DNA from: Calditrichia bacterium
GTDB taxonomy: Bacteria > Calditrichota > Calditrichia > RBG-13-44-9 > J075
Assembly: GCA_028284905.1 (NCBI GenBank)
Contig: JANQQU010000022.1
Span: 186,001 to 250,000, forward strand
Reading direction: 5' to 3'
DNA: 64,000 nucleotides
The notes beneath the pieces are model-generated. The model had not been told where the DNA came from and did not search any database. It saw nothing but the letters and a program-made list of their open reading frames with translations. The translations under genes were made by a program, and so were the position numbers. Below are positions 1 to 64,000 of this stretch, one piece after another; within the stretch, counting starts at the first letter, position 1, and the number at the start of each line of letters is the position of its first letter.

Positions 1-417
1 ATGAAAAATATCGGCCTCTTCGAAGAGATTCCCCGATTCAATGAACACTGGCCTGTTTTTGGTACCTGTGCCGGTGCGATTCTGCTTAGCCGCACTGTCG
101 CCAACCATCCGGTCGAGTCTTTTGCTATTATGGATATGGTTATTGAGCGCAACGCTTATGGCCGGCAAATTGATTCTTTTATCGATGATGTCGTCGTTAA
201 TCTGGATGGCAAGGAAGAAACCGTTGAGGCCGTATTCATTCGCGCGCCGAAAATTAAGTCCGTTAATACAGCGACAGTTCAGGTGCTATCTCAGCATAAT
301 GATGATATCATTCTGGTCGAAAACGACCGGGCAATGGCAGCGACATTTCATCCGGAACTAACCGATGATTTACAAATTCATCAATATTTTCTGAACAAAA
401 TTCGCCGGCATCACTAG
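1..417 (+). CDS. pdxT: PdxT, glutaminase subunit of pyridoxal 5'-phosphate synthase (5'-truncated by window edge)
   Basis: This is the C-terminal part of the class I glutamine amidotransferase that feeds ammonia to PdxS in the DXP-independent vitamin B6 pathway. The motif VFGTCAGAILLS around residue 20 of the visible part carries the nucleophilic Cys, and TFHPEL near the end supplies the His/Glu of the triad. The reading frame is open at base 1. Full PdxT proteins have about 50 more residues before this point, including the GGEST oxyanion region, so the true start lies outside the window. The Met at base 1 is internal. A terminator follows, so this is the last gene of its transcript. Confidence 0.9.
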   Translation: MKNIGLFEEIPRFNEHWPVFGTCAGAILLSRTVANHPVESFAIMDMVIERNAYGRQIDSFIDDVVVNLDGKEETVEAVFIRAPKIKSVNTATVQVLSQHNDDIILVENDRAMAATFHPELTDDLQIHQYFLNKIRRHH

Positions 418-442
418 CGAATAATATTATAGTTTTCTGCGT

Positions 443-469
443 AAAAAGCCCTGTCATGCAGGGCTTTTT
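443..469 (+). terminator. Rho-independent terminator after pdxT
   Basis: The stem GCCCTG/CAGGGC (448-453 with 459-464) has a 5-nt loop, is flanked by AAAAA on the left and is followed by TTTTT. It lies 26 bases after the pdxT stop and separates it from the riboflavin promoter. Confidence 0.85.
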
Positions 470-520
470 GCATTTAGGCCCTCCAGTACAAAAGCCGTTG
501 TGCCCCATCTGCAAAAGCGC

Positions 521-549
521 TTGACACAAATATCCACCGGCTATATATT
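521..549 (+). promoter_or_regulatory. Sigma-70 promoter of the riboflavin operon
   Basis: TTGACA (521-526) and TATATT (544-549) are separated by exactly 17 bases. The predicted transcription start, near 556, coincides with the first base of the riboswitch P1 helix, which supports the call. Confidence 0.8.
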
Positions 550-555
550 GGCTGT

Positions 556-695
556 GATCTTCGGGGCATGGTGACTCTGGTTTTCCAGGGAATTCCTGAC
601 CGGCGGTGAAAGTCCGCGACTCTGTCAGCCTTTGGCCGGCAGACTGAACCGGTGAAATTCCGGTACCGACGGTATAGTCCGGATAGGAGAAGGTC
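556..695 (+). promoter_or_regulatory. FMN riboswitch (RFN element)
   Basis: The conserved RFN blocks are present in order: a GGGGC core start at 563, CCTGACCGGCGGTGAAAGTC (596-615), GAACCGGTGAAATTCCGG (about 646-663), ACCGACGGTATAGTCCGGAT (665-684) and GGAGAAGG (686-693). The P1 helix is GATCTTC (556-562) with GAAGGTC (689-695), including one G-U pair. RFN elements bind flavin mononucleotide and repress riboflavin synthesis or transport. The riboflavin genes directly downstream fit that role. Confidence 0.96.
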
Positions 696-705
696 GATTT
701 CTGCG

Positions 706-740
706 ATATGGAGATGAACGCATCTCTCCATATTCCTTTT
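706..740 (+). terminator. Putative riboswitch expression platform (intrinsic terminator)
   Basis: ATATGGAGA (706-714) pairs with TCTCCATAT (725-733) around a 10-nt loop, and TCCTTTT follows. It lies 10 bases after the RFN element and about 140 bases before ribD, where a ligand-controlled terminator is expected. The U-run is short and interrupted. No competing antiterminator was worked out. Confidence 0.6.
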
Positions 741-877
741 GATGCGCATTCGCTGTAATGCGTACTCTCCTTTTTTCATCCCCGAAATCTTCTTAATCGT
801 TGTTTGTAATCGTTTTAGCGCCCCAATATCGATTACAGGTAAAAGCATCATATTCAACCGATGTAAGGAGTATTTGC

Positions 878-2023
878 GTGTATCACGAAGAGTATATGGC
901 ACGGGCATTGACACTGGCAGAAAAAGGGAGTGGGTATACATCGCCAAACCCAATGGTCGGAGCTGTAATCGTTAAGAACGGTCGGATAATAGGCGAAGGC
1001 TACCACCCAAGGCCGGGAGAAAAACACGCTGAAGTGATGGCGATTGAAAATGCCAGCGAGTCGATCGAAGGTGCAGAAATGTATTGTAACCTGGAACCAT
1101 GTAGTCATGACACGCCGGAAAAAAGAACACCGCCTTGCACGTTGCGGGTCATCCGGGAAAATATTAAAAAGGTGCATATTGCCACGATCGACCCGAATCC
1201 ACACGTATCCGGACATGGGGTCAATGTGTTGCAGTCTGCGGGCATCCCGGTCGAAACCGGTTTGATGGCCGAGGAAGCGATGCACCTCAACGAAGCCTAT
1301 TTTAAATATATCCAAACCGGCTTGCCGTTCGTACACCTGAAGATGGCAATATCGCTGGATGGCAGGATTGCAACGAGCAGTAGCGATTCTAAATGGATCT
1401 CAGATTCTGCCGCGAGAAAAATTGTGCATGAATTGCGGCATCGCTACGACGCAGTTTTGGTCGGCTTCAACACGGTGAAAGCGGACAACCCGCAATTGAC
1501 GGTCCGTCTGGTTGATGGCCGCCATCCTTATCGCATTGTTCTCGATAAAAATCTTTCCATACCGACACATTATAGTCTGGTTTCCGATGAATTTGCCGAG
1601 AAGACGATCATCTTCACACTCCCGACTGCCGATAAAGAAAAAAAAGCACGTCTGGAATCTCGCGGTGTTATTGTCGAAGCAGTTCAGGGCGATCATAATG
1701 GGCATCCGGATTTAACAGCTGTGCTGAAGGAGCTGGGGCGCAGGGGAATTACCTCGCTGGTGGTCGAGGGTGGTGGAAGGGTCTATACGGAATTTATCAA
1801 CCAGCAATTATTCGACAAAGTCTCAATGTTTTTCGCGCCAATCATTATCGGACGGGGAATAGAAGCCGTTGGTGATTTGGGGGTTACTTCCATTGCCGAT
1901 GCGATTCGTCTTCAAAACACAAATTATCAAACCATCAATGATCAAATATGGGTGCAGGGATATCGAAATCTGCACGAGACATTTGGCATACTGGCCAGGG
2001 AGGACGCATGTTTACAGGATTGA
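878..2023 (+). CDS. ribD: RibD, bifunctional riboflavin deaminase/reductase
   Basis: RibD converts the GTP-derived pyrimidine to 5-amino-6-ribitylamino-uracil phosphate in two steps. The N-terminal cytidine-deaminase-like domain has the zinc motif HAEVMA (near residue 50) and PCSH...TPPC, with a few extra residues between the halves. The C-terminal half is the NADPH-dependent reductase domain (FVHLKMAISLDGRIAT, VVEGGGRVYTEFI). The start is taken as GTG 878: an AAGGAG (865-870) sits 7 bases upstream and the protein then begins YHEEYM as in the family, giving 381 residues. An in-frame ATG at 800 would add unrelated residues. First gene of the riboswitch-controlled operon; it overlaps ribE by 16 bases. 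Confidence 0.95.
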   Translation: MYHEEYMARALTLAEKGSGYTSPNPMVGAVIVKNGRIIGEGYHPRPGEKHAEVMAIENASESIEGAEMYCNLEPCSHDTPEKRTPPCTLRVIRENIKKVHIATIDPNPHVSGHGVNVLQSAGIPVETGLMAEEAMHLNEAYFKYIQTGLPFVHLKMAISLDGRIATSSSDSKWISDSAARKIVHELRHRYDAVLVGFNTVKADNPQLTVRLVDGRHPYRIVLDKNLSIPTHYSLVSDEFAEKTIIFTLPTADKEKKARLESRGVIVEAVQGDHNGHPDLTAVLKELGRRGITSLVVEGGGRVYTEFINQQLFDKVSMFFAPIIIGRGIEAVGDLGVTSIADAIRLQNTNYQTINDQIWVQGYRNLHETFGILAREDACLQD

Positions 2024-2634
2024 TTGAAGCCGTCGGTACGGTTGAAAAAATTACTGCAATCGATGGTGGCATTCGTCTGTTGATTACTGCCGGTATTATT
2101 ACTGAAGATTTATCAATTGGGGATTCTATTTGTGTTAATGGCGTTTGCCTGACTGCGGTAACACAGGAAGGAAATAACTTTGCTGTTGAAGCCGTTGGTG
2201 AAACCCTGGAAAAAACCACGATTGGTAATTTGTCCGTCAAAAGTCCGGTAAACCTGGAAAGAGCAATGTCCGGGAACAAGCGATTTGGCGGACATTTTGT
2301 GCAGGGGCATGTCAATAATACCGGGGAAATCCTCCGTTGGGACCGGCGTGGTGATAACTACTTTCTGGAAATATCGGTGCCTGCTTCACTGCAACCCTAC
2401 ATCGTTTTAGAGGGATCCATCGCAATAGATGGCATTAGCCTGACAGTTGCGACCCTGCAAGGGCAGAAAGTCGGGATCAATATTATTCCCCATACAACCA
2501 CTGCTACTCACCTGCAATTTTGCCAACCCGGTCAGTCAGTAAATATCGAAGTGGATATGATTGCTAAATACGTCGAAAATTTTGTTGTTCATTATGCCAA
2601 GTCCAAATCAGGAGAATCAATTTATGAAAGATAA
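2008..2634 (+). CDS. ribE: RibE, riboflavin synthase alpha chain
   Basis: Riboflavin synthase dismutates two 6,7-dimethyl-8-ribityllumazine molecules to riboflavin. The protein opens with the hallmark MFTGLIEAVGTV and has two similar lumazine-binding barrel halves (about 1-95 and 96-195). Each carries the expected motifs, SICVNGVCLTA in the first and SIAIDGISLTVA in the second. The 208 residues match the family. ATG 2008 is preceded by AGGGAGG (1997-2003). It overlaps ribD upstream and ribBA downstream, so translation is probably coupled. Confidence 0.95.
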   Translation: MFTGLIEAVGTVEKITAIDGGIRLLITAGIITEDLSIGDSICVNGVCLTAVTQEGNNFAVEAVGETLEKTTIGNLSVKSPVNLERAMSGNKRFGGHFVQGHVNNTGEILRWDRRGDNYFLEISVPASLQPYIVLEGSIAIDGISLTVATLQGQKVGINIIPHTTTATHLQFCQPGQSVNIEVDMIAKYVENFVVHYAKSKSGESIYER

Positions 2635-3862
2635 AACTCAAGCCCAACATCAAGAAAAATCACCTGTGTTTGTTACTGCCGAAGAAGCAATTGAAGCCTA
2701 CCGCAATGGTGAAATGCTTATCCTGATCGACGATGAAGATCGCGAGAACGAAGGCGACTTTGTTATGGCGGCAGAATTCGTTACACCGGATGCAATAAAC
2801 TTTATGGTCACTCATGGACGTGGACTGGTGTGCGTTTCAATTACGGAAGCGCGCGCGAAAGAATTGGATTTACCAATGATGGTTTCCCAGAACTCCGCTT
2901 TACTCGGCACCGCTTTTACTGTATCGGTCGATGCTGTGGAAAATACCAGCACCGGCATTTCAACCAGCGATCGCGCCGAAACGATAAGAGTAATGCTCGA
3001 TGATGATACCCGGCCGGAAGATCTCGGACGCCCCGGGCATATTTTTCCACTGGTTGCGAATCCCGGCGGTGTGCTAGTCCGCCCCGGGCATACTGAAGCG
3101 GTCGTCGACCTGGCAAAGGCCGCCGGATGTAAGCCTGCCGGCATTCTATGTGAAATTCTGGCGACAGACGGCACTATGGCGCGGCTGCCCCAGCTTATGG
3201 CCTTAGCCGAGGAGTTTGACCTCAAAATCGCCAGTGTGGAAGATGTGGTAAAATACCGGCAGCGGAACGAAACGCTGATTCAGGAAGTCACCGATGTTGC
3301 CCTGCCCAGCCGCTATGGAAATTTTAACCTCTCGTTTTTTGAAAATATTCATAACCCGGACGAGTATCATATGGCGCTGGCAAAAGGCCGCTGGGAGAAA
3401 GAGGAGCCGGTGCTGATTCGGGTGCACTCTGAATGTATGACCGGCGACACCTTCGGTTCTCTTCGCTGCGATTGCGGCAACCAACTTCATTCGGCGCTTT
3501 ATGCGATCGAAGAAAACGGCAGTGGCGTTGTGCTCTACTTGAAGCAGGAAGGACGGGGGATAGGGCTGGCGAATAAACTGCGTGCATATAATCTGCAGGA
3601 TCAGGGAAAAGATACCGTCGAAGCCAATGAGGCGCTCGGCTTTAAAGCGGATCTGCGCGAATATTGGTTCGCTGTACAGATGTTAAAATATATGGGAATA
3701 ACCCGGGTGAAATTAATGACGAATAATCCCCGGAAAGTTGATGCTTTGAAACAATATGGCATTGATGTTGTCGAACGAGTGCCCTTATTGGTTGGCGCGA
3801 ATCCTTCGAATAAAAGGTATCTGCAAACCAAGAAGGAGAAGCTCGGACATTTGATATTCTAG
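2624..3862 (+). CDS. ribBA: RibBA, DHBP synthase / GTP cyclohydrolase II
   Basis: A fusion of the two entry enzymes of riboflavin synthesis. The N-terminal DHBP synthase domain (about 15-220) makes 3,4-dihydroxy-2-butanone 4-phosphate from ribulose 5-phosphate and has DDEDRENEGDFV and RPGHTEAVVDLA. The C-terminal GTP cyclohydrolase II domain (about 225-405) has the zinc cluster CMTGDTFGSLRCDC, then EGRGIGL and MTNNPRKV. Length is 412. ATG 2624 is chosen because AGGAG (2610-2614) precedes it and it overlaps the ribE stop by 11 bases. An imperfect hairpin (3862-3881) lies between it and ribH. Confidence 0.95.
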   Translation: MKDKTQAQHQEKSPVFVTAEEAIEAYRNGEMLILIDDEDRENEGDFVMAAEFVTPDAINFMVTHGRGLVCVSITEARAKELDLPMMVSQNSALLGTAFTVSVDAVENTSTGISTSDRAETIRVMLDDDTRPEDLGRPGHIFPLVANPGGVLVRPGHTEAVVDLAKAAGCKPAGILCEILATDGTMARLPQLMALAEEFDLKIASVEDVVKYRQRNETLIQEVTDVALPSRYGNFNLSFFENIHNPDEYHMALAKGRWEKEEPVLIRVHSECMTGDTFGSLRCDCGNQLHSALYAIEENGSGVVLYLKQEGRGIGLANKLRAYNLQDQGKDTVEANEALGFKADLREYWFAVQMLKYMGITRVKLMTNNPRKVDALKQYGIDVVERVPLLVGANPSNKRYLQTKKEKLGHLIF

Positions 3863-3945
3863 GTAGCCGCAGGAAGCTACCGGATTAATCGCTTTTCAAG
3901 CGAAGAGAACTTTAATAACATTGAAAATGCCTAAAGGAGATGGAA

Positions 3946-4416
3946 ATGGCAAATACATATGAAGGCAGACTGAATGGCGAGAACATGAAAATAGCAATCG
4001 TCGTCGGGCGCTTCAATCAATTTATCTGTGATAGTTTATTGGACGGCGCATTGAACTGTTTGGTCCGTCACGGCGTAAAAAGCGAAGATGTCGATGTTTT
4101 CTGGGTGCCGGGTGCTTTTGAAATACCGGTGACCGCCAAAAAAGCTGCGACCAGTGGGAAATATGATGCCGTTGTATGCCTGGGTACGGTAATTCGTGGC
4201 GCAACAGCACATTTTGATTTCGTTGCTTCTGTGGCGGCAAATGGTGCGGCCAATGTAACGCTGGAAACAGAAATTCCGGTGATGTTCGGTGTAATCACGA
4301 CCGATACGATCGAACAGGCGATAGAAAGAGCCGGCACTAAAGCGGGAAACAAAGGCTGGGATGCAGCAATGGCAGCGATCGAAATGGTCGATGTCCTTCG
4401 GCAAATTCCCGGATAA
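3946..4416 (+). CDS. ribH: RibH, 6,7-dimethyl-8-ribityllumazine synthase
   Basis: Lumazine synthase condenses the RibD product (after dephosphorylation) with DHBP to make the substrate of RibE. Family motifs are VVGRFNQFI near the start, WVPGAFEIP and [16 protein letters not shown]. Length is 156. Two ATGs (3940 and 3946) are in frame; AAAGGAG (3933-3939) touches the first, so the second has the workable 6-base spacing. Last gene of the rib operon. The phosphatase step has no gene here, as is usual. Confidence 0.94.
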
Positions 4417-4430
4417 ATAATTGCTTTTAC

Positions 4431-4459
4431 TTGAGTTTCTGCGGTAGATTGCATAATAT
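4431..4459 (+). promoter_or_regulatory. Possible sigma-70 promoter for the PorZ-like gene
   Basis: TTGAGT (4431-4436) and TAATAT (4454-4459) are 17 bases apart in the short gap after ribH. The downstream gene starts about 35 bases later. The match is moderate; transcription could also read through from the rib operon. Confidence 0.45.
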
Positions 4460-4495
4460 GTATCCGCAAAAATTATAGAAAGAATCGCGTTCGAT

Positions 4496-6907
4496 ATGAG
4501 GAAGAATATGCAGCATTATCTCAAGCAGCTGGTGGTGTCGGTACTGGTTTTGACAATGTCCGTGATCGCTCAGGAAGTCAAATTTGAACTGGAAGTTTTT
4601 ACTCACCTGAATACCGCAAATGTATTATCTGTTGAAGATGGAAATATTTATGCCGCCACTACCGGTGGTATAGCCGTGTATAATTTAAGTGACGGACAAA
4701 GCGACAGTTATACCACGGTAGATGGATTTTTCAACCACCACTTTACTGCAATGACGCGTAATGATAACGGAGACTTCATTCTTGGCTCAATCGATGGCAG
4801 CCTGGCTTTCTGGGATTCTGAGAGCAACACAGTTTTTAACGATCAAAACCTGGCTGGCGAACCAATAATTGACATCCTCTCAATTGCCGATACTTTGTGG
4901 GTGCTTTCCCGGGATTTTGTATCGGTTTATCTCTACAATCAATCATCATCCAGATATCAATTTCGGGAGTCTTACCAGGAGTTCGGGGAGATCGTTGGAA
5001 ATTTTTCTGCGATGACTTATGGAAATAAACGTATCTGGCTGGCCAATGAAGACGGCTTGATTAGTGCCAGTTCGGATTTTCTTCGCATCAATCTTTATGC
5101 CGGAAGTAACTGGCGAATCCAGAAAGCATCGGATGGTTTACCAAGTAACAATATCAATGATGCTGCTTTAGACAATTCCGGAAGTTTTTTATATCTGGCA
5201 ACTGATGCCGGATTGTCAGTCTATGATTTTGCCACCTTTACAACTATAACAGCCGGACTCCCTCCTTCTACAGAATTACTGCAAGTTTTTAATACTGAGA
5301 GTGGCCTTTACGCAACCAGTATCAACCGGGTATTTCTTCTGAATGGAAATACTTTCTCCTCGCTGTATCGGGTAAATAATTCAACTATCGGGAGTTTTGC
5401 TGTCGATAATGCCAATAATATATGGATTGGGACGAACCGGCTAGGGCTCATCAATGTGACCAGTGGTGAAAAGGTTTTTTTTGATAGCCCTTTTAGTAAT
5501 AATATCGGAGAAGTGCTTGTCGATAGCAGAGGCTGGGTATGGTGTACTTCCGGCACCCTGGGAAATACAAACAATCAGGGAATTTATGTTCGGACGGAAA
5601 ACGGTTGGCAGAATTTTATCTTTTTTGGTGGTGTTAACGGACGCTATAGCGGTCTGAACTCCTCCAATCCCATATTTGAAGATGCTGGCGGAAATGTCTG
5701 GATAGGATCCTGGGGCGGCGGTGCCGTAGTGTTTGATGGAGAGTTGAACATTAATCCAATCAACCCGGTGCCGGATACCGGCTTTGTCTGGGTAAAATCA
5801 GCGACCCGCGATGATACTCTCTCTATAAGTACTGATCTGGAATTACAAAGTAAGCTTTCGCCGGTAAATACTGGAGATGGCGTATCTACGATTATTACTG
5901 ATTTCTTTTATGATTCCTTTCGGCAATCAATTTGGATTTTAAATTACTTCCCGGCAAACGGTGCACCATTATTGGAGTATAAGGCATCATCCTTTGGTGA
6001 GGAAGCGTACTCTGCGAATAACTGGAAATCTTTTACCGGGCCTTTTGGGCGTGGAGAATTACATAAAATTCGCCAGGATCCATTCGGCGATCTTTGGGTT
6101 TCCACAGCAGACGGTATTGTGCAGGTGCGCTTAACCGGAGATACGCTGCAGGCAGCAAATTACCGGGAGGCTGATAATCTTAAATCCAATGCAACAACAT
6201 CCGTTGGCACTGATGAGGATGGCTACGTCTGGGTTGGAACGAAATCCGGTCTGAATGGCATTCTCGGAGGAACGGTATTTGACTTCCGTGAAAATTACCA
6301 ACCAATTGGCTTAAATATCAATGATGTGCATGTGGATTCCCGCAATAATAAATGGTTTGCCACTGAAAAGGGACTGTCAATTCTTATCGGCACCGGTTCT
6401 CCCTTTGAAGCAAGCAGCTGGATCGACATTGTTCCATTTAGCAGCAGTATACCACCGGAGCAGCTAACTACTCGCTCTAATTTTTTCCGGATAAATATGC
6501 CAACTGAAAATCTCCTCAGTGCCTTTCTCGATGAAAATACCGGTGATATCTATATGGGCACAAATAGCGGATTGGCGGTTGTTCGCAACAATCCATTCGC
6601 TGCCACTTTTACGGATTTTGAACAACTTAAAGTCGGGCCAAATCCTTTCGTTATCAATGATGGACAGAACACCACTTTAAATTTCTATAACCTCGTCGCC
6701 GGTAGCCAGGTGAAGATCCTGACAATTAATGGCCAGCTAATTCGTACATTAAATCCGGGAAATTTCGATGAAATTCGCGGCAGCCTGGCACAGTGGGATG
6801 GTCGTAATCTGGATGGCAGATTGGTATCCAGCGGTGTGTATGTTTATATGCTCGTCAATGAAGAAGGACAGAACAAGGCCGGTAAGGTGCTGGTGATAAA
6901 AAAATAA
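4496..6907 (+). CDS. Exported propeller protein, PorZ-like, with C-terminal sorting domain
   Basis: An 803-residue secreted protein. A signal peptide (basic MRKN start, hydrophobic stretch about residues 12-24, AQ cleavage) is followed by repeated propeller blades of the two-component-regulator type, such as NIYAATTGGIAVYN, IWIGTNRLGL, VWVGTKSGLN and YMGTNSGLAVV. The last 80 residues form a FlgD-like Ig fold ending ...GRLVSSGVYVYMLVNEEG and KVLVIKK, the type A sorting signal used by type IX secretion. The overall plan resembles PorZ, the T9SS surface protein. No other T9SS component is in the window, so PorZ function is inference. ATG 4508 is an alternative start. Confidence 0.75.
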   Translation: MRKNMQHYLKQLVVSVLVLTMSVIAQEVKFELEVFTHLNTANVLSVEDGNIYAATTGGIAVYNLSDGQSDSYTTVDGFFNHHFTAMTRNDNGDFILGSIDGSLAFWDSESNTVFNDQNLAGEPIIDILSIADTLWVLSRDFVSVYLYNQSSSRYQFRESYQEFGEIVGNFSAMTYGNKRIWLANEDGLISASSDFLRINLYAGSNWRIQKASDGLPSNNINDAALDNSGSFLYLATDAGLSVYDFATFTTITAGLPPSTELLQVFNTESGLYATSINRVFLLNGNTFSSLYRVNNSTIGSFAVDNANNIWIGTNRLGLINVTSGEKVFFDSPFSNNIGEVLVDSRGWVWCTSGTLGNTNNQGIYVRTENGWQNFIFFGGVNGRYSGLNSSNPIFEDAGGNVWIGSWGGGAVVFDGELNINPINPVPDTGFVWVKSATRDDTLSISTDLELQSKLSPVNTGDGVSTIITDFFYDSFRQSIWILNYFPANGAPLLEYKASSFGEEAYSANNWKSFTGPFGRGELHKIRQDPFGDLWVSTADGIVQVRLTGDTLQAANYREADNLKSNATTSVGTDEDGYVWVGTKSGLNGILGGTVFDFRENYQPIGLNINDVHVDSRNNKWFATEKGLSILIGTGSPFEASSWIDIVPFSSSIPPEQLTTRSNFFRINMPTENLLSAFLDENTGDIYMGTNSGLAVVRNNPFAATFTDFEQLKVGPNPFVINDGQNTTLNFYNLVAGSQVKILTINGQLIRTLNPGNFDEIRGSLAQWDGRNLDGRLVSSGVYVYMLVNEEGQNKAGKVLVIKK

Positions 6908-6941
6908 CTGTCAAAAATCAACAGTTTCCCACGTTTTTCCT

Positions 6942-6977
6942 ATACCCGCAAGTAATTTATTTGCGGGTATTTTATTA
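6942..6977 (+). terminator. Rho-independent terminator
   Basis: The perfect 10-bp stem ATACCCGCAA (6942-6951) with TTGCGGGTAT (6961-6970) is followed by TTTATTA. It is 35 bases after the PorZ-like gene. Confidence 0.85.
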
Positions 6978-7222
6978 GAAATTGGCAGCATAAATAAGCC
7001 AAGTTAATATTAATGTTTAAGTGACTTTTTTGGAAAATAGTGCCTGTTAGCAGAAAAGGTTGACCAGAATCAAAAAATTTGGTTGCTTATCAATTATATT
7101 GCTAATATTATTGATGAGTGATTTTTAGCGTATATACGTATAAATTTAATGTGTTATAAAGATAATACATATGGTCCGGCAACTCATAATTTCTGCATAA
7201 ACATTATTTTCCGGGAGAATAT
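6978..7222. other. AT-rich intergenic stretch with weak promoter-like signals
   Basis: Together with the terminator this makes a gap of 315 bases without a gene. It holds a possible promoter TTGCTT (7083-7088)-17-TATTAT (7106-7111) and a 10-bp palindrome CGTATATACG (7129-7138). GGGAG at 7212-7216 is the ribosome-binding site of the next gene. I see no RNA gene or ORF. Confidence 0.4.
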
Positions 7223-8191
7223 ATGCGTCTGGTAGTTATCTGGACAATTTTTGCAGTGTATCTCGCTATCATTATTTATATCGTTTATAATTCCAGTGGC
7301 AGTAATACTATCCAGTCGGATCCATTCATTACTAATACCGATAGCACTGTCGTCGTCGACAGCACCTTTATTATCCCTCCTTCTGTAACCGCCGTAGACA
7401 GTCTCGTTCGCCTTATCGACAATGCTTTAAATTCCGGAAATATTGATCAGGCCCGGCGATACTATAAAGAGCTCCTGGAAATCGATCCGGACTCCCGGGT
7501 CGCGGGTGGCGCCCGGCAAATGATTGAACAAGCTGAGGAAGAACGCCGGCGGAGAATTGCCGCACGGGAAAAGACCCGAAAAAATACGGTGACAAGCACG
7601 CGAAAAACCAGTACCCGCAGCGATCGCCAGCAAAAAGAGAATACTCGTATTGCTGAATTGCAGCAGAAAATAAGTAGTAACAATATTCGTCTGGAAAATG
7701 CCCTTTCGCGGATGCGAACTGTCAATAACGCCCAGCAGCGAATTACCTGGTATTATATTAAAAATGTTTCCCATTACGTTTACAAGAATAGCTTTGAGAC
7801 ATACATCGGCCAAAGCGATGAAGGAGATATCTGGTTAAGAATGCGAATTTATTACAATGGCGATAAATGGCTCGATATCGATACCTACGAATTATACGCC
7901 GATGATAAACTCTACACCATATCCACGCTCTATGGCAATATGGAACGTGGCCGCGGCCGGGCAGGTGCCTGGGAATGGTTCGACATGAAAGTGTCTGCAA
8001 AAGAAGTTGATATGATCGAAGCAGTGATGGAGGCCGGACGCAGCGCTATTCGTTATATCGGAGAATCCGGATCCTGGGATAGAACTATGACGGAAGGGGA
8101 GAAGCTCCGTTTGAAGTATGTAATGGACGCTTATAACTCTCTACAGCTTCAGAGCGATTATAATAATGAATTGGTACTGTTACGGAATTAA
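7223..8191 (+). CDS. Membrane-anchored protein of unknown function with TPR-like and coiled segments
   Basis: I do not recognise the family. The 322-residue product has one N-terminal membrane helix (about residues 4-24), a polar Ser/Thr/Asp linker, a TPR-like helix pair (about 60-95, NIDQARRYYKELLEIDPDSR), a highly charged Glu/Arg/Lys helix (about 95-155), and a compact C-terminal domain (about 170-290) rich in Trp and Tyr (WYYIKNVSHYVYKNS, WYDIDTYELY-like strands). The architecture suggests an envelope protein facing the periplasm. ATG 7223 follows GGGAG with a 6-base spacer. It stands alone between two intergenic gaps. Confidence 0.75.
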   Translation: MRLVVIWTIFAVYLAIIIYIVYNSSGSNTIQSDPFITNTDSTVVVDSTFIIPPSVTAVDSLVRLIDNALNSGNIDQARRYYKELLEIDPDSRVAGGARQMIEQAEEERRRRIAAREKTRKNTVTSTRKTSTRSDRQQKENTRIAELQQKISSNNIRLENALSRMRTVNNAQQRITWYYIKNVSHYVYKNSFETYIGQSDEGDIWLRMRIYYNGDKWLDIDTYELYADDKLYTISTLYGNMERGRGRAGAWEWFDMKVSAKEVDMIEAVMEAGRSAIRYIGESGSWDRTMTEGEKLRLKYVMDAYNSLQLQSDYNNELVLLRN

Positions 8192-8385
8192 GTGCGTTAT
8201 CTACCAAAACCGCTTCGTTTTGAAATGCCCTGCATTGCAACAAATGCAACGTCGCCCAACATTTTTTGAACCTTCCAACTTTACCTTTATTTCCCCGTTT
8301 TAATTTTAAACTTCTTTCAATGGGTTTTTCCGTTGAAAATGTATAAATTCTTGGTGATGGTGTTTAATTTAGAGGAGAAAGACAC

Positions 8386-10299
8386 ATGCGGTTAAGAGAC
8401 ACACTAATTCTGCTGGTAATTTGCCTGTTTGCCGGCTGTACAACCACGGAGGTGCGGGAAGTACCTGAATACTCAATCGAGCAGTTTATGAATACGATCT
8501 CGATTGGTGGCAGTTCATTTTCCCATGATGAATCCAAGTTGCTTTTCACCAGTGATAAAAGTGGAATATTTAATGCTTACACGATTTCCCTGGAGAGTGG
8601 CGAAACGACACAAATAACCAATTCCGATAGTAATTCCATTTTCATACTCTCCTATTTCCCAACGGATGATCGCTTCCTTTATCGCAGTGATAAAGGGGGG
8701 AATGAGATTTGGCATATTTATATGATGGATGAAAATGGCGAATCGCGGGATCTGACCCCGGAAAAGGAAGCGCGGGCGACATTTGTGCGCTGGAGTTTTG
8801 ATGATCAGAGTTTCTATTACCAAAGCAATAAAAGAGATCCGCGCTATATGGATTTATACCAGATGGATATTAATACACTGGAATCCAAACTGGTCTATGA
8901 GAATGCCGACGGCTACAATCTTGGCGCCGTTTCAGACGATCATAAATTGTTGGCGCTTAATAAAACAATCACCCGTATGAATTCTGATATGTATTTGTAT
9001 AATCTCGAGAGCAAAGAGATTAAACATCTTTCAGCGCATGAAGGTGATGTTAATTATTTCCCGGTTACCTTTAGTAACGATTCCCGTTACCTCTATTTTT
9101 TAACTGATGAGAATAGCGAATTTACATATTTTAAAAAAATGGATATTGCCAGTGGTGAAAGCGAAATCGTTGAAAAAACCAACTGGGACATTATGTATGG
9201 TTATTTTTCCCGCAATGAAAAATACCGGGTTATTGGTGTCAACAATGATGCCAAGACTGATATCAAAGTCTATAATACTGAAGATGACAGTGAGGTTAAA
9301 TTACCGAAATTGCCGGATGCCGATATTACCTCGGTGAATATTTCCCGCGGGGAAAATATCATGTCATTTTATGTAAACGGTTCTCGTTCTCCGAATGATT
9401 TGTGCATTTATAATTTCAAAACCGGCGAATACAAAAAGTTGATCGAATCCATGAATCCGGAAATTAACAGTGAGGATTTAGTGGATGGTGAAGTGATCCG
9501 ATTTAAATCTTTTGACGGATTGGAAATCCCCTCTATTCTCTACAAGCCTCACCTGAAGCCCGGCGAGAAAGCCCCTGCGCTTTTATGGATTCACGGTGGC
9601 CCTGGCGGCCAGTCCCGTATTGGCTATAATCCCTTGCTACAATACTTAGTGAATCATGGCTATGTTGTCCTGGCCGTTAATAATCGTGGCAGCTCAGGTT
9701 ATGGAAAAACGTTCTTTCAGGCAGACGACCTGAAGCATGGTGATGCTGACCTTGATGATTGCGTTGAATCGAAAAAGTTTCTCATCGAAACCGGCTATGT
9801 TGATCCGGATAAAATCGGGATTCTCGGCGGTAGTTATGGTGGTTATATGGTTCTGGCTGCACTGGCATTTCGCCCGGATGAATTCGCAGTTGGCGTAGAT
9901 ATTTTTGGTGTTTCTAACTGGCTGCGTACTTTGAAGAGCATTCCACCCTGGTGGGAGGCGTTCCGTGAAGCGCTTTATAAGGAAATGGGTAACCCGGAAA
10001 CCGATGAGGAATATCTGCGGAAAATTTCGCCGCTGTTTCATGCCGACAAGATTCGTAAACCGTTAATTGTTTTGCAGGGTGCGAATGATCCTCGCGTATT
10101 AAAAGTCGAATCGGATGAAATTGTCGAAGCCGTAAAACAAAACGGTGTACCTGTGGAATATGTCGTATTTCCCGATGAGGGGCATGGATTTGCGAAAAAA
10201 CATAATCGTATTACCGGCTATAAAGCTATTCTGGAATTTGTCGATGAGCACCTGAAAGGTGAGAAGAATACTGTTGATATCAATCAGGAAAAAAGATAA
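8386..10299 (+). CDS. S9-family serine peptidase, lipoprotein
   Basis: A prolyl-oligopeptidase-like peptidase of 637 residues. The signal sequence ends in the lipobox LFAGC (Cys about residue 18), so it is probably lipid-anchored. Residues about 35-370 form a propeller of WD40/TolB-like blades (LLFTSDKSGIFNAY and similar). The C-terminal alpha/beta hydrolase domain has LLWIHGGPGGQ, the nucleophile in GGSYGGYM (Ser483), GANDPRV (Asp568) and DEGHGF (His600). All three triad members are present. Likely role is cleavage of peptides in the periplasm; substrate unknown. GAGGAG (8372-8377) lies 8 bases before the ATG. Confidence 0.9.
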   Translation: MRLRDTLILLVICLFAGCTTTEVREVPEYSIEQFMNTISIGGSSFSHDESKLLFTSDKSGIFNAYTISLESGETTQITNSDSNSIFILSYFPTDDRFLYRSDKGGNEIWHIYMMDENGESRDLTPEKEARATFVRWSFDDQSFYYQSNKRDPRYMDLYQMDINTLESKLVYENADGYNLGAVSDDHKLLALNKTITRMNSDMYLYNLESKEIKHLSAHEGDVNYFPVTFSNDSRYLYFLTDENSEFTYFKKMDIASGESEIVEKTNWDIMYGYFSRNEKYRVIGVNNDAKTDIKVYNTEDDSEVKLPKLPDADITSVNISRGENIMSFYVNGSRSPNDLCIYNFKTGEYKKLIESMNPEINSEDLVDGEVIRFKSFDGLEIPSILYKPHLKPGEKAPALLWIHGGPGGQSRIGYNPLLQYLVNHGYVVLAVNNRGSSGYGKTFFQADDLKHGDADLDDCVESKKFLIETGYVDPDKIGILGGSYGGYMVLAALAFRPDEFAVGVDIFGVSNWLRTLKSIPPWWEAFREALYKEMGNPETDEEYLRKISPLFHADKIRKPLIVLQGANDPRVLKVESDEIVEAVKQNGVPVEYVVFPDEGHGFAKKHNRITGYKAILEFVDEHLKGEKNTVDINQEKR

Positions 10300-10327
10300 T
10301 ATTCTTTCAGATGATTTTTTATAATAC

Positions 10328-10366
10328 GAAAGCGCCCGGTAGTTAACTGCCGGGCGCTTTCTTTTG
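10328..10366. terminator. Bidirectional terminator between convergent genes
   Basis: AGCGCCCGG (10331-10339) pairs with CCGGGCGCT (10350-10358). It has an A-run on the left and TTTCTTTT on the right, so it can stop both the S9 peptidase (+) and the barrel gene (-). Confidence 0.88.
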
Positions 10367-10399
10367 AGGCATGTGGAGGAGAGTGTAAACATTACCTGA

Positions 10400-11026
10400 T
10401 TAGAGATTGATACCCAGGGTAAACTTGATGTCCCGGGTTTTCAAACTTGCATCTTCCGTGCCGGGATCTTTAATAATATTGGTCAATCCATGGCCGTAAT
10501 TTACACTGGCTGTCAGCGAGCGTTCACCCAGGGGGATAATAACACCGCCACCGACATTAATCCCCAAATTGGTTGATTTCAGGTCGTCCTTAATATCGGT
10601 TTCTTCCTCGCTGGTTTCTCCATTAATGGTACTGGAAAATTCCCGTTTAGCCGACAGTAGGATGCCCAGGGAGGCGCCGGCATTCAGAAATGGCACAACT
10701 TTTCCTTTACCGAAAGTGTACTTGCCCTGCACGGGAAAGGCGAGATAGCCAAGCTTATACATATTCTTGGTCGAATATTCATAACCTTCCTCGCTGGCGG
10801 TACGGCCACTCTCCCCGCCACTGCCGATATACATGGCGCCGGTTGTGATACTGGTATTCTCTTCAGAAATCGGAATATCGCGCATTACGCCGAATATTGG
10901 ACAGAAGATACCATCCAGACCATCACCACCATCATCCAGGCAGGCCCAGTTGAATCCGCCGAATACTTCAGTTTGCGCAGTTAAGCAGCCGCTGATAAAC
11001 ATTAACAAAATCATTACACGTTTCAT
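10400..11026 (-). CDS. Small outer-membrane beta-barrel protein
   Basis: A 208-residue product with signal peptide MKRVMILLMFISGCLTAQ and alternating amphipathic strands (GKYTFGKGKVVPFLNAGASLGI, LGINVGGGVIIPLGERSLTASVNYGHGL), ending in a strand-like LGINL. It resembles the 8-strand OmpX/porin-family barrels. The SGC could be a lipobox, but LTAQ is an equally good signal peptidase I site. ATG 11026 is selected because AAAAGGAG lies 6 bases upstream; the ATG at 11050 would lack one. A promoter-like TTGCAC-18-TATGAT (11046-11075, minus) sits very close to the start. Function unknown beyond the envelope location. Confidence 0.75.
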   Translation of the reverse strand: MKRVMILLMFISGCLTAQTEVFGGFNWACLDDGGDGLDGIFCPIFGVMRDIPISEENTSITTGAMYIGSGGESGRTASEEGYEYSTKNMYKLGYLAFPVQGKYTFGKGKVVPFLNAGASLGILLSAKREFSSTINGETSEEETDIKDDLKSTNLGINVGGGVIIPLGERSLTASVNYGHGLTNIIKDPGTEDASLKTRDIKFTLGINL

Positions 11027-11121
11027 TTCATTCTCCTTTTGAATAATCATAATCGTTACGAATAAGATCGTGCAATGATAGGGAAAAGGATGTGAGGATG
11101 AAACTCCATGAAGATGGGGGG

Positions 11122-11157
11122 ATAAAAAAATCCCTGCGCTATAGGAACGCAGGGATT
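11122..11157 (-). terminator. Terminator of the PQQ-propeller gene pair
   Basis: On the minus strand AATCCCTGCG pairs with CGCAGGGATT (11148-11157 with 11129-11138) and is followed by a run of seven T. It lies 30 bases past the stop of the 11187-12635 gene. Confidence 0.85.
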
Positions 11158-11186
11158 GGAAAAACGAATAAAGGAAAAAGTAAGTC

Positions 11187-12635
11187 TTATTGATTGGCTA
11201 TTGCGAACAGCGTCGTACGGCTGGCGATATAAAGCACGCCATTTTCTGCAATCGGTGTCGAGTAAACTGCGCTACCCATATTCACTTCGTATAGTTCTTC
11301 CATCTCTTTAGAGGCTTTTAATACGACAACATCACCATCCTCATCGCCGAGGTAAACCTTACCATCAACAACATATGGGGAGCCCCAGATGGCTGCAAAT
11401 GTATCATACGTCCAGTGTTTTTCGCCGGTTTTCAGATCCAGACAATAGAGAAAACCACTGAGGTCGGAAATGAACATCAGATCGCCGGTAATGGCAGGAG
11501 TAGACATTGTTCTGTTGAACTCCTCGCCTGACAGGTGCCAAACAACCGCACTTTTGTCCAGTTCGCCGCTTTTGCCGGCAGGCGCTAAAGCCCACATGTG
11601 GCCGGGTGCTTCGCCGTGCTCCGGATCCTGACCAACACCGATATAGACGATGTCATCGAGAATGACCGGGGTAGAAATCAGATTGTTTTTAGTGCCGGCA
11701 CCACCCAATTCCCAAACAGAGCCTTTCGGATTACAGTCAAACTTCCAAAGCAGTTTGCCGGTCTTTGGTTCGAAGGAGTAAAGGATACCATCACCACCGG
11801 GAAATACAACCTGCTCAACGCCGCCAATAGTGCCATAGGCCGGGTTGGACCAGGTGCCATGGAGAATGTTCTCGCCGGGAGAATTGTCTTCCCAAAGCAG
11901 TTCGCCGGTATTTTTGTCTACAGCGACAAAGCTTGGGGCATCAGGGGAGGGGAGAAGGATATGGCTTTCGTCAACACCATTACCGGTAACAGTATAAAGA
12001 ATGTCGCCAACGATAATCGGGCTGCCAGCTGCCAGGTTGTGCGGGAAAACGTCCCACTCGTCCATCATATCTACTTTCCAGATGATGTCAAAGTCGATTT
12101 CACTGGTTTCAGCTTCTTCTTTGTAAGGACCGTCATTTTCACCATCACGAAAACCTTCGGTATCGATACAAACAATTTCACAGCGATTGGATACATACCA
12201 CATGCGATCGCCTTCAATGTATCCGGTAGAACAGATGCCCTGCAAAGGCCAGTCGTTAACAATACCTGCCGGTAACTTCTCGTGGGTGGCCTGCCAAAGG
12301 AATTCGCCATCCGCTTCGTTGAAGACCAGGATGTTACCGCGGTCCCCGGTCAATTTCGGGTTGCGTTTGCCTTCGTTGTTGGAAGCGATGAAAATTTTGC
12401 CGCCGGTAATTAAGGGGTTCGTATAAGTTTGAGAACCAAGCTTTGCTGTCCACTTAATGTTTTTTCCGGTATCAGGATCCCACTCGGCAGGAATGTTAGT
12501 GTCGTAGGAAATCTGATTACGGGCCTGGTCGATGCCAAACATTACCGGTTTTTCTCCATCGCCTTCGTCCGGTCCCTTCGCAAAAAGGCTGGTCAGCAAT
12601 CCAAGAGTCGTTATTAACAGGATGAACTTCTTCAT
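11187..12635 (-). CDS. Exported PQQ-like beta-propeller protein
   Basis: A 482-residue secreted protein with a signal peptide (MKKFILLITTLGLLTSLFA) and about seven propeller blades. Typical repeats read G-x-V/I-hydrophobic-x-A-x(3)-G-x-L-L-W, for example FNEADGEFLWQAT, DKNTGELLWEDN, EPKTGKLLWKFD and DLKTGEKHWTYD. Such proteins act as periplasmic scaffolds or, rarely, as PQQ enzymes. I see no PQQ dehydrogenase active site and make no enzyme call. ATG 12635 has GGAGA 6 bases upstream. It is 60 bases downstream of a second propeller gene on the same strand, so the two are probably one transcript. Confidence 0.85.
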   Translation of the reverse strand: MKKFILLITTLGLLTSLFAKGPDEGDGEKPVMFGIDQARNQISYDTNIPAEWDPDTGKNIKWTAKLGSQTYTNPLITGGKIFIASNNEGKRNPKLTGDRGNILVFNEADGEFLWQATHEKLPAGIVNDWPLQGICSTGYIEGDRMWYVSNRCEIVCIDTEGFRDGENDGPYKEEAETSEIDFDIIWKVDMMDEWDVFPHNLAAGSPIIVGDILYTVTGNGVDESHILLPSPDAPSFVAVDKNTGELLWEDNSPGENILHGTWSNPAYGTIGGVEQVVFPGGDGILYSFEPKTGKLLWKFDCNPKGSVWELGGAGTKNNLISTPVILDDIVYIGVGQDPEHGEAPGHMWALAPAGKSGELDKSAVVWHLSGEEFNRTMSTPAITGDLMFISDLSGFLYCLDLKTGEKHWTYDTFAAIWGSPYVVDGKVYLGDEDGDVVVLKASKEMEELYEVNMGSAVYSTPIAENGVLYIASRTTLFAIANQ

Positions 12636-12695
12636 AAATATCTCCATAAATTATGTCTGGCTGCCCGATTACGACAACCTTTATTTCCGTCCGGG

Positions 12696-14936
12696 TTATT
12701 TGCTGGTTACTTTTAAATTATCATAATATACTTCCGTGTAGGACACGCCGTAAATTCCCGGGCTACCAACAGTAATCGGTTCCGGATCTTCTACAACAAG
12801 CGTCCAATCTGCAGGCTCCTCTTCGCCTTGCGGCCAAACTTTACCTTTTACATATGCTTTCCCATCTTTAAAATCTACATCCATCTTGATGGTATACCAT
12901 TTTTCAGTTTCCCAGGCATAGTCGGCCATACCCCGAATGCGGTTCTCTGAAGCCCAGGAGCGAATCTCCAGGCGTTGCTTCTTGCCATTGAGGTCCAGGG
13001 TATATCCATGGGAAATAAGGCCGGCATCGCCGCGCTTCCGCTTATACTTCTGAATCTTGGCGTCTACCTGCATCACGTAATTGGACATGTTGGCCGGGCC
13101 CACGTAAACGAGGTGCCGCTGGATGCCTTTATATGCCAACGGCTTGGCCAGCACCTTATTGCCATTCTCTTCTGTGCGAATAACGTATTTGCCCCCTGGG
13201 CTCTTAATGCTGCTTACTCCAATCCAGTGGGGAGGATTACTGTCATCTTCATAAGTTTCAAAATCTTCGCTCCAGGGTAATTCCGGGAATATACGCGCCC
13301 GGGCGGTACCTTTAACTTCTCCACTGGTTGCGGAGATTAATCCGGCAGTGCCCTTAACACTCTCAGCGACTTTTAGTTCGCCCTTATTGTTGATTTTGCC
13401 CAGATGCGCTGGTGCGCTCCATTTTACTTTCGCTTTACCCAGGGAACGTCCTTTTTCGTCAAAAGCATAAGCGGTGAACTTCACTTTTTTACCCGGGGTG
13501 AGATTGCTTTCCGCAGGAAGAATTTGAATATGCGCTACCGCTGCTTTTTTGTCTGCTTTACCGTCGTCTTCAACGACGATGCCCTGCGGCTTCTCAACTT
13601 TAAAATCCGCTGCCTTGTCGCCGATACAATAAAGGCCTTCTTCGGTGGCAAAAAAGATCCTGCCATATGCGACTGCCGGTGAGCCATAGATTTCCGCGTG
13701 GCGATCGCCGGCCGGCATTTTGATCTCTTCCTTGTCCAACTCAGTACATTCATTGTCGCTCGGAGAGAGAATCAGGAATTTACCATTCGTTTCGGTAACA
13801 TAAATTTTGTTATCAGCCCACACCGGCGAGCCTTTGCCAACGGTGCCGAGGCTATGTTGCCAGTAATTTTCGCCGGTTTCGGCATCGAGGGCAAACATGT
13901 TGGATGCATTGTCGATGTAATAAACCCGGCCATCATGATAAAGCGGGGAAGTGTAACCGATTTCAGCGTCAAAGCGCCAGAGTTCATGCGTTTTGGTAAT
14001 ATCACCTTTGCCACGGCCATCGATACAAACAATACGGCCCATTTTGCCTTCATCGATATTTTCTTCGCCATGTGCGGCATATACCCGATAGCCATCGACG
14101 AGAACAGAAGAGTTTAAACCGCGTTGGCTAAGGTGGAATTCCCAGACCTTTTCACCAGTGCGGGATTTCATTGCGTAAACATTACCATCGGCATTGCCGG
14201 CAATAAAGAGGCGCACACCGTCGATAACGGCAATAACCGGATTGGAATAGAGATTGGGAGCTTTAAACGGGCCCTTGCCAGGGGAAGCGATCCAGATCGT
14301 TTCTCCCGTTTTTTTGTTGAATGCAAAATGGCGGCTTTTCATCGGCTTTTGAGCACCCCAACTGGCGCTAACGAATCCAACGATCACCCGGTCTTCATCT
14401 ATAACCGGATTTGTGGTACGTCCGCCATAACCGGTGCGAGCGCCGAAATCTTCGATCATGGAATGCGACCAAAGGATTTTACCATCTTTGTCAAAACAAT
14501 TTAGAATACCGCCGGTGCCAATGGAATAAACATTGCCGGTTTCCGGATCACCAACCATACAGGCCCAGCCAATTCGGCTAAACGGCGCGTAGGTATTACG
14601 AACACTCTCCAGATGTTCCCAGAGTAATTCACCCGTTTCTGCGTCGAAGCAGGCAACGCGCTCTTTCATGGTAATTTCATCACCGGTACGGCCGATAACG
14701 TAAACCCGGCCATTCATTACAATTGGGGTGGAACGACCGACAAAATCCTGTCGCCAGATTAAATTCTCGCCCTCGGTAGACCAGGAAGAAACCAAATTTT
14801 TCTGATCTGATTGTCCGGTTTGATATTTACCGCGCCAGCTCGTCCAGTCCCCGCCATAAGTGGTTATTGTGAAGAGGGATAGTAGGAATAAGATGGATAG
14901 GCGCAACCATTTTGGGTTAGATTGCCAGGTATGCAT
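12696..14936 (-). CDS. Exported PQQ-like propeller protein with Big-like and concanavalin-like C-terminal domains
   Basis: A 746-residue secreted protein. After a signal peptide (hydrophobic about residues 12-29) comes a PQQ-type propeller to about residue 450 (FDAETGELLWEH, NKKTGETIWIAS, SRTGEKVWEFH, DAETGENYWQHS). A bacterial-Ig (Big_2-like) domain follows (about 465-555), then a beta-sandwich (about 560-746) resembling the LamG/DUF1080 glycan-associated fold. The motif WTSWRG near the mature N-terminus is common in planctomycete-type PQQ-like proteins. The C-terminal domain suggests polysaccharide or surface binding (inference). ATG 14936 follows GAGGAG. Probably co-transcribed with 11187-12635. 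Confidence 0.85.
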   Translation of the reverse strand: MHTWQSNPKWLRLSILFLLSLFTITTYGGDWTSWRGKYQTGQSDQKNLVSSWSTEGENLIWRQDFVGRSTPIVMNGRVYVIGRTGDEITMKERVACFDAETGELLWEHLESVRNTYAPFSRIGWACMVGDPETGNVYSIGTGGILNCFDKDGKILWSHSMIEDFGARTGYGGRTTNPVIDEDRVIVGFVSASWGAQKPMKSRHFAFNKKTGETIWIASPGKGPFKAPNLYSNPVIAVIDGVRLFIAGNADGNVYAMKSRTGEKVWEFHLSQRGLNSSVLVDGYRVYAAHGEENIDEGKMGRIVCIDGRGKGDITKTHELWRFDAEIGYTSPLYHDGRVYYIDNASNMFALDAETGENYWQHSLGTVGKGSPVWADNKIYVTETNGKFLILSPSDNECTELDKEEIKMPAGDRHAEIYGSPAVAYGRIFFATEEGLYCIGDKAADFKVEKPQGIVVEDDGKADKKAAVAHIQILPAESNLTPGKKVKFTAYAFDEKGRSLGKAKVKWSAPAHLGKINNKGELKVAESVKGTAGLISATSGEVKGTARARIFPELPWSEDFETYEDDSNPPHWIGVSSIKSPGGKYVIRTEENGNKVLAKPLAYKGIQRHLVYVGPANMSNYVMQVDAKIQKYKRKRGDAGLISHGYTLDLNGKKQRLEIRSWASENRIRGMADYAWETEKWYTIKMDVDFKDGKAYVKGKVWPQGEEEPADWTLVVEDPEPITVGSPGIYGVSYTEVYYDNLKVTSK

Positions 14937-15214
14937 ATGTGCTCCTCTCATATCATTGACAGTTCAAACGGATAATCGCATCGCAATATAGTAAGCGTAT
15001 ACTACAAACGTTAGTACTACTCGTATGTAAAGTAATTTGTTTCCATCGAAGGAAAATGTTGTCAGGCAGAAAGTATGATTGATGTGCAATGCTTTTGATA
15101 TCAAGATTCCTGATTCAAGTTGAGATTTTAAAAAACCGGAATAAGTTAAGGAATCACAATAGCATTTGCAAACGCTTTACAGAAGGGGAGCGGAAAGAAT
15201 TTTACGAGAGATGT

Positions 15215-15781
15215 TTAAAGTTGGCGGTTGCCCCATAAGGTGGCGAGGAATTTAGCGGGATCCCTTTCCTGCGCTGCCATTTTCGCGAAATCCGTATTGA
15301 GATATTTCGGATTTGGGCGATTGCCCACCCGGCCAAGATCAAGGCGGTCGGCATCCCAACAGGTCGCAATCGTCGGATCGGCATGATACAGCTGGTCGGT
15401 ATGTCCTTCACAGGCAGAATATAAGAGATCAAATTGCGCATCTGTGATTGTGAAAAACTTGTTCCGGCACTCTTTCGCAAACGCCGCGCCGCGTTGCCCA
15501 TGGCCAGGATCAAAGACCTCATTTACCCGGCGGGAATCATGAAAGAGCGCGAATAAACAGACAACGGTTTCATCCGCACCGCTGTCTTCGGCTATAAGTA
15601 AGCCGTTCCTGGCAACCCTGCGCCAATGATCCGGGCCATGCACAGAATATCGTTTTCTCTGTTGAAAATCTTTCGTGACCATCTCCCAGAGCTCAGCGAA
15701 TTGCTGATAGGCATCCTGATCCATTTTTTCCTGCCGGAAAATTTTTTGCAGCGCCCAGGCGATCGATTCGTTGATAGTCAT
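15215..15781 (-). CDS. HD-domain metal-dependent phosphohydrolase
   Basis: A 188-residue protein of the HD superfamily. The metal ligands are visible in order: HGPDHW (His48/His52), FHD (His81-Asp82), CEGHTD, and CWDADRLDLGRVG, in which the second Asp completes the set. The last motif is typical of small single-domain HD hydrolases acting on nucleotides or related phosphate esters; the substrate cannot be told. ATG 15781 has no clear ribosome-binding site. Met20 (15724) has AGGA 5 bases upstream and may be the real start. Neighbours are unrelated. Confidence 0.8.
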   Translation of the reverse strand: MTINESIAWALQKIFRQEKMDQDAYQQFAELWEMVTKDFQQRKRYSVHGPDHWRRVARNGLLIAEDSGADETVVCLFALFHDSRRVNEVFDPGHGQRGAAFAKECRNKFFTITDAQFDLLYSACEGHTDQLYHADPTIATCWDADRLDLGRVGNRPNPKYLNTDFAKMAAQERDPAKFLATLWGNRQL

Positions 15782-15810
15782 TGGTGAAGTATCCGGAGTG
15801 GAGCGAAAAG

Positions 15811-16026
15811 TTAGCCGCTATATTTAATAACAACGATGAGCATAATGGCAATGGTGATCATCAACAATATCCCCAGGATGAGCGGCATATTATCTTTCGG
15901 TGGTTTCTTGCCGGGGCGTTTTCCGCCTCTTTTCTCACGGATGCCCATAAATGCACCGGCCACAGAGCCTATATCATCTTTTTTGCTAAAATCCATGGGA
16001 AGCAGCGCTGCAAGGCTTGAATACAT
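15811..16026 (-). CDS. Small single-pass membrane protein, unknown
   Basis: A 71-residue ORF with a strong AAAGGAG 6 bases before ATG 16026. The N-terminal 45 residues are soluble and end in a very basic stretch (EKRGGKRPGKKPPKD). A membrane helix follows (about 47-68, MPLILGILLMITIAIMLIVV). The positive-inside rule puts the N-terminus in the cytoplasm. No family recognised. It lies 27 bases downstream of the next gene on the same strand and may be co-transcribed with it. Confidence 0.65.
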   Translation of the reverse strand: MYSSLAALLPMDFSKKDDIGSVAGAFMGIREKRGGKRPGKKPPKDNMPLILGILLMITIAIMLIVVIKYSG

Positions 16027-16053
16027 AATAACTCCTTTCGAATCACTGAAAAG

Positions 16054-16542
16054 CTAGAACAATCTTAATTGCTTCTTATGTCTTTTGCGCTTTTCTTCGA
16101 GGATTTGTTCCTCAATTGTCTTTTTTATGACGTCAATCGGGATTGTCTTCATGATATCCCCGGCACTATTGCATTCGCGAATCTCGCCTTCTGCTACATT
16201 ATGATTGCGAAAATAAGTAATTGCATCGGCCAGGCTGGAGACAGATTTTCTGTAGGTAAGCTGTGCGGAAGGCGGCGTTATAGCATACACCTGGAATTCT
16301 ATGCTGGTCGCATTGAATAAAGGCAGATCAAATGACACATGGCTCTTCGATGCTTTGGCCGCTTTAACATTGGGCGCTTTTACGACATAATAGCCACTGG
16401 CAATGTGGGATTTATAGTAATCCGCGTGATTTTTGCGTATCTCCGCTAATTTCTCATTTAGCTCATCCATGGTTTCTCCATTCACAATGAAGGAACCATC
16501 GAGCTTGGATAATGCAAAATATTTGAGATTACTTGCTGCCAT
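16054..16542 (-). CDS. Hypothetical protein with very basic C-terminus
   Basis: A 162-residue product that I do not recognise. It has no signal peptide or membrane helix. The N-terminal part looks alpha/beta (NLKYFALSKLDGSFIVNG, then a helix EKLAEIRKNHADYYKSH). The last 30 residues are a charged helix with a Lys/Arg-rich tail (EEKRKRHKKQLRLF) that could bind nucleic acid or a membrane. No clear ribosome-binding site precedes ATG 16542. Codon usage resembles the neighbours. Function unknown. Confidence 0.6.
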   Translation of the reverse strand: MAASNLKYFALSKLDGSFIVNGETMDELNEKLAEIRKNHADYYKSHIASGYYVVKAPNVKAAKASKSHVSFDLPLFNATSIEFQVYAITPPSAQLTYRKSVSSLADAITYFRNHNVAEGEIRECNSAGDIMKTIPIDVIKKTIEEQILEEKRKRHKKQLRLF

Positions 16543-16772
16543 TCATTTGATCCATCTGCTTAGTCGCTTAGAATAATGAAATATAATCTATTTTCCAGAA
16601 CGAATGTAAATTTTTTGTCACATTTTTGATTTTTGCGCCGTTGCCCGACAAATCAATTTTTAATAATAACCCCAAAGTTTTATTAACGTTGATGGGGAGA
16701 AATATCAGTTCAATAACTGCAAAAAATGTTTTACCTTGTAGAACTGTAGCGCATAAGAGAACAGAACTTATT

Positions 16773-17285
16773 ATGAATAAAATCATTATTGATGGATATA
16801 ACCTCCTAAAGTCCCGGGCATTCGCCGCTTCTTCAGAAATGAGCCTGGAAGCACAGCGGGATCATTTAATTCGGCTGCTGCGCGGATATGCGGCCCGGCA
16901 ACGCCGTAAAATAACGATTGCGTTCGATAACGCGCTTTTCCCCGGGCAGCATACCCATCAGGAAGGGCGTGTAAAGGTCGTTTTTAGCCGCGCCGGCCAG
17001 GAAGCGGATGAGGTTATTAAGCGATTCATTCGCAAGGAAAAGGATAAAAAGGGATTAATCGTAGTATCATCCGATCGGGAAATTCAATTTACCGCACGGG
17101 ACCACGGTGTTAAAGTCATCAGCAGCGAAGAATTTAGTGGGCAGATAAAACAGTCACCGATAGCCAAAAAACGCAAACGCCAAAGCGACTTGCCAGCGGC
17201 ATCCGGTAAGTATGGTGCGAATATCAGCGAGAAGGAAGTTCAATACTGGAAAAAGCTTTTCGAAGAAGGAAAACCAGATGATTAA
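16773..17285 (+). CDS. YacP/Rae1-like NYN-domain ribonuclease
   Basis: A 170-residue NYN (PIN-like) domain protein. It opens IIIDGYNLLKS with the first acidic ligand, then has TIAFDNALFPG (family: T-V-V-F-D), AGQEADEVIKRFI and IVVSSDREIQ, the conserved acidic set of YacP proteins. Bacillus Rae1 of this family cleaves mRNA in the ribosome A site; that role here is by homology only. A Lys/Arg-rich C-terminal tail (KKRKRQ) follows the domain. ATG 16773 is chosen because the protein then starts as in the family. Its last codons overlap the start of the kinase gene, so the two are translationally coupled. Confidence 0.85.
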   Translation: MNKIIIDGYNLLKSRAFAASSEMSLEAQRDHLIRLLRGYAARQRRKITIAFDNALFPGQHTHQEGRVKVVFSRAGQEADEVIKRFIRKEKDKKGLIVVSSDREIQFTARDHGVKVISSEEFSGQIKQSPIAKKRKRQSDLPAASGKYGANISEKEVQYWKKLFEEGKPDD

Positions 17286-18597
17286 TCCAAACTGGTTATC
17301 CAACAAGAAAGTGATTTACGGGGTTATCAGTGTTAGCATTGTGGTGCTGATCCTCTTAAATTTTTGGGGCTGGTTTTTTGTTAGTAACCTGGAATCCCGT
17401 ATGCTTACCCGCCTGCAAACACAGGGGCAAAAGAATGCCGCACTATATGCCCGCCTGATTAGTGAGAAAGTTAATGAAGCCGTTTTGGAATCGACAGACT
17501 TTACCGCCAGCGATGTGTTTACATTAAACGAAATCCAGATCCTTCCGGTAATTGATTTGATGATTCAGTTTCGTGATGCTGCCGCGCTGAATGCATTATC
17601 GATTGTCTCTCTGGATCAGGCTGAGGCATTGTATCCGGTTTCTGCCAGTCGCAGTGTTACTATGCCAATCAATGAATCGCTTTTTCAGGAGAGCAGTTTA
17701 CGCGGGGAAACGGCAAGCGAACGCCGGCTAATTGATGGCCAGTATTTTATAATCGCCTATGCGCCACTGCTTGATCTGGAGGATATTCCCCAGGCTGTCC
17801 TGTATGTAGAAACACCAGCCGAGATCTTCCAGGAAATTGACTTTTTCCGGCAAACCTTGCTATATATGGGGATAACCGGTTTGCTGTTAATAGTCCTTTT
17901 CTCATTTCTGATCTGGACGGCCATTCGCCGCCTGTTTGCCATGGAAGCACAGTTGCAGCAACAGAACCGCCTGGCCCACTTAGGTCAAATGGCGGCGATG
18001 GTTGCTCACGAAATTCGCAATCCACTCAGCATCATTAAAGGGGCCGCAGATGTATTACGGAAGAAATATGCGGATGCCAATGATGAACTGTTCGAGTTTA
18101 TTCCGGAGGAAATCAATCGCCTCAATCGCCTGGTGAACGATTTCCTGCAATTCGCTCGCAAGCGAGAGTTAGATTTAACCCCGTTAGCTGCAGATAAAAT
18201 AATCGAGCGGCTGACCACCCAAATGAACGATAGCCGCATTCATCTGGAATTAAAAGGCGGCGAAACGGATGTGCCGCTGGAAGAAGATGCTTTTAAGCAG
18301 GTCATCTTAAATATCGTCGATAACGCCCTAAAGGCAATTGAAGAAGATGGCAAAGTTGAAGTGCGCACCAGTTGGTCCCGCCAACGGGGATACTTGATTG
18401 AAGTTGAAGATGACGGGCCGGGGATGTCCGCGGAAACCGTTTCAAAAATTTTCGATCCCTTTTTTAGCACGCGTGCGACCGGCAGCGGATTGGGGATGGC
18501 GATCACTCTTCAGCTGGTCGAGCAGATGCGGGGAGAGATTAAAATTGATAGCAAAGAAACTGTTGGAACGACAGTTCGTGTGGTTTTTAAAGCATGA
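17278..18597 (+). CDS. Membrane sensor histidine kinase (HisKA/HATPase, NtrB-like)
   Basis: A 439-residue two-component kinase. Two membrane helices (about 13-35 and 196-216) bracket a periplasmic sensor region of about 160 residues with no family I recognise. The HisKA motif MVAHEIRNPLS has the phosphorylated His244. The ATPase domain shows the N box (NIVDNALKAI), G1 (EDDGPGM), F region (FDPFFS) and G2 (GSGLGMAI). No HAMP or PAS domain is apparent. ATG 17278 overlaps the YacP stop by 8 bases, and its own stop overlaps the PHP gene in ATGA fashion. No response regulator is adjacent. Confidence 0.92.
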   Translation: MINPNWLSNKKVIYGVISVSIVVLILLNFWGWFFVSNLESRMLTRLQTQGQKNAALYARLISEKVNEAVLESTDFTASDVFTLNEIQILPVIDLMIQFRDAAALNALSIVSLDQAEALYPVSASRSVTMPINESLFQESSLRGETASERRLIDGQYFIIAYAPLLDLEDIPQAVLYVETPAEIFQEIDFFRQTLLYMGITGLLLIVLFSFLIWTAIRRLFAMEAQLQQQNRLAHLGQMAAMVAHEIRNPLSIIKGAADVLRKKYADANDELFEFIPEEINRLNRLVNDFLQFARKRELDLTPLAADKIIERLTTQMNDSRIHLELKGGETDVPLEEDAFKQVILNIVDNALKAIEEDGKVEVRTSWSRQRGYLIEVEDDGPGMSAETVSKIFDPFFSTRATGSGLGMAITLQLVEQMRGEIKIDSKETVGTTVRVVFKA

Positions 18598-20297
18598 TGC
18601 CTGCCTTTTTCCGCTATACATTTTTCACTGATACTCAGTTCATTAATCTTTTTGATGGCCTGGACAATCCGGCGCTCAACACAGTTCTCCTTTTAGGCAT
18701 GCTGTTGATGCTGGTTGCCGGCTATGCGGAAATACATTACAAATTGCCGGGAATTCCCAGCATCCTCTATAAGAAGGAGCCGGAATTAGTTTTCGATTTG
18801 CCTTTTCGTGGAGAATTCGGCAAAGACATTCCACTATTCCTTTTTATTAAAGATGCCCATCTTTATTCCGTGACTCTCTTGCAGCTGGAAGTCTATGTTT
18901 TATATGATGATAAAGTAGCAGAAAATCTCCACTATTCTATCCAAAAGCAAAGCAATGCACGGTTTCAGGCGCTCAGTTGGTATTTGCCTGCATCCGCTTT
19001 TCGTCGGGTGGGGAATTGCCAGGTTACCGCTTTACTTCATTACGAAGTTGCCGGGAAAAAATATTCTCTGCAGCAGGATAATTATAACGGCATCTCTCAC
19101 GAGCCTTTTCGGATTTATATCGCCGCAGCGCCTTTACCACAATTGCCCGGTCTTTATTGGGGCGATTTGCACGTTCACAGTAATTATACTAACGATCAAA
19201 TTGAATTTGCTGCATCCATTCGGGAAACCGCCATGTGTGGAAAAGCAGTTGGGATGCACTTTCTTGCAATTACCGATCATTCCTATGATATGGACGATTA
19301 CCCGGAAGATTATACCCGTAACGATCCGGCGCTGGAAAAATGGCAAACGTTCTGGCAGGAGGTCGATCAGCTTAATGGCGAGAGCGATGATTTTGTAGTT
19401 GTCGGTGGGGAAGAGGTTTCTGCCGGCAACAACCGGAAAGAGAATGTCCATTGTCTGGTGATGGGGAATCGAACATTTTATCCGGGAACAGGGGATGGGG
19501 GAGAGCGCCCGTTAAGAAACAAGCCGTCGCTGCAACTGCCGGAACTGTATCAACAAGTTGCAGAAAAAGACCCCCAGGCAATCATTGCGGCAGCGCATCC
19601 CTTCGACGTGCCGCCTGCTGCCCAGCGGTTGTTGTTAAACCGGGGATATTGGCACTCGCAGGATCTGTTTAACGAGCAACTGGATTATTGGCAGATTCTC
19701 AATGGGCGTCTGGACAATTTTTTTCAAAACGGATATAGCACCTGGCGAAAGGCACTTTTGCAGCGTTTGAAAATCGGAGTTCTAGGGGGCACAGACGCAC
19801 ATGGTAATTTTAATAATTTCAGGCAATTAACGATGCCGTTTTATAAAATGATAAAGCATCATGAGCAGTTATTGGGGCAGGCGCGAACCGGTATCTTCCT
19901 TGATGAGGAATTAAGTGAATCCGCATTGATGTCGCAATTGCACCGAAAAAGAGTGATAATCTCGACAGGGCCGGCAGCAGTAATAACAGGGGTTTCTGAA
20001 AGTAAGGTGTATCATATAGGAGACGTAGCGCCGGCGAGAGATGCCTTAACACTAAAAATGGCTGTAAAAAGCAGTGATGAGTTTGGAACGTTCTCGGCTG
20101 TAACATTATACCAGGGGAACTATGAAACCGGACGGGAAGACGGAATAAAACTTGATGAAGCAAAAGGGCAACTAGCATGGGAAGGGGAAAAGCAGTTCCC
20201 CCGGGGAACTTCCGCCGGTTACTTTCGGTTGGAAGTAAAAACAGAGAATGAAGGACGCACCGCTATTTGTCTGACAAACCCGATCTGGGTTGAATGA
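18594..20297 (+). CDS. PHP-domain metallohydrolase (CehA/McbA-like)
   Basis: A 567-residue protein. One membrane segment (about 29-42) precedes a beta-rich region (about 60-180) and a PHP domain (about 186-440). Metal-binding motifs are GDLHVHSNYT (His193/His195), ITDHSYDMDDY, AAHPFDVPP and GTDAHGN. A C-terminal beta domain (about 450-567) follows. The layout matches CehA/McbA-type PHP hydrolases of phosphate or carbamate esters; substrate unknown. It overlaps the histidine kinase stop by 4 bases (ATGA), so both are probably made together, perhaps as an envelope sensor-effector pair (inference). Confidence 0.82.
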   Translation: MMPAFFRYTFFTDTQFINLFDGLDNPALNTVLLLGMLLMLVAGYAEIHYKLPGIPSILYKKEPELVFDLPFRGEFGKDIPLFLFIKDAHLYSVTLLQLEVYVLYDDKVAENLHYSIQKQSNARFQALSWYLPASAFRRVGNCQVTALLHYEVAGKKYSLQQDNYNGISHEPFRIYIAAAPLPQLPGLYWGDLHVHSNYTNDQIEFAASIRETAMCGKAVGMHFLAITDHSYDMDDYPEDYTRNDPALEKWQTFWQEVDQLNGESDDFVVVGGEEVSAGNNRKENVHCLVMGNRTFYPGTGDGGERPLRNKPSLQLPELYQQVAEKDPQAIIAAAHPFDVPPAAQRLLLNRGYWHSQDLFNEQLDYWQILNGRLDNFFQNGYSTWRKALLQRLKIGVLGGTDAHGNFNNFRQLTMPFYKMIKHHEQLLGQARTGIFLDEELSESALMSQLHRKRVIISTGPAAVITGVSESKVYHIGDVAPARDALTLKMAVKSSDEFGTFSAVTLYQGNYETGREDGIKLDEAKGQLAWEGEKQFPRGTSAGYFRLEVKTENEGRTAICLTNPIWVE

Positions 20298-20326
20298 ATG
20301 CTAAACGGAATGTTTCTAATCCCTGC

Positions 20327-20355
20327 TTGACTCACCAAGGATCGTCCAGTATTTT
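20327..20355 (+). promoter_or_regulatory. Sigma-70 promoter of the Omp85-like gene
   Basis: TTGACT (20327-20332) and TATTTT (20350-20355) are exactly 17 bases apart, about 70 bases before ATG 20425. Confidence 0.65.
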
Positions 20356-20424
20356 AAGCAGTTTGCTACAGTTTTTCATATCTGCTTGGATGTGTTAATT
20401 TGAACATAACAGGATTTTCAGAAG

Positions 20425-21783
20425 ATGTCTCTAAAGCCATTTAATATACTACTGTTTCTAATCTTGCTTACATCCGTTTTGCCCGCTCAGGAAGATGGTT
20501 TACAATTTCCGATTCGTATCGACGGCGTAGTTGTTGCCGGGAATGAACAAACAAAGGAAGAGGTAATCCTCCGGGAAATTCCCTTTGAGTTTCCCCGGGA
20601 ATTGACGCTGGAAGACCTCGAATTGATCCAGAATAGAATTACGAACCTGCAGCTTTTTAACCGGGTTGAACTGGCGATTTTGCCTACCGAACATCTGACG
20701 ATGCTGCTCATCCAGGTAGCAGAAATACTTTACCTTTATCCGATTCCGTTGTTGTTTCTGAATGAACGGGACTGGGATAAGGTGAGTTATGGCTTTCAGT
20801 TAACCCATGTCAATTTTCGGGGAATGCACGAGCGGTTAAGCATCGGCGGTTGGCTGGGATTTAACCCTTCATTCTTCCTGAATTATTATAATCCATGGGT
20901 TGGCAAGAAAAGCCGTTTTATCCTGGGTGTCAATGGCTTTGGTAAAAGTGTTGGTAATAAATTCTACGATTTCAAAGAGCGGCACCTCGGTGGGGGAATT
21001 ACGCTCGGAAAAAGATTGGGGCACTATAATCGCTTTCAGTTATCGCTCGGATTGCGGCAAATTGCTGATCTGCCGACAAGTCTCTCTGTGTCCGGAGATG
21101 AAGATGACATTCTGGCGACCTTTTCGCTGGATTACCGGAATGATCACCGGGATCTTATCGAATATCCGCGTTCCGGGTATTACATTCGCTGGACGTTAAC
21201 CCGTGCCGGTTTTACAGACAGCCAACCGCAGTATTGGCGTTTCCAAACGGATCATCGTGCATATTTGAAGCTGTCTGAACGTATTAGTATCGGTGGCAAA
21301 AACCTCCTGAAACTCGGTAGTCGCGATACGCCTTTGTATTCCCGGAGCTTTATCGGGTTTGGGGATCGCATTCGTGGACATTTTAATGAAGTGTTAACCG
21401 GTCAAAATATAATGCTTCATAATGTTGAGATGCGTATCAGTCTACTCCCAGTACGCTATCTCTCCTGGCAGGATGCGCCCGGAGCACTGGGAGCATTTTT
21501 TCAACAACTGAAATATGGCCTTAGCCTGGGACTGTTTATGGATAGCGGGACCGTTTGGGGGCATAATATACAACGAGATCTCTTCCTTCGCCCGATAGCG
21601 GAGGATGGCAGTCTGGCGCCCGTCGTTGAAGAATACGCCCCTTTGTCTCTGAAAGATCACCTCACCGGTTTTGGCGTCGGTCTGCATATCCACTTACCCT
21701 ATATTCAGGTCTTTCGTATAGACCATGCCTGGAATGAAGACGGTGACCGGGAATGGATACTAGAAGCCCGGGTTGTTTTCTAA
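20425..21783 (+). CDS. Omp85/BamA-superfamily outer-membrane protein with one POTRA domain
   Basis: A 452-residue protein with a signal peptide (hydrophobic about 8-20, cleavage at LPAQ). One POTRA domain is visible (about 30-98: IRIDGVVVAGNEQTKEEVIL...LELIQNRITNLQLFNRVE). A 16-strand surface-antigen barrel follows (about 105-452); SRSFIGFGDRIRGH is the counterpart of the L6 VRGY/F motif, here IRGH. Full BamA has five POTRA domains. This short form is closer to FhaC/TamA-like or patatin-associated Omp85 proteins, and the cargo is unknown. The C-terminal residue is Phe, as for barrels. The rsmE start lies 32 bases downstream. Confidence 0.85.
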   Translation: MSLKPFNILLFLILLTSVLPAQEDGLQFPIRIDGVVVAGNEQTKEEVILREIPFEFPRELTLEDLELIQNRITNLQLFNRVELAILPTEHLTMLLIQVAEILYLYPIPLLFLNERDWDKVSYGFQLTHVNFRGMHERLSIGGWLGFNPSFFLNYYNPWVGKKSRFILGVNGFGKSVGNKFYDFKERHLGGGITLGKRLGHYNRFQLSLGLRQIADLPTSLSVSGDEDDILATFSLDYRNDHRDLIEYPRSGYYIRWTLTRAGFTDSQPQYWRFQTDHRAYLKLSERISIGGKNLLKLGSRDTPLYSRSFIGFGDRIRGHFNEVLTGQNIMLHNVEMRISLLPVRYLSWQDAPGALGAFFQQLKYGLSLGLFMDSGTVWGHNIQRDLFLRPIAEDGSLAPVVEEYAPLSLKDHLTGFGVGLHIHLPYIQVFRIDHAWNEDGDREWILEARVVF

Positions 21784-21814
21784 ACAAAATGCCTGGAAAG
21801 AAAAGAAATTCACT

Positions 21815-22525
21815 ATGGAATATTTCTATTGTCCGGATCTTAGTGAAGATTCCGACCTGGTCAACTTACTGTCAGAAGAAGCGCATCACCTGCGTAATGT
21901 TTTCCGGAAATCTCCCGGGGAAAAGATTGTTCTGACAAATGGTCATGGTCTAACGGCAACCGCCGAAATCGAGGCCGCTGACAAAAAAGGCGTCGCCTGT
22001 AAGGTTAAGGAAGTTCACAAACAAGCCCCCTCAATTTCCCGAAGAATATCTGTTGCCCTGGCGCTCATTCGCCCGAATCGCATGGATTGGGCTGTAGAGA
22101 AGTTGACCGAACTCGGTGTTGGGAGTATTTATCCTGTTACCACTCGTTTTACCAGCGTAAATGTGTTTAAAGAAAAGCACTTAAGAAAAATAATGGTCAG
22201 CGCATTAAAGCAGAGCAAACAGGCTTTTTTGCCCGAACTGAAGCCTTTAATGTCTTTTGCTGACTGGATAGCTGAAAACGATAGTTATCCGGATAGGATC
22301 AAGCTTATTGCGCACATGGCTAATGACGCAGTAGATATCAGCCGGTTAAGTTTATCTTCCGAAAAAAAAATAGCTATTGCTATAGGGCCGGAGGGCGGTT
22401 TCTCGGTAGAAGAAATAGCAGGGTGTGAACAAAGTGGCTTTCGCAAAGTAAAACTGGACAACCACATACTTCGTGCGGAAACAGCTGCAATCTCGGCAGT
22501 TGTTCATCTGAAACGATATCTGTAA
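21815..22525 (+). CDS. rsmE: RsmE, 16S rRNA m3U1498 methyltransferase
   Basis: A SPOUT-class methyltransferase of 236 residues that methylates U1498 of 16S rRNA. The N-terminal PUA-like domain has EEAHHLRNVFRKSPGEKI. The catalytic domain shows ALIRPNRMDWAVEKLTELGV, IAIGPEGGFSVEEI and the knot residues ILRAETAAISAV. ATG 21815 (MEYFYCPD) is the family-like start; the upstream ATG 21773 would overlap the Omp85 gene and add unrelated residues. GGAAAG upstream is only a fair ribosome-binding site. Confidence 0.95.
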   Translation: MEYFYCPDLSEDSDLVNLLSEEAHHLRNVFRKSPGEKIVLTNGHGLTATAEIEAADKKGVACKVKEVHKQAPSISRRISVALALIRPNRMDWAVEKLTELGVGSIYPVTTRFTSVNVFKEKHLRKIMVSALKQSKQAFLPELKPLMSFADWIAENDSYPDRIKLIAHMANDAVDISRLSLSSEKKIAIAIGPEGGFSVEEIAGCEQSGFRKVKLDNHILRAETAAISAVVHLKRYL

Positions 22526-22625
22526 GGCAAAATATAGCATTTGTATCTACATGAAAATCAGATTGCGTAAGGAGATAGAAATACCGAGGTAATACACAAG
22601 CCACCTGTTTTCTTAGCATTTTTGC

Positions 22626-22663
22626 CCCTTTGCAAATTTGCCCATTTGCCCATTTGCAAAGGG
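22626..22663. repeat. Perfect 12-bp inverted repeat with internal direct repeats
   Basis: CCCTTTGCAAAT (22626-22637) is exactly complementary to ATTTGCAAAGGG (22652-22663) with a 14-nt loop. ATTTGCCC is repeated in the loop region in 8-base steps. No T-run follows, so a simple terminator is not supported. It lies between rsmE and the LVIVD gene, about 100 bases after the rsmE stop. Confidence 0.7.
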
Positions 22664-22767
22664 AACATAAATAGACAGTTAATCTATCAGTTACTTAAAT
22701 ATTTTTGCACTCTTACTTATTAGGAATTGATTCAATAATCATAATGTATTTTTTGGAAGGAGTATTT

Positions 22768-25020
22768 ATGCAGCAACGCTTTCGTAATTCCGGCATTCTA
22801 GTTTGCTTACTAATGTTTGCTTTTGCCTTTATCGGTGTTTTGCAAGGGCAGACCTACAAAGAATATCTTGCCTCAAAAGGCGATTTAGTAATCGAAAATA
22901 TTGATGAACCCCTGATGGAGTCTGTTCGTGATACAGCAAGCAATCCGGAGCTAACCTGGTCCTGGTCGCCGGAACCGCGTTGGCTGAGCAGTGTGAATTT
23001 TGGGCTTAGCGCTTTCTTTGGCGGGTTGGGCCTTGGTGGCGAATTCTTTGGTTCGACGTTAACATTTGACCAGATGGCTTCTGTCGAGATTCGTTTCGAT
23101 AGCAACGAAAGCACCCTGTGCCAAACTTATCGCCGGGATCAAGGCTATGCTGCTGCTGGTGTTGGCACGTTTCCCGGATCAGCGTGGGATATGTCTGACC
23201 CTAATAACCCTCGCCGCCTGAATATCTGCTTTGTTGAAAACAATACAGGTTCAAAACCGGCGAATTTACAGTGGGATCCGGATGACAGTGGCCTCGGGGG
23301 CAGAGAATACTTGTTTATTATGCTCAGTGATTATGATGGCACCGGCCAATCCTATGACGATAGTAACTGGGGACCGGGCGCGGATGTTCTTTATTCCTGG
23401 TGGCCGAAAATCAGAAATGGCTATACTGCCTGGGAAACTAATCCGGCCGTTCTATCTCTGGAACTCGCTTTTGTAACGAATTTTTATGCAATTCCCTCTG
23501 ATGGCCAATTGGATATTCGCTGGCAATTTGACCAACCCGGCGCTGCATCTTTTAATCTTTACTATGGCACCAGCAATCCCCCGACGACATTACTGGCTAA
23601 CCAGAATTTGGACAACCGTCGTTACGTCCATACCGGGCTGACAAACAATGCTACTTACTACTATAAAGTGGAAGCAGTTAATGGTAGTAACGAAGTATTG
23701 TTCAGTAGCCGGGTGTTGCCGCAGGAACCGGAAATCGTCAGTAATAACATGACCATCACCGGTTCATTACACGAGTATAATACGTATGGTGATATTTGGG
23801 GATATACTTCATCTGCCGGAAGAGAATATGCGCTACTTTGCCTTCGTGATCATGGTCTGAGTATTATTGATGTGACAGATGCCGAGCCGGTAGAGGTGGG
23901 CTTTGTGCCCTCTATAAACCCCGGGGGATCAGATTCTAAAGATGTCAAGGTTTATGGAGATTATGCTTATTTGGTTAATGAACGAGAGCCAATACAGATT
24001 ATCGACCTTAGTGATCCGACCAATCCCCAGGATGTGGGAGAGATAGACCTGACCCCGGTCGCTGGTGGTAATGGAGCACATAACGCCTACGTCGATGGAG
24101 ACTATCTCTATGTTGTCGGTGATCATGGTGTCGGTGGACTGTTGATCTATCATTTGCTGGATCCGACTGCGCCTAATTTTGTCGGTCGCTTCGAGCCGTT
24201 CTATTATCATGATGTTTATGTACGTAACGATACCGCTTATGTGCCGGGAATTTATGGCGATGGTGTGGATATCCTCGATGTATCTGTAAAAACGCAGCCG
24301 AGTCTGATTGCACGTTTTAACTATCCGGGCTCTGGTGCGCATAATGTTTGGACGACTGAAGATGGCGATTATCTCTATGTTGGGGATGAGATCGGCAGCA
24401 GCGGCAACCACATTCGCGTCTTCGATGCCAGGGACCTGGATAATATCGACCTGGTCGCCACCTACATTGCGAACCCGCAGGCGGTAACCCATAATCATTA
24501 TGTGAAAGGCGATTATCTCTATGTTGGGTATTATACCGAAGGCGTGCGTGTTCTCGATATTAGCAACCCGGCTGATCCACAGGAAGTTGCTTATTATGAC
24601 ACCTACCCATTCGAAGGTTTTGGCTACAATGGATGCTGGTCGGTATATCCGTATTTTGAATCTGGGAAAATTATCGCTTCGGATCAGTCTACCGGTTTGT
24701 ATGTCTTAGAGATGGGAGGCACTACCGCAATTGATGACAACCCGAGAGCACTTGTCGATAATTTCGAATTGGCTCAAAATTATCCCAATCCATTTAACCC
24801 GTCAACGACTATTCGCTTTTCCCTGCCGGCAACCGGTTATGTAACACTGAAAGTTTATAACCTGAACGGGCAGGAAGTTGCAACGCTGGTTTCCGAGAGT
24901 CGTTCTGCAGGGTGGCATTCGGTGGATTGGAATGCAGAAAATGTCAGCAGTGGTATATACTTTTATCAGCTGCAAATGGGTGAGAATATTTCTATCCGTA
25001 AACTCATTCTGCTGAAATAA
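22768..25020 (+). CDS. Large exported LVIVD-repeat protein with T9SS type A sorting domain
   Basis: A 750-residue secreted protein. A signal peptide (about 8-28, ending LQGQ) is followed by a region of unknown type (about 35-240) and a fibronectin III-like segment (about 250-330, NATYYYKVEAVNG). An LVIVD propeller then spans about 345-655, with blades such as YALLCLRDHGLSIIDVTD, YAYLVNEREPIQIIDLSD and YLYVGYYTEGVRVLDIS. The last 80 residues are a sorting domain starting at NYPNPFNPSTTIRF and ending KLILLK. The fold suits cell-surface binding; no enzyme motif is seen. ATG 22768 has GGAAGGAG 5 bases upstream and is preferred over ATG 22705. Confidence 0.85.
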   Translation: MQQRFRNSGILVCLLMFAFAFIGVLQGQTYKEYLASKGDLVIENIDEPLMESVRDTASNPELTWSWSPEPRWLSSVNFGLSAFFGGLGLGGEFFGSTLTFDQMASVEIRFDSNESTLCQTYRRDQGYAAAGVGTFPGSAWDMSDPNNPRRLNICFVENNTGSKPANLQWDPDDSGLGGREYLFIMLSDYDGTGQSYDDSNWGPGADVLYSWWPKIRNGYTAWETNPAVLSLELAFVTNFYAIPSDGQLDIRWQFDQPGAASFNLYYGTSNPPTTLLANQNLDNRRYVHTGLTNNATYYYKVEAVNGSNEVLFSSRVLPQEPEIVSNNMTITGSLHEYNTYGDIWGYTSSAGREYALLCLRDHGLSIIDVTDAEPVEVGFVPSINPGGSDSKDVKVYGDYAYLVNEREPIQIIDLSDPTNPQDVGEIDLTPVAGGNGAHNAYVDGDYLYVVGDHGVGGLLIYHLLDPTAPNFVGRFEPFYYHDVYVRNDTAYVPGIYGDGVDILDVSVKTQPSLIARFNYPGSGAHNVWTTEDGDYLYVGDEIGSSGNHIRVFDARDLDNIDLVATYIANPQAVTHNHYVKGDYLYVGYYTEGVRVLDISNPADPQEVAYYDTYPFEGFGYNGCWSVYPYFESGKIIASDQSTGLYVLEMGGTTAIDDNPRALVDNFELAQNYPNPFNPSTTIRFSLPATGYVTLKVYNLNGQEVATLVSESRSAGWHSVDWNAENVSSGIYFYQLQMGENISIRKLILLK

Positions 25021-25037
25021 TTCTTAGTATTTCCCGG

Positions 25038-25074
25038 GCGGGCATGTACGTTCACTCATGCCCGCTTTGTTTTC
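25038..25074 (+). terminator. Rho-independent terminator
   Basis: GCGGGCATG (25038-25046) pairs with CATGCCCGC (25057-25065) and TTTGTTTTC follows. It lies 18 bases after the LVIVD gene. Confidence 0.88.
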
Positions 25075-25108
25075 TTGCTTCCCGCCTTTTTCCGAAAGGA
25101 GATTTCAG

Positions 25109-25615
25109 ATGGAAATAACATCAGTTGCATCATTCCTTGAATATTTTCAGAAAATTCGTGGCAGAACCATGCGGGTTATCCGCTGTATTCCGCCGGACAA
25201 AATTGAATGGACCTACCAGGAAGGCAAATTCACCCTGGGGGATCTGGCGCGTCATCTGGCTACGATTGAGCGCTATATGTATGCGGAAAATGCCCGTTTC
25301 CTACCCAGCCGATATCCGGGATGCGGCCGGGAACTGGCCGAAGGGTTTGAGGACGTCATCGGTTTTATGGAAAGATTACATCAGGAATCGATGGACATTT
25401 TCCGCCAGCTAAGTGATGCCGATTTGCAGAAAAAATGTGAAACACCGGCGGGAATTCCAATTACTCTGTGGAAATGGTTGCGGGCGATGGTAGAGCATGA
25501 AGTACACCATCGGGGGCAAATATATATGTATCTGGGATTGTTAGGTGTGGAAACGCCGCCGCTCTATGGACTGACAGCGGAGGAGGTGCAGGCGAAGAGT
25601 AAAGGTGGTGTTTAG
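25109..25615 (+). CDS. DinB-family four-helix metal-binding protein
   Basis: A 168-residue DinB/YfiT-like protein. The three metal-ligand histidines are in LARHLATIERYM (helix 2) and in EHEVHHRGQIYMYLGLLGV (helix 4), the usual H...HxxxH arrangement. Family members include thiol transferases and stress-induced proteins of unknown substrate. ATG 25109 follows GAAAGGAG by 7 bases; the ATG at 25058 falls inside the preceding terminator and is rejected. The GroES-like gene starts 47 bases downstream and may share the transcript. Confidence 0.88.
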   Translation: MEITSVASFLEYFQKIRGRTMRVIRCIPPDKIEWTYQEGKFTLGDLARHLATIERYMYAENARFLPSRYPGCGRELAEGFEDVIGFMERLHQESMDIFRQLSDADLQKKCETPAGIPITLWKWLRAMVEHEVHHRGQIYMYLGLLGVETPPLYGLTAEEVQAKSKGGV

Positions 25616-25662
25616 GAGAAAAGGTTTTTATATTACCGGAGAAAACGAAACCAGGTGTTGAA

Positions 25663-26061
25663 ATGAAAGAAATTATAGTCATTGGCGATCGGGTGTTGGT
25701 ACAGCTCGATGATGCAGAGGAAAAGACGGAAGTTGGATTATATCTCCCCCAATCGGTGAAGGAAAAAGATGAGGTCGCCAAAGGGCGGATCATTAAAACT
25801 GGTCCGGGAATTCCCCTGGCCAATCCGTCTGATCTCGGCGATGAGCCCTGGAACATTAGTGGTGCCCAGGGAATGCGCTACATGCCGATGGAAGCGCGGG
25901 AAGGGGATTATGCGTTGTTCCTTCGGAAAGCGGTCGTTGAGATTAATTATGAAGGGGAGAAATATCTCATCGTTCCGCAAAGTGCCATACTCTTATTGAT
26001 TCGGGATTCAGAAGATATCTCCGGGGAGGATTTGGATACACCTTCGCTGGACTTTGAATAA
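25663..26061 (+). CDS. GroES-like (Cpn10) co-chaperonin family protein, orphan
   Basis: A 132-residue Cpn10-fold protein. The GroES barrel is recognisable from VIGDRVLVQLDDAEEKTEVGLYLP (roof-strand/mobile-loop side), then GRIIKTGPGIP and EGDYALFLRKAVVEINYEGEKYLIVPQSAIL. Compared with about 95 residues for GroES, it has a central insertion of about 25 residues (LANPSDLGDEPWNISGAQGM) and an acidic tail (SEDISGEDLDT). No groEL is nearby. Such long variants occur in Bacteroidota/Chlorobi relatives; whether it caps GroEL is unknown. The ribosome-binding site is weak. Confidence 0.82.
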   Translation: MKEIIVIGDRVLVQLDDAEEKTEVGLYLPQSVKEKDEVAKGRIIKTGPGIPLANPSDLGDEPWNISGAQGMRYMPMEAREGDYALFLRKAVVEINYEGEKYLIVPQSAILLLIRDSEDISGEDLDTPSLDFE

Positions 26062-26077
26062 CTTTTATCGCATTTAC

Positions 26078-26126
26078 AAAAAGCCCGTGGCAAATCTGAA
26101 AAATTTCAGATAACCACGGGCTTTTT
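26078..26126. terminator. Bidirectional terminator between GroES-like gene and leuS
   Basis: AAAAAGCCCGTGG (26078-26090) is the reverse complement of CCACGGGCTTTTT (26114-26126), with an inner hairpin AATCTGAAAAATTTCAGAT. Both arms give a T-run in one direction, which suits the convergent genes. Confidence 0.92.
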
Positions 26127-26149
26127 AATTTTATATTCGCTATTACAGC

Positions 26150-28765
26150 TTAACGGGCAACGATGTTAACCAGCTTGTTCGGCACAACGATCACTTTAAT
26201 GACATTCTTACCAGCAATCAATTCCTGCACACGATCTGCGGCCATCGCTTGTTTCTCGGTGTCTTCGCGAGATAAATCCGCCGGCAATTGCAGCTTGTAG
26301 CGAACTTTGCCGTTAATCTGAATTACAACTTCCTTGCTGTCTTCCACCAGGTACTTTTCATCAAAAACCGGCCAGCCTTCATATGCCAGCGTATTTTCGT
26401 TACCAAGCATCTGCCATAATTCTTCACACAAATGTGGTGCGAAAGGGCTGAGCAGCAAGATGAATTTTTCCATCACACTGCGCGGACGTTGCGTCCATTT
26501 GTTTGCTTCGTTCACAAAGACCATCATTTGCGCAATCGCGGTATTGAAGCGCATGTTTTCGATGTCTTCAGTAACCTTTTTGATGGTCAGATGCAGTTGT
26601 CGTAATTGTTCCGGCGTTGCAGCGCTGTCATCCACCTGATCCAGAAGCTTCCCGCTGTATTCGTCAGCCATCAAACGCCAGGCACGATTCAGGAAGCGAT
26701 TCACGCCATCGACGCCTTTCATGCTCCAGGATTTCTGTTGTTCCAGCGGGCCCATGAACATTTCATACAAGCGCAGGGAATCGGCGCCATAACTTTCGAC
26801 AATGTCATCGGGATTGATTACATTACCGCGGCTTTTACTCATTTTATGTGCTTTGCCGTCTACCCGAATGGCCGGGTTTTCCTTCCAAACAAAACCGTCA
26901 CCTTTTTTCTCAACGTCGCTTTCGCTCAATTTCCGGGCGGTATAATCAGACGCTTTTTCCACAGTCTCCAGGGATACCGGATTCCCATTCGCATCGCTGT
27001 AAAGGGTGAATTCCATTTCACCTAAAATCATTCCCTGGTGAATCAGTTTTTTGAACGGCTCATCGGTGCTTACAATGCCGATATCATAAAGCACTTTGTG
27101 CCAGAAGCGTGCATAGAGCAAGTGCAATACCGAATGCTCTGCGCCACCGACATACAAATCAACATTCATCCAGTACTTTTCCGCGGCCGGATCAAAGATC
27201 TGATCGTCATTATGCGGATCTACATAACGGAGATAATACCAGCAAGAACCCGCCCACTGCGGCATGGTGTTGAACTCCCGGGTGTACTTCTTCCCGTTGA
27301 TTGTGACGTATTTCCAGCTATCTTGGCCACGAGAAAGCGGCGGTTGCGGATCCTTTTCGTCATCATCAATCGGTGTGGGCTTGTAGTCTTCCATTTCCGG
27401 CAGAGAGAGCGGCAGCTCGGCTTCATCAACTGGCAAAATTTCCCCATCTTCGCCATGTAAAATCGGGAATGGTTCTCCCCAATAGCGCTGACGGCTAAAC
27501 AGCCAATCTCGCAATTTATAATTAATTTGCCGTTGGCCAATCCCTTCAGCTTCCAACCAATCAATGATTTTACTAATCGCCTCGGTTGCCTTCAATCCGT
27601 TGATGCTAAAGTTGTCATTGGCGGAGTTAACCAAAATGCCGTCTTTACTAACATAAGCAGCTTCGGAAATATCTCCACCAGCGATGACTTCCTGAATCGG
27701 CAAATCAAATTTTTTCGCAAATTCATAATCGCGTTCGTCATGTCCCGGCACAGCCATGATTGCACCAGTGCCGTAGGTTGCCAGCACATAATCGGCAATC
27801 CAAACCGGGATTTGCTCGCCATTCACCGGATTAATCGCATAGCCTCCGGTAAATACGCCGGTTTTCGTTTTCTGCAATTCGGTTCTTTCCAGGTCACTTT
27901 TCCGGGCAGCAGCTTTAATGTAAGCCTCTACCTCGGCACGCTTCGCATCACTGGTGATGCTTTCAACCAGGGAATGCTCCGGGGCTAAAACCATGTATGT
28001 CGCACCGAACAAGGTATCCGGGCGAGTGGTAAATACCCGAATTTTATCATCGCTGTTTGGTAAGGGGAAATCTACTTCCGCCCCCTCTGAGCGGCCGATC
28101 CAGTTCCGTTGCATTTCTTTGGTGCTTTCCGGCCAATCCAAATCATCCAGCGCAGTCAACAGGCGATCCGCATAGGCGGTAATCTTCAGCATCCATTGTT
28201 TCATCGGGCGACGATAAACGGGATGTCCGCCCCGTTCGCTAACGCCGTCGATAACTTCTTCATTCGCCAGAACGGTTCCCAATGCCGGGCACCAGTTTAC
28301 CGGCACTTCTGCAATATAAGCCAATCCTTTTTTGTAGAGCTGCAGGAAAATCCACTGCGTCCACTTGTAATAATCCGGATCCGTTGTATCAACCTGCCGG
28401 TCCCAGTCATAGGAAAATCCCAGGGCCTTCAGCTGATCGCGAAAACGCTTGATGTTATTTTCAGTGGTAATGCGCGGATGTGTGCCGGTCTCAATCGCAT
28501 ACTGTTCGGCAGGCAAGCCATAGGCATCCCAGCCCATGGGATGCAGCACATTTACGCCAAGCATCCTTTTGTAGCGCGCGATGATGTCTGTTGCGGTATA
28601 TCCCTCCGGGTGACCAACATGCAGGCCGGCGCCGCTGGGGTAGGGGAACATATCAAGTACGTAAAATTTTTCTTTAGAGGTGTCTGCTTCCGGGGTGCGA
28701 AATGTCTTTTTGGATTCCCAGTATTCCTGCCATTTCCGCTCAATGTCTTTGTATGGATATCCCAT
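26150..28765 (-). CDS. leuS: LeuS, leucyl-tRNA synthetase
   Basis: An 871-residue class I synthetase of the bacterial LeuRS type. [18 protein letters not shown] contains the HIGH-type motif (HVGH), and [14 protein letters not shown] is the KMSKS loop near residue 645. The CP1 editing domain lies at about 225-420 ([34 protein letters not shown]). The C-terminal anticodon-binding and LeuRS-specific domains are complete to [15 protein letters not shown] 28765 gives the family start [17 protein letters not shown] promoter and a hairpin that may act as an attenuator lie in the 130-base leader. Confidence 0.97.
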
Positions 28766-28792
28766 AATGATTCTCCACGATAAAAATCCGTT

Positions 28793-28861
28793 TTACAAAA
28801 AATAGAGAAACCCACCGGAACGCTTGCTACCAGTGGGTTTTATGCCGTATAAATAATGCAT
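28793..28861 (-). CDS. Possible leader peptide upstream of leuS (22 codons)
   Basis: On the minus strand an ATG at 28861 opens a 22-codon frame closing with TAA at 28793, 28 bases before leuS. The peptide begins MHYLYG, has PTGSKRSGG in the middle and ends FLYFL, with Leu codons TTA, CTC and TTG. The last two Leu codons lie in the 3' side and tail of the leader hairpin. No Shine-Dalgarno sequence precedes the ATG, so translation is doubtful. Confidence 0.25.
   Translation of the reverse strand: MHYLYGIKPTGSKRSGGFLYFL
28797..28840 (-). promoter_or_regulatory. Terminator-like hairpin in the leuS leader (possible attenuator)
   Basis: On the minus strand AAACCCAC (28840-28833) pairs with GTGGGTTT (28815-28808), extended by a weaker inner ACC/GGT-type pairing, then CTCTATTTTTTG. 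It lies within the predicted leuS transcript, about 50 bases after the predicted start. Such a position suggests transcription attenuation. No T-box specifier or the conserved T-box antiterminator sequence is seen. Confidence 0.5.
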
Positions 28862-28895
28862 TTATAACTTATGAACAAGCTGTTAAGAGCGGCGG

Positions 28896-28924
28896 AATAT
28901 ATAAAAAAATCAATGGTGATTCAA
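28896..28924 (-). promoter_or_regulatory. Sigma-70 promoter of leuS
   Basis: On the minus strand TTGAAT (28924-28919) and TATATT (28901-28896) are 17 bases apart. The expected transcription start is near 28889, leaving a leader of about 125 bases. Confidence 0.65.
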
Positions 28925-28948
28925 GCGATAAAGCGCAATTTTGAGAGC

Positions 28949-28977
28949 TTGATTTTTTTTAGAGATAAATCTATATT
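28949..28977 (+). promoter_or_regulatory. Sigma-70 promoter of the DUF3108 gene
   Basis: TTGATT (28949-28954) and TATATT (28972-28977) are 17 bases apart, divergent from the leuS promoter 25 bases away. The expected start is near 28984, just ahead of the gene. Confidence 0.6.
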
Positions 28978-29012
28978 TTAAACTGGCAAAAAGAAAGATG
29001 AGGGTTCTTTCC

Positions 29013-29864
29013 ATGCGTAAGTTAATTGCAGTATTTGTAATCATTCTGGTATTATCATTAACGACTACAGCTCGTGAAAGTAATGCAAATGATTTTCCCT
29101 GGAAAATTGGCGAAGAATTATTTTATAAAGTCAAATATACCTTTATCACCGTTGGTTCTTTGCACTTTACGGTGTTGGGGGAAGATTCTATTCGCGGGCA
29201 AAAGGCATTTCATTGCAAGATGCATTTGAAATCCAGTAATATTCCTTTTCTTGATCTGGATGATACCTATGACAGTTATATCGATGCAGATTCTGTTTAT
29301 GCCCATCGGTTCTGGTCGATCGAGAATCACGATGATTTCCGGCTATATACCTTGTACGATATGGACTATTCTCAAAATCAAATTAAGATTACCATGGAAC
29401 GGCGCTATAAAGATGGCGGGGACACCGTTCAGGTGCTGGACTCTACCGCGGTGATTGATTCCCGAATACAAGACGGCCTTTCACTGTTATATTATGCCCG
29501 TTCAGTCGCTAAAAAAAGCACTGAAGAAGATGTGACAGTCTTTTCCATGAACCAACTACGTGGCACCTCAATCAATTTAACCGGTGAAAAAGATGATATA
29601 AAAGTGCAGGGGGAAAAGGTCGATGGCTACTTTCTGGACGGAAAAATGAAGTTCGTCGGTATCGCCGGTATTAAAGAGGATTTCAAAGGATGGTTTTCGG
29701 AAGATCCACAAAGTATTCCCCTGCATGCACAAATGAAAGCGATCGTTGGTAGTGTGAAGGTTAACCTGGAATGGTGGAAACACTGGGATGGCGAAAAACT
29801 GTTGGGAGATGAAGCGATTCGGGAAAACGAAAAGAAAATTACAATGATTGAATTATCAAAGTAA
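29013..29864 (+). CDS. Exported DUF3108-family protein
   Basis: A 283-residue periplasmic protein with a signal peptide (RKLIAVFVIILVLSLTTTA). The mature part matches the DUF3108 pattern: FPWKIGEELFYKVKYTFITVGSLHF at the start, a central stretch DDTYDSYIDADSVYAHRF, and a late GIAGIKEDFKGWFSEDPQSIPLH segment. The fold is predicted to be all-beta; function is not established. ATG 28998 is an in-frame alternative. Met 29013 is preferred because GAGGG lies 7 bases upstream and the signal peptide begins cleanly there. It is a single-gene unit with its own promoter and terminator. Confidence 0.78.
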   Translation: MRKLIAVFVIILVLSLTTTARESNANDFPWKIGEELFYKVKYTFITVGSLHFTVLGEDSIRGQKAFHCKMHLKSSNIPFLDLDDTYDSYIDADSVYAHRFWSIENHDDFRLYTLYDMDYSQNQIKITMERRYKDGGDTVQVLDSTAVIDSRIQDGLSLLYYARSVAKKSTEEDVTVFSMNQLRGTSINLTGEKDDIKVQGEKVDGYFLDGKMKFVGIAGIKEDFKGWFSEDPQSIPLHAQMKAIVGSVKVNLEWWKHWDGEKLLGDEAIRENEKKITMIELSK

Positions 29865-29892
29865 TCTTACACTATCCTAATTAAATACTTAT

Positions 29893-29922
29893 AACAGACT
29901 CTTTTAAGAGTCTGTTTCTTCT
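29893..29922 (+). terminator. Rho-independent terminator
   Basis: AACAGACTCTT (29893-29903) pairs with AAGAGTCTGTT (29906-29916); innermost pairs open to form the loop. TTCTTCTTG follows. It is 29 bases after the DUF3108 gene. Confidence 0.85.
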
Positions 29923-30034
29923 TGTTTTATCAAGCCCGTTTTTTAAGTCTTCATTAAAACCTCGAAAAAAAATCTAAATTTTTTAGTTTCCTGCCAATTC
30001 TCTGGTAACAGCAATCATTTACAAAGGGGGAAAG

Positions 30035-31750
30035 ATGATTGGCCGTTGCTGGACTGTATTATTGATGTTTTCATTGACATTACATTCTCAGATCACTTTA
30101 ACAGAAATTATGTTCGATCCTGCAGGTAGTGAACGATCTGATGAGTTTATTGAACTCTATAATCATTCCGAAAATGCAATCAATTTAAATGGATGGGAGA
30201 TCGGCGATAGCAGTGCATTCGATGAAATCGTTGCTGTTGCTGGGCAGGGGATTATCTTGAACCCCGGACAATTTGCGGTTCTTCTCGATAGCGACTATTT
30301 CTCATTATCTTCAGCTACTTACGATAGCATTATTCCACCGGCAGCGCTACTACTTACCATTGATGGTGTTACTTTCGGGAATGGCGGTCTATCCAATAGT
30401 CGGGCAAAGACAATCCTTCTGGTCACTGCAGATAAAGATACACTGGCGGGATATAAATACTCATTGGGAAATACACCGGGATATAGCGATGAGAAAATAG
30501 ACCTGGCGGCCGGGAATGATAACTCAAATTGGGGGAATAGCAATAGGCTACATGGTACTCCGGGAATGGAAAATTCGCTTACACCGAAAAGTTCTGACCT
30601 GGCAATCGGCGCAATAGAGATAAATACAAACGGGAATATCGCTGGAAACCCGATTGAATATTTACTGACAATTCGAAATTTAGGACAGTTGACGACGGAT
30701 GCTATTTCTATCATAGAAATAAATGACCGAAACTCGAATGGCTTGATTGATGATGGGGAAATTCTTCGGGAATCTCTTTTGGAAGCCTCTTTGCCACCTG
30801 GCGACTCATTGCAAATAACCGGATCTTTTCTAGACATTTCTTATGGTCGGCATCAACTGGGATTGGGCATTCAATTGGCTGCCGATGAAGATCTCTCGAA
30901 CAACTTTTCCTTCTTTTCAATCTTCGTAGATGATCCGGATGAGAAAAAATTGTTTATAAATGAAATTATGGCGAATCCGCTGACCGGTTTTGAAGAGTGG
31001 ATTGAAATATATAATGCCGGCGTTGATTCAATCGATCTTGGTGAATTGTTTTTCGCAGATTCACAGGATACAATTCCAATTAGTGACACCACGAAGTTTA
31101 TCGCCCCGGCGAAATATGTAGTTTTTGGCGGCGACGATATATTACGCGATCAGTATAATCTTTCAGAAGGGGATGTTATTGTAAATAGCAAATTCCCCGC
31201 ATTGAATAATGGTTTTGACGAAGTTCGCCTGTTGGGACCGGGATTTGCCCTCTACGACTATGTGGCCTACACTGATGATTGGTATGGCATCCCGGCAGAG
31301 AGAGGGCTTAGCCTGGAAAAAATAAATCCATCCTTCAATAGCCAAATGCTGGAGAACTGGACTGCTTCTGTTGCAAATGCTGGTAGCACGCCTGCCGAGA
31401 TCAATAGCGTTTTCCTGGAAATACGCCAATCTGAAAAACAATTGGAAATATTCCCCAATCCGTTTTCGCCGGATAATGATGGGTTTGAGGATTTTACCGC
31501 AATTCAGATCATACAGGAATCAGATGTCGCTTACATGAATGTACGAATATACGATTTACGGGGTAGGCTAATTCGCTTCCTGCGGAATGGTGAGCGGGTC
31601 GCCGCAAGCAGTTCGATATTGTGGGATGGAAAGGATGACTGGGGAAGAACAGCCCGGATAGGCGCTTATATTTGCCATGTAGAGATTCTGGGTGAAAATC
31701 GTTCTCTAAATGGTGAGTTGAAGAAAACGATTATTCTAATAAAAAAATAG
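30035..31750 (+). CDS. Exported lamin-tail-domain protein with C-terminal sorting domain
   Basis: A 571-residue secreted protein. A short signal peptide (about 5-18) is followed by a lamin-tail domain (about 20-170, ITLTEIMFDPAGSERSDEFIELYNH, LNGWEIGDSS). A CARDB-like segment follows (about 185-300), then a second lamin-tail domain (about 305-450, KLFINEIMANPLTGFEEWIEIYN). The C-terminus (about 470-571) is a FlgD-like Ig domain (IFPNPFSPDNDGFEDF, IRFLRNGERV, ILWDGKDDWGR) ending KKTIILIKK. Lamin-tail proteins of bacteria are often surface or DNA-processing associated, but no nuclease motif is seen. AAGGGGG precedes the ATG by 6 bases. Confidence 0.82.
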   Translation: MIGRCWTVLLMFSLTLHSQITLTEIMFDPAGSERSDEFIELYNHSENAINLNGWEIGDSSAFDEIVAVAGQGIILNPGQFAVLLDSDYFSLSSATYDSIIPPAALLLTIDGVTFGNGGLSNSRAKTILLVTADKDTLAGYKYSLGNTPGYSDEKIDLAAGNDNSNWGNSNRLHGTPGMENSLTPKSSDLAIGAIEINTNGNIAGNPIEYLLTIRNLGQLTTDAISIIEINDRNSNGLIDDGEILRESLLEASLPPGDSLQITGSFLDISYGRHQLGLGIQLAADEDLSNNFSFFSIFVDDPDEKKLFINEIMANPLTGFEEWIEIYNAGVDSIDLGELFFADSQDTIPISDTTKFIAPAKYVVFGGDDILRDQYNLSEGDVIVNSKFPALNNGFDEVRLLGPGFALYDYVAYTDDWYGIPAERGLSLEKINPSFNSQMLENWTASVANAGSTPAEINSVFLEIRQSEKQLEIFPNPFSPDNDGFEDFTAIQIIQESDVAYMNVRIYDLRGRLIRFLRNGERVAASSSILWDGKDDWGRTARIGAYICHVEILGENRSLNGELKKTIILIKK

Positions 31751-31755
31751 TCGTC

Positions 31756-32892
31756 CTATTTATTAAGCTTTTCCGGTATATATTTAAATTTATATCCGGA
31801 CATTTCTTTCGGGGGTGATGGCATTGGTTCCGTCCAATAAACCGGGTTAATTCGTTTCTCCGCAGCATCACCATTGGATTGTAATAATGCTTGTAGCTCC
31901 TTCTTTACTTCCCGCGACCTGGCAGCATTTGCTGACCAGAATAGTTGAAAATTATTCGCTTTTCTCAGTGCAAAATGCTGCAATTCATTCCACTCGGGAA
32001 TGCCCTTTTTGGTAATACAGTCCAGGAGGACATCGTCGCCAGTTGCAACCAATGCTTTTAATAATGTTTCAGTGATCTCCCGGTCCTGCATATCGTAAGA
32101 GGCAAAAATGTTCCGATACATTTGGGTCGAGGAAGAGAGGAGCCCAACCTGAACGTTCTCGTCAGTTAATGGGGTTGCTTCTTCGAAACGGATACTAACC
32201 GGAATGGAGGCAATTTGGATCAGACCGACATGAGCTGCGATCTCACCTTCAATCGTTTTACCGGCGAGGCTGCCTCCGGCAGTAAAATACAATACTGCCC
32301 GATTGAAATCTTCTACCCACCAAATATTCTGATGTGCTGGATTAAATTTTACACCTGGTATACGCGGCAACAATGTTATTCGGGACCCCTGAGTTAACCA
32401 GGCAGATCTACGATTTTTCATACGGATTTCCGGAACTTCTTCGCCCTCTTCAAATTCCTGTAATTCGTTGGAATGGCGCTGCACATCTTTTAAGATATCT
32501 TTAACTGCAGATTCGATATGCATGTAAACAACTATATTATGCCAGCTACCCAAAGCAGCTTGCTTTGGATAAAATGCTGTAAAAAAGACTGGTTTCTCTG
32601 AGGGGGATGAGCCTTTTCCGGAAGCGAGGATCGCTTTGGCATCTTCAATGATCGGTTCCAGGTAAAGTACTTTGGACTCCTGCCGACGTTTTACTTTCTC
32701 AAACTCAGTCGGTCCAAGTATAATTTTATAGAATCCTTTTAAGGGAGGTGCAATAAGGCTAACTTGACCTTGAGCGTTCTCGATGTAAACATCTTCTCTT
32801 AGCTTGGCAATAACATATACGCGTATTCGCCAGAAAATCAGTCCAAATACCCCAAGTCCCACTAAACCCGCTAATAAGAGGTAGAATTTCAT
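31756..32892 (-). CDS. Membrane-anchored TIR-like domain protein
   Basis: A 378-residue protein. One N-terminal membrane helix (about 3-22) is followed by a beta-rich domain (about 100-238), with FFTAFYPKQAALGSWHNIVVYMHIESAV and VKFNPAHQNIWWVEDFNRAVLYF, that often precedes TIR domains in bacterial proteins. Residues about 259-372 read as a TIR-like domain: NIFASYDMQD (box 1 type), DCITKKGIPEWNEL, NNFQLFWSANAARSREVKKE, and the tail NPVYWTEPMPSPPKEM. Box 1 is altered relative to SYSHKD. The aligned position of the NADase Glu is uncertain: Glu300 and Glu303 flank Trp301. Signalling or defence roles are possible. Convergent with the lamin-tail gene; no defence genes adjoin it. Confidence 0.75.
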   Translation of the reverse strand: MKFYLLLAGLVGLGVFGLIFWRIRVYVIAKLREDVYIENAQGQVSLIAPPLKGFYKIILGPTEFEKVKRRQESKVLYLEPIIEDAKAILASGKGSSPSEKPVFFTAFYPKQAALGSWHNIVVYMHIESAVKDILKDVQRHSNELQEFEEGEEVPEIRMKNRRSAWLTQGSRITLLPRIPGVKFNPAHQNIWWVEDFNRAVLYFTAGGSLAGKTIEGEIAAHVGLIQIASIPVSIRFEEATPLTDENVQVGLLSSSTQMYRNIFASYDMQDREITETLLKALVATGDDVLLDCITKKGIPEWNELQHFALRKANNFQLFWSANAARSREVKKELQALLQSNGDAAEKRINPVYWTEPMPSPPKEMSGYKFKYIPEKLNK

Positions 32893-33156
32893 TTTGTGCC
32901 TCGTTTGGTCAAATTATCAGTACCGCTAATGCCAATTTTATTCCTTGTGATTCAGAAATAATTTGGCAGCCCCACGGTTATTTGGGTGCAAATAAATTGC
33001 TCATTTTGAAATGATAGGGGAATATATCCGTACGGGTGTGATGTTAAGCAATTATCGGTAATGCAATAATCATAGGGGATATGACTATTGCAACATTAGA
33101 AACCAGGCTCATAAAGGTTTCGCAGGTCTAAAAATAGAAAACTGGGTAATTGAGTA

Positions 33157-33384
33157 CTACAGTAACAGGTCAATTGTTTGACCCGGAGTGCGCTTCCGAC
33201 GAAACTCCAGCATTGCATCCAGCGCTTGCTCTTTCGAGGGAAAAATTCCGACACAAATATAATCCAAATGGGTACCGCTTTGCACTGAAGTGATATTACG
33301 ACGGAGCATTTCTGCGGTCCTGCCCAGATGAAAAGTGTCTTCCGTATGACTGTACTCAATCGCCCATTTGTTGGAATTGTTCAT
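33157..33384 (-). CDS. Small hypothetical protein (75 residues)
   Basis: A short gene supported by GGGAGAGG 6 bases before ATG 33384. The product has an amphipathic helix (RTAEMLRRNI), a beta-hairpin (THLDYICVGIFPS) and a basic helix (KEQALDAMLEFRRKRTPG). The pattern 'YICVGIFPSKEQALDAMLEFRR' hints at a SPOR-like alpha/beta fold, but it is too short to assign. It lies between the TIR-like gene and the MBL-fold gene on the same strand, separated from both by more than 140 bases. Confidence 0.55.
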   Translation of the reverse strand: MNNSNKWAIEYSHTEDTFHLGRTAEMLRRNITSVQSGTHLDYICVGIFPSKEQALDAMLEFRRKRTPGQTIDLLL

Positions 33385-33524
33385 TTAATACCTCTCCCGG
33401 TATTGTGCGTGATGTATTGTTTATGTTTAATTAAACATAATCTTCCCGATCATAAAATGAAAGAGTTTTAGACAATTTTTTTTGAGGATTGTAAAAAAAA
33501 TGAAAAATTACAGGTGATCTTTAC

Positions 33525-34424
33525 CTATAAGGTAATGACTTCACCTTCTCGGGCCGGATGGCAGGGGATGTGATAATTGTAAGAGGTTAATCTTTCCCGG
33601 CTGAGCCGTGCCATTTCATCAACGGTGTCGTCATCATGATCAGGGTCATGATGAAAAAGCACGAGGTGTTTGACTTGTGCCTTTACAGCAAGGTCGACCG
33701 TGTATGTATAGGGAGAATGTCCCCAGGTGATTCGCTGCTCATATTCTTCCGGGAAATATTGTGTATCATGTATCAATAGGTCCGCGCCGGAAATAAAATC
33801 CACCAGACGTCCTTCTTTATCATCGACGAACTTTTCAAACATGGCTTCCAGTGATTCCGGATCATTGTCGCTTTGCTGGTTTTGCAAATACGGTTCATTA
33901 TCACTCATATATACGATTGATTTACCCATGTAATTGAAGCGAAAACCAAGCGTATATCCCGGGTGATTCATGAAATGGGTCTGAACATTAACCCCTTCAA
34001 CATCATAACTGCCCTGGTTGATTGTGCAAAATTCCAACTTGGCGCCCATATCTTCCACTGCTACCGGAAAATATATGGGATTCATTTGCATGGATATAAT
34101 TTTAGTGAGGTCAACATCTGGCTCATCACAGCCATAAATGACGAAATGATTGCCGGGTTTAAAAGCTGCCTTGAAGAAGGGGAGACCCTGGATATGATCC
34201 CAGTGAAAATGGCTGAGAAAGATATAGGCTTTTACCGGATCCTTGATCGTTAAAAGCTCTTTACCCAGTTCACGAATACCGGAGCCGGCATCAATAATGA
34301 ATCGGGGCAAATCTGGAAAATTGATTTCTACACAGGAGGTATTCCCACCATATCGAATAGTACGGGGACCGGGTGTGGGAATAGAGCCCCGGACGCCCCA
34401 AAATTTAATTTTTATAGGTGCCAT
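33525..34424 (-). CDS. MBL-fold metallohydrolase (phosphodiesterase-like)
   Basis: A 299-residue metallo-beta-lactamase-fold enzyme of the PhnP/RNase Z-like group. It starts IKFWGVRGSIPTPGP and YGGNTSCVEI, which mark this subgroup. Metal ligands are SHFHWDHIQG (HxHxDH), FMNHPGYTLGFRF, YMSDNEP and a late FHHDPDHDDD. Related proteins hydrolyse cyclic nucleotides or other phosphodiesters. The start overlaps the end of the response regulator by 20 bases, so the two are co-translated and probably act together. No ribosome-binding site is needed beyond coupling. Confidence 0.85.
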   Translation of the reverse strand: MAPIKIKFWGVRGSIPTPGPRTIRYGGNTSCVEINFPDLPRFIIDAGSGIRELGKELLTIKDPVKAYIFLSHFHWDHIQGLPFFKAAFKPGNHFVIYGCDEPDVDLTKIISMQMNPIYFPVAVEDMGAKLEFCTINQGSYDVEGVNVQTHFMNHPGYTLGFRFNYMGKSIVYMSDNEPYLQNQQSDNDPESLEAMFEKFVDDKEGRLVDFISGADLLIHDTQYFPEEYEQRITWGHSPYTYTVDLAVKAQVKHLVLFHHDPDHDDDTVDEMARLSRERLTSYNYHIPCHPAREGEVITL

Positions 34425-34851
34425 TTTGGATTGGATGGTGCAGCAGCTCCTTGATTTTGGTAATTAGCAGATTCGCACGTGCAGGTTTCAGGAAGAAAGC
34501 ATCAGCGCCCAGTTCAAGTGCTTTGCGGCGATCGGAGTCGTACATTTTACCGGAGTAAATAATAATTTTGGTATGGGAAGTAACAGAAGATGTTTTGATC
34601 TGCTTACAAATACGTAAACCATCAATTTCCGGCATCATTAAATCCAGTATAACAACCCGGGGTTTATCGGAGTGAATGGTTTGCATTGCTTCGGAACTGT
34701 CAGTAACAAAGTGAGCACTAAAACCATATTCTTCCAAAAGGAGTTTGGTGAGAGATGCTTGCTCTACATTGTCTTCGACAATTAAAATTTCGTAGCCTTC
34801 GGGTTTAGCATCCATAGCATTTACCATACTGTTAAAAACATCCATGTTCAT
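34405..34851 (-). CDS. Stand-alone response regulator receiver
   Basis: A 148-residue protein that is a single receiver domain with a 17-residue N-terminal extension. Conserved positions are IVEDN (acidic pair), VVILDLMMPE (phosphorylated Asp), IIIYSGK (Ser in the Thr/Ser position) and FFLKP (Lys). There is no DNA-binding or enzymatic output domain. It overlaps the MBL-fold gene by 20 bases, which suggests that the metallohydrolase is its output partner. AAGGA lies 10 bases before ATG 34851. Its cognate kinase is not adjacent. Confidence 0.9.
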   Translation of the reverse strand: MNMDVFNSMVNAMDAKPEGYEILIVEDNVEQASLTKLLLEEYGFSAHFVTDSSEAMQTIHSDKPRVVILDLMMPEIDGLRICKQIKTSSVTSHTKIIIYSGKMYDSDRRKALELGADAFFLKPARANLLITKIKELLHHPIQNGTYKN

Positions 34852-35161
34852 CCGGGCGTTCCTTCTTATGAATTCTGAATTGATTGTACAAACAATCGCT
34901 TGCAGTAATTTAGTCTGAATTTTTCTGCTTATGAATCACATGCGCTCTACAGGTAAACTCTGACTTTTCAGAAGACTAGCTCAATAATGCATACTCACCC
35001 AAGCAGAGGGTAAAATAGAGATATCAGCAGCTTTTGCTGTTGATTAATATCACAAGTATTTTTCTCTTTCTTTAAAGTCAGATAAATAATGTGTTAAGGG
35101 TAAAAATGTTTTCTGTAAGCGTTTGTTTTAAATTGTCTTATGCGATGTCTTAAGAAAAAAG
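34852..35161. other. Intergenic stretch with two small inverted repeats
   Basis: This 310-base gap lies between the MauE/DoxX gene and the response regulator. It holds GATTGT/ACAATC (34882-34897, 4-nt loop) in the upstream region of the response regulator, and ATCAGCAG/CTGTTGAT (35023-35044, 6-nt loop, one wobble pair). Neither has a clear T-run. I see no ORF or known RNA. Confidence 0.4.
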
Positions 35162-35608
35162 TCAGGTTGATTTTTTCGGATTATATTCCAGGAGGAGAAC
35201 AAGGACGATACTTGCCAGCAATAGTGCAATATTGGAAAAAATATCGCCAATACCGATTTTTTCCGGGCCATCAACAGCAAAACAGCCGCAGCTGATTTTT
35301 AACCCTCTGAAATATGCCTGGCCGACAGCGACCAGAAAAATTAGCATAAGGGAGAGGTTGAGCCTGGCGGAAGATTTTAACCAAATACCAGCAAGTAGGA
35401 AAAGGCCCAATATAAGTTCCAGATAAGGGAGCCAGATAGCCACCCAGCGGGAGAGGCGCACACCTATTATCTGATAATTGAAAATAGTTTGGGCAAAGTC
35501 GATCGGATTCAAAATCTTGTCAATAGACGCATAAATCAGCGTGCCGGCAAAGAAGAGGCGTAAGCCGAGGATGATCCAGTCTTTTACTGTTGCGGGCATT
35601 TTTATCAT
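35162..35608 (-). CDS. MauE/DoxX-family membrane protein with CGC motif
   Basis: A 148-residue integral membrane protein with four predicted helices (about 9-27, 56-76, 83-100, 120-140). It matches the MauE/DoxX redox-associated group: LRLFFAGTLIYASIDKILNP at the first helix and a Cys-Gly-Cys motif, ISCGCF (Cys107/Cys109), before the last helix. Family members are tied to disulfide formation or quinone-linked electron transfer in the envelope. ATG 35608 follows the rhodanese TAA stop directly, with GGAG 6 bases upstream, so the genes are coupled. Last gene of the DUF1573-rhodanese-MauE operon. Confidence 0.82.
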   Translation of the reverse strand: MIKMPATVKDWIILGLRLFFAGTLIYASIDKILNPIDFAQTIFNYQIIGVRLSRWVAIWLPYLELILGLFLLAGIWLKSSARLNLSLMLIFLVAVGQAYFRGLKISCGCFAVDGPEKIGIGDIFSNIALLLASIVLVLLLEYNPKKST

Positions 35609-36067
35609 TTACAACTCCGTAGGAAATCCATTGCCGAGCCAGGCAGAAAGGCCACCCTCCAGAATTGCAACATTCTGAAATCCATATCCGATCATTTCAG
35701 CAGCAATCATCTCAGCTTCTTTGCATTCAGGATCAAAGCAATAAAGTATGTATTTCTTTTCCGGAGCTAAGTTTCTGAGGGAGTCCGGAGATTGAAAGTA
35801 GTCAAAAAGCGGCAATGAAATGGCACCGGCGATATGGTCAGCTTCAAACTCTTCCGCCGGACGAATGTCGATGAAGTATGCCTCTTCCTGCATTAAAGCG
35901 AGAAATGCGTCTTCAGGATTAATAGCAGTAACTGTGGCGGGTGTATTCGCACTTAAGGGAAGTAATAATTCCCAGCGAATACCCTGGGGATGCAGTTGGT
36001 TAATAAAAATGCCGCCCACAAGCGTAAGACTTAATATGAGCAGCATTTCTTTAATATGGTTCGTCAT
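35609..36067 (-). CDS. Membrane-anchored rhodanese-domain protein
   Basis: A 152-residue protein with an N-terminal membrane anchor (about 6-23) and a rhodanese domain (about 45-150) predicted to face the periplasm. Motifs are YFIDIRPAEEFEADHIAGAISLPL and the active-site loop YCFDPECKEA with Cys110 in the catalytic place and a second Cys115; the loop lacks the usual CxxGxR. GYGFQNVAILEGGLSAW is typical of the C-terminal part. It probably transfers sulfane sulfur or handles thiols in the envelope. It lies between DUF1573 and MauE genes, 13 bases and 0 bases apart. Confidence 0.85.
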   Translation of the reverse strand: MTNHIKEMLLILSLTLVGGIFINQLHPQGIRWELLLPLSANTPATVTAINPEDAFLALMQEEAYFIDIRPAEEFEADHIAGAISLPLFDYFQSPDSLRNLAPEKKYILYCFDPECKEAEMIAAEMIGYGFQNVAILEGGLSAWLGNGFPTEL

Positions 36068-36080
36068 ATAATATTTGCGA

Positions 36081-36782
36081 TTAACGGCTGCCGCTTACCG
36101 GGGAAACGACATTTACAAATACCGGAATCTTTTTCTCTTTCTCTTTTGAATGATTGGCTGAGATCAAAATTTGGGCATTATGCCGGCCAGGCTCGCTGGG
36201 AACTAGCTCCAGGCGAATCAAATGGGACTTACCCGCTGGAATTTCTACTGATTCCGGAACGACTTTCACTAAGGGGCTTTTGGTGTGTATGCTGACGATC
36301 TCAATCGCCTGGTCAGATTCATTCTCAATTTCAAAAAATTCAGTCAGCGTGGTATCTGCATTTTGCTCTACATTTTGAAAGTTGATAAACCGTGGAGAGA
36401 TGGAAATGTCCGTGACGACATTTGCTCTGATAAAAAAGGTCTGCTTGGGAGGCGTATTATCCTTAAAGTGAATGGTGATCGATTTTTGGATGACGCCGTT
36501 AAATTTTTCGGTATCAATCGTATAGGGAATCGATCCACTTTCTCCACTGGCATATACCAGTTGATCCGGTTCGATAGTAGTACAGCCACAACTCGGCTTG
36601 ATCTTTTCGATTTCTACAGACTGGCCACTATTATTTACGAAATCCAAAGTGCCTTCAATGATACCGCCTTTGGAGATTTTACCAACTTCAATAATTTTCG
36701 GATTTTTAAATTCAACTTCTTGTCCGAAAGCGCTAAGGCTTAATATCATCAAAATTGTGATTAAACTGGTCAATGTTTTCAT
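36081..36782 (-). CDS. Exported DUF1573-family protein
   Basis: A 233-residue secreted protein with a signal peptide (about 3-20, ending SAFGQ) and two Ig-like beta-sandwich segments. The first is a DUF1573 domain with the diagnostic IKPSCGCTTIEP motif (Cys65/Cys67); the second (about 125-225) is a similar fold without cysteines. DUF1573 proteins are common in FCB bacteria and have no settled function. First gene of a three-gene minus-strand operon with the rhodanese and MauE/DoxX genes. All three products carry paired cysteines, which suggests redox or sulfur handling (inference). Confidence 0.85.
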   Translation of the reverse strand: MKTLTSLITILMILSLSAFGQEVEFKNPKIIEVGKISKGGIIEGTLDFVNNSGQSVEIEKIKPSCGCTTIEPDQLVYASGESGSIPYTIDTEKFNGVIQKSITIHFKDNTPPKQTFFIRANVVTDISISPRFINFQNVEQNADTTLTEFFEIENESDQAIEIVSIHTKSPLVKVVPESVEIPAGKSHLIRLELVPSEPGRHNAQILISANHSKEKEKKIPVFVNVVSPVSGSR

Positions 36783-36794
36783 AAATTCCTCACA

Positions 36795-37763
36795 TTATTT
36801 TTTCAGTTTCTCGATGACATTCTTCATATCCCTGGGCAATGGTGCTGTAAATGTCATTGCTTCTTGACGGGCCGGATGAACAAAAGTTAATCTGTAAGCG
36901 TGAAGCGCCTGCCTGTCAATGGATTTTAACAAATATAATGCAAAATTTTTTTCAGATAAAGCAGAAAGACGTTTAATTTGCGACTTTCGTCCGCTATAAT
37001 CCGGATCTCCAAAAACCGGATGGTGAATGTAATTCATGTGTACGCGGATTTGGTGCGTACGTCCCGTTTTTAGAGAAATGTCTAGCAACGTTGTAAATTC
37101 AAAATTATCAGCAACTTCGTAATGGGTGATCGCATGTTTCCCATCCGGTGCGACAGTAAATTTTTTCCGGTCGGATTTGCTTCGGTTGATGAAAGTTTCG
37201 ATAACACCATTACGCTCTTTTGGAATTCCCCAGACCAATGTTTTATAATCACGGCTGGCAGATTTGTCTGCAAACTGCTGTTGCAGGTGAATATGGGTGC
37301 GATCATTTTTGGCAACAACCAGCAAGCCGGATGTGTTTTTATCTAACCGATGAACGATGCCCGGCCTTAATCTTCCTCCGACGCCAGACAGATCCTTGCA
37401 GTGATACATCAACGCATTTACCAAAGTTCCGGACTGAACGCCGGCACCGGGGTGAACTACCATACCCGCCGACTTATTCACCACCAAAAGATCGGAATCC
37501 TGATAGATGATCTCTAAAGGAATATCTTCCGGCTGAATATTGGTTTCCTGGGGGAGAGGCAGTTCAATTTCAACAACGTCATTCAGGTTCAGCCGGTAAG
37601 CGGATTTGACGATTTTACCATTGATGCGCACAAAGCCATCGCGGACTAGCTTTTGATAAAAGGATCGGGAATAATCTTCCAATTGACTGGCCAAAAAACG
37701 GTCCAGGCGTTGATTTGCGGAAGATTCATCAATCGTTAATTTGTATTTCTTCCCCGGCTGCAT
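36795..37763 (-). CDS. rluD: RluD-family 23S rRNA pseudouridine synthase
   Basis: A 322-residue pseudouridine synthase of the RluA/RluD class. An N-terminal S4 RNA-binding domain (about 15-75, QRLDRFLASQLEDYSRSFYQKLVRDGFVRINGK) precedes the catalytic domain, with HRLDKNTSGLLVVAKN containing the catalytic Asp. Later motifs include KTGRTHQIRVHMNYIHHPVFGD. RluD modifies helix 69 of 23S rRNA; RluC and RluA are close relatives, so target specificity is less sure. Met 37763 gives the family start and overlaps the lspA end by 35 bases. DUF1573 follows after 12 bases. Confidence 0.9.
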   Translation of the reverse strand: MQPGKKYKLTIDESSANQRLDRFLASQLEDYSRSFYQKLVRDGFVRINGKIVKSAYRLNLNDVVEIELPLPQETNIQPEDIPLEIIYQDSDLLVVNKSAGMVVHPGAGVQSGTLVNALMYHCKDLSGVGGRLRPGIVHRLDKNTSGLLVVAKNDRTHIHLQQQFADKSASRDYKTLVWGIPKERNGVIETFINRSKSDRKKFTVAPDGKHAITHYEVADNFEFTTLLDISLKTGRTHQIRVHMNYIHHPVFGDPDYSGRKSQIKRLSALSEKNFALYLLKSIDRQALHAYRLTFVHPARQEAMTFTAPLPRDMKNVIEKLKK

Positions 37764-38310
37764 TTTCCAATATCGGTTGTGAAGAGAGATCAAAAATTGT
37801 TATGATTAAAATGAGCAACATTCCAATAGTAATGGCAATATCTGCAATGTTAAATACCGGCCAGCGCGTCATTAAATATGCGGGATATTCCCAAAAGAAA
37901 AACTGCCCGCCACTGATCTGGATATCCATAAAATCGACATCCAAAAAGTCGACGACACTGCCTCGCCAAAAACGGTCGATCAGATTGCCGATAGCACCAC
38001 CCAGAATAACAGCAAAAGATAGCCGCAACAACGGATGTTGCCGCAGTCTGAATAAATAGTAAAAAATAATAAGTACTGCGAATATCGAAAGGGTATGAAA
38101 AAGGACTTTGTTATCCAACTCAATCCCAAAGGCCATGCCAGGATTTTCGACATAGGTCAGGCGGAAAAAATCCCCAATCAAGCTGACAGACCCAACTGGC
38201 TGCAAATAGTACATTGCCGCCAGTTTTGTTGCCTGATCTGCTGCGAGAATAAGCGCTATAACCCAGATTATATCTTTATATTTTCGCAGCGAGGCACCAA
38301 TATATTGCAT
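37729..38310 (-). CDS. lspA: LspA, prolipoprotein signal peptidase
   Basis: An aspartic membrane protease of 193 residues that removes lipoprotein signal peptides. Four membrane helices are apparent. The family motifs are present: ADQATKLAA (helix 1), YVENPGMAFGI, GGAIGNLIDR..GSVVDFLD with the first catalytic Asp, and WPVFNIADIAI with the second. The ATG shares one base with the stop codon of the DksA gene (TAATG), so translation is coupled. Upstream are two DksA-like genes and ileS. Confidence 0.95.
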   Translation of the reverse strand: MQYIGASLRKYKDIIWVIALILAADQATKLAAMYYLQPVGSVSLIGDFFRLTYVENPGMAFGIELDNKVLFHTLSIFAVLIIFYYLFRLRQHPLLRLSFAVILGGAIGNLIDRFWRGSVVDFLDVDFMDIQISGGQFFFWEYPAYLMTRWPVFNIADIAITIGMLLILIITIFDLSSQPILENAAGEEIQIND

Positions 38311-38690
38311 TAACGGCCGTATCTTTTTGATTCACTAATTTTACATGGTACGCAAGTACGTGCGGTAGGAACAATCTCCAAACGTTTTGCATCAATCTCT
38401 TCGTCACAAACACGGCACACGCCGAATTCCCCAAGTTCGATTCGCTGTAACGCCTGATGAATTTGTTTATGATATTTTTCTTCGCGGGATAAAAATAGAA
38501 AGGATTTCTCCCGTTCCATGGCGTCCGTGCCCTGATCTGCCATGTGATAGGCATACCCCGAATGATTCCCATAACTGTCACTGTAATTTGATTCCATTGT
38601 CACTTCGCGTAAGCGCTCAATTCTTTCGAGCACTTCTTCGCGTTTATCCAACAGCAAACTCTTGAAATAAGCCAGTTTCTCCTTATCCAT
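38310..38690 (-). CDS. DksA/TraR-family protein with intact C4 zinc finger
   Basis: A 126-residue DksA-like regulator that probably binds the RNA polymerase secondary channel. A coiled-coil N-terminal half (about 3-85: KEKLAYFKSLLLDKREEVLERIERLRE) contains YAYHMADQGTDAMEREKS. This includes the DxxDxA-like acidic tip region, here DQGTDAME. The C-terminal zinc finger is CRVCDEEI and RTCVPC, with all four Cys. Met 38690 has AAAGG 7 bases upstream; the ORF extends to 38747 without one. It lies between the Cys-poor paralogue and lspA. Confidence 0.88.
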   Translation of the reverse strand: MDKEKLAYFKSLLLDKREEVLERIERLREVTMESNYSDSYGNHSGYAYHMADQGTDAMEREKSFLFLSREEKYHKQIHQALQRIELGEFGVCRVCDEEIDAKRLEIVPTARTCVPCKISESKRYGR

Positions 38691-38757
38691 AATGAGGCCT
38701 TTCTCGTTTATATAACGGGTTAGTCGATGATCTTCCTGATCTATCACCGGAAATATA

Positions 38758-39192
38758 TCAAAAATTGCGTTTCTTCTGCTGCATTTTGGCTTCTACCGTT
38801 GTTTCGGTATGGGGGACTGCCTCCAACCTTTCTTTTGGAATTGGTTTACCAGAGATTTTACAAATACCGTAGGTTTTGTGTTCAACTCTTTTTAGGGCAC
38901 GATCCAGGTACCCAATGAATTTTTTCTGGCGTGAAATCATCAGATATAACATCTCGCGCTCCATGGCATCCGTGCCGGAATCGGCCATATGATATGTGTA
39001 GCCTGCTGCCTGTTCCTGGGCATCCTCCAGGCGACTACTCATCTGCTCGATCTCTTCCATTGCTTCGCTACGCTTCTTAAGAATCAATTGCCGGAAATAT
39101 TCCAGTTCTTCGTCCGTAAGGTAAGTTGACTTCGGAGTGTCTTGATCATTTCCGCTGTTCTTGGTAGATACCGAATTCTTTGAATCTGCCAT
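38758..39192 (-). CDS. DksA/TraR-family protein with degenerate zinc finger
   Basis: A 144-residue paralogue of the next gene. The coiled-coil and tip are similar (YTYHMADSGTDAMEREML). The finger region reads YGICKISGKPIPKERLEAVPHTET, so only one Cys is left of four. Cys-poor DksA forms of this kind are known (for example DksA2 of Pseudomonas) and are common in Bacteroidota, so this is not a decayed gene. A 25-residue polar N-terminal extension (Ser/Asn/Thr) precedes the domain. It lies 110 bases downstream of ileS. Confidence 0.87.
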   Translation of the reverse strand: MADSKNSVSTKNSGNDQDTPKSTYLTDEELEYFRQLILKKRSEAMEEIEQMSSRLEDAQEQAAGYTYHMADSGTDAMEREMLYLMISRQKKFIGYLDRALKRVEHKTYGICKISGKPIPKERLEAVPHTETTVEAKMQQKKRNF

Positions 39193-39302
39193 GTTTTTGT
39201 CCTTGAGCTGGTTAATTTACCAAAATACAAAATGGTGGATATCTCCGCCAATTTAGTAAGTTTTTAGTTAAATGTAAATAGACAAACTTAGTTTCCGAAA
39301 AA

Positions 39303-42300
39303 TTATACTAATGTTTTCTTAATAAAAACTTCGAAATTTTCCGATCCGATTTTAACACTTTGCATAACGCTGTCACCAGGTAAACTGTTGTCTAGTTGTA
39401 ATGCCAGCGTTTCACTCTTGATGTATTCTGCCATGTGCTGAAGCGCCTGATCAATCGATTCCGGGGCCTGATAATAAATTTCAATGCGATCCAGCACTTC
39501 CAGTTTATTCTCTTTACGCAGGTTTTGAATTCTGTTAATAAATTCTCTGGCGATACCTTCCCGGGCGAGATCATCACTGATCTCGGTGTTTAGTGCAACA
39601 ACCAGGTTACCATCCCGCGCAACTGCGAATTCACCTTTCGGCGCATCAACAATTTCGACCTCTTCAAACTGGACGGTTTCCGGTTGCCCATCTAAAGTAA
39701 CCGCTAATTTGCCCTCCGCAGCCAGGGTGTCAATTGCAGACTCATCCAGTTCACGGATAACTTCGGCAATTTGTTTCATCGCTTTTCCGAAGCGGGGTCC
39801 CAATAACTTAAAGTTTGGCTTGGCGCTGCGTACCACCAGGTCCGATGCATTTTTTTCGCTGCGTAATGATTTAACATTGATCTCTTCCCGAATGATATCA
39901 CCCATATCCATAACTCCATCCAAAACAGATGTTTCCGGGGAAGAAATTACCAATTCCTGCAATGGTTGACGAACACCGATCTTAGTCTCATTTCGAAGAG
40001 AACGGGAGATTCGAACCACCTTCTGAGCTGCGGACATACGCTGCTCCAGATCCGCATCCTGATAAGCACGTTTGTTGTCATCAACGACCGGATAATCACT
40101 TAAATGAACGCTTTCCGGCATGTCTTCGGTGCGCAGCTTGCGATAAAGTTCATCGGCGACAAATGGAATAAACGGTGCGGACAACTTGCATAATGTCAGC
40201 AATACCTCGTAAAGCGTATGGTATGCTGCCGCTTTGTCTGCACTGTCGCTTTCCTTCCAGAAACGGCGACGGTTCCGCCGGACGTACCAGTTGGAAACAT
40301 CCGAAAGGAGGAATTCGGCAATCGGGCGAACGGATTGGGTGATGTCGTAATTATCCATGCGTTTGTTAACATGATCCACCAGCGTGTAGAGACGGGAAAT
40401 TACCCATCGATCGATTTCCGGGCGATCCTCGATAGCTACCGGCGTGGAATTCGGGTCGAATTTGTCAATATTCGCATACATTGCAAAGAACGAATATGTA
40501 TTCAAAAATGTATCAAAGAACTTTCTGTAAACTTCTTCAATGCCTTTTTTGTCGAAACGCTTGGGCAGCCAGGGATTGTTGGATGCCATCAAATACCAGC
40601 GTAAGGGATCTACACCGTATTTGTCGATGACGTCAAAGGGATGAACCATATTGTTCTTCCGTTTACTCATCTTTTGCCCGGTTTCATCAAGAATCAGGTC
40701 ATTAACGATGATATTCTTGAAAGCCGGTTTGTCAAAAAGCACTGTGGCGATATTGTGTAATGTATAAAACCAGCCACGGGTCTGATCGACACCTTCACAG
40801 ATGTAGTCTGCCGGGAAACTGTTCTCGAACAGTTCCTTGTTTTCAAAAGGATAATGATACTGTGCAAATGGCATCGCTCCGGAATCGAACCAAACGTCGA
40901 TGATCTCCGGTGTGCGGCGGAATACTTTGCCATCTTTTTCGAAGATGATCCGATCGACATACGGGCGATGTAAGTCCAGTTCTTCTTCCGGGATTTCGCT
41001 GGCTGGTTTACGAACACCATCATGCTCATAGATGCCTTCCCGTAATTCCGCAATCGAGCCAACTGCAAACATATCTTCGCCATCTTCACTGACCCAAATC
41101 GGTAATGGTGTTCCCCAATATCTATCGCGGGAAAGCGACCATTCCTTAACGTCTTCCAGCCAGTTGCCAAAGCGGCCACTACCGATTTCCGGCGGTTGCC
41201 AATTGATTGTCTTGTTCAGCTCAACCATTCGCTCTTTGTAGGCCGGCGAATTAATAAACCAGGATTCCCGGGCATAATAGATAACCGGGTTGTCTGTACG
41301 CCAGCAATGGGGATAACTATGCACATAGTCTTTCGTAGTGCGATAATTCTTTCCCATTTCTTTCAGAGCGATAACAACGTCGACATCTACCCCTTCTTCG
41401 GTGTGCCCGTCGGCATATGTAAAGGTCTTTACCGGCCGTCCGCTAAAGGGACCCATGCCATCCTTAAATTTGCCGCCCGGGGTCACCGGCTGCAGAACCG
41501 GCAGATTGTATTGTTTCCCCATATCATAGTCATCCTGACCAAAAGCTGGGGCCATGTGTACTACACCGGAGCCATCTTCGGTAGATACAAATTCTCCCGG
41601 CATAATTGTAAATGCATTGGGGTATTTGTCGCGATCTACAGCTAAATAGTCAAAAATTTGTTCGTAACGAGAGCCGATGATCTCAGCGCCCTTAAACTTT
41701 TCCAGAACCTCGTAAGTGCCATCCAGGGTAGACAGACGGGATTCTGCCAGAACCAGTCGGAATGTTTCCTCGCCAGTATCTTTGCCCTGCTTAACCGGAC
41801 GCGTATTTTCTACCAGCACATAGTCGATATCCGTGCCGACAGCCGCACCGACATTGGAAAGCAAGGTCCAGGGCGTAGTTGTCCAGATGAGGATTTCCGC
41901 GCCTTCAATGCTCTTTTTCGGAGTTTCGAGAACTTTCACCTTGATATAACAATTCGGATCTTTAACCTCTTTATACGCCTGGGAAAGTTCGTGAGAACTC
42001 AAGGGAGTCTCAATCGTCGGAGACTGTGGCACAATTTTGTAATCTTTATAGACCAGTCCTTTGTCAAAGATTGTTTTTATTGCCCACCAGACTGACTCGA
42101 TATATTCGTTTTTATAGGTGACATATGCATCGTCCAAATCCAACCAGTAGCCCATCCGGTCTGTTAAAGTACGCCAACCATCAGCCATTTCGATATGATG
42201 GTTGACCAGTTCCTTGCAGGCCGCATTGAATTTATCGATGCCAATCTTTTCAATTTCGTTTTTCTGGGTCAGCCCCATCTTCTGTTCAACGGCAATTTCC

Positions 42301-42581
42301 ACCGGCAAACCATGCGTATCCCAGCCCGCTTTCCGCGGTACTTGATAACCGGACATTGTTTTGTAGCGAAGAATAATATCCTTTAATGTGCGGCTAAGAA
42401 CGTGGTGGATGCCCGGTTTACCATTGGCGGTCGGCGGACCTTCGTAGAAAATATATGCCGGACTATCTTTGCGAATGTCGATGCTTTTTTCAAAGATGTT
42501 ATTCTTTTTCCAAAAGTCCAGAACGGACTCTTCCAGTTTGTTAACAACAGGTTTTTCGTCGAATTCCTTAAATTTGAACAT
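39303..42581 (-). CDS. ileS: IleS, isoleucyl-tRNA synthetase
   Basis: A 1092-residue class I synthetase. GPPTANGKPGIHHVLSRTLKD contains the HIGH-type motif HHVL, and QKMSKRKNNMVHPFDV is the KMSKS loop near residue 670. The CP1 editing domain lies at about 200-400 (TTTPWTLLSNV, MAPAFGQDDYD). The long C-terminal part covers anticodon binding and a C-terminal extension. The KMSKR-x-NN and PTANGKPG-HHV pattern and the length suggest the eukaryal-like IleRS2 branch, common in Bacteroidota. ATG 42581 gives MFKFKEFDEKPVVNKLEESVL, a family-like start. No T-box is seen upstream. Confidence 0.96.
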   Translation of the reverse strand: MFKFKEFDEKPVVNKLEESVLDFWKKNNIFEKSIDIRKDSPAYIFYEGPPTANGKPGIHHVLSRTLKDIILRYKTMSGYQVPRKAGWDTHGLPVEIAVEQKMGLTQKNEIEKIGIDKFNAACKELVNHHIEMADGWRTLTDRMGYWLDLDDAYVTYKNEYIESVWWAIKTIFDKGLVYKDYKIVPQSPTIETPLSSHELSQAYKEVKDPNCYIKVKVLETPKKSIEGAEILIWTTTPWTLLSNVGAAVGTDIDYVLVENTRPVKQGKDTGEETFRLVLAESRLSTLDGTYEVLEKFKGAEIIGSRYEQIFDYLAVDRDKYPNAFTIMPGEFVSTEDGSGVVHMAPAFGQDDYDMGKQYNLPVLQPVTPGGKFKDGMGPFSGRPVKTFTYADGHTEEGVDVDVVIALKEMGKNYRTTKDYVHSYPHCWRTDNPVIYYARESWFINSPAYKERMVELNKTINWQPPEIGSGRFGNWLEDVKEWSLSRDRYWGTPLPIWVSEDGEDMFAVGSIAELREGIYEHDGVRKPASEIPEEELDLHRPYVDRIIFEKDGKVFRRTPEIIDVWFDSGAMPFAQYHYPFENKELFENSFPADYICEGVDQTRGWFYTLHNIATVLFDKPAFKNIIVNDLILDETGQKMSKRKNNMVHPFDVIDKYGVDPLRWYLMASNNPWLPKRFDKKGIEEVYRKFFDTFLNTYSFFAMYANIDKFDPNSTPVAIEDRPEIDRWVISRLYTLVDHVNKRMDNYDITQSVRPIAEFLLSDVSNWYVRRNRRRFWKESDSADKAAAYHTLYEVLLTLCKLSAPFIPFVADELYRKLRTEDMPESVHLSDYPVVDDNKRAYQDADLEQRMSAAQKVVRISRSLRNETKIGVRQPLQELVISSPETSVLDGVMDMGDIIREEINVKSLRSEKNASDLVVRSAKPNFKLLGPRFGKAMKQIAEVIRELDESAIDTLAAEGKLAVTLDGQPETVQFEEVEIVDAPKGEFAVARDGNLVVALNTEISDDLAREGIAREFINRIQNLRKENKLEVLDRIEIYYQAPESIDQALQHMAEYIKSETLALQLDNSLPGDSVMQSVKIGSENFEVFIKKTLV

Positions 42582-42908
42582 GGTGATTTGCCTTTATTCT
42601 CGAATTAACCGGATATACTCCGTGAAAGTCAGTTATCCCGATATAAGTTGAACAGTAAACAGGGCAACGATTAAATAATCGAAGCCTTTAATGTAATAAT
42701 AGATTTACGATGATGGGAGAGGAAATGTATTTTTTTCTGCAGATTTTGAATACGAAGCGCCGGATAAAGATCACCCTTTTCCCCGGAAGAGGTAGTTGAA
42801 TGCAAAAAGTAGTGATGGTGATTTTTCATAAGTCCGACTTTTTCAAATAGACCCGAAACATTTCAAACTTTAAAAGCTCCAGGTCTTAAGAAGTTTATTA
42901 ATAAACGC
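42582..42908. other. Intergenic stretch upstream of ileS
   Basis: A 327-base gap between purine nucleoside phosphorylase and ileS, both on the minus strand. A weak promoter-like TTGCCC-16-TATATC can be read on the minus strand about 60-90 bases before ileS. No T-box features, ORF, hairpin with T-run or known RNA is visible. Confidence 0.4.
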
Positions 42909-43730
42909 TTATGCTTTTTCGATTAACCGTTTCATTAATTTGGTTAATGCCGGTTGAGCCGCATTGGCAGCTGCGATGATTTCTTGTACATCTACCGGTG
43001 CCAATGCATCCGGGAAACATTCATCGGTGATGACCGAGATACCAAATACTTCCATATCCATATGGCGGGCAGCAATGTTTTCCGGTACTGTAGACATGCC
43101 AACAACATCCGCACCGATAATTCGCAGAAAACGATATTCCGCACGGGTTTCCAGGTTCGGTCCGGGGACTGCCACATAGACACCCTTTTGAACCTTAATT
43201 TTCTCTTCCCGGGCAATTTCTTCTGCCAGTGCAATCAGTCGCTGCGAATATGGTTCGGACATATCCGGGAAACGCGGGCCGAGTGTGTCGTCATTTACCC
43301 CGATCAGTGGATTGTCTCCCAGCAGATTAATATGATCGTCCATAATCATCAAATCGCCACGACGATATATCGGATTCATCCCACCACAAGCATTGGAAAT
43401 TACCAGTTTTTCTACGCCAAGAAATTTCATTACCCGAATTGGAAAGGTAATCTCCTGCATGGTATAACCTTCGTAGTAATGAAAGCGTCCCTGCATGGCA
43501 ACCACCGATCGTCCGGCTATTTTGCCAAAAATAAGTTTCCCGGCATGAAACTCAACTGTGGAAAGGGCAAAGTTGGGAATTTCATCATAGGAGAGTACTG
43601 TTTCCTGATCGATTTCATTCACCAGTTCACCTAAGCCTGTGCCTAATACAATGCCAATTTCCGGCTTGGCTTGCGTCTTTGTGCGAATAAACTTTATCGT
43701 CTCATCAACTTTTTGTCTGATATCCTGCAT
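42909..43730 (-). CDS. Purine nucleoside phosphorylase (trimeric type)
   Basis: A 273-residue enzyme of the PNP/MTAP family that splits purine nucleosides with phosphate. Motifs are IGIVLGTGLGELV (phosphate loop), QGRFHYYEGY, VISNACGGMNP and GMSTVPENIAARHMDMEVFGISVITD, with the purine-site Glu and Asn/Asp positions expected for the trimeric PNP group. Length agrees with about 270. Of two adjacent ATGs, 43730 has better spacing from GAGGAA. Upstream on the same strand, about 100 bases away, is a lipoprotein gene. The symbol punA/deoD is left open because the two differ by quaternary type. Confidence 0.92.
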   Translation of the reverse strand: MQDIRQKVDETIKFIRTKTQAKPEIGIVLGTGLGELVNEIDQETVLSYDEIPNFALSTVEFHAGKLIFGKIAGRSVVAMQGRFHYYEGYTMQEITFPIRVMKFLGVEKLVISNACGGMNPIYRRGDLMIMDDHINLLGDNPLIGVNDDTLGPRFPDMSEPYSQRLIALAEEIAREEKIKVQKGVYVAVPGPNLETRAEYRFLRIIGADVVGMSTVPENIAARHMDMEVFGISVITDECFPDALAPVDVQEIIAAANAAQPALTKLMKRLIEKA

Positions 43731-43829
43731 CATTTCCTCTCGTATTGCGCATACCGTGTGGCGTTGATATTCAAAGATCGTTAATATTGCAAAATGCCTG
43801 GAATATTACAAATGCTGAAGAAAAACAAA

Positions 43830-44495
43830 TTATCCGTCGTTCTCGGAGGCCTGCTTTTTCTTTTCTTCCAACTGCTTTTTCAAGCGGGCTTTTTCTTCTT
43901 CCAGCGCTTTCAGTCGTTTTTCCTGCGTCTCTTTCTCGTTAAGCAGATCGTTCTGGCTATGCAGGTAACGCACCTTCTGAATTGCGTCGTGCTTGTCTCG
44001 TTTGATGCCTTTCGTAGCAAAAACGATACTACTGACAACAGCGGTTACACCGCCGACAAACAAGGGGGGAGGATTGTCGTTGGCAACCCAAATCGGATAT
44101 CCAACTGCGAGCCCGACCAGTCCACCGATTGCCGCACCACCAGCAGCATAAACCCAGGTGTTTTTATTACCTTTATTTCTTTCAATCTCGGCACTACTAA
44201 TCGGAACAGCGGCGTAATCGTAAATTTCCCGGGAGCGTTCTACCCGGCGAATCTCCGCCATCGGAATCGTTTGTGATTTGCTGTCCGCGGCGTTAATCAT
44301 AGTAACTTCATTGTTGTCTTTGCGGACGATAATGCCTTCATGAATGTCGCCATTGCGAAGATATAGCTTTAAAGATTGCTCGCTTTCAATATCGGCGGTT
44401 TCCAAATAGCGGGAACCGGCACAATTACTCAGGATTACTGCAATGAAAAAGACGGTGACAATTCTTGTCACTTGTTGCCAAATGCTGATTCTCAT
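43830..44495 (-). CDS. Lipoprotein with glycine-zipper segment and coiled-coil tail
   Basis: A 221-residue protein with a lipoprotein signal ending LSNC (Cys about residue 25). A beta-rich part (about 40-90, SLKLYLRNGDIHEGIIVRKDNNEVTMINA) looks like an Sm-like or SH3-like fold. A glycine-zipper membrane segment follows (about 115-135, YAAGGAAIGGLVGLAVGYPI). The last 55 residues are a strongly charged coiled coil (EKETQEKRLKALEEEKARLKK). Family unknown. ATGA overlap with the divIVA stop shows coupling, which may tie the protein to the cell envelope at growth sites (inference). Confidence 0.75.
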   Translation of the reverse strand: MRISIWQQVTRIVTVFFIAVILSNCAGSRYLETADIESEQSLKLYLRNGDIHEGIIVRKDNNEVTMINAADSKSQTIPMAEIRRVERSREIYDYAAVPISSAEIERNKGNKNTWVYAAGGAAIGGLVGLAVGYPIWVANDNPPPLFVGGVTAVVSSIVFATKGIKRDKHDAIQKVRYLHSQNDLLNEKETQEKRLKALEEEKARLKKQLEEKKKQASENDG

Positions 44496-45316
44496 TTGTC
44501 AAAATCCTTTTTGTTAATAGTTTTTATTAAATCGTCAATCTGGATTCCTTTTTTAAAGAAATCATTAATTTCTTCCTCAGAAAGGGACGGCTCCGAAGGG
44601 CTTGATGCCAATTTGTCGTCCTTTTTCTCTGCTTTCTCTTCTTCTGTATATTGCTGGATGATTCTTTCAGAAGCGTCATCATCCTTTTTCTTCTTGGGTT
44701 TTGCAGCTGCTTTGCTGCTTTTTTTCTCGGAATTTTCAGAAGCCTCTGCATCCGCTTTCTTCGAAGCAGATTTGGTTTCGATCTCTGCTTCAGCATCCAT
44801 TTCTGCCTGGGAAAACTTCCGGGATTTCCAGGAACGGATTTTCGCTTGCTCATCCTCGGGAAGGATGTCATCAATTTCCATTACAGAAAGTAATTCGATC
44901 TGGGAAACAAGGATATGGCGCAGCCGGTTGATAAAGGACTCTTTTTGAGAACGCAGCCAGCTGATTTCTTCCCGGATTTGCCGGGCCTGCTTACGGGCGT
45001 TTTCAAGAATTTCCAGCGCTTTTAATTCTGCTTCTTTGGTAATAAGGTCTGCTTGACGGCGGCTGCTTTCTTCCGATTGCTTTTTAACTTCCTGCACATT
45101 CAGAAGTGTTTCCCGTAAATTCTTTTCGTTATCCTGATAATTGGAGAGCTTGGCATCCAGTTCAACAATTTTGTGATTGAGTTTCTTGTTGTCTTCCAGT
45201 AGCTCTTCGTACTGCTCGGATACCATATCGAGAAATGTCTGTACTTCTATGGGATCGAATCCACGTAGTCCTTTACGAAATTCCTGCTTGCGAATTTCCA
45301 GGGGAGTAAGTTTCAA
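44492..45316 (-). CDS. DivIVA-domain coiled-coil protein (TTG start)
   Basis: A 274-residue protein with an N-terminal DivIVA domain (MKLTPLEIRKQEFRKGLRGFDPIEVQTFLDMVSEQY) and a long coiled coil to about residue 160. A charged Ser/Lys/Glu-rich tail follows. DivIVA proteins mark curved membrane and recruit division or envelope enzymes. The start is taken as TTG 45316 because AAGGAG (45323-45328, minus) is 6 bases upstream and the family MKLTP start results. An upstream ATG (45349) lacks a ribosome-binding site. yggS upstream and the lipoprotein downstream are on the same strand. Confidence 0.87.
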   Translation of the reverse strand: MKLTPLEIRKQEFRKGLRGFDPIEVQTFLDMVSEQYEELLEDNKKLNHKIVELDAKLSNYQDNEKNLRETLLNVQEVKKQSEESSRRQADLITKEAELKALEILENARKQARQIREEISWLRSQKESFINRLRHILVSQIELLSVMEIDDILPEDEQAKIRSWKSRKFSQAEMDAEAEIETKSASKKADAEASENSEKKSSKAAAKPKKKKDDDASERIIQQYTEEEKAEKKDDKLASSPSEPSLSEEEINDFFKKGIQIDDLIKTINKKDFDK

Positions 45317-45384
45317 AATGAACTCCTTAAAATAAATTGGGTGAACCACTCATAATTTTTTAGAACCAGTAAGTCTGCCAGTTG

Positions 45385-46071
45385 TTACCGGCTGCCAAAG
45401 ATGGCGGAGCCGATACGAACCATGTTCGCTCCTTCTTCAATCGCAGACTCAAAATCTGAAGACATTCCCATAGAAAGAGTGCCAATATTAGCATTTTCCA
45501 GTTTCAGGGTTTGCGCTTCGTCATAAATTTCTTTTAATCGTTTAAAACAATCACGCACTTGTTCGTCTTCTGCACTGTAGATAGCGATTGTCATAAATCC
45601 CCGGGCCGATAAATTGGGCAGACGATCAATCGCCTTCAGCAATGTTAACGCTTCTCGCGGATGGCATCCGATCTTGGATGTTTCCCCACTGGTATTTACT
45701 TCAATTAAGACAGGCATTTTCAGGGACATTTTTGCACAGCGAGCATCGATTTCTTCTGCCAGGGCAATATTGTCCACAGATTGAATCATGTCAAATAGTT
45801 TTACGGCATATTTTACTTTATTACGTTGGAGATTACCGATCAAATGCCGGGTGACGCCTTCTTTCACATCAGGTAATTTCTGACGGGCCTCCTGGATTCG
45901 ATTTTCTCCGATATGTGCTACTCCGGCATCAACCGCCGCATTCACCTGCGCTGCCGAAAAAGTTTTTGTGACAGCTATTAAGGTAATGTCTTTCGGGGAT
46001 TTTCCCGCTTTTACGGCTGCATTAGCAATGCGGTCGTTTATGATACTAAGGTTCTCTTTGATTGATCCCAT
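45385..46071 (-). CDS. yggS: YggS-family PLP-binding homeostasis protein
   Basis: A 228-residue TIM-barrel PLP carrier. It has the Schiff-base Lys in ITLIAVTKTF (about residue 35), HIGENRIQEA, HLIGNLQRNK, EVNTSGETSKIG and the phosphate-binding LSMGMSSDFESAIEEGANMVRIGSAIFG. YggS proteins keep pyridoxal phosphate and amino acid pools balanced. Its place upstream of divIVA matches the order seen in many bacteria (yggS near ylmG/divIVA). Length agrees with about 230 for the family. Confidence 0.95.
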   Translation of the reverse strand: MGSIKENLSIINDRIANAAVKAGKSPKDITLIAVTKTFSAAQVNAAVDAGVAHIGENRIQEARQKLPDVKEGVTRHLIGNLQRNKVKYAVKLFDMIQSVDNIALAEEIDARCAKMSLKMPVLIEVNTSGETSKIGCHPREALTLLKAIDRLPNLSARGFMTIAIYSAEDEQVRDCFKRLKEIYDEAQTLKLENANIGTLSMGMSSDFESAIEEGANMVRIGSAIFGSR

Positions 46072-46146
46072 TATGATCCGGTCATTTTTAGTTGATACGC
46101 GCTATCGTAGTAACATCGAGATAATAATTGATATTTGTACGGGAAT

Positions 46147-46470
46147 TTATTTATCCTTACTCGTAGGCTGGAATCCAAAACTTCTACCGGGATCATTAAG
46201 TCCTTTAAGCTTGATTTCGCCAAACTGTTGTTCATATTTGTCTATATTGTCTTCCAGGGCCTTCAGCAAAGATTTCGCATGCTGGGGCGTCATAATGATG
46301 CGCGAATATACTTTGGCGCGGGGAATGCCAGGAAGTAAGCGACTAAAATCCAGAACGAATTCTGCACCGGAATGATTAATTATTGCAAGGTTCGCGTATG
46401 TGCCTTCGGCCTGCTCCGGAGGAAGTTCGATGTTCACCTGCTGCTGGAGCGGTTTGTTTTCCTGACTCAT
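46147..46470 (-). CDS. DUF3467-family protein
   Basis: A 107-residue protein matching DUF3467: VNIELPPEQAEGTYANLAIINHSGAEFVLDF, a stretch with PGIPRAKVYSRIIMTPQHAKSLLKAL, and a final GEIKL. This small beta-plus-helix fold is common in Bacteroidota and other FCB bacteria and has no known function. It lies 75 bases upstream of yggS on the same strand and may be the first gene of that transcript. GGAAATAAA gives only a weak ribosome-binding site before ATG 46470. Confidence 0.85.
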   Translation of the reverse strand: MSQENKPLQQQVNIELPPEQAEGTYANLAIINHSGAEFVLDFSRLLPGIPRAKVYSRIIMTPQHAKSLLKALEDNIDKYEQQFGEIKLKGLNDPGRSFGFQPTSKDK

Positions 46471-46577
46471 TTTATTTCCTTTATTTATTTCGTTTTTTCA
46501 GGCGATATATATTCTTATTTTATACGACTGGAAAATATACTGTTAATCAAAAATGATTGCAAGCGATTGATATTTGT

Positions 46578-48419
46578 ATGGCGCCCATTCCTGAACATAT
46601 AATAGACCGGATTCGAGAATCGGTAAATATTGTTGATTTGATTTCCCGCTACGTCTCCCTGCGGAAGCGTGGACGGAATTTTATTGGACTTTGCCCGTTT
46701 CACCAGGAAAAAACCCCTTCTTTTACCGTTAATCCGGAAAAGCAGATTTTTCACTGCTTTGGCTGCGGGCAGGGCGGTAATGCCTTTCGCTTTTTGATGC
46801 AGCACGAAAAGCTGAGTTTTGTGGATGCGGTCAAACGCCTGTCTGAAGAAACCGGCATCGAAATCCCGGTTTCAGAAGCGGTCAAGCAGCAAATCAGTGA
46901 TAAGGAACGACTGCTGAAAGCCAATGAAATGGCAATGCGATACTTTCAGTCCTCATTACATTCAGCACCGCCGGAAGTGACGAAATATCTTAGCAATCGT
47001 GGCGTGAACGCAGAGATGGTAAAAACGTTTAACATCGGATACGCCCCGGAAGGCTGGGATGGTTTGCAAAAGCAGGTCGAACGTTCCAAAATACCGGCGT
47101 CGCTTTTCAAAACTTTAGGATTGTTGCTGGAAAGTGAAAAAAGCAAACGACCCTACGATCGCTTTCGCCATCGCCTGATGTTCCCGATTCATAATACCTC
47201 CGGGAAAGTTGTCGGGTTTGGTGGCCGGGCGTTTACCGACGATAAGAAAACCCCCAAATATATCAACTCTCCGGAATCGCCGGTTTATCAAAAGAGCCGC
47301 ATTCTCTACGGATTATTTTCTGCCCGGGATGCCATTCGCGAGAATGAGTATGTGATTTTCGTTGAAGGGTATATGGATGTCATTCAATTATACCAGGCCG
47401 GTATTCGCCAGGTGGTGGCCACCAGCGGCACCGCGTTGACGGAATCGCATGCATCATTAATTCGCCGGTATGCCAATAAAGTGAAGATGTGCTATGATGC
47501 CGATCAGGCCGGGGTGAAAGCAGCCATGCGCGGCGGGGAAATCCTTTTCCAGCATGGGGTAGAGGTCGAAGTGCTGATTTTACCGCCCGGTGAAGACCCC
47601 GACAGCTTTGTGAAGAAAAACGGGAAAGATGCGTTTCTTGAAGCGCTTAAAAATGCGAAAGACTACATGGCCTTCCGTCTTGATCTGATGCGCAAAAAAT
47701 ACGATTTACAAACGGCAAACGGGCGATCGGCAGCGGTCGCGGAAATCGGAGAAGTCTTGAGCGTCATGCAGGATAATGTGCGTATGGATTTTTTCGTGGA
47801 AAAATCTGCGCAAGCCCTGCAAATTCCGCAGACGTTGCTAATGAATCAAATTCGGGAGCGGCGAAAGATGGCCGAAAGGCGTGCCAATTTTGTCAACGAA
47901 CCGGAAATGCCATTTCCGCCCGATGAGGGAGCTGCGCCGAAACGGTCCGCCCCATTGGTTTTCTCCGGGGCATGGGGAGGCGAGAAGGATGTTTTGCTGC
48001 TGCTGATTCAATTCTTTGCCGATATTTACGATTACGTTTTTAGCCACCTCAGCGCGGACGATTTTCTCAATGCGGAATTTCGTAAGCTATTTCTGATGTT
48101 ATCAGAATTACCCGCCGATACGGAGAAGAATATTTTGCACCTGGTACTGGATAATATTGAAAATGAAGAGCTGCGGGCATTGCTCCTCCGGGAAATGGAA
48201 CATACCAATCGGGAGTTTAGTAAACCGGCGTTATATCTGCAGGGATGCATAAAGCAAATTAAAATCGCGTACTATCAACAAAAATTTGAAATGGCCCAGT
48301 TACGTATAAAAGGTATGAAGCCGGACCATGCAGACTTTGCAACTACAATCAATGAAATGACTGCAGCGAAAATCGAACAAAAAAAGTGGGCAGCAGTAGT
48401 AATTCGCGAAGAAGAATAG
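46578..48419 (+). CDS. dnaG: DnaG, DNA primase
   Basis: A 613-residue primase that makes RNA primers at the replication fork. The N-terminal CHC2 zinc finger is CPFHQEKTPSF and HCFGCGQGGN (about 40-65). The catalytic core (about 125-330) has the TOPRIM motifs IFVEGYMDVI and CYDADQAGVKA, plus FGGRAF earlier. The C-terminal helicase-interacting domain (about 455-613) is present but diverged. Start ATG 46578 gives the family MAPIPEHIIDRIRESVNIVDLI. The upstream 46557 frame would add unrelated residues. No rpoD or rpsU is adjacent, unlike the macromolecular synthesis operon of gammaproteobacteria. Confidence 0.96.
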   Translation: MAPIPEHIIDRIRESVNIVDLISRYVSLRKRGRNFIGLCPFHQEKTPSFTVNPEKQIFHCFGCGQGGNAFRFLMQHEKLSFVDAVKRLSEETGIEIPVSEAVKQQISDKERLLKANEMAMRYFQSSLHSAPPEVTKYLSNRGVNAEMVKTFNIGYAPEGWDGLQKQVERSKIPASLFKTLGLLLESEKSKRPYDRFRHRLMFPIHNTSGKVVGFGGRAFTDDKKTPKYINSPESPVYQKSRILYGLFSARDAIRENEYVIFVEGYMDVIQLYQAGIRQVVATSGTALTESHASLIRRYANKVKMCYDADQAGVKAAMRGGEILFQHGVEVEVLILPPGEDPDSFVKKNGKDAFLEALKNAKDYMAFRLDLMRKKYDLQTANGRSAAVAEIGEVLSVMQDNVRMDFFVEKSAQALQIPQTLLMNQIRERRKMAERRANFVNEPEMPFPPDEGAAPKRSAPLVFSGAWGGEKDVLLLLIQFFADIYDYVFSHLSADDFLNAEFRKLFLMLSELPADTEKNILHLVLDNIENEELRALLLREMEHTNREFSKPALYLQGCIKQIKIAYYQQKFEMAQLRIKGMKPDHADFATTINEMTAAKIEQKKWAAVVIREEE

Positions 48420-48463
48420 TTTATTTATTGTTTTAATTCAGCCCGCAAGGGCGACCCAAAATA

Positions 48464-48485
48464 GCTCAGGACGCCAGTCCTGAGC
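48464..48485. repeat. Perfect hairpin in the short dnaG to GAF-reductase gap
   Basis: GCTCAGGAC (48464-48472) pairs with GTCCTGAGC (48477-48485) around GCCA. No T-run follows, so it is not a clear terminator. A smaller GCCCGCAAGGGC hairpin lies at 48441-48452. The pair resembles short palindromic intergenic elements. Confidence 0.55.
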
Positions 48486-48503
48486 GGTTATCAAGGAGAA
48501 GTA

Positions 48504-48974
48504 ATGCAAAACAAAGCAGAAAAATTTCAAGAAGCATTAACCGCTTCGGAAACGATTATAAACAACGGCCAAAGCCGTGACGAAAAACTGCTGGCAATTT
48601 GCCAGGTACTGGCAGATAAAATCGATTATTACGATTGGGTCGGTTTTTACCTTGTCGATCCGGAAAAGGAGCGGGAGCTGGTCCTCGGACCATATGTCGG
48701 CGAGGAAACCGATCATACCCGGATTCCATTCGGAAAAGGAATTTGCGGACAGGCAGCCGAACGGGAAGAGACTTTTGTTATTCAGGATGTGAGCGAGCAG
48801 GACAATTATCTATCCTGCAGCATTCATGTAAAATCCGAAATTGTGCTACCGATATTCAAGGATGGTAAAGTAATTGGAGAACTGGATATCGATTCCCATA
48901 CGAAAAATCCTTATACCGCCGAAGACAGCGAGTATCTGGAAACGCTTTGCGAGAAGTTATCGGTGCTTTTCTAA
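48504..48974 (+). CDS. GAF-domain free methionine-(R)-sulfoxide reductase
   Basis: A 156-residue single GAF domain of the fRMsr type, which repairs free oxidised methionine. The sequence has YYDWVGFYLVDPEKERELVLGPY, RIPFGKGICGQAAE with one active Cys, NYLSCSIHVKSEIVLPI with the other, and GELDIDSH. The third Cys present in E. coli fRMsr is not seen here, which is also true of some homologues. GGAG (48496-48499) lies 4 bases before ATG 48504. It is followed by a bidirectional terminator shared with sodA. Confidence 0.85.
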   Translation: MQNKAEKFQEALTASETIINNGQSRDEKLLAICQVLADKIDYYDWVGFYLVDPEKERELVLGPYVGEETDHTRIPFGKGICGQAAEREETFVIQDVSEQDNYLSCSIHVKSEIVLPIFKDGKVIGELDIDSHTKNPYTAEDSEYLETLCEKLSVLF

Positions 48975-48996
48975 ATTAAAAACATGCTTGTAAAAG

Positions 48997-49030
48997 AAAA
49001 CCCCCGTGCGTTTACACACGGGGGTTTTTT
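48997..49030. terminator. Bidirectional terminator between fRMsr gene and sodA
   Basis: CCCCCGTG (49001-49008) pairs with CACGGGGG (49017-49024). AAAA precedes and TTTTTT follows, so transcription can stop in both directions. Confidence 0.92.
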
Positions 49031-49056
49031 ATTGAAATTAGCTATTGATCGTAATC

Positions 49057-49662
49057 TTAGCTAGCAAAGCGCTTGGCAACTGCATCCCAGTCAACCACAT
49101 TCCAGAAAGCATTAATGTATTCCGGGCGGCGATTCTGGTAATTCAGATAGTATGCGTGCTCCCAAACATCCAGTCCGAGTAACGGGGACTGACCTTCGGA
49201 AATCGGGTTGTCCTGGTTCGGGGTAGAAGTAACTGCTACGGAACCATCGCTGTTTTTCACCAGCCAGGCCCAGCCACTACCAAAACGGGTCGCTGCAGCA
49301 TTGGAGAAAGCTTCTTTGAAATTGTCGAAATTGCCAAAAGCAGCGTTGATAGCGTCAGCAAGGTCGCCGGAGGGTGCGCCACCACCATTGGGGCTCATTG
49401 TCGACCAGAAGATGGTGTGATTGTAATGACCACCGCCATTATTGCGAACGGCGCCACGGATAGCGGCCGGAACGCTGTCCAGGTCGCTGAGCAAATCTTC
49501 AATACTCTTACCAGCTAATTCAGCATTGCCTTCCAGGGCAGCATTTAGCTTCTTTACATATCCACCGTGATGGAGGTCGTGATGAATTGTCATCGTACGT
49601 TCATCGATACTCGGTTCTAAAGCATTGTAATCATAGGGTAACGGAGGCAGTTGATGGGCCAT
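49057..49662 (-). CDS. sodA: Superoxide dismutase, Mn/Fe family
   Basis: A 201-residue cytoplasmic SOD. The metal ligands are His28-type in [13 protein letters not shown], His in [13 protein letters not shown], and Asp and His in [23 protein letters not shown] and the LDVWEHAYY block are typical of the Mn or cambialistic group rather than strict FeSOD (metal preference is inference). In HHGGYV, Gly-Gly replaces the usual Gln/Lys-Thr. GGAGC precedes ATG 49662, and a strong promoter lies 63 bases upstream. Divergent from tpx. Confidence 0.95.
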
Positions 49663-49724
49663 GGGAAGCTCCTTTCTATAAAAAATATTAAACGTTTACT
49701 TATCGACTTATTGGTCAGGCGGCT

Positions 49725-49753
49725 AAAATAGCGGCTAATGTGGCAGTTGTCAA
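49725..49753 (-). promoter_or_regulatory. Sigma-70 promoter of sodA
   Basis: On the minus strand TTGACA (49753-49748) and TATTTT (49730-49725) are 17 bases apart. It faces away from the tpx promoter, with 18 bases between the two -35 boxes. Confidence 0.75.
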
Positions 49754-49771
49754 GTTCAAAAACAAAAGGGC

Positions 49772-49800
49772 TTGACTGCTATGCGCTAATGTCTTAAAAT
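49772..49800 (+). promoter_or_regulatory. Sigma-70 promoter of tpx
   Basis: TTGACT (49772-49777) and TAAAAT (49795-49800) are 17 bases apart, about 70 bases before the tpx ATG. The pair with the sodA promoter leaves room for one shared regulator site in the 18-base centre (49754-49771). Confidence 0.72.
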
Positions 49801-49869
49801 TGCCGTTTCTAATTCCTTTGTAACCAAAATATCCATTAAGAGTCATATTATAAACGCAGGAGATAAAAC

Positions 49870-50382
49870 ATGAGCGATACAAGAACGATTACGATTGGCG
49901 GCACCCCGACAGCGGTAAGTGGCACTGTCCTAAAGGTTGGCGATAAAGCACCGGACTTTGATGCTGTAAGTCTGGATTTTAAGCCGGTAACCATGGGTGA
50001 TTTTGAAGGGAAAATTGTTGTATTCTCCAGCTTCCTTTCAGTAGAAACCGGTGTTTGTGATACCGAGATTCGGCATTTTAACGAGCTGGCAGCTTCGTTG
50101 AGTAAAGATGTAGAAATTGTAAATGTTAGCACCGATCTTCCTTTCTCCCAAAAACGCTGGTGCGGCGCCGCTGGTATTGACCAGGTAACGCTCATTTCCG
50201 ATCACAAATCTGTCTCCTTTGGCAAAAACTATGGTGTGCTTCTGGACGATCGCAGAATGCTGGCACGTTGTGTTTTTGTTGTGGATAAGGAAGGTGTCAT
50301 TCGTTACATTGAACTGGTGCCGGAACTGGGAACTGAGCCGGATTATGATGCATTGATGGATGCCGTAAAGGCCCTGGTATAA
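49870..50382 (+). CDS. tpx: Tpx, thiol peroxidase
   Basis: A 170-residue atypical 2-Cys peroxiredoxin that reduces hydroperoxides with thioredoxin. Motifs are VGDKAPDFDAVSLDF, the peroxidatic Cys in SVETGVCDTEIRHFNE, and the resolving Cys in QKRWCGAAGIDQV. The usual PS[ILV]DTxVC box reads LSVETGVC, so the conserved Pro and Thr around the active Cys are partly changed, yet Arg in the later RCVFVVDKEG context is kept. GGAG (49859-49862) precedes ATG 49870. Divergent from sodA, with which it likely forms an oxidative-stress module. The efflux permease gene starts 44 bases downstream. Confidence 0.92.
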   Translation: MSDTRTITIGGTPTAVSGTVLKVGDKAPDFDAVSLDFKPVTMGDFEGKIVVFSSFLSVETGVCDTEIRHFNELAASLSKDVEIVNVSTDLPFSQKRWCGAAGIDQVTLISDHKSVSFGKNYGVLLDDRRMLARCVFVVDKEGVIRYIELVPELGTEPDYDALMDAVKALV

Positions 50383-50426
50383 ATTCTGGATCGCTTCCGG
50401 TAGCAGTAATAATTACAGGATTTAAT

Positions 50427-51668
50427 ATGGCTATAATTACCGGAATTCTAGCGGAAATATGGAAATTGCTGGCGGAAATGGCACCCTATCTGTTACTGGG
50501 GTTTGGTGTTGCCGGCGTGCTTCATATCTTCCTCCCGAAAGAAAAAGTCGCTCGCCATTTGGCGGATGATAATATAAAAGCAGTTTCAAAAGCGGCACTC
50601 CTTGGGGTGCCGCTGCCATTATGTTCCTGCGGCGTTATTCCCGTCGCAGCCCACCTTGAAAAGCAGGGCGCTAACCGCGGCCCGATTCTCTCATTTCTCA
50701 TCTCTACACCGACAACCGGTGCCGATTCTATTCTGGCAACATATGCCCTGCTCGGCCCGTTGCTGGCCATCGCCCGGCCCATTGCGGCATTCTTCAGTGG
50801 ATTGCTGGCTGGCGGCATTTCGAATGTGCTGGATAAAGAAGCGCACCCATCAACGCTCAGAGAAGAAGTATGCGCAGTGCCTCCCACTGAATCAACCGAA
50901 GCCAAGCCATCATTTGCGGAACGAGTCCGGGAAGTGTTGGAATATGCTTTTGTCGACCTCATTGCTGACGTCTCAAAATGGCTGGCCATCGGCATCATTG
51001 CCGGTGGAATCATTAGTTATGCTTTGCCGACGACCGTGATCGAACAATTTCTGGGAAATCCTGTCGCTGCTTATACCGCGATGCTGTTGATTGGCATTCC
51101 GCTGTATGTTTGTGCTACCGGCTCGATCCCAATCGCCGCATCCCTGATAATGAAAGGGCTTTCCCCCGGTGCCGGATTTGTATTCCTCTTTGCCGGACCA
51201 GCAACCAATACCGCGACACTCTCTTTTGTCGGTGGGAAAATGGGGCGAAAAAGTCTTGCAATTTATCTGATAACAATCCTGGTCAGCAGTATTGCATTCG
51301 GCTGGATTATTGATCTGATTTGGGCAATGTCCGGGTCGCAAATGTCCTGGGTCTCCGGACACATGGAAATGCTCCCGGCCTGGCTGCATACAGGCAGCGC
51401 CATTTTACTGCTGGGAATGATGGCTTATCCATTGACTAAGAAAAAAGCAAAATTGGAGGGTAAAGGTATGTTGTTGAAAATTGTTGATATGACCTGCGAC
51501 CACTGCCGGAAATCGATTGATACTGCATTACGGAAAGTGGAAGGCGTGAACGAAGTGCGAATCGATTTGGAAACCAAACAGGTAGAAGTGCTTGGTAATG
51601 TGGAAAACTTTCAGGTGTTGGCGGCAATAGAACAGGCCGGCTACCATGTTGCGGAAAATGAAGGATAA
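50427..51668 (+). CDS. SO_0444-type Cu/Zn efflux permease with C-terminal HMA domain
   Basis: A 413-residue membrane transporter of the DUF318/ArsP-like permease group. About eight membrane helices are seen. The repeated motif VPLPLCSCGVIPVA (helix 2-3) and GIPLYVCATGSIPIAA (second half) is characteristic, with Cys in both halves as likely metal ligands. The C-terminal 70 residues are a heavy-metal-associated domain with MTCDHC (MxCxxC class) that may pass Cu or Zn to the pore. Substrate is by family inference. It follows tpx by 44 bases and precedes the LON-N gene by 5 bases. Confidence 0.87.
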   Translation: MAIITGILAEIWKLLAEMAPYLLLGFGVAGVLHIFLPKEKVARHLADDNIKAVSKAALLGVPLPLCSCGVIPVAAHLEKQGANRGPILSFLISTPTTGADSILATYALLGPLLAIARPIAAFFSGLLAGGISNVLDKEAHPSTLREEVCAVPPTESTEAKPSFAERVREVLEYAFVDLIADVSKWLAIGIIAGGIISYALPTTVIEQFLGNPVAAYTAMLLIGIPLYVCATGSIPIAASLIMKGLSPGAGFVFLFAGPATNTATLSFVGGKMGRKSLAIYLITILVSSIAFGWIIDLIWAMSGSQMSWVSGHMEMLPAWLHTGSAILLLGMMAYPLTKKKAKLEGKGMLLKIVDMTCDHCRKSIDTALRKVEGVNEVRIDLETKQVEVLGNVENFQVLAAIEQAGYHVAENEG

Positions 51669-51673
51669 ATTAG

Positions 51674-52309
51674 ATGGCTGAAAATACCCGGATAGCTTTA
51701 TTTCCCCTGAATCTCGTATTATTCCCCGGGATGATATTGCCTTTACACATATTTGAACCGCGCTATAAAGAAATGATTGGCGAATGCCTGGAGCAAGATA
51801 AGGAATTTGGCGTGGTGTTTCTCGAAGAGGGGCATCTGCACACTGTTGGCTGTACCGCGAAAATTAGTAAAGTGCTCAAACGCTATGAAGATGGCCGAAT
51901 GGATATCCTCACCAAAGGGATAAAAAGATTTCGGCTGGATGAACTGAATCATGACCGGAAATTCCTGCAGGGTGAAGTTTCCGATCTGACAGACGTCCCG
52001 GAATCGCAAATACTGATTTCTGATGAACGTATATCCGAAGCCTGTGGGTATTTGAATCGGATTTTCGAAATCTCGAAGCAGGCCCATGATGAGGTTCAGC
52101 CAGGGGATTTATCTCCGGATGCCCTCACCTTTATGATTGCTACCGCCGGCGGGTATACTTTGCAGGAGCGCCAGACATTGTTGCAGGGGATCGATACTGC
52201 TGAACGGCTGGAAATAATCTTGTCGATGAAATCGAAAGTGATAAATCGGATGATCGCCGATCAGCGTCTGCGGGAAATGATTAACCTGAACGGTAATTTA
52301 ACTAATTGA
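51674..52309 (+). CDS. LON N-terminal-domain protein (stand-alone)
   Basis: A 211-residue protein that is only the substrate-recognition domain of Lon: IALFPLNLVLFPGMILPLHIFEPRYKEMIGECL, FGVVFLEEGHLHTVGCTAKI and GIKRFRLDEL. There is no AAA+ ATPase or Ser-Lys protease part. Such LON-N proteins (COG2802) are widespread; their role as adaptors or chaperones is unproven. ATG 51674 starts 5 bases after the permease stop, with AAGGA (51660-51664) upstream. Possibly one transcript tpx-permease-LON-N. Confidence 0.9.
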   Translation: MAENTRIALFPLNLVLFPGMILPLHIFEPRYKEMIGECLEQDKEFGVVFLEEGHLHTVGCTAKISKVLKRYEDGRMDILTKGIKRFRLDELNHDRKFLQGEVSDLTDVPESQILISDERISEACGYLNRIFEISKQAHDEVQPGDLSPDALTFMIATAGGYTLQERQTLLQGIDTAERLEIILSMKSKVINRMIADQRLREMINLNGNLTN

Positions 52310-52382
52310 TATTCAGCAGTTTAGATAGATCCAACCTGTATTTCTTAGAGCGGAAGAACATTTACTGAAGGAGCGAAAAAAG

Positions 52383-53498
52383 ATGAAAGATCCCCGCGTT
52401 GAAAAACTGGCAAAAGTGTTAATCCATCATTCTACCAAATTGAGAGCTGGTGAGAATGTGCTAATCGAAGCGATAAGCGTGCCGAATGGATTGGTTAAGG
52501 CATTGGTGAGAACTGCCGCTGCTGTTGGTGCAAAACCATACGTTTGGATCAAGGATAATATTGTCACCCGGGATTTGTTGATCAATGGCGATGCGGAACA
52601 AATGGATTTGATCGGGGAAATGGAATTAAACTGGATGAAAAAGATGGATGCCTATATTGGTATTCGCGGCGGGGATAATGTCAACGAAATGTCCGACGTG
52701 CCCCAGGAAAAAATCAAGCTTTATCAGGATCATATTCTTAAACCGGTTCATTTTAAAGAGCGGGTGAACAACACCCGTTGGGTAATTTTACGCTATCCCA
52801 ACGCTGCCTTTGCTCAGCAGGCTGGAAAATCAACCGAAGCATTTGAAGACTTTTTCTTTGATGTTTGCACGATGGATTATGAAAAGATGGATCGGGCCAT
52901 GCAACCATTAAAAGCATTAATGGAGGCGACCGATCAAGTGCGGATTACCGGTCCGAATACCGACTTGCGCTTTTCTATTAAAGACATTCCGGTGATTGGT
53001 TGTTCCGGTAACCATAACATCCCTGATGGCGAAGTTTTTACCGCGCCGGTGCGGGATTCTGTAAATGGCACAATTTCCTACAACACGCCAACCATCTACC
53101 AGGGCACCAGTTTTAGCGACGTCTGCCTGCGATTCGAGAATGGTAAAATTGTCGAAGCAACTGCAGATAAAACGGACAAGTTAAACGAAATTCTCGACAC
53201 CGATGAAGGTGCGCGCTATATCGGCGAGTTTGCTATTGGGTTTAATCCTTACGTCATCAATCCCATGCTGGATATTTTGTTTGATGAAAAAATTGCCGGA
53301 TCGTTCCACTTTACGCCCGGGCAAGCTTATGAAGATGCATTCAATGGCAATAATTCCAACGTTCATTGGGATATGGTTATGCGCCAGACAGAAGATCAGG
53401 GTGGGGGAGAGATTTATTTCGATGATCGCCTGATTCGCAAAGACGGCATATTCGTTATCGATGAACTGAAAGGGTTGAACCCTGAAAATCTGAAATAA
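52383..53498 (+). CDS. M29-family aminopeptidase
   Basis: A 371-residue metallo-aminopeptidase of the thermophilic M29 group (AmpS/PepS/AmpT). The metal-binding segments are NIPDGEVFTAPVRDSVNGTI (Glu), YIGEFAIGFNP (Glu), GSFHFTPGQAY (His-type) and NVHWDMV (His/Asp). The N-terminal part (about 1-180) is the typical alpha/beta domain that shields the site in the dimer. It releases N-terminal residues from peptides, so it is probably part of cytoplasmic peptide recycling. GGAG (52368-52371) precedes ATG 52383; the gene ends with a terminator. Confidence 0.9.
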   Translation: MKDPRVEKLAKVLIHHSTKLRAGENVLIEAISVPNGLVKALVRTAAAVGAKPYVWIKDNIVTRDLLINGDAEQMDLIGEMELNWMKKMDAYIGIRGGDNVNEMSDVPQEKIKLYQDHILKPVHFKERVNNTRWVILRYPNAAFAQQAGKSTEAFEDFFFDVCTMDYEKMDRAMQPLKALMEATDQVRITGPNTDLRFSIKDIPVIGCSGNHNIPDGEVFTAPVRDSVNGTISYNTPTIYQGTSFSDVCLRFENGKIVEATADKTDKLNEILDTDEGARYIGEFAIGFNPYVINPMLDILFDEKIAGSFHFTPGQAYEDAFNGNNSNVHWDMVMRQTEDQGGGEIYFDDRLIRKDGIFVIDELKGLNPENLK

Positions 53499-53526
53499 AT
53501 TTTTTACCGAATACGAATTCAATTTT

Positions 53527-53574
53527 AGCTGCTGTCGTTTGGATATTCCTATCCATTCTCCAGCAGCTTTTTTT
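53527..53574 (+). terminator. Rho-independent terminator
   Basis: AGCTGCTG (53527-53534) pairs with CAGCAGCT (53561-53568) around a loop that itself has GGAT/ATCC. TTTTTT follows. It lies 28 bases after the M29 gene. Confidence 0.82.
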
Positions 53575-53612
53575 GATCAGCTAACAATAAACTTTTGGAG
53601 AATATCAGAAAT

Positions 53613-54332
53613 ATGATGAATAAACCGGTTGTTTTGATTACCGGCGCCAGTCGGGGCATTGGCGCAGCGTTGGCCGAGAAGTTCGCCAGTGAAGGATATG
53701 CAGTAGCCCTGACCGCCCGGGATATGGAAAAGATGCAGATATTGGCGGCGAACTTGACGAAATCATATAAAGCGGAAACCCTCTGTGTGCCGGCGGATCT
53801 GGGCAAGGTGGAGGATGCCGAACGTTTAGCAAATGCCGTTTTGAAAGAGTGGGGAAAAGTGGATGTATTAATCAATAATGCCGGTATCCTTCATGCCAGA
53901 CCCTTTCTGGAAATCAGCGCGGACGAATTACAGGAAATGCTCGATGTAAATATCCGGGCAGTGTTCCTCTTAACCCAAAAGGTTGTGCCCGGAATGGTAG
54001 AACGGAAAGATGGCACAATTATCAATATTGCTTCATTGGGAGGGAAGAATGGGTTTAAAGGGGGGACCGGGTATTCCGCGACAAAGTTTGCTTTACGTGG
54101 ATTCGCCCAATCCCTGATGCAGGAATTACGAAAAGATAATGTGCGGGTGGTGACTGTTTTTCCCGGTTCCGTTGATACCCGCCTGATTTCCCGGAATCCC
54201 GACGCACCGGATCCCGCTTCCATGCTTCAGGCTGTGGACGTCGCCCATGCTGTTTATGCAGCGGTTTCGGTAGACGCCCGGGCATTGATGAGTGAAATTG
54301 ACATCCGTCCTTTAAACCCGGTAAAAAAATAA
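53613..54332 (+). CDS. Short-chain dehydrogenase/reductase
   Basis: A 239-residue classical SDR. The cofactor motif is VLITGASRGIGAALAEKF (TGxxxGIG), followed by LTARD, INNAGIL (NNAG), INIASLGG with the catalytic Ser region, and GYSATKFALRGF with Tyr and Lys. Arg in the LTARD position points to NADP preference (inference). Substrate is unknown; close relatives include 3-oxoacyl-ACP reductases and sugar or sterol dehydrogenases. ATG 53613 lies 12 bases after GGAG; a TTG at 53595 is an alternative in-frame start. Isolated gene. Confidence 0.9.
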   Translation: MMNKPVVLITGASRGIGAALAEKFASEGYAVALTARDMEKMQILAANLTKSYKAETLCVPADLGKVEDAERLANAVLKEWGKVDVLINNAGILHARPFLEISADELQEMLDVNIRAVFLLTQKVVPGMVERKDGTIINIASLGGKNGFKGGTGYSATKFALRGFAQSLMQELRKDNVRVVTVFPGSVDTRLISRNPDAPDPASMLQAVDVAHAVYAAVSVDARALMSEIDIRPLNPVKK

Positions 54333-54467
54333 TTTTCCCTTCCCGAAGGCTACATGCCATAAAATTACGGGATTGAATTTTATTACCGGGAAAACTACTT
54401 TGATTTGCCTTGATTTAAGCTTGAGAAAATTGTAACTTTTCCGAAATTTAACCAAGATTGAGGCGCT

Positions 54468-55016
54468 ATGTCTGGTGATATGTTACAAGGAAAGAGTTTT
54501 ACGACCACTCGTGTTGATAAACTGGTAAACTGGGCGAGAAAAAACTCCTTATGGCCAATGCCTTTCGGCACTGCCTGCTGCGGTATCGAACTGATGGCAA
54601 CATTGGCTTCCCGGTTTGATCTGGCCCGTTTTGGTGCAGAAGCGATTCGCTTCACGCCGCGGCAGTGCGATTTAATGATTGTCGCCGGCCGAGTTGCGAT
54701 TAAGGAACTGCCGATTCTCAAGCGTATTTGGGACCAGATGCCGGAACCGAAATGGTGTATTTCCATGGGCGCTTGTGCATGTTCCGGCGGTGTTTTTGAT
54801 ACTTACACCCTGGTGCAGGGCGTCGATCGTTTTATTCCGGTAGACGTTTACATTCCCGGATGTCCGCCCCGCCCGGAAGCGGTTATTGATGCGGTAATTA
54901 AAATCCAGAAGATGATTGAAACGGAAAGCTGGGAACAACATAAAGCTGAGAATATCGAACGTTTGCGAAAAGAAAAAATTTACCAGGGACCCAATTTCCC
55001 CTGGGAAACCCGCTAG
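54468..55016 (+). CDS. nuoB: NuoB, complex I 20-kDa subunit (isolated gene)
   Basis: A 182-residue NuoB/PSST-type subunit that carries the N2 [4Fe-4S] cluster next to the quinone site. The ligands are the adjacent Cys pair in GTACCGIE (Cys37/Cys38), Cys103 in [10 protein letters not shown] (with extra Cys105), and Cys132 in [11 protein letters not shown]. The canonical GACANSGG reads GACACSGG here. In most genomes nuoB sits between nuoA and nuoC. Here it has a 136-base gap before it and a terminator 37 bases after it, so it is monocistronic in this window. The rest of complex I is not visible. Confidence 0.92.
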
Positions 55017-55053
55017 TAAAATTATCTGTCGGTTTTAGATTTTGTTTTCAAAA

Positions 55054-55080
55054 CCCACACCTGCCGTGTGGGTTTTTTTT
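55054..55080 (+). terminator. Rho-independent terminator of nuoB
   Basis: CCCACAC (55054-55060) pairs with GTGTGGG (55066-55072) around CTGCC, followed by eight T. Confidence 0.92.
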
Positions 55081-55391
55081 ATGAAGTAATTCGTGCTTTT
55101 ATTTTTTACTTGAATGTCTTTTTAGTAATCGAGGTTTTGTGTTTATGTAGATGTTTTTAAAAGACTTGAGAAAATAAAATTCATTCACGTGAAAAGGTTG
55201 ATTTACAATACAGAAAGTTATTCCAGAACTTCTATCTTTTAGCTTAATCATTATCCGGTATGCTTTTCAGAACCATTGGTCGCCAGGGAGCAGGTGACTG
55301 GGAATATTCAAAAATAATTAGCACTCGCCAGGATTTTGACTCATATTAAGTGGATGGAAGCTGTAACCTGAATGCTAGTTAGGATGAAGAA
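55081..55391. other. AT-rich intergenic stretch, no feature recognised
   Basis: A 311-base gap between the nuoB terminator and the CpsB-like gene. I see no ORF above 30 codons on the plus strand, no RNA and no convincing promoter. AGGATGAAGAA just before 55392 is the likely ribosome-binding region of the next gene. Confidence 0.5.
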
Positions 55392-56192
55392 ATGATAGAT
55401 ATCCATAATCATATAATATACGAATTCGATGATGGCGCCAAGAATCTGGAAATGGCGCTTGATATGTTGAAAATGGCAGCAGATCAGGGGATTACAGATG
55501 TGTTTGCGACTTCTCATTTTAATGAAGTAGTGCATCCGGAGATGGAAGAAGACTATTTCCGCAAACTGGATATCCTTCGTAACGAATCGGCGCGGCTAAA
55601 TCTCAACCTGGGACTGCATTCCGGTTCAGAGACATTTTTTCATCACTATATCGAAAATACTATCAAGATGCGCCGCACCGGTACCCTGGCTGAAAAAGGC
55701 TTATACGCCTTGATGGAATTTCCGCTTTACCTGATGCCGAATGGTGTGGAAGAAACGCTCTTCAAGTTAAACACCGATGGCGTTATTCCGATTATTGCCC
55801 ACCCGGAACGCTACTCTGCGCTTCATGAACGCCCGGAAAAAATCCTCCACTTTATTCGTTTTGGAGGCCTCTTGCAGGTGAATGCCGGTAGTCTCGTTGG
55901 CGACTTTGGACGAACAGTTAAAAAGATTGCTGTCTGGCTGGTAGAAAATCGTTATGTGCATTTCATTGGTTCCGATGCGCACAGCACCGGTGGTCGCTGC
56001 TTTAAGATGGATAAAGCGGCGAAAATGTTGGCAGATATTGTGCCGGCAGATTACCTGGACGCAATCGTTCGTGGCAACGGCCAAAAAATTCTCGATAATG
56101 TTCCTCTGGAAAAACTGGCCGTTCAGGAACCGGAAACGCCGAAAGGCTTTCTGAGCAGAATGAAAGAAAAAATAGGTATTGGCGTTCGCTAA
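55392..56192 (+). CDS. CpsB/YwqE-like PHP-domain tyrosine-protein phosphatase
   Basis: A 266-residue PHP-fold phosphatase of the CpsB/CapC/YwqE type. It has MIDIHNHIIYEFDDG (HxH metal motif), ITDVFATSHFNE, GSETFFHH, IIAHPERYS and FIGSDAHSTGGRC, which together form the tri-metal site. In Firmicutes such enzymes dephosphorylate the tyrosine kinase that controls capsule polymerisation. No polysaccharide kinase or Wzx/Wzy gene is nearby, so the partner is unknown. The start is ATG 55392. The next gene begins 127 bases downstream. Confidence 0.88.
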   Translation: MIDIHNHIIYEFDDGAKNLEMALDMLKMAADQGITDVFATSHFNEVVHPEMEEDYFRKLDILRNESARLNLNLGLHSGSETFFHHYIENTIKMRRTGTLAEKGLYALMEFPLYLMPNGVEETLFKLNTDGVIPIIAHPERYSALHERPEKILHFIRFGGLLQVNAGSLVGDFGRTVKKIAVWLVENRYVHFIGSDAHSTGGRCFKMDKAAKMLADIVPADYLDAIVRGNGQKILDNVPLEKLAVQEPETPKGFLSRMKEKIGIGVR

Positions 56193-56318
56193 ATATTTAT
56201 AAATTCTTGTTTAAATTATCTCTATCCTCTAAATTCATCAGTGCTTAAAGACATTGTGGAATGCTGGCTGCGGCGAAGTCGTCCGGCCGGTTTGTGGTAC
56301 TGATCGTCTGGAGGATTT

Positions 56319-58355
56319 ATGAGCCCTACCGTTACTTTTCTTGCCAAGATTATCTTCACTATTATGCTGGTCGCTTCGTTCGGATCATTCGTTTTCTTGA
56401 TGTCCCGGCGGATAGCTGTTTTAAAAGCTGCCAATCATATCGATCGCTTCGATCGTCATTGGGAGCGCGTCAAACGTGTTCTGGTGTATTACCTCGGACA
56501 GCGGCGGATACTGGATCCCAAGCATTTTGGTGCCGGATTAATGCATGCATTAATTTTCTGGGGATTTGTTGCGGTATCCATTAATAGTATCCATTTGATT
56601 GCCCGCGCTTATTTTCCAAACTTTCATCTACCATTGTTTGGCCCGGATGAAATTCTTGGCGTTCCTTACATCTTTCTGCGGGATGTTTTTGAGATCACGG
56701 TTTTTGTTATGGTGCTGGTGGCGGGATTTCGCCGACTGGTGCTTCGGCCGGAGCGGATTACGTTATCCTGGGATGCGGCATTGATTCTTTCCCTTATCGG
56801 TATGTTGATGCTCACCGATTTTCTCTATAATGGCGCGATGGTCGCGATGGGGGCAGAAACCGGTGAAGCTTATTCATTCATGGCCGCGTTTATGGGAAAC
56901 CTGCTTGGTGGAATGAGCCGTGAAGGGTTGCAAACCCTCGCCAATGTTTCCTGGTGGGTGCATATGGCTGATTTACTATTCTTCCTAGCTTATCTGCCAA
57001 TATCGAAGCACTTCCATGTGGTCACGTCCGCTTTTAACGTTTACTTCTCCAATCTCGAACCAAGCACTTTACCTCATATGGACCTGGAAGATGAAGAACT
57101 GGAGAATTTTGGGGTATCACAAATTGAACAATTCGACTGGAAAGATATTCTGGACATTTATACCTGTACGGAATGCGGGCGTTGCCAGGCAGCCTGTCCG
57201 GCCTATGCCACCGAAAAACCACTTTCTCCGAAAAAAGTGAATGAAGATATGCGTCATCATCTTTTCGAGAAAACCCCGATGATCCTGCAAATGGCGAACG
57301 ACTTAAATAATGGTAAAGAAGCCCCGGAATGGGAAGGGAAATCGCTGATCGGAGAAGTAATTGCGGAAGAAACGATTTGGTCCTGCACAACCTGTAAAGC
57401 TTGCGAAGAAGCCTGCCCGCTCTTCATCGATTTTATTGATCGTTTTGTGGAAATGCGCCGTAGCCTGGTGCTGGAAGAAAGCCGTTTCCCTGCCGAATTA
57501 ACCAATATTTTCAAGAACCTGGAAAACAGTGGTAATCCCTGGGGCATTGCCCCGGATGACCGGGAACTCTGGACTGAAGGGCTAAAAGTTCCGAAAATTC
57601 GCGATGTCGATGGGGAAGTGGAATACTTGATCTTTGTTGGCTGTGCCGGTGCTTTCGATCAACGTAGTCAGAAAACCTTGCAATCCCTGGTAGAGATTTT
57701 AAATACTGCCGGCGTCAACTATGCTATTCTGGGTAAGGAGGAAACTTGTACTGGAGATCCGGCGCGACGCTCCGGTAATGAATACCTCTACCAGATGATG
57801 GCGGAGCAAAATATTGAAACACTGAACTCAAAGAGCTTCAAAAAAGTGATTACCAGCTGTCCGCATTGCTATAACTCTATCCGCAATGAGTATCCGCAGT
57901 TGGGTGGCAACTTTGAAGTGATACATCATACTGAAGTAATCCGCGACTTATTAAAAGCCGGTAAACTGCAACTGAATAAGAGCATTGACAAAACGATTAC
58001 TTACCATGATTCATGTTATCTCGGTCGCCATAATGATATTTATGATGCGCCCCGCGAAGTGCTTTCCGCCATTCCCGGTGTGAAGCTGGAAGAAATGCCG
58101 CGCTCCCGCAACAAAGGCTTTTGCTGTGGCGCCGGTGGCGGACGCATGTGGCTGGAGGAGGATAAGCCGCGCGTCAATCAAAACCGGGTAGATGAAGCTG
58201 CCAACGAAACCAACGCCAACCTGGTTAGTACCGCCTGTCCGTTCTGCTCAATTATGGTCGATGATGGTATTAAGGAAACCGGACGGCAGGAGCAGTTAGA
58301 GACTCAGGATGTTGCCCAGCTGGTGGCGCAGTCCTTGAGCAAAAACGGAAAGTAA
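56319..58355 (+). CDS. Membrane heme-b / iron-sulfur oxidoreductase (HdrD/EMO-like)
   Basis: A 678-residue respiratory protein. The N-terminal part (about 1-235) has five or six membrane helices resembling the NarI/DsrM heme-b domain. Two ferredoxin-type [4Fe-4S] motifs follow: CTECGRCQAACP and CTTCKACEEACP (about 280-375). Two CCG (DUF224/cysteine-rich) domains follow, with SCPHCYNS and DSCYLGRH...GFCCGAGGGRMW. This plan matches ETF:(methyl)menaquinone oxidoreductase candidates found near fatty-acid oxidation genes. No etfAB or acyl-CoA dehydrogenase is in the window, so the electron donor is uncertain; HdrD-like or glycolate/lactate-type partners are alternatives. ATG 56319 follows GGAGG. 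Confidence 0.87.
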   Translation: MSPTVTFLAKIIFTIMLVASFGSFVFLMSRRIAVLKAANHIDRFDRHWERVKRVLVYYLGQRRILDPKHFGAGLMHALIFWGFVAVSINSIHLIARAYFPNFHLPLFGPDEILGVPYIFLRDVFEITVFVMVLVAGFRRLVLRPERITLSWDAALILSLIGMLMLTDFLYNGAMVAMGAETGEAYSFMAAFMGNLLGGMSREGLQTLANVSWWVHMADLLFFLAYLPISKHFHVVTSAFNVYFSNLEPSTLPHMDLEDEELENFGVSQIEQFDWKDILDIYTCTECGRCQAACPAYATEKPLSPKKVNEDMRHHLFEKTPMILQMANDLNNGKEAPEWEGKSLIGEVIAEETIWSCTTCKACEEACPLFIDFIDRFVEMRRSLVLEESRFPAELTNIFKNLENSGNPWGIAPDDRELWTEGLKVPKIRDVDGEVEYLIFVGCAGAFDQRSQKTLQSLVEILNTAGVNYAILGKEETCTGDPARRSGNEYLYQMMAEQNIETLNSKSFKKVITSCPHCYNSIRNEYPQLGGNFEVIHHTEVIRDLLKAGKLQLNKSIDKTITYHDSCYLGRHNDIYDAPREVLSAIPGVKLEEMPRSRNKGFCCGAGGGRMWLEEDKPRVNQNRVDEAANETNANLVSTACPFCSIMVDDGIKETGRQEQLETQDVAQLVAQSLSKNGK

Positions 58356-58402
58356 ATCGTTGGACACGATTTTGTTATCATCGTGAGGAGTGCCCCAAAG
58401 GA

Positions 58403-58415
58403 GCCCCTGAGGGGC
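58403..58415. repeat. GC-rich hairpin upstream of a barrel gene
   Basis: GCCCC/GGGGC around TGA (58403-58415), with a second GCCCC at 58392-58396 that could pair instead. No T-run follows. The motif [stem]GCGG at its end resembles the hairpin at 48464-48485 (CCTGAGCGG there, GGGGCAGCGG here). Confidence 0.5.
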
Positions 58416-58471
58416 AGCGGTGAAGTATCTCTTAATAAATGTTCGATTTATTAATAAAGATAAGGAATACC

Positions 58472-59197
58472 GTGCGGATATTCACTGCATTACTGATATT
58501 GTTTGCCCTGTCCGGCGCAATGCAATTAGATGCAAAAACCAGCGAAGTTGCCTCCCCGGATTCTGCCGAGGTCGATCCATTGAAAAAGTTCTATCGCCCA
58601 ATAGGGTTTTCTATGGGCATTTTCTACAACCGCCTGAGTGGCGTTGGTGCCCGTTCCCGCTATATTGAGGAGACAGATTCCTATGACGCCACTCGTCTCG
58701 ACGGAAAAATGGTCCTGGGATTTAGTTTGGGGATGCATGTCTGGAAGCAGAGAACACAGTTCCAACTGGAAGTCGGCTGGTCAAAAGGAGAGTATTTTGA
58801 GGAAGGTGGATTCCGTTCCACCACCAATGGCGGGTCAGTTGATACCTATGTAGATATTGGCTATTTCGTGGGCGGTTTTCGTTTAAAACAGGCTTTGCTC
58901 ACCAGGCGACTGTTGATGACCGGAGGAATTTTAGTTGTTGAAGAAGGCCGGAAGCGTCATGCGAAGACAAGATCGAAGGGGCGGCTAGTTGAATCTCGTA
59001 GTTTCCCTGCGGATGAGTTTTACTTATGGTCACTTGGTGTAGATATACAACTGAGCCCGGGGTTTTATCTGGGGTATTCATACTCCTGGACATATAATCA
59101 GGATGATTTTGACCCCATTTACGGTCATTTTGGCGATCCTCCGATCATAGTCGATGGGTTTACTATGAATTCCTTCCAGTTAACGATTGTCTATTAA
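58472..59197 (+). CDS. Outer-membrane barrel protein, unknown (GTG start)
   Basis: A 241-residue exported protein. A signal peptide (RIFTALLILFALSGAMQLDA) is followed by about eight amphipathic beta-strands (GFSMGIFYNRLSG, MVLGFSLGMHVWKQ, FQLEVGWSKGEYF, YLGYSYSWTYN) and a final FQLTIVY strand typical of outer-membrane barrels. No known family. GTG 58472 is chosen because AAGGA (58462-58466) lies 5 bases upstream and the signal peptide then begins correctly. The ATG at 58439 would place 11 extra residues ahead of it. Confidence 0.72.
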   Translation: MRIFTALLILFALSGAMQLDAKTSEVASPDSAEVDPLKKFYRPIGFSMGIFYNRLSGVGARSRYIEETDSYDATRLDGKMVLGFSLGMHVWKQRTQFQLEVGWSKGEYFEEGGFRSTTNGGSVDTYVDIGYFVGGFRLKQALLTRRLLMTGGILVVEEGRKRHAKTRSKGRLVESRSFPADEFYLWSLGVDIQLSPGFYLGYSYSWTYNQDDFDPIYGHFGDPPIIVDGFTMNSFQLTIVY

Positions 59198-59280
59198 TTG
59201 AGCCGCCGGTTTATGGAACAGGTGTCAATGAACGGCACCTAATCAAATTCTGGATTAAAAAACTGCCGGGGACAACGAGT

Positions 59281-59316
59281 AAAAAAGAAAGGGCTGCCTC
59301 GTTTCCGAAGCAGCCC
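59281..59316 (-). terminator. Terminator of the 59372-59806 gene (minus strand)
   Basis: On the minus strand GGGCTGC (59316-59310) pairs with GCAGCCC (59297-59291), and TTTCTTTTTT follows. It lies between convergent genes; on the plus strand the T-run is missing. Confidence 0.85.
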
Positions 59317-59328
59317 GCGTCAAGTACC

Positions 59329-59360
59329 GACCCTTTTATACTAAAGGAGGTCTAAGGGTC
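59329..59360. repeat. Inverted repeat enclosing an AAAGGAGGT sequence
   Basis: GACCCTT (59329-59335) pairs with AAGGGTC (59354-59360). The loop holds AAAGGAGGT (59343-59351) on the plus strand, i.e. ACCTCCTTT on the minus strand, which resembles the 3' end of 16S rRNA. No sizeable ORF follows on the plus strand. Confidence 0.5.
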
Positions 59361-59371
59361 CGGAGGTCGTT

Positions 59372-59806
59372 TTAATCTATGCTAACGCTCAGTAAGGAGT
59401 CCTGCAATTTCTGATTAAGCATGGCGAAAAATGCTTCACCATCTTTGTAATCCTGCTTTTCTACTTCACTCAATAAACTTTCGTTACTGATAAAAACCTG
59501 GGCGACATACGCTTTAAATCGGATCGTTTCAGTCTCACCTTCCAGAGATAATGCTCTTAACTGTTCATTAATCGCATCAAAGTTTTCTGCCGGAAACTGT
59601 TGCTTAAGTTTAACTACATGGAAAATAGCAGATTCGACTATTGGTGCATTCTTGGTGCGTTGTAAAGCCATCAGGTAGCTGGCTTTGGCCTTCTCGATAC
59701 TGCTTAATTTTTCACCCTGAAGAGCAATGTTGCTATTAGGAAAAACACTACTGCCAACTGCCATTAAAGTGGTGATTATGATTGCGATAACGGTTTCTTT
59801 TAACAT
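59372..59806 (-). CDS. Exported alpha-helical hypothetical protein
   Basis: A 144-residue product with an N-terminal hydrophobic segment (about 4-20, ETVIAIIITTLMAVGSS), probably a signal peptide. The rest is predicted to be mostly helical: a pattern of heptad-like and TPR-like helices (EKAKASYLMALQRTKNAPIVESAIFHVVKLKQQF). I do not recognise the family. GGAGG lies 9 bases before ATG 59806, and a terminator follows the gene, so it is a single-gene unit. Confidence 0.7.
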   Translation of the reverse strand: MLKETVIAIIITTLMAVGSSVFPNSNIALQGEKLSSIEKAKASYLMALQRTKNAPIVESAIFHVVKLKQQFPAENFDAINEQLRALSLEGETETIRFKAYVAQVFISNESLLSEVEKQDYKDGEAFFAMLNQKLQDSLLSVSID

Positions 59807-60020
59807 CTCTCGGTCCTCCGGATTAGGTATATCTTGTTTTTGTCTTTCGCTTATTGTCTTACTGCTGGTTATATCTTACGGCGTGGCAATATCATAGATG
59901 TCATAGGAGGGTAAAGAGATGTCATAAAATGTCACCGGCTGGAAAACATTCGTTGATGAGGTGGAATAAGGAGAGGAATAATGGGTGGAATTAATAAAGA
60001 GGGGGTGGGCTAATTGTTTG

Positions 60021-60815
60021 TTAATTCTGAATATAATCCAGTTGTTTCATTAAGTTGATTATTGCCTGATTTCCCATTATTTCTGCCAGGCGATCAGCAT
60101 GTTCCGGTTTTTTCCATTTTTCAACGGATTGATTATGTAACTTTTTCAGCGGGTGAAACCAGGCGCGATTCTTCCGGACATTGCTGTTTTCGAACCAATT
60201 CAAAAATGAGTCATCAAATGGTTCTTCTAAAAAATCACAGATGCGCCGTAAAGTCTCTTCATGATTATGCACCAGGGATTCATACTTGATGGTTAGTATA
60301 CAGGGGTGATCCTGAAAGGCTAATCCCGCGCGGGTATCATTGATCCAGCGTTCCGGGCTTACCCAATATTCGCCGGGATTCTCCGGATGGCGGGAAGTCA
60401 ATACATCCCGGGCATCCCGGATGATATGAATGAACTTGACCGCTCCGTTAAAATATCTGAGAATCTTTTCAATATGGCGAACATTGGAAGGGGTTTTTTC
60501 GCACCAGCGCGTGGTTGTTTTCGGAATGGCGTGACTGATAACATATCGATGAATACGGTCCGGCCGTTGCGGGATATAAAACGGATTATCGGATGTGCTG
60601 CCCGGTCTCAATTTCCAGTTGGAAAACACACCGGTTTCGGTAGGTATCGCAAAGATGCGCGGATGGGCGGAGAAAATTGAAACCAGCAGACTGGTGCCGG
60701 TGCGTGCGCAGCCGCCGACAATGATCGGGCTGTCGCTAAACCGCCTGGTCATGCGTCTTCGCCCTATCGCGTTAATGACCGGGCTGCTTATCCAACGTTT
60801 GAAAATATTATCCAT
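60021..60815 (-). CDS. Sulfotransferase-family protein
   Basis: A 264-residue P-loop protein of the PAPS-dependent sulfotransferase type. The phosphate-binding loop is IVGGCARTGTSLLVSIF (about 31-47, 5'-PSB); the 3' phosphate region is HIIRDARDVLTSRH (3'-PB). TRWCEKTPSNVRH and IKYESLVHNHEETLRRICDFLEEPF are also as in the family. It would sulfate a saccharide, lipid or peptide. The start overlaps the end of the glycosyltransferase gene by 8 bases, so they are coupled; a sulfated surface glycan is a reasonable inference. Confidence 0.88.
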   Translation of the reverse strand: MDNIFKRWISSPVINAIGRRRMTRRFSDSPIIVGGCARTGTSLLVSIFSAHPRIFAIPTETGVFSNWKLRPGSTSDNPFYIPQRPDRIHRYVISHAIPKTTTRWCEKTPSNVRHIEKILRYFNGAVKFIHIIRDARDVLTSRHPENPGEYWVSPERWINDTRAGLAFQDHPCILTIKYESLVHNHEETLRRICDFLEEPFDDSFLNWFENSNVRKNRAWFHPLKKLHNQSVEKWKKPEHADRLAEIMGNQAIINLMKQLDYIQN

Positions 60816-61911
60816 GATAGTGCGCTTCCAGGGCTTGAATATGACCCTCGTAATTGAATTTCTCTTCCGCTATCTTCCGGCCGGCGGCGCCCATTTCTCC
60901 CCAGGAATCGCGGCGCTTCAACAATTTTTCCAGTCCTGTTTTTAGTGCCGATGCATCTTTCGGGGGAACTAAAAAACCACTGATGCCATCCTGGACAATC
61001 TCCGGAACGGCACCGCTATTACTGGCAACAACCGGCAACTTCATCGCCATTGCTTCCACCAAGATATTTCCGAAAGATTCCTTGTGAGAGGGGAAAGCAA
61101 GCAGGTCCATTGCAGCCATATATGGCGCGACATCCTTCTGGAAACCGGGAAGAACAAGAAAATCCTGCAGGTTTAAGCGCTCGATTTTCTGCTGGACTTC
61201 TGCCGCGTATGCTTCCTCTCCATGGCTGGTGCCACCAACAACCAGAAAACAGACATCGCTGTTGGACTGGGCAATTTGCGCTGCTGCTGTCAGGAATTCA
61301 TTGAGTCCCTTCTTCGGTGTAAAACGACCCACAAAGCCAATCACTGTTTTTTCCGGGGCAATATTCAGCTTCGCACGCATTTCTTCCCGGGATTGATCTT
61401 CGGGCGCATATTTTTCCAATTGCAGACCATTGTATAATGTAAAGACTTTTTCTGCTGGTACCGGACAGGTGTCGACAATGTTTTTGTTGATAAAATCGGA
61501 GATGGTCAATACTTTATCAAGACGTTGATAGAGGAAGCGATGGAAAATATCTTTCTTCTGGATGCTGCTGGCCATTCGTTTCGTCATAAATAAACGGGTG
61601 TTATTACCACTCCAGCGCAAGGCTGGTACCAGGCTCCAGAGATCGTGAGATAAATGAGTGTGAATGACCTCGAAATGCTGTTCTTTCAAAAGGCGGATAA
61701 TCTGGCGAATGGTCGCCGGTAGGTGAATATCCTTGCTGAAGAGCTGTTCCGTGTTTATTTGAAGCGCTTCTGCTTCCTTAGCCAGGGTCGTGCCCGGCCG
61801 GCAAAGCAGGGTAATATCGTGCCCGCGTAATGACAATCGATGTGCGGTTTTTAAAGTCTGCATTTCCAGTCCGCCCCAGGAAGGCGAACTGCATGTCTGG
61901 AGAATTTTCAT
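60808..61911 (-). CDS. Family 4 glycosyltransferase (GT-B)
   Basis: A 367-residue GT4-type enzyme. The N-terminal Rossmann half has ILQTCSSPSWGGLEMQTLKTAHRLSLRGHDITLL and HTHLSHD. The C-terminal donor-binding half has VIGFVGRFTPKKGLNEFLTAA, LVLPGFQKDVAPYMAAMDLLAFPSHKESFGNILVEAMAM with the E-x7-E motif, and PVVASNSGAVPEIV. It transfers a sugar from an NDP donor to an unknown acceptor, probably a surface polysaccharide or lipid. It overlaps the sulfotransferase by 8 bases. The pgl gene lies 48 bases upstream on the same strand. Confidence 0.9.
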   Translation of the reverse strand: MKILQTCSSPSWGGLEMQTLKTAHRLSLRGHDITLLCRPGTTLAKEAEALQINTEQLFSKDIHLPATIRQIIRLLKEQHFEVIHTHLSHDLWSLVPALRWSGNNTRLFMTKRMASSIQKKDIFHRFLYQRLDKVLTISDFINKNIVDTCPVPAEKVFTLYNGLQLEKYAPEDQSREEMRAKLNIAPEKTVIGFVGRFTPKKGLNEFLTAAAQIAQSNSDVCFLVVGGTSHGEEAYAAEVQQKIERLNLQDFLVLPGFQKDVAPYMAAMDLLAFPSHKESFGNILVEAMAMKLPVVASNSGAVPEIVQDGISGFLVPPKDASALKTGLEKLLKRRDSWGEMGAAGRKIAEEKFNYEGHIQALEAHYHG

Positions 61912-61959
61912 GGGCGAAAGATAGGTGCTTTGCTAAAGCGCACCAAGCTAAAAGAAAGA

Positions 61960-62703
61960 TCAGCTTTCTTCCAGCATGTTGGCAGCATCCTTATCCAGAT
62001 ACCATTCCAATTGGCCCTCTGTGGGCGCAACCATTGCTGCCGGATATTGCTGATATCCTTCGCGTTGCCGTAAGATGGTATCGGCAATTTGATGCTTGGC
62101 ACCACCGGTAACCAGGAAGCTGATCCTGCTCGCGGCATTGATTAATGGTAAAGTAAAGGATATACGCTTCTGGCCACTTTGCGGGTGCCGGGCGACAATA
62201 CAGAGATCTTCATCATTGTTTAACTCCTCGGTATCCGGGAATAGTGATGCGGTGTGGCCATCTGAACCCATCCCCAGAAAAACCCAATCGAAGCGCGGAA
62301 GACCATTCTCATTTAAAGGAATTAATGCCTTCATTTCCCGGGCATAACGGGTTGCTTCGGATTCGGGGTCTGCTTCGCCAATCAGGCGATGCACATTGCG
62401 GGAAGGAATGTTGATATGATCGAGCAAACTGGCAGCTGTCATTCCATAGTTACTATCCGCATGGTCTGCCGGGACACAGCGTTCATCTCCCCAGAATAAG
62501 TGAAAGTAATCCCAGTCGATTGCACCGGAATAAGGCTCTTTTGCAAGCATTTCAAACAGAATGCGTGGCGTGCTGCCCCCGGAAAGGGCAAGGTAAACAT
62601 TGCGGTTGTTAATGATTGCCTGAATGGACAATTGTACGATGCCATCCGCAATAGCACGGGCCATTGCTTCCTTGTTGTTCTGAATAAAAATCTTTGGTTT
62701 CAT
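61960..62703 (-). CDS. pgl: 6-phosphogluconolactonase
   Basis: A 247-residue DevB-type lactonase of the oxidative pentose phosphate pathway. Motifs are VYLALSGGSTPRILFEMLA, FHLFWGDERCVPADHADSNYGM and WVFLGMGSDGHTASLFPDT, all diagnostic. Met 62703 is chosen because AAGGAG lies 4-5 bases upstream; the open frame extends to 62766. glucose-6-phosphate dehydrogenase (zwf) is not nearby, although it often is in other genomes. It is followed, after 48 bases, by a glycosyltransferase gene. Confidence 0.93.
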   Translation of the reverse strand: MKPKIFIQNNKEAMARAIADGIVQLSIQAIINNRNVYLALSGGSTPRILFEMLAKEPYSGAIDWDYFHLFWGDERCVPADHADSNYGMTAASLLDHINIPSRNVHRLIGEADPESEATRYAREMKALIPLNENGLPRFDWVFLGMGSDGHTASLFPDTEELNNDEDLCIVARHPQSGQKRISFTLPLINAASRISFLVTGGAKHQIADTILRQREGYQQYPAAMVAPTEGQLEWYLDKDAANMLEES

Positions 62704-62946
62704 GGGACTCCTTCGGGTAATACCGGCAGAAAAGTAAACTGGCGCTGAGGAGAAAAAATACAACACTAAGTTACTACTGCCAAAAAATTTACAAAGATGG
62801 GAAGTTCATTGCGTTGCCGGAAATAACATCTTAGATTTAGCATCGCTTTGCTCAACTAACTGATGGTTATTGAGCCTGAAAGATACGAAATAAATTGGAA
62901 AAATCAATATAGCGATCTATCCTGCCCGTTAAAAGGAGATTACAGA

Positions 62947-64000
62947 ATGCCTGCAAATGATCATCAAAATATAAAAACACTCGGACAACTCAAAGCCAGC
63001 GGTTATCAGGCGCGTTCCATAAAGGAAGAGTTGCGGGAAAACCTGATTGAGAAAATGAAGAACCGCGAATCTCTATTTTCGGGCATTTTAGGCTACGAAA
63101 AAACGGTAATCCCGGACATTGAACGGGCGATACTATCCCGCCATAACGTTATCCTTCTGGGCTTACGCGGGCAAGCAAAAACCCGAATTGCCCGTCAGAT
63201 GGTTGACTTACTAGACGAGTACATGCCAGTTGTCGGCGGCTCCGAGTTGAATGATGATCCATTAAACCCGATTTCCAGACTTGCCACTGATCTTATTGCG
63301 GAAAAAGGCGACGAGACACCCATCGAATGGGTGCACCGGGAGCAGCGCTATGCTGAAAAGCTGGCGACGCCGGATGTTTCCGTGGCAGACTTGATTGGCG
63401 ACTCGGACCCTATCAAAGCAGCAAATCTGCGTTTGCCCTATTCCGATGAACGGGTAATTCACTTCGGATTGGTCCCGCGGTCCCACCGCTCAATTTTTGT
63501 TATTAATGAATTACCGGATTTGCAGGCGCGGATTCAGGTGGCGCTCTTCAACATTCTCCAGGAAGGGGATATTCAGATACGTGGCTTTAAGCTCCGTATT
63601 CCGCTGGATATTCAATTCGTATTTACAGCGAACCCGGAAGACTATACCAATCGCGGTTCGATTGTAACGCCGTTGAAAGACCGTATCGAAAGCCAAATAT
63701 TGACCCACTATCCGAAAACCATCGAAACCGCAAAAGCGATTACCGCCCAGGAGGCCCGGGTACTGGACGCGCAAACCCGTCGAGTCGATATTCAGGATTT
63801 ATCCAGTTCTCTGGTAGAACAAATCGCCTTTGAGGCGCGCTCCAGTGAATATGTGGATGCGCGTAGTGGGGTTTCTGCGCGTCTGACAATCTCTGCTTAT
63901 GAAAACCTGGTGAGCGCTGCGGAACGCCGTGCTTTGTTGTTCGGGGAAGAAAAAACCGCCGTTCGCATTTCTGATTTTTGGGGTGTTATTCCCGCCATTA
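62947..64000 (+). CDS. AAA+ ATPase of the MoxR/Mg-chelatase type (3'-truncated by window edge)
   Basis: An open frame of at least 351 residues from ATG 62947 to the window end. AAGGAG (62933-62938) lies 8 bases upstream. It has a Walker A GLRGQAKT (about residues 72-79), a Walker B region IFVINELPDL (about 180-189, Asn-Glu in place of the usual Asp-Glu), and FTANPEDYTNRGSIVTPLKDRIESQ, the sensor 1 and arginine-finger region. This fits the ChlI/MoxR-like group that often pairs with a von Willebrand A protein; the partner, if present, lies outside. Residues 1-45 are a helical N-terminus. Confidence 0.85.
   Translation, partial: MPANDHQNIKTLGQLKASGYQARSIKEELRENLIEKMKNRESLFSGILGYEKTVIPDIERAILSRHNVILLGLRGQAKTRIARQMVDLLDEYMPVVGGSELNDDPLNPISRLATDLIAEKGDETPIEWVHREQRYAEKLATPDVSVADLIGDSDPIKAANLRLPYSDERVIHFGLVPRSHRSIFVINELPDLQARIQVALFNILQEGDIQIRGFKLRIPLDIQFVFTANPEDYTNRGSIVTPLKDRIESQILTHYPKTIETAKAITAQEARVLDAQTRRVDIQDLSSSLVEQIAFEARSSEYVDARSGVSARLTISAYENLVSAAERRALLFGEEKTAVRISDFWGVIPAI

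Follow-up and report, generated by a model that had tools for sequence, protein, structure and literature searches.

We found that a three-gene arrangement, in which a DUF1573 gene precedes a rhodanese gene and a MauE/DoxX-family gene, recurs across distant bacteria; the association is real, more than chance, and wider than the sequence-only reading of this DNA had supposed. The best reading, which we hold with slightly less than even confidence, is that the rhodanese and MauE form a separable thiol/persulfide membrane module that would face the periplasm and to which DUF1573 has been repeatedly attached as a periplasmic partner. The starting example lies in the window, i.e., the whole 64,000-nucleotide stretch analyzed here, which comes from an 8.55 Mb Calditrichia genome. 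Its features are:

36795..37793, minus strand: RluD-type pseudouridine synthase gene, directly upstream of DUF1573 with a 12-base gap
36081..36782, minus strand: DUF1573 gene, 233 aa (PF07610, 83 bits)
36582..36590, minus strand: codons for Cys65-Gly66-Cys67 of DUF1573
35609..36067, minus strand: rhodanese-domain gene, 152 aa (PF00581, 61 bits), with an N-terminal membrane anchor and a YC-x4-C loop
35162..35608, minus strand: MauE/DoxX-family gene, 148 aa (PF07291, 89 bits; PF07681, 29.7 bits)
35282..35290, minus strand: codons for Cys107-Gly108-Cys109 of MauE

The open reading frames, Pfam scores and residues agree with the layout given in the sequence-only reading, including the intergenic gaps (13 bases between DUF1573 and rhodanese and 0 bases between rhodanese and MauE) and the cysteines, which are C65/C67 in DUF1573, C110/C115 in the rhodanese and C107/C109 in MauE and are the only ones that the three proteins contain. 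DUF1573 is built of a hydrophobic N-terminal segment (a probable signal peptide) and two Ig-like domains, the first of which carries PSCGCT, and the MauE/DoxX protein has four predicted membrane helices with an SCGCF motif in the loop after helix 3. The scores listed above exceed the Pfam gathering cut-offs for DUF1573 (26.1 bits), MauE (27 bits) and DoxX (23.6 bits) and the Pfam cut-off for rhodanese (22.2 bits); in the alignment, Cys110 coincides with the loop cysteine of rhodanese relatives. Three narrower NCBIfam families were not reached: DUF1573 scores 55.5 against the 100 bits of OS_HP2 (NF041425) and has a Cys codon at residue 65; the rhodanese scores 40 against the 115 bits of the rhodanese-related (seleno)protein NF041203, which is still its best NCBIfam match; and the BT_3928 family (NF045576) gives 28.5 against 250 bits. 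Structure prediction reached low confidence for both proteins modeled (pLDDT 57 for MauE from a two-sequence alignment and 47 for DUF1573 from a single sequence). By sequence, DUF1573 matches HYDIN/MSP-type Ig domains and 2qsv, mostly via domain 2, and the MauE profile search matched no solved structure.

Upstream of the RluD-type gene are lspA and, at 38310-39192 of the window, two dksA/TraR-like genes in tandem (names by sequence recognition). As DUF1573 starts only 12 bases behind an RluD-type gene that itself follows lspA and the dksA-like pair, the transcription unit appears to start further upstream, and the RluD-type gene is probably part of it; a promoter scan gave a result at chance level. 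MauE is followed by a 310-base gap and then by a response regulator and an MBL-fold gene on the same strand, so that the immediate neighbors of the MauE locus are the rhodanese, DUF1573, RluD-type, response regulator and MBL-fold genes. These include no mau structural genes or mauD, and a role in methylamine dehydrogenase maturation was thus not borne out. The genes flanking the operon include no CcdA, ResA, ResB or SOD; neither ResB nor VKOR turned up in the window genome, and its one DsbD-type protein is encoded away from the operon.

Within the phylum, almost every genome with a close relative of this MauE encodes it beside a membrane-anchored rhodanese. The full triad is present in six genomes of the same family and order (G000, G001, G004, G005, G012 and G014; families f1 and f3) and is split by contig ends in G006. 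Six others (G002, G003, G007, G009, G011 and G013) display the same DUF1573 behind the same rluD; next come the response regulator and/or MBL-fold genes, and neither a rhodanese nor a MauE gene lies between. In G010 DUF1573 is found in another context without the pair. An RluD-type gene is, then, a conserved neighbor of the window-type DUF1573 whether the rhodanese-MauE pair is present or absent, and the pair is a cassette gained or lost inside an otherwise stable block. Since DUF1573 retains both its motif and its locus in members of the order that lack the pair, it has a use of its own.

Beyond the phylum, a MauE profile search gave matches in 103 of 385 genomes. We examined 82 MauE neighborhoods, sampled by MauE score: a rhodanese lies upstream of MauE in 64, and DUF1573 stands in front of the rhodanese-MauE pair in 15, although seven of the loci had been given priority on account of a DUF1573 gene already known to lie close by. 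These 15 triads span ten families, two in the phylum and eight outside it (f31, f64, f72, f74, f110, f140, f149 with two genomes, and f164), and the gene order is thus not limited to the window genome. A fair count is provided by the 21 non-phylum genomes that hold both DUF1573-type and MauE matches: the two genes are adjacent in seven, against 0.2 expected by a generous estimate of chance (binomial p ~1e-9). On the MauE tree, which rests on a short alignment and leaves many forks open, the triads are scattered: 10-11 changes are required to explain them, and strong branch support makes at least four of these unavoidable, which indicates that the association formed or dissolved several times. 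This recurrence ties the uncharacterized DUF1573 to a rhodanese-MauE pair whose probable task is the handling of thiols or sulfur beyond the cytoplasm.

The three proteins differ in how firmly they hold their cysteines. MauE keeps its CGC in 79 of the 82 loci, including those without DUF1573 or a rhodanese nearby, the exceptions being one CAC and two cases in which the open frame departs or ends at the motif site. DUF1573 has Cys-x-Cys or its selenocysteine equivalent at this position in all 15 triads (CGC in 12, and UGC, CDC and CYC in one each), and its CGCT is invariant in the 13 aligned members of the order, seven of which lack the rhodanese-MauE pair at the site. Both motifs are therefore conserved together and among close homologs, as the earlier proposal of a thiol relay had called for. 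By comparison, among the 64 rhodanese domains partnered with MauE (not counting two incomplete second domains and one second domain that is part of a fusion), 52 have both cysteines of the loop, 12 have neither and none has a single one, an all-or-none pattern with a Fisher p < 1e-12 (run with 51 and 12, uncorrected for relatedness). The two rhodanese cysteines therefore appear to act as a unit, and the module survives without them; their losses amount to about seven changes on the MauE tree. Cys-less rhodaneses occur in 6 of the 15 triads. An apparent enrichment in triads (6/15 versus 6/49, Fisher p 0.025) was rejected, as it fails a tree-aware test, in which well-supported branches offer only three independent pairs. 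Judged by these sequences, the MauE CGC is the seemingly obligatory part of the module, with the rhodanese cysteines and DUF1573 as optional ones.

These counts cut into the relay as originally conceived. The suggestion of a shared thiol-relay or sulfur-carrier system is favored by the gene order, the motifs and the redox neighbors of relatives (see below), but with the rhodanese pair missing in 12 of 64 domains, six of them in triads, a relay running obligatorily through all three proteins is unlikely. The idea that a CGC recurring in two neighbors itself signals their association is weakened further, because each motif is bound to its own family irrespective of the other and the rhodanese cysteines are optional. 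This raises an alternative that we consider improbable, though worth weighing: the motifs could be ordinary features of their families that form structural disulfides or hold a metal, in which case the operon could reflect no more than a common need for envelope expression behind housekeeping genes. The persistence of each motif without partners and the constancy of DUF1573 behind rluD, cassette or not, are in line with it; however, it does not account for a three-gene order found in eight other families far above chance, and the occurrence of selenocysteine in place of the first DUF1573 cysteine speaks against an inert disulfide.

This selenocysteine replacement is seen as a TGA codon, in frame, that takes precisely the place of the first Cys in SCGCT, both in shorter DUF1573 proteins in other families of the same class and in one triad (L135 of genome G097), whose DUF1573 thus reads UGC. 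tRNA-Sec genes score above the cut-off in 27 of 40 genomes of the class. The window genome is among them (tRNA-Sec at G000:C9:97361-97453, 73 bits), although the DUF1573 of its triad has Cys at the site. A hairpin about 16-35 nt downstream of the UGA, as expected of a bacterial SECIS, forms individually in six of eight UGA contexts, and the hairpins of six sequences show paired changes (CTCC/GGAG, CTTC/GAAG and CTTGCC/GGCAAG); RNAalifold across all eight contexts gave no consensus. Stand-alone UGC versions with SECIS-like hairpins, away from MauE, are found at L097:4990-5403, L098:5037-5468, L100:5044-5454 and L104:4951-5349; such stand-alone DUF1573 selenoproteins occur in many genomes of the class, and L104 comes from outside it. 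DUF1573/OS_HP2 has itself been tabulated as a selenoprotein with UGC or UxC (PMC9312934, PMC13188914, PMC2398784). The window protein shares with these OS_HP2 selenoproteins the same domain and the same S-x-GCT position, but has Cys where they have Sec; its rhodanese likewise differs from the CxU-bearing NF041203 proteins in having Cys-x4-Cys. Selenocysteine at this site indicates that the first cysteine is probably chemically active in the Sec-bearing relatives, and we infer the same for the first cysteine of the window DUF1573.

In relatives, the genes next to the module suggest a role in thiol redox within the envelope, often in proximity to cytochrome c biology. The Sec-DUF1573 triad of G097 is preceded by CcdA and a WCGPC TlpA/ResA thioredoxin, a setting that, together with the Sec replacement, points to redox chemistry. 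ResB/CcsA genes lie upstream in L189 and in L009 (Chitinivibrionales; before a rhodanese-MauE pair), and a thioredoxin-like gene lies downstream of a rhodanese-less MauE in L193. Behind MauE in several genomes of the class and in G173 is an UshA/SoxB-like protein with CxxCH heme motifs, whose family is named UshA-like (seleno)protein in NCBIfam and which is followed by ResA in two cases. A conserved cluster of rhodanese, MauE, UshA-like heme protein (ENCLC/ENCIC) and ResA is displayed at L046:2184-4996 and L049:4112-6912, and a single frame of 610 aa at L045:5850-7682 runs from MauE into the UshA/SoxB-like multiheme protein behind it, through either a natural fusion or a missing stop. Other variants were also seen. 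At L055:4964-8154 a MauE gene is present in two tandem copies, and behind each copy a small secreted peptide (about 90 aa) containing Cys is encoded, an arrangement that resembles a RiPP-type or cysteine-rich peptide system. At L054:5947-6675 a MauE-type protein has CAC in place of the CGC and, at its N terminus, a GMKCGSC segment that looks like a heavy-metal domain.

A second alternative, to which we give about the same low probability as to ordinary family features, is a sulfane-sulfur carrier system, in which the rhodanese would load a persulfide, DUF1573 would carry it on Cys65 and MauE/DoxX would pass electrons to quinone. It likens DUF1573 to SoxYZ, as an Ig-like analog, and MauE/DoxX to the DoxDA thiosulfate:quinone oxidoreductase. 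The catalytic-type Cys110 of most rhodaneses, the DoxX homology of MauE and the SoxB/UshA-like heme protein adjoining rhodanese-MauE in several genomes are consistent with such a route. It is set back by the rhodanese cysteines being gone in those 12 domains, by the absence of recognized sox genes from the neighborhoods examined and by the likeness of the heme protein to SoxB, which is far under the SoxB cut-off. Least probable of all is the handling of Cu(I) or other soft metals by the Cys-x-Cys motifs of MauE and DUF1573, as in HvfX/DoxX-type copper-RiPP systems, for although the NCBIfam HvfX model gives a weak, sub-threshold match (7e-6) to one related MauE (L017) and the L054 protein has its metal-domain-like segment, the operon in the window is not flanked by any RiPP precursor or metal-resistance gene and Sec at the site would be unusual in copper storage.

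What appears to be the nearest studied precedent, which also lends some support to the sulfane-sulfur route, is the membrane-associated oxidoreductase complex of M. tuberculosis, made up of the DoxX protein Rv3005c, the rhodanese-type sulfurtransferase SseA and SodA (Nambi et al. 2015, described in PMC6930017, PMC7907618). Both systems combine a DoxX-family membrane protein with a rhodanese-type thiol enzyme, there in envelope thiol homeostasis; judged by the genes alone, ours differs in being one operon, with a CGC-bearing MauE branch, DUF1573 included and no adjoining SOD. MauE of the MauE/MauD pair in methylamine dehydrogenase maturation belongs to the same membrane protein family (PF07291), for which a role in disulfide formation has been speculated (PMC7794033), but the window protein is paired with a rhodanese in place of MauD, and mau structural genes do not adjoin it. 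Our literature search found no paper on a DoxX/MauE-rhodanese operon, and the literature searched for DUF1573 holds selenoprotein tables and transcriptomics only, with no assigned function.

Returning to the favored reading of a separable rhodanese-MauE module, we posit that its core is the widespread two-gene unit, in which a rhodanese anchored in the membrane is joined by the four-helix MauE/DoxX protein; the latter would present its nearly invariant Cys-Gly-Cys on the outer side of the membrane. Through thiol/disulfide or persulfide exchange, MauE would move electrons between the membrane and periplasmic partners, drawing on or feeding either the quinone pool or a cytoplasmic reductant. Rhodaneses with the Cys-x4-Cys pair would be redox- or persulfide-active partners of MauE, and those without it docking subunits only. 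The secreted, Ig-like DUF1573, with its Cys-x-Cys or selenocysteine-Gly-Cys, would be a recurrent periplasmic substrate or carrier. The topology, the physical contacts and the direction of electron or sulfur flow in this scheme are all putative.

A more specific version, which we regard as possible but rather unlikely, is that DUF1573 serves as a soluble Cys/Sec redox carrier of an undescribed, widespread membrane thiol/persulfide relay with rhodanese-MauE as its core. If true, this role would be the first function for DUF1573. The recurrence of the gene order in ten families, together with the MauE CGC and a DUF1573 cysteine replaceable by selenocysteine, offers a direct experimental handle on this family.
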